A stretch of 36,960 nucleotides of DNA from Acidobacteriota bacterium (GTDB taxonomy: Bacteria; Acidobacteriota; Vicinamibacteria; Vicinamibacterales; 2-12-FULL-66-21). Positions 1 to 36,960 of the stretch are shown here, piece after piece. Below the pieces are notes generated by a model. That model did no database searches. It had not been told where the DNA came from and saw only the letters and a list, made by a program, of their open reading frames with translations. Where the stretch lies: assembly GCA_003223835.1 (NCBI GenBank), contig QHWR01000067.1:1-36960 (forward strand), given 5' to 3'. The first letter of the stretch is position 1; each line of letters starts with the position of its first letter. The position numbers and the translations under genes are program-made.

Positions 1-1
1 G

Positions 2-166
2 CTGCTGCACATCAAGCCCACGACCCTGAACGAGATGATCAAGCGGCACGACATCCGCCCGCGCCGCAAGCGCAACGGCGGCGCGAACGGCTCGGCGACG
101 CGGCCCGTCGAGGAGCCGGAGACGGAGGACGAGGGGACGGCGGTCACGCAGACCGCGAATCGCTGA
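2..166 (+). CDS. C-terminal fragment of a Fis-type HTH (NtrC-like, sigma-54-dependent) response regulator, truncated by window start
   Basis: Open frame from base 2 reads LLHIKPTTLNEMIKRHDIRPRRKRNGG...TANR*; the KPTTLNxxxKRxxIRP pattern resembles the Fis HTH of NtrC-family regulators. Confidence 0.65.
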   Translation: MLHIKPTTLNEMIKRHDIRPRRKRNGGANGSATRPVEEPETEDEGTAVTQTANR

Positions 167-177
167 ATCCCCCTGCG

Positions 178-605
178 TCAGCGTTTTCTTTTCAGCGCCG
201 CCAGGAATTCAGCCGGCGTCTCCACCCTGATCCCGTGGCGGAGCGCCGCCAGAAAGTGGCGGCGGTTGTCCGTCACGATCACATCGGCCCTTGCGGCGCG
301 CGCGATTTCGGCGATGTGGGCGTCGTAGATGCGTCCACCGGCGATCGCGTCCTGCGCGGCGGCCTTCAGCAGTCCCGCGCGATCCGCCGCCGGCAAGTCG
401 TGTACGGCCATCCTCGCAAAGACTTCCTGCTCGACCAGCGCGACGGCGTCCGCGGGCGCGAGCCTGAACTCCGGCGGCAGCCGTGTCGCGACCGAAAAGA
501 ATTCCAGACAGCAGTGCCAGGCGGTCGCCGGTGCGCTGGCGCGCTCTGCGGCCCGAAGTCGACGAGGCCGGCGAGCAGCACGCTCGTGTCGAGGAAGACG
601 CTCAC
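178..605 (-). pseudogene. vapC: PIN-domain VapC-like toxin, interrupted by a frameshift
   Basis: GTG at 605 starts MSVFLDTSVLLAGLVDFGPQ..., then the homologous reading jumps frame to ...WHCCLEFFSVATRLPPEFRLAPADAVALVEQEVFARMAVHDLPAADR...GGRIYDAHIAEIARAARADVIVTDNRRHF...; PIN motifs (DTSVLL, IYDAHIAEIAR, DVIVTDNRRHF) lie in two frames. Confidence 0.8.
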
Positions 606-856
606 GGCCAGCGGTTCCGCTCTTCTTCCACGAGCGACGCGATGTCGATGGCGGGCCGCGCCTCGACGGGGGCGGTCGGTCTCGCGACCAGCCGGCGTCC
701 GACTTTGATCAGCTTCGGGCCGGCCGCGACACGCTCCAGCCGGACGGCGCCATCATCGAGCCAGACCTCGATCTCGACTCCCGGCGCGAGCCCGGCGCGC
801 TCGCGGATCGCCGCGGGAATGACGAGCCGTCCCGCCTTGTCGATGGTAGTACGCAT
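602..856 (-). CDS. vapB: AbrB/MazE-fold antitoxin (VapB-like)
   Basis: MRTTIDKAGRLVIPAAIRERAGLAPGVEIEVWLDDGAVRLERV is a SpoVT/AbrB-type N-terminus; 4-nt overlap with the toxin start. Confidence 0.88.
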   Translation of the reverse strand: MRTTIDKAGRLVIPAAIRERAGLAPGVEIEVWLDDGAVRLERVAAGPKLIKVGRRLVARPTAPVEARPAIDIASLVEEERNRWP

Positions 857-863
857 GGCACTA

Positions 864-886
864 GATTACCATGCGTCATGGTAATC
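864..886. promoter_or_regulatory. Perfect 10-bp inverted repeat (3-bp spacer), likely TA operator
   Basis: GATTACCATG-CGT-CATGGTAATC, 8 bp upstream of the vapB ATG and overlapping a -10-like TAATCT on the minus strand. Confidence 0.7.
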
Positions 887-913
887 GCCGCGGCCGAACG
901 CGATGGCCCGGCG

Positions 914-2230
914 TCAGCGTCTGACCGGCTGTGACGGGCGGAGACGCGCGAACATCCGCTCGTATTTGGCGAGGATGACATCCCAGCGATAATTCTTCCG
1001 CACGTACGCGCGGCCGTTGCGCCCCATCGCGGTTCGCAGCCGATGGTCCGCGACGAGCAGGTTCAGGCACTCGACGAACTCGTCGCGGTCGGCGTAGTAA
1101 AGGCCCGCGTTGCTCTTCTGGCAGTGATCGACCAGCACCTCGCTGCGCGCGTTCGCGAGAATCGGCGTGCCGACCGCGAACGACTCGAGCGCCAGCAGCG
1201 ACAGGCTCTCGTACGGCGACGGCACGACGACGATGGTCGCCGCTTCGAGCGCCTGCAGGCGCTCCTGATCCGACAGGCGGCCCGCGAACCGGATGAAGCG
1301 CTCCTCGGGGAGCGGCATCAGCTTGACGCCCATCAGCACGAGCGACGCGTCCCCTCCCTGCTCCACATACGTGCTGAAATACTCGATCAGCTCTTCACAG
1401 CCTTTGCCGGGGTCTATCCGCCCGCCATACAAGACGAACGGTCCGTGCAGGCGGTGACGGCGCCGGAAGACGATGCCTCGCCCCGCGAGATGGGGACGCC
1501 AGCTTGGCGGCCGATCCTCCTCTTGCACGGGCTCGTCGGCGTCGTCGGCCTCTGACTCCTCTGATTCCGCGCCGTTCGTCCGGTCCCGCTGGTACACCTG
1601 CGCCTGCGGCAGATCCACGCCGCAGCCGACGGTTTCCTCCTCGAGCGCGCGTATCGAGAAGTGGGTCGTGAGAAAGCGCCGCTCCACCTCGGTGTTGTAG
1701 GCGATGCCCGCCGGCTGGCTGAAGAGCTCCTTGTAGATCTCGAGGTGGATCGCCGGCTCGTCATGCGCGGTCGGCACGAGGATGCTCTTGTGCGGCGCGA
1801 TCCTGATGCCCAGCACCGTCGGGGCGTACAAGTACGTGAAAAAGATCAGGATGTCGTATTGATGCTGGTTGCGATCCAGATACTCGAGCAGCGCCGGGCA
1901 CCACGGTCCCTGCTGCCGCAGCCACTCCATCTCGTCGTCGCGCGTGTGTGGGTTGTTGAAGATCCATTCGGAGTAGCGGTTGAACGCCTGGATGTCGCGC
2001 GTGCGTGCGTTCGCGAACCGGCGGACGGTGACGCCGCGCACGCGGTCCGTGCCCTCGGGATCTTCGTTCTTCCACGTCACGTAGTCGCGCGCGCAGGTCG
2101 TCAGGACTTCGACCTGGTGCTTCGGCGCGAGCCGCTCGGCGATGAGGCGGCAGTGATATTCGGATCCGCCGAGGATCTCGTTGCCGTACCGCTGGACGAT
2201 GAAGGCGATTCTCAATTCAATGCACACCAA
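914..2230 (-). CDS. Glycosyltransferase family 4 (GT-B), type A in this cluster
   Basis: N-terminus LRIAFIVQRYGNEILGGSEYHCRLIAERLAPKHQVEVLTTCARDYVTW; C-terminal FVLYGGRIDPGKGCEELIEYF...VVPSPYESLSLLALESFAVGTPILAN. Confidence 0.88.
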   Translation of the reverse strand: MVCIELRIAFIVQRYGNEILGGSEYHCRLIAERLAPKHQVEVLTTCARDYVTWKNEDPEGTDRVRGVTVRRFANARTRDIQAFNRYSEWIFNNPHTRDDEMEWLRQQGPWCPALLEYLDRNQHQYDILIFFTYLYAPTVLGIRIAPHKSILVPTAHDEPAIHLEIYKELFSQPAGIAYNTEVERRFLTTHFSIRALEEETVGCGVDLPQAQVYQRDRTNGAESEESEADDADEPVQEEDRPPSWRPHLAGRGIVFRRRHRLHGPFVLYGGRIDPGKGCEELIEYFSTYVEQGGDASLVLMGVKLMPLPEERFIRFAGRLSDQERLQALEAATIVVVPSPYESLSLLALESFAVGTPILANARSEVLVDHCQKSNAGLYYADRDEFVECLNLLVADHRLRTAMGRNGRAYVRKNYRWDVILAKYERMFARLRPSQPVRR

Positions 2231-3287
2231 ACGCGGCGAGAGCGTTCCTCAGGCGCGTGTGAATCGCGTCGGGCGCGAAGTCGCGTACGCGTTGGCGCTG
2301 CCCGTCGAGCACGCGCTCACGCACGCCGCGATCGTACACGAGCGAGCCGAGGAGCTCGGCGGCGACCTCGAGGTCCTTCGGCGCGAAGAGCACGCCCGCG
2401 CCGCCGAGCGTCTCGGGAACGGCGCCGGCCGCGTACGCGAGTACCGGCACGTCCGCCGCCATCGACTCGACCAGGGGCACGCAGAATCCTTCGTGCTCGC
2501 TCAGCGACACGTACGCATCGGCCCACCGGTAAAACGCCGCGAGGTCGTCGTCGGGCACCGGGCCGGTGAACCAGAACCGATCCGGCAGCATCTTGAAGTC
2601 GGCGATCAGCGACCGGATCTGCGCATGGTAGCGCGGGACGCCGTCGTAGCGCCCCACAAAGATGAAGCGGTAGTGACTGTCGACGTACCGCTTGTACACC
2701 TCGGCGAGCCGGATGTGATCTTCGATCTTCTTGTTGGGGACGATGCGGCCGACGAAGAGAATGTTGATCAGGCCGTCGCCGAGAATCCGCTCGAGCGCGG
2801 GACGGCGCGGCGCCGACGTAATGCGCTCCGTGTCGACCGCGATGGGCATGACGCCCGTGCGCGCGAAGCCGAGCGCCGCCAGCTCCTGCCGGTTGAACTC
2901 CGAGTCGCCGAGCGCGAGGTCCACGCGGCCCGCGAGCGTGGCGAGTTCGCGGCGGCCCAGCGCGGCCAGCCGGAAGAGCGCCGGATCGTACGGCGCGAAG
3001 AATGCCGCGGGGGTGATGTTGTGATACTGCAGCACGCGCGCGCCAGTCAGCGATGCAAACGCCTGCGTCATCGGCGACGGGAGCGCGAAGTGGAAGATGG
3101 TGAGGTCGCCGCGCCGCGCCTCCGGGTCCGTGAACGGACGGACGTCGCTCCGCAGGTCGTCGTCAATCGTGAGCGCGTAGATGGCAGAGACGTGGCCCAT
3201 CGTCCGTAGCAGATCGCGCACGCGCCGCGCGCTGTCCCCAATCGCGTCTCCACGATGCGCCGCCGGAACCCATTGGTTGATGATCAC
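2217..3287 (-). CDS. Glycosyltransferase family 4 (GT-B), type B; GTG start
   Basis: MIINQWVPAAHRGDAIGDSARRVRDLL...YHNITPAAFF...ILFVGRIVPNKKIEDHIRLAEVY...SLSEHEGFCVPLVESMAADVPVLAYAAGAVPETLGGAG; GTG at 3287 overlaps the upstream stop by 4 nt. Confidence 0.87.
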   Translation of the reverse strand: MIINQWVPAAHRGDAIGDSARRVRDLLRTMGHVSAIYALTIDDDLRSDVRPFTDPEARRGDLTIFHFALPSPMTQAFASLTGARVLQYHNITPAAFFAPYDPALFRLAALGRRELATLAGRVDLALGDSEFNRQELAALGFARTGVMPIAVDTERITSAPRRPALERILGDGLINILFVGRIVPNKKIEDHIRLAEVYKRYVDSHYRFIFVGRYDGVPRYHAQIRSLIADFKMLPDRFWFTGPVPDDDLAAFYRWADAYVSLSEHEGFCVPLVESMAADVPVLAYAAGAVPETLGGAGVLFAPKDLEVAAELLGSLVYDRGVRERVLDGQRQRVRDFAPDAIHTRLRNALAAFGVH

Positions 3288-4627
3288 TGGTCGGATGACG
3301 GATGACGGACGGCGGATGGCGGATGGCGGATGGCGGTTGACGGATGACGGATGGCGGATGGCGGCGCGGAAGCATGGGCGATAGTGGATGTCGCGAGCTC
3401 TTCCGTCATCCGTCCTCCATCTTCCGTCATCCGATCCGGAAGCGCCCTGTAAAGCGCCGGCCGGAACTGCCGGAGCTCTTCCAGCCGCTCGGCGAGGTCG
3501 AACTGAGACCAGAAGTCCCACGCGACCTCGGGGGCGGGCTGTGGCGCCCCGGCGAGGAGGCGATTGACGAACGCGAGCAGCGTGCCGGCAAAGTCGCGGC
3601 GGCGCAGGCGTTCGAGCGCCGCGTCCTGCGATGCGATCACGCTGTCCTCGACCGCCCGATCGGTCATGACGGCGTCGATCAGGCTGGCGACCTCGAACGG
3701 ATCCTTCGTCCCGAACAACACGCCGCCGCCGTCCATCGTCGCGGGCACCGCCGTGGCCGCGTACGCGAGCACCGGGACACGCTTGTAGAACGCCTCCACG
3801 ATCGGGACGCAGAACCCTTCGTGTTCGCTCGCGCAGAGAAACACGTCCGCGACGTCGTACAGCGCCGTCAGTTCCTCGTTGCTGACGTGCCCGAGGAAAT
3901 GCACGTCCGGCGTGCCGAGGCGCGCGATGAGCTGCTGCAGCATCGCGAGGTAACGCTCGAATCCGCTGTAGGACCCGACGAGCAGCAGCCGCGCACGCGG
4001 ATTGTGGCGCGTCCGGTAGGCGTGGAACGCCCGGATGACGTCCTCGAACTTCTTGTTCGGGATCACGCGTCCGACGAATAGCACGTTGGTCCACCCGTCG
4101 TCGAAATCGCCGGCGATGAGGTCGTTCGGTTCGACGTCCAGATGGGAGAAGCCGGGGACGACGGGCAGGACGTCGGTCGCGGGGAACCCGAGGTGCTCGA
4201 GCTCCTCGCGGTTGAACGCCGAGTCTCCCACGGCGAGCGCCGCGCGGCCGATGTAGGCTGTCAGCTCGCGCCGCCCCCGGTAGCACAGCTTCACGAGATC
4301 CTTATGGACGCCGAGAAAGTACGCGGGGGGCGTGATGTTGTGGTAGACGAGCAGCATTCGCCCGGGCAATGCGTACGCGGTGCGCGATGCGCGCGAGCCG
4401 ATCGAGAAATGGTGAACGAGGACGTCGTCGGGCGCGATCGCGCCCACCATCCCGCGATAATCCGTCGTGACGTGTTCGAGGCGCGGGTCGGCGGTCTCGA
4501 CGAAAATCTCCGAGTCGAAACCCGCGCTTTCGAGCACGCGCCGAATGCCCAGGACCTCGTGGCCAATCGCGTCGCCGTAGCCAAGCGTGGCGAGCACCTG
4601 ATGAACGCGCGGGCGGCGGGCGGTCAT
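3284..4627 (-). CDS. Glycosyltransferase family 4 (GT-B), type B'; repeat-encoded C-terminal tail
   Basis: MTARRPRVHQVLATLGYGDAIGHEVLGIRRVL...YHNITPPAYF...NVLFVGRVIPNKKFEDVIRAFHAY...ASEHEGFCVPIVEAFYKRVPVLAYAATAVPATMDGGG; tail ...SAIRHPSTAIRHPPSAVRHPSSDQ is encoded by a 7-mer repeat. Confidence 0.87.
   Translation of the reverse strand: MTARRPRVHQVLATLGYGDAIGHEVLGIRRVLESAGFDSEIFVETADPRLEHVTTDYRGMVGAIAPDDVLVHHFSIGSRASRTAYALPGRMLLVYHNITPPAYFLGVHKDLVKLCYRGRRELTAYIGRAALAVGDSAFNREELEHLGFPATDVLPVVPGFSHLDVEPNDLIAGDFDDGWTNVLFVGRVIPNKKFEDVIRAFHAYRTRHNPRARLLLVGSYSGFERYLAMLQQLIARLGTPDVHFLGHVSNEELTALYDVADVFLCASEHEGFCVPIVEAFYKRVPVLAYAATAVPATMDGGGVLFGTKDPFEVASLIDAVMTDRAVEDSVIASQDAALERLRRRDFAGTLLAFVNRLLAGAPQPAPEVAWDFWSQFDLAERLEELRQFRPALYRALPDRMTEDGGRMTEELATSTIAHASAPPSAIRHPSTAIRHPPSAVRHPSSDQ
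3291..3437. repeat. Degenerate 7-mer repeat (GGATGAC/GGATGGC) with inverted right arm
   Basis: CGGATGACGGATGACGGACGGCGGATGGCGGATGGCGGATGGCGG... and, about 40 bp on, TCTTCCGTCATCCGTCCTCCATCTTCCGTCATCCGATCC. Confidence 0.88.
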
Positions 4628-6006
4628 GCGGGTTTTGCTCTTCCGCCTGAAGGCGGAAGCCACGCGTCCGCGCGCGCGGCCAGCGCCCCGCCTGCTCTTT
4701 CGATCTCGTGGCTTCCGCCTTCAGGCGGGAGGATCGCCGCTCCTGACGGAATCGACGCCAGCACCTCGTTCGCCGGCGGCACGTCGCGGCGCCGGCGCGC
4801 CATCCAGCCCGGTAGCGGCTCCATCGCGGCCGGCGCTCCGCGTTTCAATGCCGCGAACATGTCGAGGTACTTGCGCTCGATCACCGGCCACGCGTAATGG
4901 CGCGCGAAGTATTCGCGGCCGTTCCGTCCGAGACGCGCGTTGAGCGGACCGTTCGATTCGAGCGCGTATAAAGCCTGCGCGAATTCCTCGTACCGCTCGT
5001 AATAGAGACCCGCGTTGCTGCGGATGCACTGGCCTTTCAGGACGTCGCACGCGCCGTTCGCCAGCACGGGACGGCCAAGCGCCCACGCTTCGAGCGCGAC
5101 CATCGACAGGCTCTCGTAATACGACGGCATGACCAGGAGATCCGACGCCGCCAGGGCGTCGAACTTGTCGTCGTCGTCCAGGAACCCGAGATGATGGATC
5201 CGCGGGTGCTTCGGCACGTCCATGATCGCGCTGCCAATCAGGACGAGATCGAGCCCGCGTGGAAACGTCGCGGCGTAGCGCCGAAAATGCGAGAACAGCT
5301 CGCCGCAACCCTTGTTCTCGTCGATGCGCCCGATGTAAATCGCGAAAGGCCGCTCCATCCGGAACTTGCGGCGGAAGCGCGCCGGATCGGTCCGCTCGGG
5401 CACGTCCGATCCGATCCCGACGACGACACCCGGGACGGAAGTATTACGGGCGGCGCCCTGGATCATCGCGCGTTCCTCGGGCGAGTTGTACATCAGTCCG
5501 CGGACGCCGCGGAACACGGGCCCGAAGATCGACACCGCGACGGCCGGGTCCCGCTCGGCGGTCGGCACGAGCACGGCTTTCGCCGCGACCCGCCGCGCAA
5601 GATGCCACGCGTGATAGTACCGATAGCTGAAGAGCAGGATGAAATCGAAGCGGTCGGCGGACGCGGCGACGTAGTTCACCAGTCCGGACGATGCCGGTCC
5701 TTCGCTCTCGAGCCAGCGCAATTCGTCCGCGATCGAATGCGTCTGTTCGAAGACGCGGTGCGAGCGACGCCCAAAGTCATCGGGGTCTCTCTCGTGCGCG
5801 ACAGGAAACCGGCGGACGGGAATGCCGTTGACCGGCTCGACGCCCACGGGACGCTCGTTTCGCCACGTGACGTAATCGCGCGCGCAGGTCGTGATGACTT
5901 CGACGGAGGCATGGCGCGCCAGACGTTCCGCGATGTAGCGTGCGTGCAGTTCGGCGCCGCCGTTGATGTCGGCGCCGTACCGCTGGACCACGACCGCGAG
6001 GTTCAC
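4624..6006 (-). CDS. Glycosyltransferase family 4 (GT-B), type A'; REP-like palindromes encode the C-terminal tail
   Basis: MNLAVVVQRYGADINGGAELHARYIAERLARHASVEVITTCARDYVTWRNE...FAIYIGRIDENKGCGELFSHF...VMPSYYESLSMVALEAWALGRPVLANGACDVL. Confidence 0.88.
   Translation of the reverse strand: MNLAVVVQRYGADINGGAELHARYIAERLARHASVEVITTCARDYVTWRNERPVGVEPVNGIPVRRFPVAHERDPDDFGRRSHRVFEQTHSIADELRWLESEGPASSGLVNYVAASADRFDFILLFSYRYYHAWHLARRVAAKAVLVPTAERDPAVAVSIFGPVFRGVRGLMYNSPEERAMIQGAARNTSVPGVVVGIGSDVPERTDPARFRRKFRMERPFAIYIGRIDENKGCGELFSHFRRYAATFPRGLDLVLIGSAIMDVPKHPRIHHLGFLDDDDKFDALAASDLLVMPSYYESLSMVALEAWALGRPVLANGACDVLKGQCIRSNAGLYYERYEEFAQALYALESNGPLNARLGRNGREYFARHYAWPVIERKYLDMFAALKRGAPAAMEPLPGWMARRRRDVPPANEVLASIPSGAAILPPEGGSHEIERAGGALAARADAWLPPSGGRAKPA
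4641..4730. repeat. REP-like paired palindromes inside the 3' end of a GT gene
   Basis: TTCCGCCTGAAGGCGGAAGCCAC (4641-4663) and inverse GTGGCTTCCGCCTTCAGGCGGGA (4708-4730). Confidence 0.88.
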
Positions 6007-6800
6007 GAGTCGGAGCGGTCCGGCGCGGACGGCGGCCTCTCGCTCGCGGGCGCCTGCGGAGCGGCGTCGCGCGCGCCCTGACCGCTGCCGGTCCCGGCGC
6101 CCCCGCCGGTCGCGGGTCCGGCTTCACCGTGCGCACCGCCGGCCCCGCCGCCGTGACGGCGGCCGCGCCGGCGACGCCGGCGCGTGCGCCGCTCGTTGCC
6201 GTCGGTGTCGGTCTGGCTGGGGGAGCCGGTGGGCGGTTGAAGCGGCGGGACGGCGCCCGGCCGATATTGCACGACGCCTTCGAGCGCGCGGGCGCGGCGC
6301 TCGTCGAAATCGAGCCGGCTCGCAATCGACTCGAGCCGCATCTTCAGGTTCTTCACCTCGATGGAGGCCCGCGTCAGCTCGAGGACGAGGTTGTGGATCA
6401 ACTCATACGAGAGCGCCTCGGAGCGGTTGTATGACTCGTTGAGCCGCGACTGAATGTGCAGCGCCTCGATCAGCGGATTCGGATTGAAGAACAACTTGAG
6501 GATCGGCCGGAGCAGCCGCCGCAGCCAGCGAACGGGCGCCCGGCTGGATTCATAAAGCGTCGTGTCCTCGAACCGGTAATTGCGCGCCGTTTCAGCCGAC
6601 TCGCGGACCTGCCGGTACTGCTGGAGCAGATCGGAACGCACCCCGCGCGGATCCAGGAACTTCTCCAGCTTGACGTTCGCGAGCTCCCGGATCTCCTCTT
6701 CGGTGTAGTCCACGCCCCGCTTCTCCCGGATGCGGGTCCGAATCTGCCGCATGATCTGCTCGACGTCGACGTTGTCGGACCGAACAGAGAAATCACTCAT
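6003..6800 (-). CDS. Hypothetical protein with helical core and Arg/Gly-rich disordered C-terminal tail
   Basis: MSDFSVRSDNVDVEQIMRQIRTRIREKRGVDYTEEEIRELANVKLEKFLDPRGVRSDLL...NERRTRRRRRRGRRHGGGAGG...; 4-nt overlap with the GT downstream. Confidence 0.78.
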   Translation of the reverse strand: MSDFSVRSDNVDVEQIMRQIRTRIREKRGVDYTEEEIRELANVKLEKFLDPRGVRSDLLQQYRQVRESAETARNYRFEDTTLYESSRAPVRWLRRLLRPILKLFFNPNPLIEALHIQSRLNESYNRSEALSYELIHNLVLELTRASIEVKNLKMRLESIASRLDFDERRARALEGVVQYRPGAVPPLQPPTGSPSQTDTDGNERRTRRRRRRGRRHGGGAGGAHGEAGPATGGGAGTGSGQGARDAAPQAPASERPPSAPDRSDS

Positions 6801-6810
6801 GGCCTTGTCG

Positions 6811-8088
6811 TTATCGCGGCGCGCCGGCCTGGCGGCGGCGCCGCTGGGCGAACTCCGGCGCTTGTCTGATGCACGTCCCGAGGATGCCGAGCGACCGGGT
6901 CAGCGCGCGCAGCCCCGTGCGCTGCAGCTCGGGCGCCTCCGTCCCCACCTGCGGGAATCCGTTGGCATCGGGCGTCACGGTTTCCCAGTTCCGGAACAAA
7001 CGCCCCCACGGGCTTTGGAGGACGCTCTTCATCATCCGGCGCGCGTTGAGCGGGTACCAGAAGCTGTCGTGGTAGACGACGCTTGCGATGTACGCCCAGG
7101 GGGCGAGGACCGTCTTCAGCGACCACTCGATCGGCTTCTTCATCGGTCCCCAGTAGATCTTGTGCTGCATCCGCGACGCGAACGTCATCTTCTTGAACGG
7201 CCCGACGAAGTGCCAGTTCTCTGCCGCCGCGGACTGATCGCCCACGATCTCGATCTCGCGCGGATCGCCGCACCCGAGCCCCAGCTCGTGCGCCATCCGG
7301 ATGAATTTGATCGACATCGGGTCGAATCCCATCAGCTTCGCCGCGACGGCGTCAATCGCCACCTGGTCCGCGCTCGCCAGCAACACGTCCTTCACGTACG
7401 GCATCATGCAGCGCGGGCCAGGACCGTCCCCCGCGAACGTGCCGTCCATCACCGCGAACACGCCGCGGTGGATCTTCTTCTGGATCATCAGCAGATCGAC
7501 GAGCGTCTCGTGGATCACCGGATGGGTCCAGTGCCGGCGCTCGTTCAGCAGCCCTCCGAACGCGTTCTTCATCGCGCCGGTCGTCGTCGTGAACACGTGC
7601 GTCTTCACCGTCGGCAGATGGACGATGTTCTCGCCGATGAACCGCTTCGGGATCATGAACCCGTTCGGGTAGACCTCGTTCAGGCACGTGAACTTCTTCG
7701 TGAGATCGCCGACGGCGTCCCTGATGTTGATCCACTCTTCGGTCTCGTAGATGTGGATGTTCCGCAGGCCGTGCGCCTCGACGACGTTCACCTGCTTGTT
7801 CTCGCGCTCGCCCAGGTGCGCGTCGATGACGACCGTGCGGTTGTGGCACGCGTGAATCAGGTCAGGCGAGTAGCCGTCCTGTTTCATCGCCCGGATGACG
7901 CCTTCGAGCTGCCACGGCGTCGTCGAGCTGGCGGGGAAGAAGAAGTGCCAGGAGATGTTGACCTTCAGCGCCGTATCGGCATCCTTCGCTACGACGTCCT
8001 GGTAGCCGGCGAGGTTCATCACCGAGTGATAGTCCCGCAGCACCGTGGACGGCTGGGTACGAAGGATCGCGACTTTCGATTTCGCCAT
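6811..8088 (-). CDS. DUF362-domain protein
   Basis: MAKSKVAILRTQPSTVLRDYHSVMNLAGYQ...VHLPTVKTHVFTTTTGAMKNAFGGLLNERRHWTHPVIHETLVDLLMIQKKIHRGVFAVMDGTFAGDGPGPR, typical DUF362 core. Confidence 0.85.
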   Translation of the reverse strand: MAKSKVAILRTQPSTVLRDYHSVMNLAGYQDVVAKDADTALKVNISWHFFFPASSTTPWQLEGVIRAMKQDGYSPDLIHACHNRTVVIDAHLGERENKQVNVVEAHGLRNIHIYETEEWINIRDAVGDLTKKFTCLNEVYPNGFMIPKRFIGENIVHLPTVKTHVFTTTTGAMKNAFGGLLNERRHWTHPVIHETLVDLLMIQKKIHRGVFAVMDGTFAGDGPGPRCMMPYVKDVLLASADQVAIDAVAAKLMGFDPMSIKFIRMAHELGLGCGDPREIEIVGDQSAAAENWHFVGPFKKMTFASRMQHKIYWGPMKKPIEWSLKTVLAPWAYIASVVYHDSFWYPLNARRMMKSVLQSPWGRLFRNWETVTPDANGFPQVGTEAPELQRTGLRALTRSLGILGTCIRQAPEFAQRRRRQAGAPR

Positions 8089-8092
8089 GCGG

Positions 8093-9067
8093 TTAACCCA
8101 GGTCGAACAGGCGGAGCTGCGGGCCGTAGATGATGATGGCGACCGCGACCCCCCACAACGCCACGCACATGAGGAGCGGGCGGTCGTTCAACAGCATGTC
8201 CGACGGACTGCCGCCTCCCTCTTTCTTGTGGACCAGATACAGATAACGAAAGATGCCGTAGAGCGGGAACACCAGCGTCAGCCCGAGGTAGTCCGTGTGG
8301 AACTTCTGGACCGTCTCGGGGCTCACCGTGTAGATCACGTACGAAATCAACGTCGATGCCGTGACGACGGCGATCATCTGATCGAGCAGGTACGGACTGT
8401 AGTGCTCCAGGATCGGGCGGTGGCCCGTGGCGCCGTCGGCCAGCAGGACGAGTTCGTGCCGGCGTTTGCTCAACGCCAGGAACAGCGCCAGAAGGATCGT
8501 GAGGATCAGCAGCCAGTGGCTCATCGCGACGTCAATCGCGACGGCGCCCGCCGCGGCGCGGAGCACGAACCCGATGGCAATCGTCAGCACATCGATGATC
8601 ACGATGTGTTTGAGCGGACCCGAGTAGAGCGCCAGCAGCGAGACGTACGCGAGCGATACGACGAAGAACGGGCGATTGATCGTCCACGCGAACCCCAGCG
8701 CCGCCGCCAGCAGCACGATCGCCGTCGCGATCGCGAGGTTGACGGGGACGGTGCCCGATGCGATCGGACGGTTTCGCTTCAGGGGATGAAGACGATCGGC
8801 CTCCCGGTCCGCCACGTCGTTGACGAGGTAGACGACGCCGGACAAGGCGCAGAAGACCGCGAAGGCAAGCACGCTCCGCCGGATCGACGACGGATCCAGC
8901 AGACGCTGGCCGAACAGCAGCCCGAAGAAGACGAACAGGTTCTTCGTCCACTGCGACGGCCGCACGGAGCGGACGAGTCCCAGCAGAAGTGACTGAGCGG
9001 GCACGCCGACCCGCTCGCGTCTCGCATCGGTCCGTTGAGCAGTCCTGGAAATGGTGTGTTGCGCCAT
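8093..9067 (-). CDS. UbiA-family prenyltransferase, decaprenyl-phosphate phosphoribosyltransferase (DPPR synthase)-like
   Basis: LVRSVRPSQWTKNLFVFFGLLFGQRL...CALSGVVYLVNDVADREADRLHPLKRNRPIASGTV; SxxYLxNDxxDxxxDxxHPxKxxRPIASG is the DPPR-synthase-type UbiA signature. Confidence 0.85.
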   Translation of the reverse strand: MAQHTISRTAQRTDARRERVGVPAQSLLLGLVRSVRPSQWTKNLFVFFGLLFGQRLLDPSSIRRSVLAFAVFCALSGVVYLVNDVADREADRLHPLKRNRPIASGTVPVNLAIATAIVLLAAALGFAWTINRPFFVVSLAYVSLLALYSGPLKHIVIIDVLTIAIGFVLRAAAGAVAIDVAMSHWLLILTILLALFLALSKRRHELVLLADGATGHRPILEHYSPYLLDQMIAVVTASTLISYVIYTVSPETVQKFHTDYLGLTLVFPLYGIFRYLYLVHKKEGGGSPSDMLLNDRPLLMCVALWGVAVAIIIYGPQLRLFDLG

Positions 9068-9101
9068 GCGCGCACGCCGCGCGGCGGGTGGTGCGTCGAA
9101 C

Positions 9102-9440
9102 CTAGCGGAAGCTCTTGAGCGCGTCGGCTTCCGAGTCGTAGGTTTCGAAGACGGTCAGCAGCTTCGTGATCGAGAGCAGATCCTGAATCCGCTTCGTCAG
9201 GTTCAGCAGCTTGAGCTTCCCCCCCTGACGACTGACCGTGGTGTAGGTCCGCACGATTTCGCCCAGCCCCGCGCTGTCGATATAAGGCACGCCCTCGAGG
9301 TTGAGCAGCAGCTGCTTCCGTTCCTGCTGGATGAGAGAATTGATCTTGTCCTTGAGCAGCTCGTCGCCTTCACCCAAGGTCATCTTGCCCTTCAGGTCGA
9401 GAATCGTCACTCCGTCCTTGACCCGTTCGTCGATCTGCAT
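9102..9440 (-). CDS. STAS-domain anti-sigma factor antagonist (SpoIIAA-like)
   Basis: MQIDERVKDGVTILDLKGKMTLGEGDELLKD...LLLNLEGVPYIDSAGLGEIVRTYTTV; conserved DSAGLGE phosphosite motif. Confidence 0.9.
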   Translation of the reverse strand: MQIDERVKDGVTILDLKGKMTLGEGDELLKDKINSLIQQERKQLLLNLEGVPYIDSAGLGEIVRTYTTVSRQGGKLKLLNLTKRIQDLLSITKLLTVFETYDSEADALKSFR

Positions 9441-9638
9441 TGCCGCTCCTCCAGCCGTACCTGTTCGCCTGAAAAAGACCGGCCAGCGTACTACGGAATT
9501 GCAATTAGTGTCAATTTCTACAAGGGTTTCCGGGAATTTCCGACGCGCCTTCCGATCGGCGGCGACGGCGATCGGACAGGGGGCCGCGAGCCGCAGGAAG
9601 GTCGGTTTCGGGGGACTCGGAGCGGGCCCGCGTCGCGC

Positions 9639-9839
9639 CTATTGCTCCTCGTCGCCGTACGGCGAGGGCTGCGGCCCGGGGATGATGCCGGCGATGTCCG
9701 GATCTTCGCCCGTCGCGGCCTGGGGGTTCGACGCGCGGCGGATTTTGGCTTCCTCGCGTCGCGCCGCCTTCTGGTTCCGCTTTTCGATCTGCGCGCGCTC
9801 GCGCGCGCGTTTGTTTTGCGTGGGTCGGGATCGGTTCAC
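9639..9839 (-). CDS. Small highly charged hypothetical protein (67 codons including stop)
   Basis: GTG start at 9839: MNRSRPTQNKRARERAQIEKRNQKAARREEAKIRRASNPQAATGEDPDIAGIIPGPQPSPYGDEEQ; basic helix followed by GEDPDIAGIIPGPQP tail. Confidence 0.6.
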   Translation of the reverse strand: MNRSRPTQNKRARERAQIEKRNQKAARREEAKIRRASNPQAATGEDPDIAGIIPGPQPSPYGDEEQ

Positions 9840-9999
9840 AAGCAGTTCCCCTTTGTGTGTGTTGCCCGCGCCGCGCTCGCGCGCTTCCGTGGGGGCAGGG
9901 AGGCCTCTGCATTGTGGCACGACGCCGCGTGGTCTGTCGAGCAGCGGAACTCACCACGGAGAGCGCAGAGATCACGGAGAGAATCCGATCCCCGAGGTC

Positions 10000-12900
10000 T
10001 CAGGATGTCGCGGTGCGATGGCTGACGCCGCCGACGCGTTCCCGGATCGTCTCGATGACCACGTAGAGCACCGGGATGAACACGATATTCAGGAACGTCG
10101 ACACGACCATCCCGCCCGCGACCGCGGTGCCCACGGAATGCCGCGCTTCCTGCCCGGCGCCGGTCGCGAAGACCAGCGGCAGCACGCCGAGGATGAAGGC
10201 CAGGGACGTCATCAGGATCGGCCGCAGCCGGATCCGTCCCGCTTCGATGGCGGCGTCGACGATCGACAGGCCGCGTCCGCGGAGCTGCTCGGCGAACTCG
10301 ACGATCAGGATCGCGTTCTTCGCCGCCAGGCCGATCAGCATCACGAGGCCGACCTGGCAGTACACGTCGTTGGCCAACCCGCGAATCCACTGCCCCGACA
10401 GCGCGCCGAGGACCGCCAGCGGCACGCCGAGCAGGACGATGAATGGCAGCACCAGGCTTTCGTACTGCGCGGCGAGCGTGAGGTAAACGAGCAGCAGCGC
10501 CAGCCCGAAGATCGCGATCGACTGGCTGCCGGCCTTCGTTTCCTCGAGCGAGATGCCGGACCACGCGTAGGTCATGCCGGCCGGCAGCGTGCGCGTGGCC
10601 AGCGTTTCCATTTCGCGCAGCGCGTCCCCCGAGCTGATGCCCGGGGCCGCGGAGCCGTTCAGCGTGGCGGAGCGAAACAGGTTGAAGTGCCCGATCACCT
10701 GCGGCGCGGTCGTCTCCTTCACGTCGATGACGCTTTCGAGCGGCACCATCTGTCCGGAGCGCGTCCGCGCGTACATCTGATCCAGCGACTTCGGGTCGGA
10801 GCGATACGCCTTGTCGGCTTGAACGTAGACGCGATAGGCGCGGTTGTTGAACTGGAAGTCGTTCACGTACGCCGATCCGAGGAACGTCTGCATCGCGCTG
10901 GTGACCTCGCTCAGCGGCAACCCGACCGCGAGCGCCTTCTGGCGATCGATCGTCACCTGGAGCTGAGGGTCGTTCGCGGTGAACGCGGTGAACACGCCAC
11001 GCAGCTTCGGATCGCGGTTCGCGGCGCCCATGATCGCGTACGCGGCGCCCGCCAGCGCGTTGATGTCGGCACCGGTCTGATCCAGTACCTGGAACTCGAA
11101 CCCGCCGAAGCGGCTCAGACCCGGGATCGACGGCGGCGAGAACGGCACGACGATCGCGCCCGGGATGCTCAGGAGGCGTCCGGTGACGCGTCCGAGCATC
11201 GCCTGCGCCGAGTGATCGGCGCCCCGGCGCTGATCGAACGGCTTGAGCCTCGTGAAAATGATCCCCTGGTTCGACGCGGCGCCGCTGAAGCTGAACCCCA
11301 TGACGGAGAACACCGCGAGCGTATCCGGATCTTTCAGCAGGATCTGCTCGGCCTGGCGCCCGATGCCGCCGGTGTACTGCAGCGACGCGCCGGCGGGCGC
11401 GATCACCTGCGACAGAATGTACCCCTGGTCTTCCTCGGGGACGAACGCCTGCGGGACGCGCCGGTAGACCCACACGGTCGCAGCGATCATCACGAAGAAG
11501 AGCAGCACGACCGCCGCGCGCCAGGACATCCCGCGCCGGATGAACCGCACGTACGTGTTGGTGCCGCCCGTGATCGCCCGCTCGACGCCGCTGAAGAAGC
11601 GTCCCTTGTGGTGGCTCTGGCGCTCGAGAAGCAGCGCCGACAACGCCGGCGTCAGCGTGACGGCGTTGAACGCCGACAGCGCGACGGCGAACGCCATCGT
11701 CGTCGAGAACTGCGCGTAGAGACGTCCGGTCGTGCCGGGGAAGAACGCCACCGGCACGAACACGGCGATCAGGACGAGGGCGGTGGCGATGACGGCGCCG
11801 AGCACCTCGCGCATCGCGTCGGTCGCCGCTTTCGCGGCCGGCACCCGGAATTCCTGGATGTGGCGCTCGATGTTCTCGATGACGACGATCGCGTCGTCGA
11901 CCACGATGCCCGTGGCGAGGATGATCCCGAAGAGCGTGAGCGTGTTGATCGAATAGCCCAGCAGCTTGATGAACGCGAAGGCGCCCACGAGCGATACCGG
12001 GATCGTAATCGTCGGGATGATGGTGCTGCGCCACGTCTGCAGGAAGATGAAGATGACGAGCACGACGAGGGCAATCGCCTGCGCGAGCGTTTTCAGCACC
12101 TCGCGAATGGAGTCGTGGACCACCTCGGTCGTGTTCAGCGCGATCTGGTACTTGAGGCCCGGCGGGAATCGTTCCTCGAGCCGCGTCAGCTCCGCTTCGA
12201 TCGCACTCGCCACGTCGAGCGCGTTGGCGGTCGGAAGCTGGATCACGCCGAACCCGACGGCCGGCACGCCCTGAAATCGAAGGTCCGCGGAGTACGTCTC
12301 CGCGCCGAGCTCGGTATAACCGACGTCCTTGACGCGCACGAGCGATCCGTCGGCGCCGGATTTCAGAATGATGTTGTCGAAGTCCGTCGCTTCCTGCAGA
12401 CGTCCCTGCACGCGGACGCTGATCTGGTACATCTGCCCCTGCGGCGCCGGCTCCTGGCCGAGCGCGCCGGCGGCGACCTGCGCGTTCTGCTGGCTCAGCG
12501 CGCCGACGACGTCGCCGGCCGTGAGCTGGCGTGCCGCGAGACGCCCCGGATCGAGCCACAACCGCATCGAGTACTTGCGCTCGCCGAAGATCAGGACGTC
12601 GCTGACGCCCGGAATCCGCTTGAGCGCGTCCTTCACGTAGACGTCGATGTAGTTGCTGAGGAACAGCGAGTCGTACTCGCCGTGCTCCGCGTAGACGCCG
12701 ACGGCCATCACGAACCCCGTCGCCTGCTTGTTGACGGTGACGCCGAGCTGACGGACCTCCGTCGGCAGCCGTCCGAGCGCCTGGGCGACGCGGTTCTGCA
12801 CGTCGACTTGCGCGAGGTCCTGATCGCGCGTGACGTCGAACGTCACGTTGATCGTCGAGATGCCGCTGTTCGTGCTCGAGGAGGTCATGTAGAGCATGCC

Positions 12901-13122
12901 CTCCACGCCGTTGATCGCCTGCTCGAGCGGCGTCGTGACCGCGGTCTCCACTTCCTGCGCGTTCGCGCCGGTGTAGATCGAGAGCACCGTGATGTTCGGC
13001 GGCGCGAGCGGCGGGTACTGCGCCACCGGCATCGTAGGAATCGCGATCAGTCCCGCGAGGATGATGACGAGCGAGCAGACCGACGCGAGGATGGGACGGC
13101 GGATGAACGTGTCAACGAACAT
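10000..13122 (-). CDS. RND (HAE1-type) multidrug efflux permease
   Basis: MFVDTFIRRPILASVCSLVIILAGLIAIPTMPVAQYPPLAPPNITVLSIYTGANAQEVETAVTTPLEQAINGVEGMLYMTSSS...; AcrB/MexF-like over 1040 aa. Confidence 0.95.
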   Translation of the reverse strand: MFVDTFIRRPILASVCSLVIILAGLIAIPTMPVAQYPPLAPPNITVLSIYTGANAQEVETAVTTPLEQAINGVEGMLYMTSSSTNSGISTINVTFDVTRDQDLAQVDVQNRVAQALGRLPTEVRQLGVTVNKQATGFVMAVGVYAEHGEYDSLFLSNYIDVYVKDALKRIPGVSDVLIFGERKYSMRLWLDPGRLAARQLTAGDVVGALSQQNAQVAAGALGQEPAPQGQMYQISVRVQGRLQEATDFDNIILKSGADGSLVRVKDVGYTELGAETYSADLRFQGVPAVGFGVIQLPTANALDVASAIEAELTRLEERFPPGLKYQIALNTTEVVHDSIREVLKTLAQAIALVVLVIFIFLQTWRSTIIPTITIPVSLVGAFAFIKLLGYSINTLTLFGIILATGIVVDDAIVVIENIERHIQEFRVPAAKAATDAMREVLGAVIATALVLIAVFVPVAFFPGTTGRLYAQFSTTMAFAVALSAFNAVTLTPALSALLLERQSHHKGRFFSGVERAITGGTNTYVRFIRRGMSWRAAVVLLFFVMIAATVWVYRRVPQAFVPEEDQGYILSQVIAPAGASLQYTGGIGRQAEQILLKDPDTLAVFSVMGFSFSGAASNQGIIFTRLKPFDQRRGADHSAQAMLGRVTGRLLSIPGAIVVPFSPPSIPGLSRFGGFEFQVLDQTGADINALAGAAYAIMGAANRDPKLRGVFTAFTANDPQLQVTIDRQKALAVGLPLSEVTSAMQTFLGSAYVNDFQFNNRAYRVYVQADKAYRSDPKSLDQMYARTRSGQMVPLESVIDVKETTAPQVIGHFNLFRSATLNGSAAPGISSGDALREMETLATRTLPAGMTYAWSGISLEETKAGSQSIAIFGLALLLVYLTLAAQYESLVLPFIVLLGVPLAVLGALSGQWIRGLANDVYCQVGLVMLIGLAAKNAILIVEFAEQLRGRGLSIVDAAIEAGRIRLRPILMTSLAFILGVLPLVFATGAGQEARHSVGTAVAGGMVVSTFLNIVFIPVLYVVIETIRERVGGVSHRTATS

Positions 13123-13149
13123 AAATGGCCTGCGGACCCGAGGTCCCGC

Positions 13150-14262
13150 CTACTCCAGGCGGACGGGCGCGCCGTCCGCGAGCTTCTGGACGCCCGACAC
13201 GATGACCCGGTCGCCGGGCTTGAGTCCTCCCTGGACGACGTAGTCGTTGCCGAGGACGGCGCCGACCTGGACGGGACGCTGGCGCGCGACGGGTCCCTGG
13301 CCGCCCGGCTCCGCGACGAAGCAGAAATACTGGCCGCTGACGCGCGTGACGGCGACAATCGGAATCGTCAATCCCGGGACGGTTCGCCACACGACCCTCG
13401 CACGGACGAACTGCTGGACCTTCACCGACGGCGGCGTGTCACGAAGAGCCGCCTTTGCGAGCACCGTCTGCGTCGCCGGATCCACGCGTGGCGCGACGAA
13501 CGTGATCTGGTTGGTCGCGACCACCTTGCCCTCGTCGTCGAGAATCTGGACGGGCAGCCCCGCTTTCAGCTGCGGCGCGCGTTCGAGCGGTACCTGGATG
13601 TAGGCCTCGAGCCCGCGCTTGTCGTCGATCGTCGTAATGATCGTCGAGGTCGTCACGCGATCTCCCTGGCGGACCGGGATGTCGCCGACGACGCCGGCCT
13701 GTGGGGCGGTCACGCGATAGTACCGAAGCTCGACCTGACCTTCGCGCACTTGGGCGTTGAGCGACGCGAGGCTCGCCTGAGCGGTCTCGAGCTGATGCTG
13801 CGCCTCATCGTACTCGTTGCGGCTAATCGCGCCCGCGTCGAGGAGCGCCTTGAGCCGCTGGACCTGTCCGCGCCAGTACGTCACGTCCGCTTCGCGCGCC
13901 GCGCGGTTCGACTCGGTGCTCCGCACGTTCGCCGCCTGTTTCTCGGGGTCGATTTGCATGAGCGGCGTGCCCACGCGCACGAGGTCGCCCGACTTGACGA
14001 GGATGCGGTTGACGACCCCCTCCACCTGCGGTTGGACGGTCGTCGAGTGCAGCGAGCGGACCGTCGCGATGAAGTCGGATGTGTCCGCGATCGGCCGCAG
14101 CTCGAGCGTGAGCACCTTGACGCCGGCCGCGGGCGCGCCTCCCTGGCGTCCGGCGCCCTGTCCTTGAGATGCCGCGCCGCCGCTCCCCCCGCACGCCGCG
14201 GCTGCCGCGAGCGCGACGGCGAGGGGCAGCCACGCATAACGAGCACGAATGTGGTCCAACAT
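13150..14262 (-). CDS. RND efflux periplasmic adaptor (membrane fusion protein), lipoprotein
   Basis: MLDHIRARYAWLPLAVALAAAAACGGSGG (lipobox-like); GVVNRILVKSGDLVRVGTPLMQIDPEKQAANVRSTES...YYRVTAPQAGVVGDIPVRQGDRV. Confidence 0.92.
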   Translation of the reverse strand: MLDHIRARYAWLPLAVALAAAAACGGSGGAASQGQGAGRQGGAPAAGVKVLTLELRPIADTSDFIATVRSLHSTTVQPQVEGVVNRILVKSGDLVRVGTPLMQIDPEKQAANVRSTESNRAAREADVTYWRGQVQRLKALLDAGAISRNEYDEAQHQLETAQASLASLNAQVREGQVELRYYRVTAPQAGVVGDIPVRQGDRVTTSTIITTIDDKRGLEAYIQVPLERAPQLKAGLPVQILDDEGKVVATNQITFVAPRVDPATQTVLAKAALRDTPPSVKVQQFVRARVVWRTVPGLTIPIVAVTRVSGQYFCFVAEPGGQGPVARQRPVQVGAVLGNDYVVQGGLKPGDRVIVSGVQKLADGAPVRLE

Positions 14263-14330
14263 GTTGTCGGGATGTCTCCGGGTGTGAGACGCCGCCCCGC
14301 GGCGCCGGGTTCCGTGCCACATGTGCACGC

Positions 14331-14415
14331 CACAGATGAACACAGATGCACACAGATTATCTGTGTCCATCTGTGTATATCTGTGGCTCCAAAAGTATAT
14401 CTGTGGCTCTAAAAG
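14331..14415. repeat. Degenerate (CACAGATGAA)n-type inverted arms plus 20-bp tandem duplication
   Basis: Left 14331-14357 versus right 14359-14385 pair over 27 bp with 3 mismatches; TATATCTGTGGCTCCAAAAG (14376-14395) repeats as TATATCTGTGGCTCTAAAAG (14396-14415). Confidence 0.88.
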
Positions 14416-14440
14416 AAAGGGCCACGCGCCGGCGTGGCCC
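14411..14440 (-). terminator. Rho-independent terminator for the Zn-ribbon gene
   Basis: On minus strand GGGCCACGC-CGGC-GCGTGGCCC followed by TTTCTTTT; 9-bp perfect stem, 4-nt loop. Confidence 0.82.
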
Positions 14441-14467
14441 TGTTGACCTCAGGCCGAGCCGTCGACT

Positions 14468-14779
14468 CTACACGCCGCCGGCTCCCGCGAATTTGCGCTG
14501 CTGAAAGCACTCGCGGCAGAAGACCGGACGTCCTTGCGTGGGCCGGAACGGGACCGTGGTTTCCTTGCCGCACGCCGAGCAATTGGTCGTGGTTTCGACG
14601 CGTTCGCGGCCGACCGCCGCGCCCGACGCCGGGCGCGCTGCGCGCTTCGCCTTGCAGCTCTTGCAGCGCTTGGGTTCGTTCTTGAAGTTCTTGTCCGCGA
14701 AGAAGAGTTGTTCACCCGCGGTCCAGACGAACGGGGCCCCACAATCCACGCAGGTCAGGGTCTTGTCCTGGAACTCCAT
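14468..14779 (-). CDS. Zinc-ribbon protein with two CxxC pairs (zf-trcl-like plus CxxCxKE repeat)
   Basis: MEFQDKTLTCVDCGAPFVWTAGEQLFFADKNFKNEPKRCKSCKAKRAA...TTTNCSACGKETTVPFRPTQGRPVFCRECFQQRK. Confidence 0.87.
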   Translation of the reverse strand: MEFQDKTLTCVDCGAPFVWTAGEQLFFADKNFKNEPKRCKSCKAKRAARPASGAAVGRERVETTTNCSACGKETTVPFRPTQGRPVFCRECFQQRKFAGAGGV

Positions 14780-14887
14780 CGGTCTACCTTTCTCGCCCTC
14801 TGATAGGAAACGACGACAGCCACCGTCTCCTCGAACGGCGGCGGGACCCGGCCCCTGCGGCCGGGCCCGCACACACTCGTGCTGCGG

Positions 14888-15085
14888 CTAGTCCGATTCG
14901 CGGCGCTGCTTCTTACGCGTGCGTTTGCGCGCCAGCGCCTGCTTGGCGCGGCGCCGATCGCCCGGCTTCAAATAGAAGGAGTGCTTCTTGATATCCTTGA
15001 TGATATCTTCCTGCTGCACCTTCCGCTTGAATCGGCGAAGCGCGCTTTCGATCGACTCGCCGTCCTGAACTTTCACTTCAGCCAA
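14888..15085 (-). CDS. rpsU: 30S ribosomal protein S21
   Basis: MAEVKVQDGESIESALRRFKRKVQQEDIIKDIKKHSFYLKPGDRRRAKQALARKRTRKKQRRESD. Confidence 0.95.
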   Translation of the reverse strand: MAEVKVQDGESIESALRRFKRKVQQEDIIKDIKKHSFYLKPGDRRRAKQALARKRTRKKQRRESD

Positions 15086-15292
15086 GCTTGATCACACCCC
15101 CTTAACAGCCGTCGCTCATTGTCGCGTGGATGCGATCAGCACTGCGAGGGCCCGTAGAGTCCGACAGAATATGCTAGGCTATCACAGGTAAACGCGGATT
15201 CTAGGCGCAAACGGCGGTGTCCGTCAACGGCTGAGCCCGCGCCGGCTCGGTTCCCGTAACCTCCACATCAACAAGCGCTTGCGGCAGCACTC

Positions 15293-16594
15293 ATGAGGGT
15301 CCTCGTTGTCGGCGGCGGAGGCCGCGAGCACGCGCTCGCCTGGAAGCTCGCCGGCGAACGGAACACCGACGTCGTGTGCGCGCCGGGCAACGCCGGCATC
15401 GCGCGCAGCGTGCGTACGGGGGCGGTGGACGTCGCCGATCCGTCCGCGGTCGTCGCGCTCGCGCGCCGCGAGCGGATCGATCTCACCGTCGTCGGCCCGG
15501 AGCTGCCGCTCGATCGCGGCGTCGTCGATTGTTTTCGCGGCGAGGGCCTGCGGATCTTCGGGCCGTCGCGCGGCGCGGCGCAGCTCGAGTGCAGCAAGGT
15601 GTTCGCGAAGCGGTTCATGGCGCGCCACGGGGTCCCGACCGCGCGCTATCGTGCCTGCGCGCGTGCCGACGAAGCGCACGGCGTCGTCGCGTCCGGCGAA
15701 TTCGGCTTTCCGGTCGTCGTCAAGGCCGACGGTCTCGCGGCGGGCAAAGGCGTCGTCGTCGCGGCGGATCGCGCGGAGGCGGACGCGGCGATCCGCGCGT
15801 CGATGGAGGAGCGCTGTTTCGGCGACGCCGGCGCGCGCGTCGTGATCGAAGAGTGCCTCGTCGGTCCGGAGGCGTCGTTCTTCGCGTTGTGCGACGGGCG
15901 CGCGGCGATCCCGCTGACGTCCGCGCAGGATCATAAACGCATTTTCGACGGCGACCGTGGGCCGAACACCGGCGGAATGGGCGCGTTCGCGCCGAGCCCG
16001 CTGGTCGATGCGGCCATGCAGGCCCGCGTCATGCGCGAGATCGTCGAGCCGGTCCTTCGCGGCATGCGCGCGGACGGTCACGAGTATCGAGGCTTTCTGT
16101 ACGCGGGCCTGATGCTGACGTGCAACGGCCCGAAGGTGATCGAATTCAACGTGCGGTTCGGCGATCCCGAAGCGCAAGTGGTGCTCCCGCTCATCGACGG
16201 CGAGCTGGGACCGGTGCTCGCCGCCGCCGCCGATGGCGACGCGTCGGGCACAACGGTCGCGTTCAAGAACGACGTGCGCGTCGGGGTCGTCCTGGCGTCC
16301 GCCGGATATCCGGGCGCCGTGAAGACAGGACTCCCCATCGAGGGTCTCGAAGCGGCGGAGCGCATCGCCGGCACGATCGTCTTTCATTCCGGCACGTCGA
16401 TGAAGGAAGATCGCGTCGTGACCGCCGGCGGCCGCGTGCTGACCGTCGTCGCCGGCGGGGCGAGCTATGGCGAAGCGATCGATCGTGCGTACCGCGCGGT
16501 CGGGAAAATCCGCTTCGACGGGATGCAGTATCGTCGCGACATCGGCGCCACGGTGGTAAACCAAAATGCACAAGGAGCCTCAGGGTCGCCCTGA
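15293..16594 (+). CDS. purD: Phosphoribosylamine--glycine ligase
   Basis: MRVLVVGGGGREHALAWKLA...VVKADGLAAGKGVVVA...HKRIFDGDRGPNTGGMGAFAPSP...FNVRFGDPEAQVVLP. Confidence 0.97.
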   Translation: MRVLVVGGGGREHALAWKLAGERNTDVVCAPGNAGIARSVRTGAVDVADPSAVVALARRERIDLTVVGPELPLDRGVVDCFRGEGLRIFGPSRGAAQLECSKVFAKRFMARHGVPTARYRACARADEAHGVVASGEFGFPVVVKADGLAAGKGVVVAADRAEADAAIRASMEERCFGDAGARVVIEECLVGPEASFFALCDGRAAIPLTSAQDHKRIFDGDRGPNTGGMGAFAPSPLVDAAMQARVMREIVEPVLRGMRADGHEYRGFLYAGLMLTCNGPKVIEFNVRFGDPEAQVVLPLIDGELGPVLAAAADGDASGTTVAFKNDVRVGVVLASAGYPGAVKTGLPIEGLEAAERIAGTIVFHSGTSMKEDRVVTAGGRVLTVVAGGASYGEAIDRAYRAVGKIRFDGMQYRRDIGATVVNQNAQGASGSP

Positions 16595-16658
16595 GCAGCG
16601 TCGACGGGCGAGAGCGAGCGGGGCTGGGGTCCCGCCAGCGCTGAATGAAGACGACCGA

Positions 16659-17165
16659 ATGTCCAATACTTCCGTTCTCATCCTGATGGGGAGCGATTCC
16701 GACGCGCCGGTGATGCAGGGCGCGGTGGACGTGCTGAAGGAGTTCGGGATCGCGTGCGAGATGACGGTGGCGTCGGCGCACCGATCGCCGGAGCGCGTCC
16801 TGCGGCTCGTCCGCGAGGCGCCCGGGCGCGGCGTCAAAGTGTTCATCGTCGGCGCCGGCGCCGCCGCGCATCTCGCGGGGGTCGTCGCGGCGCATTCGAC
16901 GCTGCCCGTCATCGGCGTGCCGATCGACTCGTCCGCGCTGAAAGGCCTCGACGCGCTCTTGTCGACCGTGCAGATGCCTCCCGGCGTGCCCGTCGCGACG
17001 GTCTCGATTGGCAAGCCGGGCGCGACCAACGCCGGCGTGCTCGCCGCGCAGATTCTCGGCGTCGCCGACGCGGCCGTCGCGAGAAAGCTCGACGAGTACA
17101 AGAAGCAACTGGCGGAGAAGGTCGAGGCGGCCGCCGTCAGGCTCGGGGATGCGGCGGGCCACTGA
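16659..17165 (+). CDS. purE: N5-carboxyaminoimidazole ribonucleotide mutase
   Basis: MSNTSVLILMGSDSDAPVMQGAVDVLKEFGIACEMTVASAHRSPERV...GAGAAAHLAGVVAAHSTLPVIGVP. Confidence 0.97.
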   Translation: MSNTSVLILMGSDSDAPVMQGAVDVLKEFGIACEMTVASAHRSPERVLRLVREAPGRGVKVFIVGAGAAAHLAGVVAAHSTLPVIGVPIDSSALKGLDALLSTVQMPPGVPVATVSIGKPGATNAGVLAAQILGVADAAVARKLDEYKKQLAEKVEAAAVRLGDAAGH

Positions 17166-19254
17166 CGCGTTCACCCCGCGCGTCGCGCTCGTCGTCGCGC
17201 TGGGCGTCGCCTGGCTCAACTTCCTTCTCACGGTGAAATGGGCGCACCTGCCCGGATCCCTGAATGGGTGGAAGCGTCCCTGGTACGCGGCGGCGCTCGC
17301 CGCAGCCACGCTGTTCACGCTGTTCAGCAGGAACAAGCCCGGGCCGGTGCGGCTTGCCGGCCTTCGCTGGCTGGTCGTGGCCGGCGCGGCGCTCGTGGTG
17401 ACCGCGTATCTCTGGAGCTTTCCCCCTTCCACCTGGAACCTCATTCCGTTCGCGGACGACTGGGTCCCTCGCTATCAGTCCACGGTTGACGGCATCGCGC
17501 TCCTCCGGCGCGGCGCGGTCGTCGGCTGGCAATGGGCCTTCCTCGGCGGCTACCAGACGTCCGCGGATCTGTCGCAAAGCCTGACGATAATCGGCTTCGT
17601 CCCGATGACGTTGTTCGGCGCGCCGCGTGGCTTTCACCTCCTGCACCTGTTCCTCGTCGTCGCAATTCCATCGCTCGTGTTCATCGACATCGCCGCCGAC
17701 GGACGACGCGACGTCGCCCGGCTCACCGCGTTCTTCGCGTGCATCTGCGCGGTGGGAATGTTCGGCACCATCATGCCGAGCGGGGATACGAACTCGATCG
17801 CCGGCGTGTTCTGCGCGATGCTCGCGCTCGCCGGCAGCCGCATGGCGAGGACCGGACGACGGTGGGGCGGCGCGATTCTCGTCCTCGGGCTGACGCTCGC
17901 GTTGTACATGCACGTCGCGTTCTTTCTGTACGCGACGCTGTATCTGCTGCTCGAAGCGCTCTTTTATCGCGACGCACGGATCGCCCTCCGCGCCGTCATG
18001 GCGTGCGCGGTCGCAGGCGTCGCCGCGCTCCCGCAGCACATCGAGCTGCTCCGGTATCGCGACTACTTCAACACCAACAATCTCATTTACGCGCCCGGGC
18101 CGATCGACTGGCGTGGCCTGGCGCTCACGGTTTACTACAACACCGAAATCCTGCTCCATCCGCACCGCTGGTACAACGACTATCTGTCGCTCACGTGCGT
18201 GTTTCTCGTCGTGTTCATCTGGGCCGCGATTCAACCGGGCCGTTCGCGGCCGCGGTTCTACGCCTGGCTGGTCCTCGCGACGATGGCGATGCTGCGGTGC
18301 TCGGTGGCCGAAGCCGGATACCTGTTGACGCGCGAGATGCACATGCTGGCCGTGCTGGCGCCCGCGCCGCTCGCGTGGTTCGTGATCGAGCATTCGGGCG
18401 ATCGCAGGCTCGCGTGGGCGCTCGTCGCGGTCATCGGCCTTTACGTGCAGGCGAAGTTCGAGCCGATCCGTCACGTCGCCGACGTGCGTGAGTTCGACGC
18501 CGCGCTGATCGATCGGCTGAGGAGCCTCGATGGCCATCTCGTGCTGCTCGAGAACAGCCCGCACCGCGATCTCGATTCCGATCCGCGGCGCCGCACGGAG
18601 CGGACGCCGTTCGACGTCCACTTCGAAGCGATGCTCCCGCCGGCGACGGGGCGTCTCTACTACGGACAGGCCTGGGACGGCTGGCATTGGACGCCGTTTC
18701 GCGGACAGGTCGTCGCGGGCGGTGCGTTCCGCGGCCGGACGATCGCGGAGACGCCCGTCGCGGAGTTCGTGCGCGAGATGCGCAAGTGGGGCGTCCGCCA
18801 TCTCGTCGTCTGGAGCGAGGCGACTCGACAGTACCTCGATTCCGCTCCGGCGAATTTCGAGCGGCGCTGGGCGAGCGGATTGTGGGTACAGTACGAGATG
18901 CGGGATCCGGATACGCGCGCTGTCGTGACCGAAACCGGCACGGCGTCTCTCGGTCCCATCGATCCGCTCGGCGGGATCGTGCGGCTGTCCGGCATGCGCC
19001 GCGGCGAGCGTGTCGTCATCCGCCAGAATTATTTTCCGGTCTGGACCGCGCGGGTGAACGACCGGCCCGTCGCGCTCTTCGCCGCAGACGGGCAACTCGC
19101 GTTCGACGCGCCCCAGGACGGCGATTACGCCGTCACGCTCGCGTATCCTCGACGCCTCTGGCTGCAGGCGATCGCGCTTGCCGCGTTCGTCATCGGCGCA
19201 GCGGCGCTGACGTTCACATGCGTTACGCCATCGTCACGTTCGGCTGCCGCGTAA
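17149..19254 (+). CDS. Polytopic membrane protein, GT-C/YfhO-like
   Basis: Many hydrophobic segments, early acidic motif IPFADDWVPRYQSTVDG, FLGGYQTSADLSQ, soluble C-terminal region and terminal TM; start overlaps purE. Confidence 0.75.
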   Translation: MRRATDAFTPRVALVVALGVAWLNFLLTVKWAHLPGSLNGWKRPWYAAALAAATLFTLFSRNKPGPVRLAGLRWLVVAGAALVVTAYLWSFPPSTWNLIPFADDWVPRYQSTVDGIALLRRGAVVGWQWAFLGGYQTSADLSQSLTIIGFVPMTLFGAPRGFHLLHLFLVVAIPSLVFIDIAADGRRDVARLTAFFACICAVGMFGTIMPSGDTNSIAGVFCAMLALAGSRMARTGRRWGGAILVLGLTLALYMHVAFFLYATLYLLLEALFYRDARIALRAVMACAVAGVAALPQHIELLRYRDYFNTNNLIYAPGPIDWRGLALTVYYNTEILLHPHRWYNDYLSLTCVFLVVFIWAAIQPGRSRPRFYAWLVLATMAMLRCSVAEAGYLLTREMHMLAVLAPAPLAWFVIEHSGDRRLAWALVAVIGLYVQAKFEPIRHVADVREFDAALIDRLRSLDGHLVLLENSPHRDLDSDPRRRTERTPFDVHFEAMLPPATGRLYYGQAWDGWHWTPFRGQVVAGGAFRGRTIAETPVAEFVREMRKWGVRHLVVWSEATRQYLDSAPANFERRWASGLWVQYEMRDPDTRAVVTETGTASLGPIDPLGGIVRLSGMRRGERVVIRQNYFPVWTARVNDRPVALFAADGQLAFDAPQDGDYAVTLAYPRRLWLQAIALAAFVIGAAALTFTCVTPSSRSAAA

Positions 19255-20492
19255 ACCAGGCGGACTCGCTCCGTCTCGAGGAAGACCTGCGCGCCGGCGG
19301 CAACGTCGAGAGCTCCTGCGAGCGCGCGGATCTCGTCATCGTGAATACGTGTTCCGTGACGGCGTCCGCCGACCAGGGCGCGCGCCAGACGATTCGCCGG
19401 ATCGCGCGGCAGAACCCGTCCGCGCGCATCGTGGCGACCGGCTGCTACGCGACGCGGTCTCCCGGCGAAGTCGCCGCGCTGCCCGGCGTCGTCCGGGTCG
19501 TCCGCAATGAAGAGAAATTCGATTTCCTGCGCGGCGAGGGCCCGACCTTCAGGCCGGACGCGACCACGGCCGACCGCGCGGATGGCGACGGCCCGTGCGG
19601 CGCTCCAATCGAACCCGGCGTCGCGGGCCGCACCGCCTTCACGCTGCGCGTGCAGTCCGGCTGCGAGGAGCGCTGCTCTTACTGCATCATTCCCACGACG
19701 CGCGGTGCGTCGCGCAGCGTGCCGATCGACGGCGTCCTGGGCGAAGTCGGCCGGGTCGCCGGGGCGGGCTTCAAGGAAGTCGCGTTGACCGGCGTCCACC
19801 TCGGCTCCTATGGCCGCGATCTGACGCCGCCGTCATCTTTATACGCATTGCTGCGCGCGCTCGATGACGTTCCGGACGACGTGCGGTTCCGAATCAGCTC
19901 GCTCGAGCCGATGGATTGCACGCGCGAGATCGTCGATCTCGTCGTCGCGAGCGGACGGTTTCTGCCGCACTTTCATCTGCCGCTGCAGCATGCCGGCAAC
20001 CGCATGTTGCGGCTGATGCAGCGGCCCTACCGTCTCGAGGACTATCGCGGTTTGGTGGACGACATCCGCGCACGTCTGCCGCACGCGGCGATTGGCTCGG
20101 ACATGATCGTCGGGTTCCCCGGCGAAACTGACGACGATTTCGCGGCCAATCTGGAATACCTGCCGCCGTCGCCGCTGACGCATCTGCACGTGTTCCCGTA
20201 CTCGGATCGGCCGGGAACCGCCGCGTCGACAATGCGGGACAAGGTTGCGGCTCCGGTGATTCGCGATCGCGGAGCACGCGTGCGCGCCATCAGCGCCGAT
20301 CTCACCCGACGCTTCCGCGAGTCGCAGGCAGGCACCATCCGTCCCGGGCTGACGCTGGAGGACGGCACGCTCGTCGTGACTGACAACTACTTAAAGGTGA
20401 GGATCCCGCAGGAATACCGGCGTAACGAGCGATTGATGGTGCGGATCTGCGAGGTACGGGGCGGGGGCGAACTCGTCGGACGCGTAGTTTAG
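19218..20492 (+). CDS. mtaB: tRNA (N6-L-threonylcarbamoyladenosine(37)-C2)-methylthiotransferase
   Basis: MRYAIVTFGCRVNQADSLRLEEDL...VNTCSVTASADQGARQTIRRIAR...VQSGCEERCSYCIIPTTRGASRSVP (radical SAM CxxxCxxC). Confidence 0.93.
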   Translation: MRYAIVTFGCRVNQADSLRLEEDLRAGGNVESSCERADLVIVNTCSVTASADQGARQTIRRIARQNPSARIVATGCYATRSPGEVAALPGVVRVVRNEEKFDFLRGEGPTFRPDATTADRADGDGPCGAPIEPGVAGRTAFTLRVQSGCEERCSYCIIPTTRGASRSVPIDGVLGEVGRVAGAGFKEVALTGVHLGSYGRDLTPPSSLYALLRALDDVPDDVRFRISSLEPMDCTREIVDLVVASGRFLPHFHLPLQHAGNRMLRLMQRPYRLEDYRGLVDDIRARLPHAAIGSDMIVGFPGETDDDFAANLEYLPPSPLTHLHVFPYSDRPGTAASTMRDKVAAPVIRDRGARVRAISADLTRRFRESQAGTIRPGLTLEDGTLVVTDNYLKVRIPQEYRRNERLMVRICEVRGGGELVGRVV

Positions 20493-20502
20493 GGATTCGC
20501 GA

Positions 20503-21588
20503 TTACACGCTCATCAAATTCGCGAGCACCTGCCCCGGCGACTTCTCACGTGTGGACTCGGTGATCAACTGACCGCATGCAGCGCGGATGTCGCGGCCGC
20601 GTGACTTTCGCACCGACACGGTCACACGCGCGTCCGCGAGGACTTTCGCGAACCGGTTCACTCGCTCGTCCGACGGCCGCTCGAACGGAATGCCGGCCGC
20701 CTCGTTCAGCGGCAGCAAGTTGACCTTCGCCCGGATGCCGCTCAGCAGCTTCACGAGGCGCCGCGCGTCCTCCGGCGTGTCGTTGACGTCTTTCAAGAGC
20801 ACGTACTCGAACGTGATCCGGTCGCGGCGCTTGATCGGGAACCGCCGGCACGCGTCGAGCAGATCCTTCAGCCCGTACTTACGGTTCACGGGCACCAGCA
20901 TGTCTCGCTGATCTTCCGTCGTGGCGTGGAGCGAAATGGCGAGGTTCGGCATCAACGGCTCGGTCGCGAGGCGCTCGAGCGCCGGCAGCACGCCGACGGT
21001 GGACAGCGTCATGCGCCGGGGGGAGAGGCCGAAGCCGTGCTCGTCCGCGAGGATTCGCAGGGCCTTCATCGTCGCGTCGTAGTTGTGCAGCGGTTCGCCC
21101 ATGCCCATGAGGACGATGTTGAAACGCGAGCCGAGCATGTGCAGCTCGCGGGCGAGCACTCGCGCCTGCCCGGCGATCTCCCCCGCGGTCAGATTGCGGA
21201 CGATGCCCATCCTGCCCGTGAGGCAGAAGCCGCAGCGCATCGCGCAGCCGACCTGGGTCGAAAGACAGAAGGTGTTGGCGGGCGTGTCCGGGATGAACAC
21301 CGACTCGATCAACTGCCCGTCTTCGAGCCGCAGCAGGAACTTCGTGGTGCCGTCGCTCGATCGTTCCTGGCGGGCGACGTCGGGCGTGCCGATCCGGAAC
21401 TGCAGCGCCAGCGCGGCGCGCAAGTCACGAGCGAGGTCGCTCATCTCGCTGAAATCGGTGACGCCGCGCTTGTGGACCCACTGAAAAATCTGCCGGGCGT
21501 GAAAGCGTGGCTGCCCGAGCGCCTCGAGCCCCAGCTCGAGCTCGGCGAGTTCCAGTCCGGCGACGTCGTGGCGGCAGTCGATCGACAT
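20503..21588 (-). CDS. rlmN: Dual-specificity rRNA/tRNA adenine C2-methyltransferase RlmN
   Basis: RFHARQIFQWVHKRGVTDFSEMSDL...FCLSTQVGCAMRCGFCLTGRMGIVRNLTAGEI...MGMGEPLHNYDATMKALRIL. Confidence 0.95.
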   Translation of the reverse strand: MSIDCRHDVAGLELAELELGLEALGQPRFHARQIFQWVHKRGVTDFSEMSDLARDLRAALALQFRIGTPDVARQERSSDGTTKFLLRLEDGQLIESVFIPDTPANTFCLSTQVGCAMRCGFCLTGRMGIVRNLTAGEIAGQARVLARELHMLGSRFNIVLMGMGEPLHNYDATMKALRILADEHGFGLSPRRMTLSTVGVLPALERLATEPLMPNLAISLHATTEDQRDMLVPVNRKYGLKDLLDACRRFPIKRRDRITFEYVLLKDVNDTPEDARRLVKLLSGIRAKVNLLPLNEAAGIPFERPSDERVNRFAKVLADARVTVSVRKSRGRDIRAACGQLITESTREKSPGQVLANLMSV

Positions 21589-21767
21589 GTTCGTAGGGTC
21601 GCCGGTGAAAAATGAGCGGATGTTTATTGTACTATCGGCGTCCAGCCGGGCTTTTCGGCGCGAACGGTTGCGCGCGGCAGCCCAGCGTGCTAACATCTGT
21701 GCTTTAGCGTCTTCAGTAATCCCTTTCCCTACAAGCACTTCCGGCGGCAACGACACTCTGGACGCGC

Positions 21768-23024
21768 ATGGTCACACGCGAGGTTCTGGACAACGGCCTT
21801 CGTCTCATCACCGAGTCGATGCCGCACGTCCGATCCGTCAGCATCGGCGTCTGGCTGATGCGCGGCTCACGCCACGAGACGGATGCCCAGAGCGGCATCG
21901 CGCATTTCGTGGAGCACATGCTGTTCAAGGGCACCAGCACGCGCACCGCCGAGGACATCGCGCAGGCGATCGACTCGATCGGCGGTCAGCTCGACGCGTT
22001 CACCGCGAAGGAATACGCGAGCTACTACATCAAAGTGCTCGACGAGCACGTGCCGCTCGCCGTCGATTTGCTGTCGGACATCGTGCTGAACCCGGCGTTT
22101 GCCGCCGACGAGCTCGACCGCGAGAAAAAGGTGATCCTCGAAGAGATCAAGATGGTCGAGGACACGCCGGACGATCTCGTCCACGAGCTGTTCACGCAGC
22201 ACTTCTGGGAAGGACACCCGCTGGGCCGGCCGATTCTGGGGACGCCGGAGACGGTCGATGCGTTGAGCGTCGAGAGTCTCCGCGCGTATTTCCGCGACGC
22301 GTACGTCGCGCAGAACCTGGTGATCTCGGCCGCGGGCAATCTCGAGCACGCCACCGTCCGCGATCTCGTGCTGCGCGCGTTCGAGAAACTGCCGATGGCC
22401 GGCGATTCGTTCCACGACGATCCGCCGACCGTCGTGCCCCAGGTGATCGTGCGGTCGAAGGAACTGGAACAGAGTCATGTGTGTCTGGGGACGAGCAGCT
22501 ACCCGCAGAACCACGAGGACCGCTACGTCAGCTACATCCTGAACACGCTGCTCGGCGGCTCGATGAGCTCGCGCCTGTTTCAGAACGTGCGCGAGAAGCG
22601 CGGCCTGGCGTATGCGGTGTTCAGCGGGCTGAGCGCGTACCGCGACGCCGGCAACATCACGATCTACGCGGGCTGCGCGAACGACGCCGTCCGCCAGGTG
22701 GTCGAGGTGTGCGTGGACGAGCTGCGCGCGCTGAAGCAGACGCCCGTGCCCGACACGGAGCTGCGCCGCGCGAAAGATCATCTCAAGGGCAGCCTCATGC
22801 TGAGCCTCGAGAACACCGCGAGCCGCATGTCGCACCTGGCGCGGCAGGAGATCTACTTCGATCGCCACTTTGGACTCGACGAGACGCTCGCCGGCGTCGA
22901 GCGGGTTTCGTCGGACGATTTGCGGCGCGTCGCGCGTGATTTGTTCGCCAACGGTTCGCTCGCGGCCACGCTGCTCGGACCCTCTCCGGCCGACGTCACG
23001 CGCGCGCACCTGGATCTTGGATGA
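21768..23024 (+). CDS. M16-family zinc peptidase (processing-peptidase-like)
   Basis: MVTREVLDNGLRLITESMPHVRSVSIGVWLMRGSRHETDAQSGIAHFVEHMLFKGTSTRT; HxxEH motif (HFVEH). Confidence 0.94.
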   Translation: MVTREVLDNGLRLITESMPHVRSVSIGVWLMRGSRHETDAQSGIAHFVEHMLFKGTSTRTAEDIAQAIDSIGGQLDAFTAKEYASYYIKVLDEHVPLAVDLLSDIVLNPAFAADELDREKKVILEEIKMVEDTPDDLVHELFTQHFWEGHPLGRPILGTPETVDALSVESLRAYFRDAYVAQNLVISAAGNLEHATVRDLVLRAFEKLPMAGDSFHDDPPTVVPQVIVRSKELEQSHVCLGTSSYPQNHEDRYVSYILNTLLGGSMSSRLFQNVREKRGLAYAVFSGLSAYRDAGNITIYAGCANDAVRQVVEVCVDELRALKQTPVPDTELRRAKDHLKGSLMLSLENTASRMSHLARQEIYFDRHFGLDETLAGVERVSSDDLRRVARDLFANGSLAATLLGPSPADVTRAHLDLG

Positions 23025-24343
23025 TTCGCCGCTATACGAACCCGGAAATGGGCGCGATCTGGAGCGATCAGCGCCGCTACGAAACCTGGCTGGCCGTGGA
23101 ACTGGCGGCCGCCGACGCGATGGCCGAGGCGGGGATCATCCCCGGCGAGGCGGCGCGGGAGCTTCGCGCGAAGGCGTCGTTCGACATCGCCCGGATCGAG
23201 GAGATTGAACAAACGACGCAGCACGACGTGATCGCGTTCACGACCGCCGTCGCCGAGCGCGTCGGCCCTGCCGCCCGCTGGCTGCACTTCGGGCTGACCT
23301 CCTCGGACGTCATCGACACCGCGCAGGCGCTGCAGATGCGCGAGGCCTGCGACGTGATCGTGAAGGACATCGCCGGCGCCATGGAGGCCGTCCGCGAGCG
23401 CGCGGAAGAACATCGGCACACGCCGATGATCGGGCGCACGCACGGCGTCCACGCCGAGCCGATGACCTTCGGGCTGAAGCTCGCGCTCTGGTACGCGGGG
23501 CTGCAGCGCGACCTGGACCGCGTGCTGCAGGCGCGCGAGACGATTTCCTTCGGGAAAGTGTCGGGCGCGGTCGGGACGTTCGCGCACCTCGATCCGTCGG
23601 TCGAAGCGCGCATCTGCCAGCGTCTCGGGCTGAAGGCGGCGCTGGTGTCGTCGCAGGTCATCCAGCGCGATCGCCACGCCGAGCTGATGGCCGTGCTCGC
23701 GATCACGGCCGCGTCGCTCGAGACGTTCGCGCTCGAAATCCGCGGCCTGCAGAAGACGGAAATCGGCGAGGTCGAGGAGCCCTTCGGCCGGGGCCAGAAG
23801 GGATCGTCCGCGATGCCGCACAAGCGGAACCCCATCGGCTGCGAGCAGATCGTCGGGCTCGCGAGGCTGCTCCGCGGAAACGCGATGGCGGCGCTCGAGA
23901 ACATCGCGCTCTGGCACGAACGCGACATCTCGCATTCGTCGGTGGAACGCGTCATTCTCCCCGACAGCTTCATCGCGCTCGACCACATGCTGCGGCGGTT
24001 CACCCGCATCGTGCGCGGCATGGTGGTGTATCCGGACCGGATGCGCGAGAATCTCGAACGGTCGCGCGGCGTGGTATTTTCCGGCACCGTCCTGCTGGAG
24101 CTGGCGCGTCGCGGCGTCTCGCGCGAGCAGGCGTACGACTGGGTCCAGCGCAACGCCATGCGGTCCTTTCACGAGAAGCGCGATTTCAAGGAGCTGTTGC
24201 TGCAGGATCCGGACGTGACCAAAGTCCTGTCACGCGCCGAGGTCGAGAAGGCGTTCGACCTGCAGTACCAGCTCAGGAACGTGGACGCCGTGTTCGCTCG
24301 CGTGTTCGTGAACGCGCAGGTCGCGGCGGCGACTTCCGCCTGA
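23021..24343 (+). CDS. purB: Adenylosuccinate lyase
   Basis: MIRRYTNPEMGAIWSDQRRYETWLAVELAAADAMAEAG...GQKGSSAMPHKRNPIGCEQI. Confidence 0.97.
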   Translation: MIRRYTNPEMGAIWSDQRRYETWLAVELAAADAMAEAGIIPGEAARELRAKASFDIARIEEIEQTTQHDVIAFTTAVAERVGPAARWLHFGLTSSDVIDTAQALQMREACDVIVKDIAGAMEAVRERAEEHRHTPMIGRTHGVHAEPMTFGLKLALWYAGLQRDLDRVLQARETISFGKVSGAVGTFAHLDPSVEARICQRLGLKAALVSSQVIQRDRHAELMAVLAITAASLETFALEIRGLQKTEIGEVEEPFGRGQKGSSAMPHKRNPIGCEQIVGLARLLRGNAMAALENIALWHERDISHSSVERVILPDSFIALDHMLRRFTRIVRGMVVYPDRMRENLERSRGVVFSGTVLLELARRGVSREQAYDWVQRNAMRSFHEKRDFKELLLQDPDVTKVLSRAEVEKAFDLQYQLRNVDAVFARVFVNAQVAAATSA

Positions 24344-24393
24344 AGGCGGAAGCCACCTACATATACTTTGTGGCTTCCGGCTTTAGCCGGAAG
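24333..24393. repeat. REP-like paired palindromes in the purB-purS spacer
   Basis: CTTCCGCCTGAAGGCGGAAGCCAC then 13 bp then GTGGCTTCCGGCTTTAGCCGGAAG, head-to-head. Confidence 0.85.
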
Positions 24394-24404
24394 AGGCGAG
24401 GACG

Positions 24405-24650
24405 ATGAAAGCCAGAGTGTTCGTGACGCTCAAACCCTCGGTGTTCGACCCGCAGGGAAAGACGATCGCCGACGCGCTGCACTCGCTCGGCTACACCGGC
24501 GTCGCCGACGTGCGTCAGGGCAAGTTCTTCGAGATCGACGTCGAGGCGCGCACGGCCGATCAAGCGTTCCACGTCGCCTCCGAAGTCGCGGACAAGGTGC
24601 TGGCCAACCCGGTCATCGAGAGTTATCGCGTCGAGATTCCTGAAAGCTGA
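24405..24650 (+). CDS. purS: Phosphoribosylformylglycinamidine synthase subunit PurS
   Basis: MKARVFVTLKPSVFDPQGKTIADALHSLGYTGVADVRQGKFFEIDVEA. Confidence 0.95.
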   Translation: MKARVFVTLKPSVFDPQGKTIADALHSLGYTGVADVRQGKFFEIDVEARTADQAFHVASEVADKVLANPVIESYRVEIPES

Positions 24651-24659
24651 GAGCTGCTT

Positions 24660-25373
24660 ATGAAATTCGCCGTCGTTGTCTTTCCGGGATCCAACTGCGA
24701 TGACGATTCCTATCACGCCGCGAAGCACGTCCTCGGCCAGGAGGCGGAGTTCATCTGGCACAAGGAGACGAGCCTCAAAGGCGCGGACGTCGTGATTCTT
24801 CCCGGCGGATTCGCGCACGGCGACTATCTGCGGACCGGCGCCCTCGCGCGCTTCTCGCCGATCATGGGCGCCGTCGCGGAGTTCGCGAAGCGCGGCGGTC
24901 CGGTGCTCGGCATCTGCAATGGGTTCCAGATCCTGCTCGAGGCAGGCTTCCTTCCGGGCGCGATGCTGCGCAACCGTGACCTGAAGTTCCACTGCGAACA
25001 TGTCATCGTACGCGTGGAGCAGACGGAGACACCGTTCACGCTGCGCGCGGCGAAGGGGCAGCGGCTGCGCATTCCGATCGCCCACGGCGAGGGGAACTAC
25101 TACGCGCCGGCCGACGTCGTGCAGCAGCTCGAGTCGTCGGGGCGCGTCGTCTTCAGGTACTGCGACGAGCGCGGCGACGTGACCGAACGCGCGAACCCGA
25201 ACGGCGCCGTCAACGGCATCGCCGGCATCTGCAACGAAGCGCGGAATGTGGTCGGCCTCATGCCGCACCCCGAACGGGCGTGCGAAGGCGCGCTCGGCAG
25301 CGCCGACGGTCTCATTCTCTTCGAATCGGCTGTGGCCGCAATGGCTCAGGAAGGAGTCATGCGCACCGCATGA
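24660..25373 (+). CDS. purQ: Phosphoribosylformylglycinamidine synthase subunit PurQ
   Basis: [27 protein letters not shown]...[23 protein letters not shown]...[11 protein letters not shown]. Confidence 0.97.
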
Positions 25374-27610
25374 ACGACGAGGTTCTGGAACGCCACGGGC
25401 TCACGCGCGAGGAATACGATCGGATCGTCCGCGCGCTCGGGCGCGAGCCGAGCGAGACGGAGATCGGCATCTTCTCCGTCATGTGGTCGGAGCACTGCAG
25501 CTACAAGAGCTCGCGCGTCCATTTGAAGAAGCTTCCGACGCGTGGACCGCGCGTCCTTCAGGGACCCGGCGAGAATGCCGGCGCGGTGGACATCGGCGAC
25601 GGCCTCGCCGCGGTGTTCAAGATCGAATCTCACAACCACCCGTCGTTCATCGAGCCGTACCAGGGCGCCGCGACGGGCGTGGGCGGCATCATCCGCGACA
25701 TTTTCACGATGGGCGCGCGTCCGATCGCGCTGCTCAACGCGCTGCGGTTCGGTCCGCTCGACGGTCCGGACGGCGTTCGCACGCGTCGCATCATGGACGG
25801 CGTCGTGCGCGGGATCGGCGGGTACGGCAACAGCATCGGGATCGCGACGGTCGGCGGCGAGGTCGCGTTCGACGAACCGTACGCGGGCAACCCGCTCGTC
25901 AACGTGCTGTGTCTCGGCGTCGCGCCGGCGAACGCGCTCGTCAAAGGCACGGCGTCCGGCATCGGCAATCCGGTCTATTACGTGGGCGCGAAGACCGGAC
26001 GGGACGGGATCCACGGCGCGACGATGGCGTCCGCGGAGTTCGACGATCGGTCCGCGGAGAAGCGTCCGGCGGTGCAGGTCGGCGATCCGTTCATGGAAAA
26101 GCTGCTGCTCGAGGCGTGCCTGGAGCTGATGCAGACGGATGCGCTCATCGGTGTGCAGGACATGGGGGCCGCCGGGCTGACGTGCTCGACGTGCGAGATG
26201 GGCGCGCGCGGCGGGGCGGGCGTCGAGATCGACGTCATGCACGTGCCGCAGCGCGAGACCGGCATGACGCCGTACGAGATCATGCTCTCTGAATCGCAGG
26301 AGCGCATGCTGCTCGTCGTCAAGAAGGGACGCGAGGCGGAGGTCGAGCGGATCTTCGAGAAGTGGGACCTGCACGCGTCGCGTATCGGAGAGGTCACGGC
26401 CGACGGCCTGCTGCGCGTGAAAGATCGCGGACGCGTCGTCGCCGAGATCCCGAACCGCGCGCTGGTCGACGAAGCGCCTGTGTACAATCGCCCCGTGAAA
26501 CGGCCTGCCTATCTGGACGAAGTCCGCGCCCTCGACGTGGCGTCGCTGACGATCGGCCGGCCCGCGGCCGACTTCAGACGGCTGCTCGCCTCTCCGACCA
26601 TCGCGAGCAAGGCGTGGGTGTACCGGCAATACGACACGATGGTGCGCACCAACACGATCGCCGCCGCCGGCCTCACCGCCGGTGTCGTCCGGATCAAAGG
26701 GACCGAGCGTGCGCTGGCGATCTCGACCGACGGCAACGGCCGCTATTGCTATCTCGATCCGCGGCGGGGTGCGATGCTCGCGCTGGCCGAGGCCGCGCGC
26801 AACGTGGCGTGTGCGGGCGCGGTCCCGATCGGCGCGACCAACTGCCTGAACTTCGGAAACCCCGAACGTCCCGAGATCATGTGGCAGTTCGTCGAGGCCG
26901 TCGAGGGCCTCGCGGAGGCGTGTCGCGCGCTCGACATCCCGATCACCGGCGGCAACGTCAGCCTCTATAACGAGACCGACGGGCGCGCCATTTATCCCAC
27001 ACCCGTCATCGGCGTTGTCGGGCTGATCGAGCACGCGTCGCGGACGCTGACGCGCGCCTTCGCCGCCGATGGCTCGTCGATCATCCTGCTGGGAGAGGGC
27101 ACCGGCGAGCTCGGCGGCAGCGAGTACTTGAAACTGGTCCACAATCGCGTGCGGGGCGAGTGTCCCTCGATCGATCTCGCCCGCGAGCGTGCGCTGCAGG
27201 CGTTGCTGGCGCGCGCGGCCGCCGACGGATTGCTCCTGTCGGCGCACGACTGTTCGGACGGCGGCGTCGCCGTCGCGCTGGCGGAGTGCTGCTTCGACAC
27301 GGGCGGCCTCGGCGCCGTCGTGGATCTGACGCCGGAGCTGTCGGCGTCCCATGAGAATCTCGTGTCCGCGGCCACGCTGTTCGGCGAATCCGCGTCTCGC
27401 GTCGTTGTGTCGAGCCGCGTCGGGGACGAACCGCGCGTGCTCGAGTTGGCCGCCACGCGCGGCGTGCCCGCCCGCGTCATCGGCCGAACCGGGGGCACGC
27501 GGCTGCGGGTCGGCGTCGCCGGCGCGGTCGCGATCGATTGCGCGGTCGCCGAAGCGGAGCAGATCTGGTCGGGAGCGCTCGAAATGTTTTTCAGGAGAAC
27601 TGCGGCGTAG
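25370..27610 (+). CDS. purL: Phosphoribosylformylglycinamidine synthase subunit PurL (small type)
   Basis: [20 protein letters not shown]...[49 protein letters not shown] overlap with purQ. Confidence 0.97.
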
Positions 27611-27627
27611 CCGCGCGAAAGTACCAC

Positions 27628-29038
27628 ATGCCGCAAGGTAAGGTCACAGGGGTTGCAAGCACGCGGGCGCCCGCCGGGCACGAGCAGCAGGACAAGTACC
27701 GAGAAGCCTGCGGAGTATTCGGGATTTTTGGCAACCCCGAGGCGGCCAACCTGACGTACCTCGGCCTGTACGCGTTGCAGCACCGTGGCCAGGAGAGCGC
27801 CGGCATCGTGAGCGCCGACGGCGAGAAGATGCACCTGTCGCGCGCGATGGGCCACGTCGCGGACGCGTTCGACGAGCGAACGCTCGAGGGGCTCCCCGGC
27901 CATCTCGCGATCGGGCACACGCGGTATTCCACCGCGGGCGACAGCAACCTGCTCAACGCCCAGCCGATCCTCATCGACTGCGCGCACGGCCAGATTGCGA
28001 TCGCGCACAACGGCAATCTCGTCAACGCGCGCGAGCTGCGCGACCAGCTCGTCCGCGACGGGTCCATTTTTCAGACGAGCAGCGACACTGAGGTCGTGCT
28101 CCATCTGTATGCGCGCTCCCGCGAGCACACGGTCGAGGACGCGCTGATCGAGTCGATCTCGGAAGTCCGCGGCGCGTTTTCGTTCGTGCTCCTCACGAAG
28201 GATCGTCTGATCGCCGCGCGCGATCCGCACGGCTTTCGGCCGCTCGCGCTCGGACGGCTCGGCGATGCGCACATCGTCTGCTCGGAGACGTGCGCGCTCG
28301 ATCTCATCGGCGCGACGTACGTCCGCGACGTCGAGCCCGGCGAGCTGCTCGTCATCGGCGAGGGAGGCGTGCGATCGCTGCGTCCGTTTCCGGCGGCGCC
28401 CCTCGCCCATTGCATCTTCGAGCATGTATACCGAGCTCGGGCGCGTTCTCGCGCGCGAGTCGGCGCCGGAAGCTGACGTCGTGTCGCCGATTCCGGATTC
28501 CGGCGTCTGCGCGGCCAGCGGCTTTGCCGAGGTCTCCGGGATCCCGATGCAGTTCGGGTTGATCCGCAACCACTACATCGGGCGGACGTTCATCCAGCCG
28601 CAGCAGGCGATCCGCCATTTCAGCGTGCGGGTGAAGCTGAATCCGGTGCGGAGCATCCTCGAAGGCAAGCGCGTCGTCCTCGTGGACGACTCCATCGTGC
28701 GCGGCACGACCAGCCGCAAGATCGTGAAGATGGTCAAGGCCGCGGGGGCGCGCGAAGTTCACCTGCGCATCAGTTGCCCGCCGACGCTGTCGCCGTGCTA
28801 CTACGGCGTCGACACGCCCGACCGGAACGAGCTCATCGCGGCGAACCACACGCTCGAGGAAATCCGTCAGTTCATCGGCGCCGACAGCCTGGCATATCTC
28901 AGCCTCGGCGGTCTGATGTCGGCCGTCAAGCCGGACGGCGGCTCGTACTGCTCGTCATGTTACACAGGCGTCTATCCCGTCGCGTTTCCGCGCGACGAAC
29001 GCGCGTACCTGCAGCTCGCGTTGAAAGTCGTCGAATAG
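27628..29038 (+). pseudogene. purF: Amidophosphoribosyltransferase, interrupted: ORF1 27628-28476 (glutaminase domain) and +1-frame ORF2 from about 28424 to 29038 (PRTase domain)
   Basis: ORF1 EACGVFGIFGNPEAANLTYLGLYALQHRGQESAGIV...[15 protein letters not shown]...CIFEHVY then nonsense [17 protein letters not shown]2 [33 protein letters not shown]...[15 protein letters not shown]...[10 protein letters not shown]. Frame breaks between CIFEHVY and MYTELG. Confidence 0.9.
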
Positions 29039-29042
29039 CTCG

Positions 29043-30206
29043 ATGCTGGCGCCGTTCATCGCCGCGCTGATGCTGACGGCCGGTCAGGCCGCCACGCAAT
29101 CGCCCGAGCCTCAGACGATCGGTCCCGAACAGCTCAAGGCCGCCATCGACCGCCTCGGCGCGTTCGACGCGAAGGAGCGCACGGCGTCGTCACGGACGGT
29201 CCGTCGCGCGCCCGCGGCGCAGGCGGTGCCCGCGCTGATGCGCGCCGTTCAGCAGCACCCGGATCAGTACGTCCGCTTTCGCGCGCTCGTCGTCTTGTCG
29301 GGCTTCAACGATCCGCGCACGCGCGACGTGATGGCGCGGGTGCTCGACGATCGCAACGACCGCCTGCGCACCGTCGCGTACGCGTACTTCGAGCACAGTC
29401 CCGAGCCGTCGATCGTGCCGCGCCTGCTCCAGGCCCTCGATACGGAAGAAGGGGAGTTCGTCCGCCCCGCGCTGACGCGCGCGCTCGCCGCGTACGCCCA
29501 GGATCCGCGCGTGCGCGAGGCGTTCGTGAAGCTCGTGCTGAGCGGACAGAATCTCTTCAGGAGCGCCGTCATCGAGGCCGCCGGGGACTATCATGTCGCG
29601 GCCGCATTCGATTCGCTGATGCAGGTTGCGAAGATCGACGGGCCGCTGCAGGAGGATGCCGTGCTGGCGCTCGGGAAGCTCGGCGACAAGCGGGCGCTCG
29701 AGGTGCTCGCCGGGCTCCAGCGCACAGCCCCGCGCGTGCGCCAGCCGGCGATCGCCGCCGCGATCTGTTTACTTGGCATCAACTGCGGGTCGCACCAGGG
29801 TTATCTCGTCGAGACGCTGACGTTCGCGGTCAAGAACCTCGGATACCAGGATCTCCTGCGAGCCGCCGCGCGCGGTCTGGGCGCGCTCGCCGCCGCGGGG
29901 CACGAGGACGCCGCGGCCGTACTGATTGAGACGGGGGCACCAGCGCGCGATCCCGCACGTGCGCCGATCGCGCTCGCGCTTGGCACCGTCGCTCTCCGGA
30001 ACACACCGTTGACGCTCGAGCTCCTCGATGCCCGCGCCGACCTCCACGAAGCGGCGCTGCTGCTTCGCGACGCCTTCGACATGCTCGAGGAGGATTACGA
30101 CGAGGAGCGGTTCTTCGCGACGGTGCGTCGCGCGTACTGGACCGCTCCACCCACGGCACCCGAGCGCAAGGTCGCCGACGCGCTCATTCAGGTGCTCGAG
30201 TTCTGA
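29043..30206 (+). CDS. Predicted secreted HEAT-repeat protein
   Basis: MLAPFIAALMLTAGQAATQSPEPQ signal-like N-terminus; repeated helical units such as ...VPALMRAVQQHPDQYVRFRALVVLSGFNDPRTRDVMARVLDDRNDRLRTVAYAY. Confidence 0.8.
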   Translation: MLAPFIAALMLTAGQAATQSPEPQTIGPEQLKAAIDRLGAFDAKERTASSRTVRRAPAAQAVPALMRAVQQHPDQYVRFRALVVLSGFNDPRTRDVMARVLDDRNDRLRTVAYAYFEHSPEPSIVPRLLQALDTEEGEFVRPALTRALAAYAQDPRVREAFVKLVLSGQNLFRSAVIEAAGDYHVAAAFDSLMQVAKIDGPLQEDAVLALGKLGDKRALEVLAGLQRTAPRVRQPAIAAAICLLGINCGSHQGYLVETLTFAVKNLGYQDLLRAAARGLGALAAAGHEDAAAVLIETGAPARDPARAPIALALGTVALRNTPLTLELLDARADLHEAALLLRDAFDMLEEDYDEERFFATVRRAYWTAPPTAPERKVADALIQVLEF

Positions 30207-30319
30207 CGACGGCGAACGAGCATTGGCGAGTGAGCCGCGCGAGCGGAGCGGGGATTGGAGGGGACCCCGGGAGCGAGCGCGGAGGGGGGTCCGGCGGGGC
30301 GAAGCCCCCCGGTAGGAAG

Positions 30320-31354
30320 ATGGATTATAAAGAGTCGGGCGTCGACATCGACGCGGGCAACGAAGTCGTCCGCCGCATACGCGGCCTGGCGCGGACGACG
30401 TTCACGCCCGGTGTGTTGTCGGACCTCGGCTCCTTCGGCGGCCTGTTCAGGCTCGGCGCGTCGTCGCTGCGCGATCCCGTGCTCGTCTCGAGCGCCGACG
30501 GCGTCGGCACGAAGCTGCGGGTCGCCTTCATGACCGGTGTGCACGATACGGTCGGCGTCGATCTCGTCAACCACTGCGTCAACGACATACTCGTGCAGGG
30601 GGCGGAACCGCTCTTCTTTCTTGATTACCTCGCGACGGGGCGTCTCGAGCCGGACGTCGCGGTTCGCATAATCGAGGGTCTCGCGCGCGCCTGCCGCGAC
30701 AACGGCTGCGCGCTGCTCGGCGGCGAGACCGCCGAGATGCCGGGCTTCTACGGCGACGGCGAATACGATCTCGCCGGGTTCATCGTCGGCGCCGTCGAGC
30801 GCGATCGCTTGATCGACGGATCGCGGATCAGCGTCGGCGACGTCCTGATCGGCATTCCTTCGTCGGGGCTGCATACGAACGGCTACTCGCTCGCGCGCGG
30901 CATCGTATTCGATCGCCTCGGCCTGCTCGTCCGCAGCTACGTTCCCGAGCTCCAGACGACCATCGGCGAGGCCCTGCTCGCGCCGCATCGCTCGTATCTG
31001 CCGCTCGTCCGCCCGCTCCTTGCCGGCCGCCTGGTCAAAGGCATGGCGCACATCACGGGCGGAGGCATCACCGATAATCTGCCGCGGATTCTTCCGCCGG
31101 GCGCCGAGGCGCGCGTTCGTCTCGGGACGTGGGAGGTGCCCGCGATCTTCCGGTGGCTGCAGTCGCAGGGACGCGTGTCCGACGATGAGATGCTGCGGAC
31201 GTTCAACATGGGCGTCGGGCTGATCGTTGTGACGTCCGCCGCTGACGCCGACGGCCTCGTGACGACGATACGATCGGCTGGCGAGCCAGACGCGCGAATC
31301 ATCGGCGAGATTACGGCCGGGTCCGCTCCGCGCGTCCGCTACGTGTCGGCCTGA
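30320..31354 (+). CDS. purM: Phosphoribosylformylglycinamidine cyclo-ligase
   Basis: MDYKESGVDIDAGNEVVRRI...SSADGVGTKLRVAFMTGVHDTVGVDLVNHCVNDILVQGAEPLFFLDYLATG...GGETAEMPGFY. Confidence 0.97.
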   Translation: MDYKESGVDIDAGNEVVRRIRGLARTTFTPGVLSDLGSFGGLFRLGASSLRDPVLVSSADGVGTKLRVAFMTGVHDTVGVDLVNHCVNDILVQGAEPLFFLDYLATGRLEPDVAVRIIEGLARACRDNGCALLGGETAEMPGFYGDGEYDLAGFIVGAVERDRLIDGSRISVGDVLIGIPSSGLHTNGYSLARGIVFDRLGLLVRSYVPELQTTIGEALLAPHRSYLPLVRPLLAGRLVKGMAHITGGGITDNLPRILPPGAEARVRLGTWEVPAIFRWLQSQGRVSDDEMLRTFNMGVGLIVVTSAADADGLVTTIRSAGEPDARIIGEITAGSAPRVRYVSA

Positions 31355-31364
31355 CGGAGCGGGG

Positions 31365-33005
31365 TTGGAGCAGACTGCGCGGCGCGCCCCCGCGAACACG
31401 CTGCTGGCCGTCGTGCTCGCAGGCTTTGCCGCGCTCGCCGTCGCGGGCTATGCGCTCGATCTCGTCCGCCTTCCCATCAACCCTCCGGTCCTTGCCGTCG
31501 TCGCGCTCGGCGCGGCATTGACGGCTTACTGGCGCCTGCACGAACCTCGCATCGAATCGGGACTCGCGGTCGCCGCGGACCTCATCGCCGTCGTCCTGAT
31601 CGTCGGCGGCGTGTTTGCGTATGTGTTGTGGCTGGCGTGGCCGTCGCTCCTGCCGATCGCCGACGGTCCCGATCTCGTCCATCACCTTTCGCTGATTCAT
31701 TTCATCCAGCGTACGCACCATCTGCCGCGCGATCCGGCGTTGACGCCGTACCTCGGCGAGATGATGACCTACACGCCGGGCGGTCACATCATCGCGGCGA
31801 TGGCCGGAGAGTGGTTCCGCATCGATGCGCTCCGGCTCGTCCATCCGCTGCTCGCTCTCTTCGTCGCGCTGAAGACCGCGATCGTTTACGCGATCGCGCG
31901 TCAGGTTCTGCCGGCCGACGCGCGCACGCCGCTGCATGCCGCCGCCGCCGCGCTCCTGCTGGTCGTCCCAATCGAGTACTTCCTCGGCGCATCGGTCAAA
32001 TACGGCTTCTTCGCGCAAGTGATTGCCGAGACGTTTGCGGCGGGCACGTTGCTCGCGCTCGTGTGGTGGGTCGAGCGCCCCGACCGCGCGCGCCTCGTGC
32101 TATGCGGCCTCTGCGGCGCCGCGTCGTTTCTGGCCTGGCCGGTGTTTCTGCCGGCGGTCGTCGCCGCCTTGCTGATCGCTCTCGTGCTGCGCCGCGCGTC
32201 CTTCACCGAGCGCGCGATCGACGTCGTGGTCGCGTGTCTGCCGATTGGCGCCGTCGTCGCCGTGCACACGCTGTCGCATATGAGGGGAGCCGGCCTCTTG
32301 AAGACCGGCGGCTTCGTGACGGTCCCGTCTCTCGCCGTTTTCGGCTGGGGCTTTCTGGCGCTGGGTGCGATTGGCGCCGTCCTCGGATTTCGTGAACCGC
32401 GAGCCCGTGTCGTGTTGCTGTTCGCGGCCTGCGTGCTCGGGGAGATGGCCGCGCTGGCCGCGCTCGACGCGTACTCCGGATCGACGATGTTCTACCTGCC
32501 GTACAAGATGGTGTATCTCGTCATCCCCGCGGGCGCGGTGCTCGGCGCGTTCGCGTTGGCGCAGGTCAGCGCAGTCGCCGTCAGGCGCTGGCGCGCGATT
32601 GCGCCGCTCGCGTTGTGTTTCCCGCCGCTGAGGCCGCTGCGCAGCCCGATCTCGGAGGCGGTCTACGAGGCGGGGCGATGGACGCACGACAATCTGCCGG
32701 CCGCGTGCGTCGATTACTTCTCGCAACACTGGCTGACCGGATACTGGCTGCACGTTGACGTGCTGGGGAACGCGCGGGTGTCGCCGCGCACGCGCGCCGA
32801 GTCGTTCGAATTCCGGGACACCGTCGCGAAATGGATCGAGCACCGTGGACTGGCGTACGCCATCGTGGAGGATCTGAGCGCCGTTCCGCACGAAGTGCGC
32901 GAGGAGATGGCACTGCTGCGTCAGTTCGGCGCGGCCGCCGTCGTCCGCGCCCGGCGACCCGTCGGATGCGACGACGGCAGCGTTTCGATTGAGCACGTCC
33001 GCTGA
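31365..33005 (+). CDS. Polytopic membrane protein (GT-C-like), TTG start
   Basis: Multiple hydrophobic segments; IADGPDLVHHLSLIHFIQRTHHLPRDPALTPYLGEMMTYTPGGHIIAAMAGEWF resembles membrane glycosyltransferase loop-1 regions. Confidence 0.72.
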   Translation: MEQTARRAPANTLLAVVLAGFAALAVAGYALDLVRLPINPPVLAVVALGAALTAYWRLHEPRIESGLAVAADLIAVVLIVGGVFAYVLWLAWPSLLPIADGPDLVHHLSLIHFIQRTHHLPRDPALTPYLGEMMTYTPGGHIIAAMAGEWFRIDALRLVHPLLALFVALKTAIVYAIARQVLPADARTPLHAAAAALLLVVPIEYFLGASVKYGFFAQVIAETFAAGTLLALVWWVERPDRARLVLCGLCGAASFLAWPVFLPAVVAALLIALVLRRASFTERAIDVVVACLPIGAVVAVHTLSHMRGAGLLKTGGFVTVPSLAVFGWGFLALGAIGAVLGFREPRARVVLLFAACVLGEMAALAALDAYSGSTMFYLPYKMVYLVIPAGAVLGAFALAQVSAVAVRRWRAIAPLALCFPPLRPLRSPISEAVYEAGRWTHDNLPAACVDYFSQHWLTGYWLHVDVLGNARVSPRTRAESFEFRDTVAKWIEHRGLAYAIVEDLSAVPHEVREEMALLRQFGAAAVVRARRPVGCDDGSVSIEHVR

Positions 33006-33033
33006 CGTCACCGCACATTACAATCGCCGCACG

Positions 33034-33663
33034 ATGTCCGACGCAAACCCGCACATCTCAGGTCGCGCGCTCGGCGTCCTCATCTCCGGGCGCGGCAGCA
33101 ACCTGCAGGCGCTGGTCGATGCCGTCCGGGACGGCCGGCTCGACGCGACGATCGCCGTGGTGATCTCCAACCGCGCCGATGCGCCGGGACTCGTCCGCGC
33201 GCGCGACGCGGGGATCGACGCGATCGCGATCGATCATCGCGCCTTCCCTTCGCGGGAGGATTTCGAGCGCGCGATGATCGGCGAATTACGCGGCCGCGGC
33301 GTGTCGCTGGTGTGCCTCGCGGGCTTCATGCGTCTTCTCGGCCGGACGTTCCTCGACGAATTCCAGAACGCCATTCTCAACATCCATCCATCGCTGCTGC
33401 CGGCGTTCCCGGGCGTCGACGCGCAGCGCCAGGCCTGGGCGCACGGCGTCAAGGTCGCGGGCGTCACCGTGCATCTCGTCACGGGTGAACTCGACGGCGG
33501 CCCGATCGTCGCGCAGGCGGCGGTTCCCGTGCGAGACGATGACACGCCGGAGACGCTGGCGGCGCGCATCCTGATCGAAGAGCACCGCATCTATGCGGAG
33601 GCGGTCAAGACGATCCTCGACGGCGGATGGACGATTGAGGGACGGCGGTTCGTGCGAGGGTAG
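33034..33663 (+). CDS. purN: Phosphoribosylglycinamide formyltransferase
   Basis: GVLISGRGSNLQALVDAVRDGRL...VCLAGFMRLLGRTFLDEFQNAILNIHPSLLPAFPGVDAQRQAWAHGVKVAGVTVHLV. Confidence 0.97.
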   Translation: MSDANPHISGRALGVLISGRGSNLQALVDAVRDGRLDATIAVVISNRADAPGLVRARDAGIDAIAIDHRAFPSREDFERAMIGELRGRGVSLVCLAGFMRLLGRTFLDEFQNAILNIHPSLLPAFPGVDAQRQAWAHGVKVAGVTVHLVTGELDGGPIVAQAAVPVRDDDTPETLAARILIEEHRIYAEAVKTILDGGWTIEGRRFVRG

Positions 33664-33666
33664 CCC

Positions 33667-34521
33667 TCAGCTTCGCATCACGGATTCCAACGTCAGGATG
33701 GCGACTTCAGGCGGGCAGTTGATGCGGATCGGGACGTACACCGTTCCGACCCCGCGGCTCACGAAAATCGTCGTGCCCTGACGCTGTTCGAGCCCGGCGA
33801 TGACGGGGAACTCGCGCGCCGCGATGGGGCCGATGCCAGGCAGGACGATCTGTCCGCCGTGCGTATGGCCGCTGAGCACGGCCGGGATGGCGAGCTGTGT
33901 GGCTTCGCTCAGTCGTTTGGGCGTGTGCGCGAGCAGGACCGCGTGCGGCACGGACCCGTGCGCGAGGCGCGCGATGTCGATGGGGCGCCGCGTCCAGTAG
34001 CGGATCCCGATGAAGTCCATCGCTTCGCCGCGGATCGTGAGCCGCGTCCGCGCGTCTTTCAGCACGGCGACGCCGTTGGCCGCGAGCGCGGCCGGCATTT
34101 CGCGGTCGTCGTCGTGATTGCCCAGGATGGCGAGGACGCCGTGCGGCGCCGCGAGGGGCGCGAGCGCGTCGGCCGCCGGCTGGACGTACTGCCGATCGCC
34201 CCACGTCACGTAATCGCCGCCGAGCACGATGAGATCGGGGCGCTCGGCCATCAGCATGCTGACGGCCGCCGCGACCATCGCGTGCGACACCGTCTGGCTG
34301 CGGTGCAGATCCGTGATGAAGCCGATCCGGAGACCTTCGAGCGCGGGCGGCAGACCGGAGATCGGAAATCTCTGCCGAGTGAGCCCGAGGTCGTGGCGCT
34401 CGTACAGGAATCCGTGAACGGATGCGCCGGTCAGCGTGCCGAGGCCGACGCCCGCGAGGCCCTTCAGGATGCCGCGACGCGACAGGAGAGCAGCACCGGA
34501 CTGCGCGGGCATCCACTCCAT
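33667..34521 (-). CDS. Metallophosphoesterase with Tat-like signal (SRRGILKGLAGVGLG)
   Basis: RIGFITDLHRS...LIVLGGDYVTWGDR...AILGNHDDDREMP...VLSGHTHGGQIVLPG metallophosphoesterase motifs. Confidence 0.92.
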   Translation of the reverse strand: MEWMPAQSGAALLSRRGILKGLAGVGLGTLTGASVHGFLYERHDLGLTRQRFPISGLPPALEGLRIGFITDLHRSQTVSHAMVAAAVSMLMAERPDLIVLGGDYVTWGDRQYVQPAADALAPLAAPHGVLAILGNHDDDREMPAALAANGVAVLKDARTRLTIRGEAMDFIGIRYWTRRPIDIARLAHGSVPHAVLLAHTPKRLSEATQLAIPAVLSGHTHGGQIVLPGIGPIAAREFPVIAGLEQRQGTTIFVSRGVGTVYVPIRINCPPEVAILTLESVMRS

Positions 34522-34555
34522 GTTACCGCGAGGCTCACGGTATAGTTACGATCGC

Positions 34556-35827
34556 ATGGACCTCTTTCGCGAGTTCGAGTGGCGCGGACTGGTGTACGAC
34601 GCCACCGACGGCGTGCGCGACGCGCTCGCGACCGAATCGATCACCGCGTACATCGGCTTCGATCCCACCGCGCCGAGCCTGCACGTTGGATCTCTGCTCA
34701 CCGTCATGGGGCTCGCGCGTCTGCAGCGCTTCGGGCACTCGCCGATCGCGATCGTCGGCGGCGGCACCGGCATGATCGGCGATCCGAGCGGCAAGTCGCA
34801 GGAGCGCGTGCTGCTCTCGCGCGAACAGGTGGACGCGAACGTCGCGGGCATCCGCGGTCAGCTCGAACGCTTCCTCGAGTTCGGCTCGGGCCCGAACGCC
34901 GCGCGTATCGTCGACAACGCCGACTGGCTCGGCGCGGTCGACGTGCTGTCCTTCCTGCGCGACGTCGGAAAGCACTTCACCGTGAACTACATGCTGCAGA
35001 AGGAATCGGTGAACCGGCGGCTCGAGAGCGAAGAGGGGATCTCGTACACCGAATTCAGCTACCTCGTGCTGCAGGCGTACGATTACCTGCAGCTGTTCGA
35101 TCGCTACGGCTGCACGCTGCAGATGGGCGGCAGCGATCAGTGGGGCAACATCACGGCTGGCGTCGAACTGATCCGGAAGTTGCGCAGCCGCAAGGCGCAC
35201 GGCCTCGTGTGGCCGCTGCTGCAGACGGCGTCCGGCGTGAAGTTCGGAAAAACCGAAACGGGCACGGTGTGGCTGGATCCGCGGCTCACGTCACCGTTCC
35301 AGTTCTACCAGTTCTGGCTGAACACGGACGATGGCGACGCGATCCGCTGCCTGAAGTCGTTCACGTTCCGCAGCCGGGACGAAATTGACGCCCTGGCCCG
35401 CGCGACGGCCGAAGCGGCCGAGCGCCGAGAGGCGCAGCGCACGCTCGCGCGCGACGTGACGGCGCTCGTGCACGGGCGGGACCAGGTCGAGCGCGCCGAG
35501 CGCGCCGCCGCGGTGCTCTTCGGCGACAGCATCGGGAACGCCAACGTCGACGATGTGCTGATGGTATTGGCCGACTCGCCGTCAACGGAGCTGACGCTGC
35601 CCGCCGGCGGCATGGCGCTCGTCGAGATGCTGGCGGCCGTCAAGCTCGCGCCGAGCAAAGCGGAAGCGACGCGCCTCGTGAAGAGCGGCGGCGTGTACGT
35701 GAACAACGTCCGCGCGACCGACGAGCGCGCCCGGCTGACCGACGCCGACGCCATCGGCGGTCAGGTCATCGTCCTGCGCAAAGGGCGCAAGGACCAGCAC
35801 CTCGTCAGGGTGCGGCGCGCCGGCTGA
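34556..35827 (+). CDS. tyrS: Tyrosyl-tRNA synthetase
   Basis: YIGFDPTAPSLHVGSLLTVMGLARLQRFGHSPIAIVGGGTGMIGDPSGKSQER...QMGGSDQWGNITAG...KFGKTETGTVWLD; C-terminal S4-like domain. Confidence 0.97.
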   Translation: MDLFREFEWRGLVYDATDGVRDALATESITAYIGFDPTAPSLHVGSLLTVMGLARLQRFGHSPIAIVGGGTGMIGDPSGKSQERVLLSREQVDANVAGIRGQLERFLEFGSGPNAARIVDNADWLGAVDVLSFLRDVGKHFTVNYMLQKESVNRRLESEEGISYTEFSYLVLQAYDYLQLFDRYGCTLQMGGSDQWGNITAGVELIRKLRSRKAHGLVWPLLQTASGVKFGKTETGTVWLDPRLTSPFQFYQFWLNTDDGDAIRCLKSFTFRSRDEIDALARATAEAAERREAQRTLARDVTALVHGRDQVERAERAAAVLFGDSIGNANVDDVLMVLADSPSTELTLPAGGMALVEMLAAVKLAPSKAEATRLVKSGGVYVNNVRATDERARLTDADAIGGQVIVLRKGRKDQHLVRVRRAG

Positions 35828-36527
35828 CGCGGGATTCCGTCAGGCGGCATTTCAGCAGCATGTAGACGGCGTCGACGCCGTCAATCCACCGCAGCTTCTT
35901 GCCCTCATCCTGCCGCCGTGGCTGGTAGGAAATCGGAACCTCCACGATGCGACGGCCCGCGAGCAGCAGCTTGGCCGTCAGCTCGGGCTCGATGTCGAAG
36001 CCGACGGCGCGCAGGCGGATTCCGTCGAGCGCCTCCCGCCGCATCACCTTGTAGGCGGTCTCCATGTCGGTGAGGCGCGCTCCAAAAAGCAGGTTCGTGA
36101 GCATCGTGAGTGCGCGATTCGCGAGACGCGTCCGGCGAGGCACGCGGCCCGATCGCGTGAGAAAACGGGAGCCGTACACGACGTCGGCACGGCCGTCGAC
36201 CAGCGGCGCGAGCAGGCGCGTGTATTCGTTCGGGTCGAGCTCGAGATCCGCGTCCTGCACGAGGAGGACGTCGCCGTCGGCGAACGCAAGCCCGAGGCGG
36301 ACGGCGGCCCCTTTGCCGAGATTGATCGGGCTGTGATGGACGTGAACCGGCAGACCAGGGGGCCACGCGCGCTCGTCGATGATGCGGCGCGTGCCATCGG
36401 TCGACCCGTCGTTGGCGATCACGATTTCCTTCTGGATGCCCGCCAGATCGACTGCCGCCACGCGCGAGATCACCTCGTCGATCGTCTGTTCTTCGTTGTA
36501 AACGGGTATGATGATCGACAGTCGCAT
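35805..36527 (-). CDS. Glycosyltransferase family 2 (polyprenyl-phosphate hexosyltransferase/DPM1-like)
   Basis: MRLSIIIPVYNEEQTIDEVISRVAAVDLAGIQKEIVIANDGSTDGTRRIIDE...LVQDADLELDPNEYTRLLAPL. Confidence 0.92.
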   Translation of the reverse strand: MRLSIIIPVYNEEQTIDEVISRVAAVDLAGIQKEIVIANDGSTDGTRRIIDERAWPPGLPVHVHHSPINLGKGAAVRLGLAFADGDVLLVQDADLELDPNEYTRLLAPLVDGRADVVYGSRFLTRSGRVPRRTRLANRALTMLTNLLFGARLTDMETAYKVMRREALDGIRLRAVGFDIEPELTAKLLLAGRRIVEVPISYQPRRQDEGKKLRWIDGVDAVYMLLKCRLTESRVSRRAAP

Positions 36528-36545
36528 GCGGCGCGGCCACTATAT

Positions 36546-36648
36546 GGGAATTGGTGAATTGGCGGGTTCGTGAGTTGGTGAATTGAGGCCTGGCTCAAAT
36601 TGACCAACTCACCAATTCCCCAACTCATCAATTCACCAACTCACCAAT
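36546..36648. repeat. Degenerate (TTGGTGAA/TTGGTGAG)n repeat in inverted arms
   Basis: GAGTTGGTGAATTGA (36572-36586) is exactly complementary to TCAATTCACCAACTC (36628-36642); GGGAATTGGTGAATTGG (36546-36562) pairs with CCAACTCACCAATTCCC (36604-36620), one mismatch. Confidence 0.88.
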
Positions 36649-36667
36649 CTCGACTGCTCCCCTGGGG

Positions 36668-36696
36668 TTGACAGCCCGGGCGACGACCCGTATATT
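36668..36696 (+). promoter_or_regulatory. Sigma-70-type promoter P1 of putative rrn leader
   Basis: TTGACA - 17 nt - TATATT. Confidence 0.8.
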
Positions 36697-36739
36697 GAAT
36701 GACGTTCGAAGCGTGACCCGGTGCGGCGCACCGGACGAT

Positions 36740-36768
36740 GCTCCGAGGAATTTTCCGGAGCGTTTTTT
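36740..36768 (+). terminator. Intrinsic terminator between P1 and P2
   Basis: GCTCCG-AGGAATTTTC-CGGAGC-G-TTTTTT. Confidence 0.75.
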
Positions 36769-36856
36769 GTCGAGCGCCTGCCTTCAGTAGCACCTCTTCT
36801 TTCCGATCTCGGTCATCCCCGACGCGTGACGGCTCGGCGGTTATCGGCGGAAGGGG

Positions 36857-36885
36857 TTGACAGAAATGGAACTGACTAGTAATAT
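36857..36885 (+). promoter_or_regulatory. Sigma-70-type promoter P2 of putative rrn leader
   Basis: TTGACA - 17 nt - TAATAT. Confidence 0.85.
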
Positions 36886-36931
36886 TGGAAGGTTCCCCCG
36901 AAGACGGTCGGTCGACGAGGGAACGCCTCCG

Positions 36932-36945
36932 GTTCTTTGAAAACT
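36932..36945 (+). promoter_or_regulatory. boxA-like / rRNA leader signature; a 16S rRNA gene is predicted just beyond the window
   Basis: GTTCTTTGAAAACT resembles sequence commonly found just upstream of bacterial 16S rRNA genes. Confidence 0.6.
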
Positions 36946-36960
36946 AGATAGAACGTGCAA

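Follow-up and report, generated by a model that had tools for sequence, protein, structure and literature searches.

The purF gene of the DNA stretch analysed here (36,960 nucleotides, hereafter the window) is broken by a frameshift at a joint where 53 nt, including a conserved block, are absent, and this break is in all likelihood a local misassembly or gap-closing artefact of the draft genome. The purF of the organism itself is very probably ordinary and intact. Two contig ends, or the two sides of a closed scaffold gap, would have been joined directly, with 53 genuine nucleotides left out and the frame shifted in consequence; the software step responsible was presumably one that closed a gap, or joined ends, after setting the gap size too low. 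We favor an artefact because scars of this kind also mark several further housekeeping genes of the draft. The window is one contig (C175) of a draft genome that totals 5.75 Mb over 400 contigs, with a completeness of 93% and a contamination of 2.8%. It has many short drop-outs along its contigs that put essential genes out of frame, and neither purine auxotrophy nor split enzymes should be called from it.

The first open reading frame (ORF1, 27628-28476, 282 aa, plus strand) reads as PurF up to the motif CIFEHVY, whose tyrosine codon occupies 28429-28431. This 5' part (27628-28431) comprises the propeptide, the catalytic Cys28 (Cys1 of the mature protein) and the glutaminase domain. Past the joint, ORF1 continues as an out-of-frame tail lacking homology (28432-28476, plus strand) that ends in TGA. 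The PurF homology is taken up again one frame over, at the ACC codon of position 28430, reads TELGR and ends at 29038; this 3' part (28430-29038, plus strand) encodes the phosphoribosyltransferase (PRTase) domain together with all but one of the four Fe-S cysteines, and was delimited by tblastn, by the family model and by PDB 1ao0 (residues 261-452). The joint is thus reduced to the letters TACC (28429-28432, plus strand), with no Ns. Frames, family model and relatives all bear out the sequence-only reading in that purF is broken by a frameshift with the loss of a conserved block. That reading placed the resumption of homology at an ATG TAT (28424), which actually matches nothing in PurF.

The size of the loss comes from the comparison with intact relatives, which judged by sequence are metagenome-derived Acidobacteria, some of them Vicinamibacteria. 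In nine intact relatives from the same family a block of 51 nt, encoding FARPDSYVFG[KRE]SV[NS][ED][VI]R, lies between the two parts. Since the two parts of the window gene share the AC of TACC (28430-28431), 53 nt are absent, that is, 17 codons plus 2 nt. The flanking parts have kept their length, with 726 nt for the N-terminal part (counted from the catalytic Cys) and 606 nt for the C-terminal part, lengths that the window gene shares with every one of the nine intact relatives measured. The block, recognizable by F[AS]RPDS, has a length of exactly 17 residues at all 113 loci that could be read, and its F, its RPDS and its closing R are invariant in all 86 distinct sequences; it is absent at the window joint. 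A loss of length 2 modulo 3 had been predicted, which 53 nt fits, but the lengths offered as examples (44 or 47 nt) do not agree with the 17 residues of the relatives. Neither did a proposed collapse of a direct repeat (EHVY/SMYT) hold, as the relatives read SVNEVR-TELG there and only a possible microhomology of 2-3 nt is seen. No direct repeat was found around the joint, and the apparent MYT arises from the last codons of EHVY in a different frame, so the collapse was rejected. A hairpin around the joint (arms 28381-28406 and 28453-28478, 77% complementary, fold z-score -3.0) was also considered and discarded as a special feature, many stronger inverted repeats being found in the window.

By its domains the gene is a purF. 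The N-terminal cysteine nucleophile lies in EACGVFGIFG and, with the glutaminase domain, matches positions 1-247 of the TIGR01134 model with 286 bits; the PRTase domain with its PRPP-binding motif matches positions 257-432 with 223 bits. What is missing is a single continuous frame above the 350-bit cut-off of the model (the gene lies in two frames, each half below it) and the F[AS]RPDS block between the domains. The Fe-S ligands of the Bacillus subtilis enzyme are cysteines 236, 382, 437 and 440. The cysteines of CIFEHVY, SPCYYG and CSSC in the window align to the ligand positions of that protein (1ao0), giving the full set of four. The ligand of ORF1 had been sought in CSETCALD, whose cysteines are residues 191 and 195; it is rather the cysteine of CIFEHVY (mature residue 235) that aligns approximately to Cys236. 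A search of the genome for a second purF, as the sequence-only reading had proposed, left the window copy as the only one, the other weak matches looking like different glutamine amidotransferases.

The retention of both domains and of all four presumed Fe-S cysteines, together with an ATG that happens to sit at the joint, would be expected if PurF were naturally split into a glutaminase chain and a PRTase chain, the second one starting from the ATG at 28424 within ORF1. We give this idea almost no credence. None of the roughly 160 class genomes surveyed is split at this place, and the window gene lacks the invariant FxRPDS block. Upstream of 28424 there is no Shine-Dalgarno-like sequence, and ATG TAT merely stems from the final EHVY codons in a different frame. 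A split kept in relatives, with each part translatable, was not what we found, and of the outcomes put forward beforehand (artefact, auxotroph or split enzyme) the last is left without support, while the first gained it from the scars described below. The literature on split purF and on the numbering of the Fe-S ligands yielded nothing usable.

A way to weigh the break against natural variation is to look at purF throughout the class. The gene was found in 171 of 193 genomes, nearly always as a single frame that spans some 470 aa or more. Alignment with the relatives' genes showed the frame intact and the block present at the site where the window gene breaks. Two follow-up surveys, each covering 80 genomes, brought up no further case of a short loss that shifts the frame of purF; the window stands alone. 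About a dozen of the follow-up genomes have contig edges or N gaps within purF. Approximately 5 of 14 such edges or gaps fall within 35 residues of the block, a clustering judged by eye that is merely suggestive and that we did not retain. One relative (G190, contig C20, 11936-13321) has a purF with one in-frame TAG stop codon and otherwise of full length.

A genuine and very recent deletion of 53 nt, by slippage or end joining at the 2-3 nt of possible microhomology (TAC/ACC), would leave the lineage a purine auxotroph, and locally it would be indistinguishable from an artefact. The clean joint, which holds no Ns, speaks in its favor. The purF halves themselves speak against a genuine deletion. 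Their pN/pS values are similar to those of intact relatives, indicating normal purifying selection, and no relaxed selection was found on either half in this comparison, so there is no sign of purF decay. Seven other purine genes of the genome (purB, purQ, purL, purM, purN, purD and purC) are intact. In the window, purD (15293-16594), purB, purQ, purL, purF, purM and purN all lie on the plus strand between 15293 and 33663. On the other side of the balance purH is broken too, as a decaying pathway would predict. Its coding sequence is divided between two frames (C277:59674-59994 and 59982-61178); some 20 residues (58-69 nt) are absent and the frame shifts. The purH of relatives is mostly in one frame. 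Still, the same scars appear in nuoM, in the gene for ribosomal protein L9 and in other genes unrelated to purines, and we consider a true recent deletion in purF quite unlikely. That short, recent deletions truly deprived the lineage of both purF and purH function, and that it now depends on the purines of its neighbors, we regard as very unlikely.

The scars of the rest of the draft carry most of the weight of the argument. Stretches of the window genome and of four relatives were compared by tblastn with each other's ORFs, keeping the best-scoring frame hits. Over the roughly 85 kb of coding DNA that could be compared, the window genome contains eight frame breaks, each of which apparently cost 19-58 nt. 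They are located at C175:528, in purF and on contig C277 at 13.6, 26.3, 51.8, 54.0, 60.0 and 74.2 kb, with apparent losses of 40, 53, 23, 38, 19, 22, 58 and 31 nt. A single reference genome underlies each of the calls at C175:528, C277:13.6 kb and C277:54.0 kb, and two or more references show the remaining ones. The same survey found none in 79 kb of a complete relative assembled as a single contig (G014) and none in 55 kb of G010, one in 73 kb of the draft G007 and two in 100 kb of the draft G003, so that this type of scar is rarer in the related drafts. In the purL of G003 (contig C50, near 68264) 56 nt are lost with a frameshift, like in the window purF.

The scarred genes include, besides purF and purH, unrelated essential ones. 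At C277:74241-74262 the frame of the ribosomal protein L9 gene is interrupted, with about 31 nt apparently lost. In nuoM (NADH dehydrogenase subunit M), an exact copy of 140 nt (C277:26222-26361) of the sequence 1.6 kb upstream (C277:24596-24735) replaces the gene's own sequence; the source appears to be nuoL, from our reading of its protein sequence. The copy resembles a gap filled by the wrong paralogue and is clearly a misassembly. An exact duplicate of this kind was sought at the purF joint and none was seen in the DNA compared. The break at C277:13587-13634 holds a run of six Ns at 13615, and is therefore a scaffold gap of the wrong size, too short. Many N runs of odd length (9-111 nt) are found on other contigs of the window genome. 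A probable second scar of the window itself affects a PIN-like gene (184-635, minus strand), broken at 528-531 with the apparent loss of about 40 nt. The presence of scars in ribosomal protein L9 and nuoM makes natural loss less likely, and we infer that the purF joint is one more scar of the type seen across this assembly.

Metagenomic drafts mix strains, and extra purF fragments do exist in some relatives (G103 and G164, for instance), which raises the alternative that the consensus took up the sequence of a minor strain in which the deletion is real. Such a mixture would leave both the N-gap scar and the exact nuoL copy in nuoM unexplained, and we find it scarcely believable. An assembly artefact agrees with both the purF site being intact in close relatives and the lack of scars in the surveyed part of the single-contig genome.

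In its architecture the window gene is of the B. subtilis, 4Fe-4S type of PurF (TIGR01134; PDB 1ao0 and 1gph), with a propeptide followed by the catalytic cysteine, glutaminase and PRTase domains, the PRPP motif and the four Fe-S cysteines. It differs from this type in the 53 nt (F[AS]RPDS block) that it lacks and, as a consequence, in its broken frame. Many bacterial pseudogenes have been attributed to assembly errors (PMC11017572, Cooley and Wright, 2024). The window purF resembles the spurious pseudogenes of that article in that the gene is broken in the assembly, the relatives are intact and there are many events per draft. The article's abstract deals with frameshifts and internal stops in general, whereas the events of the window genome are losses of 19-58 nt.
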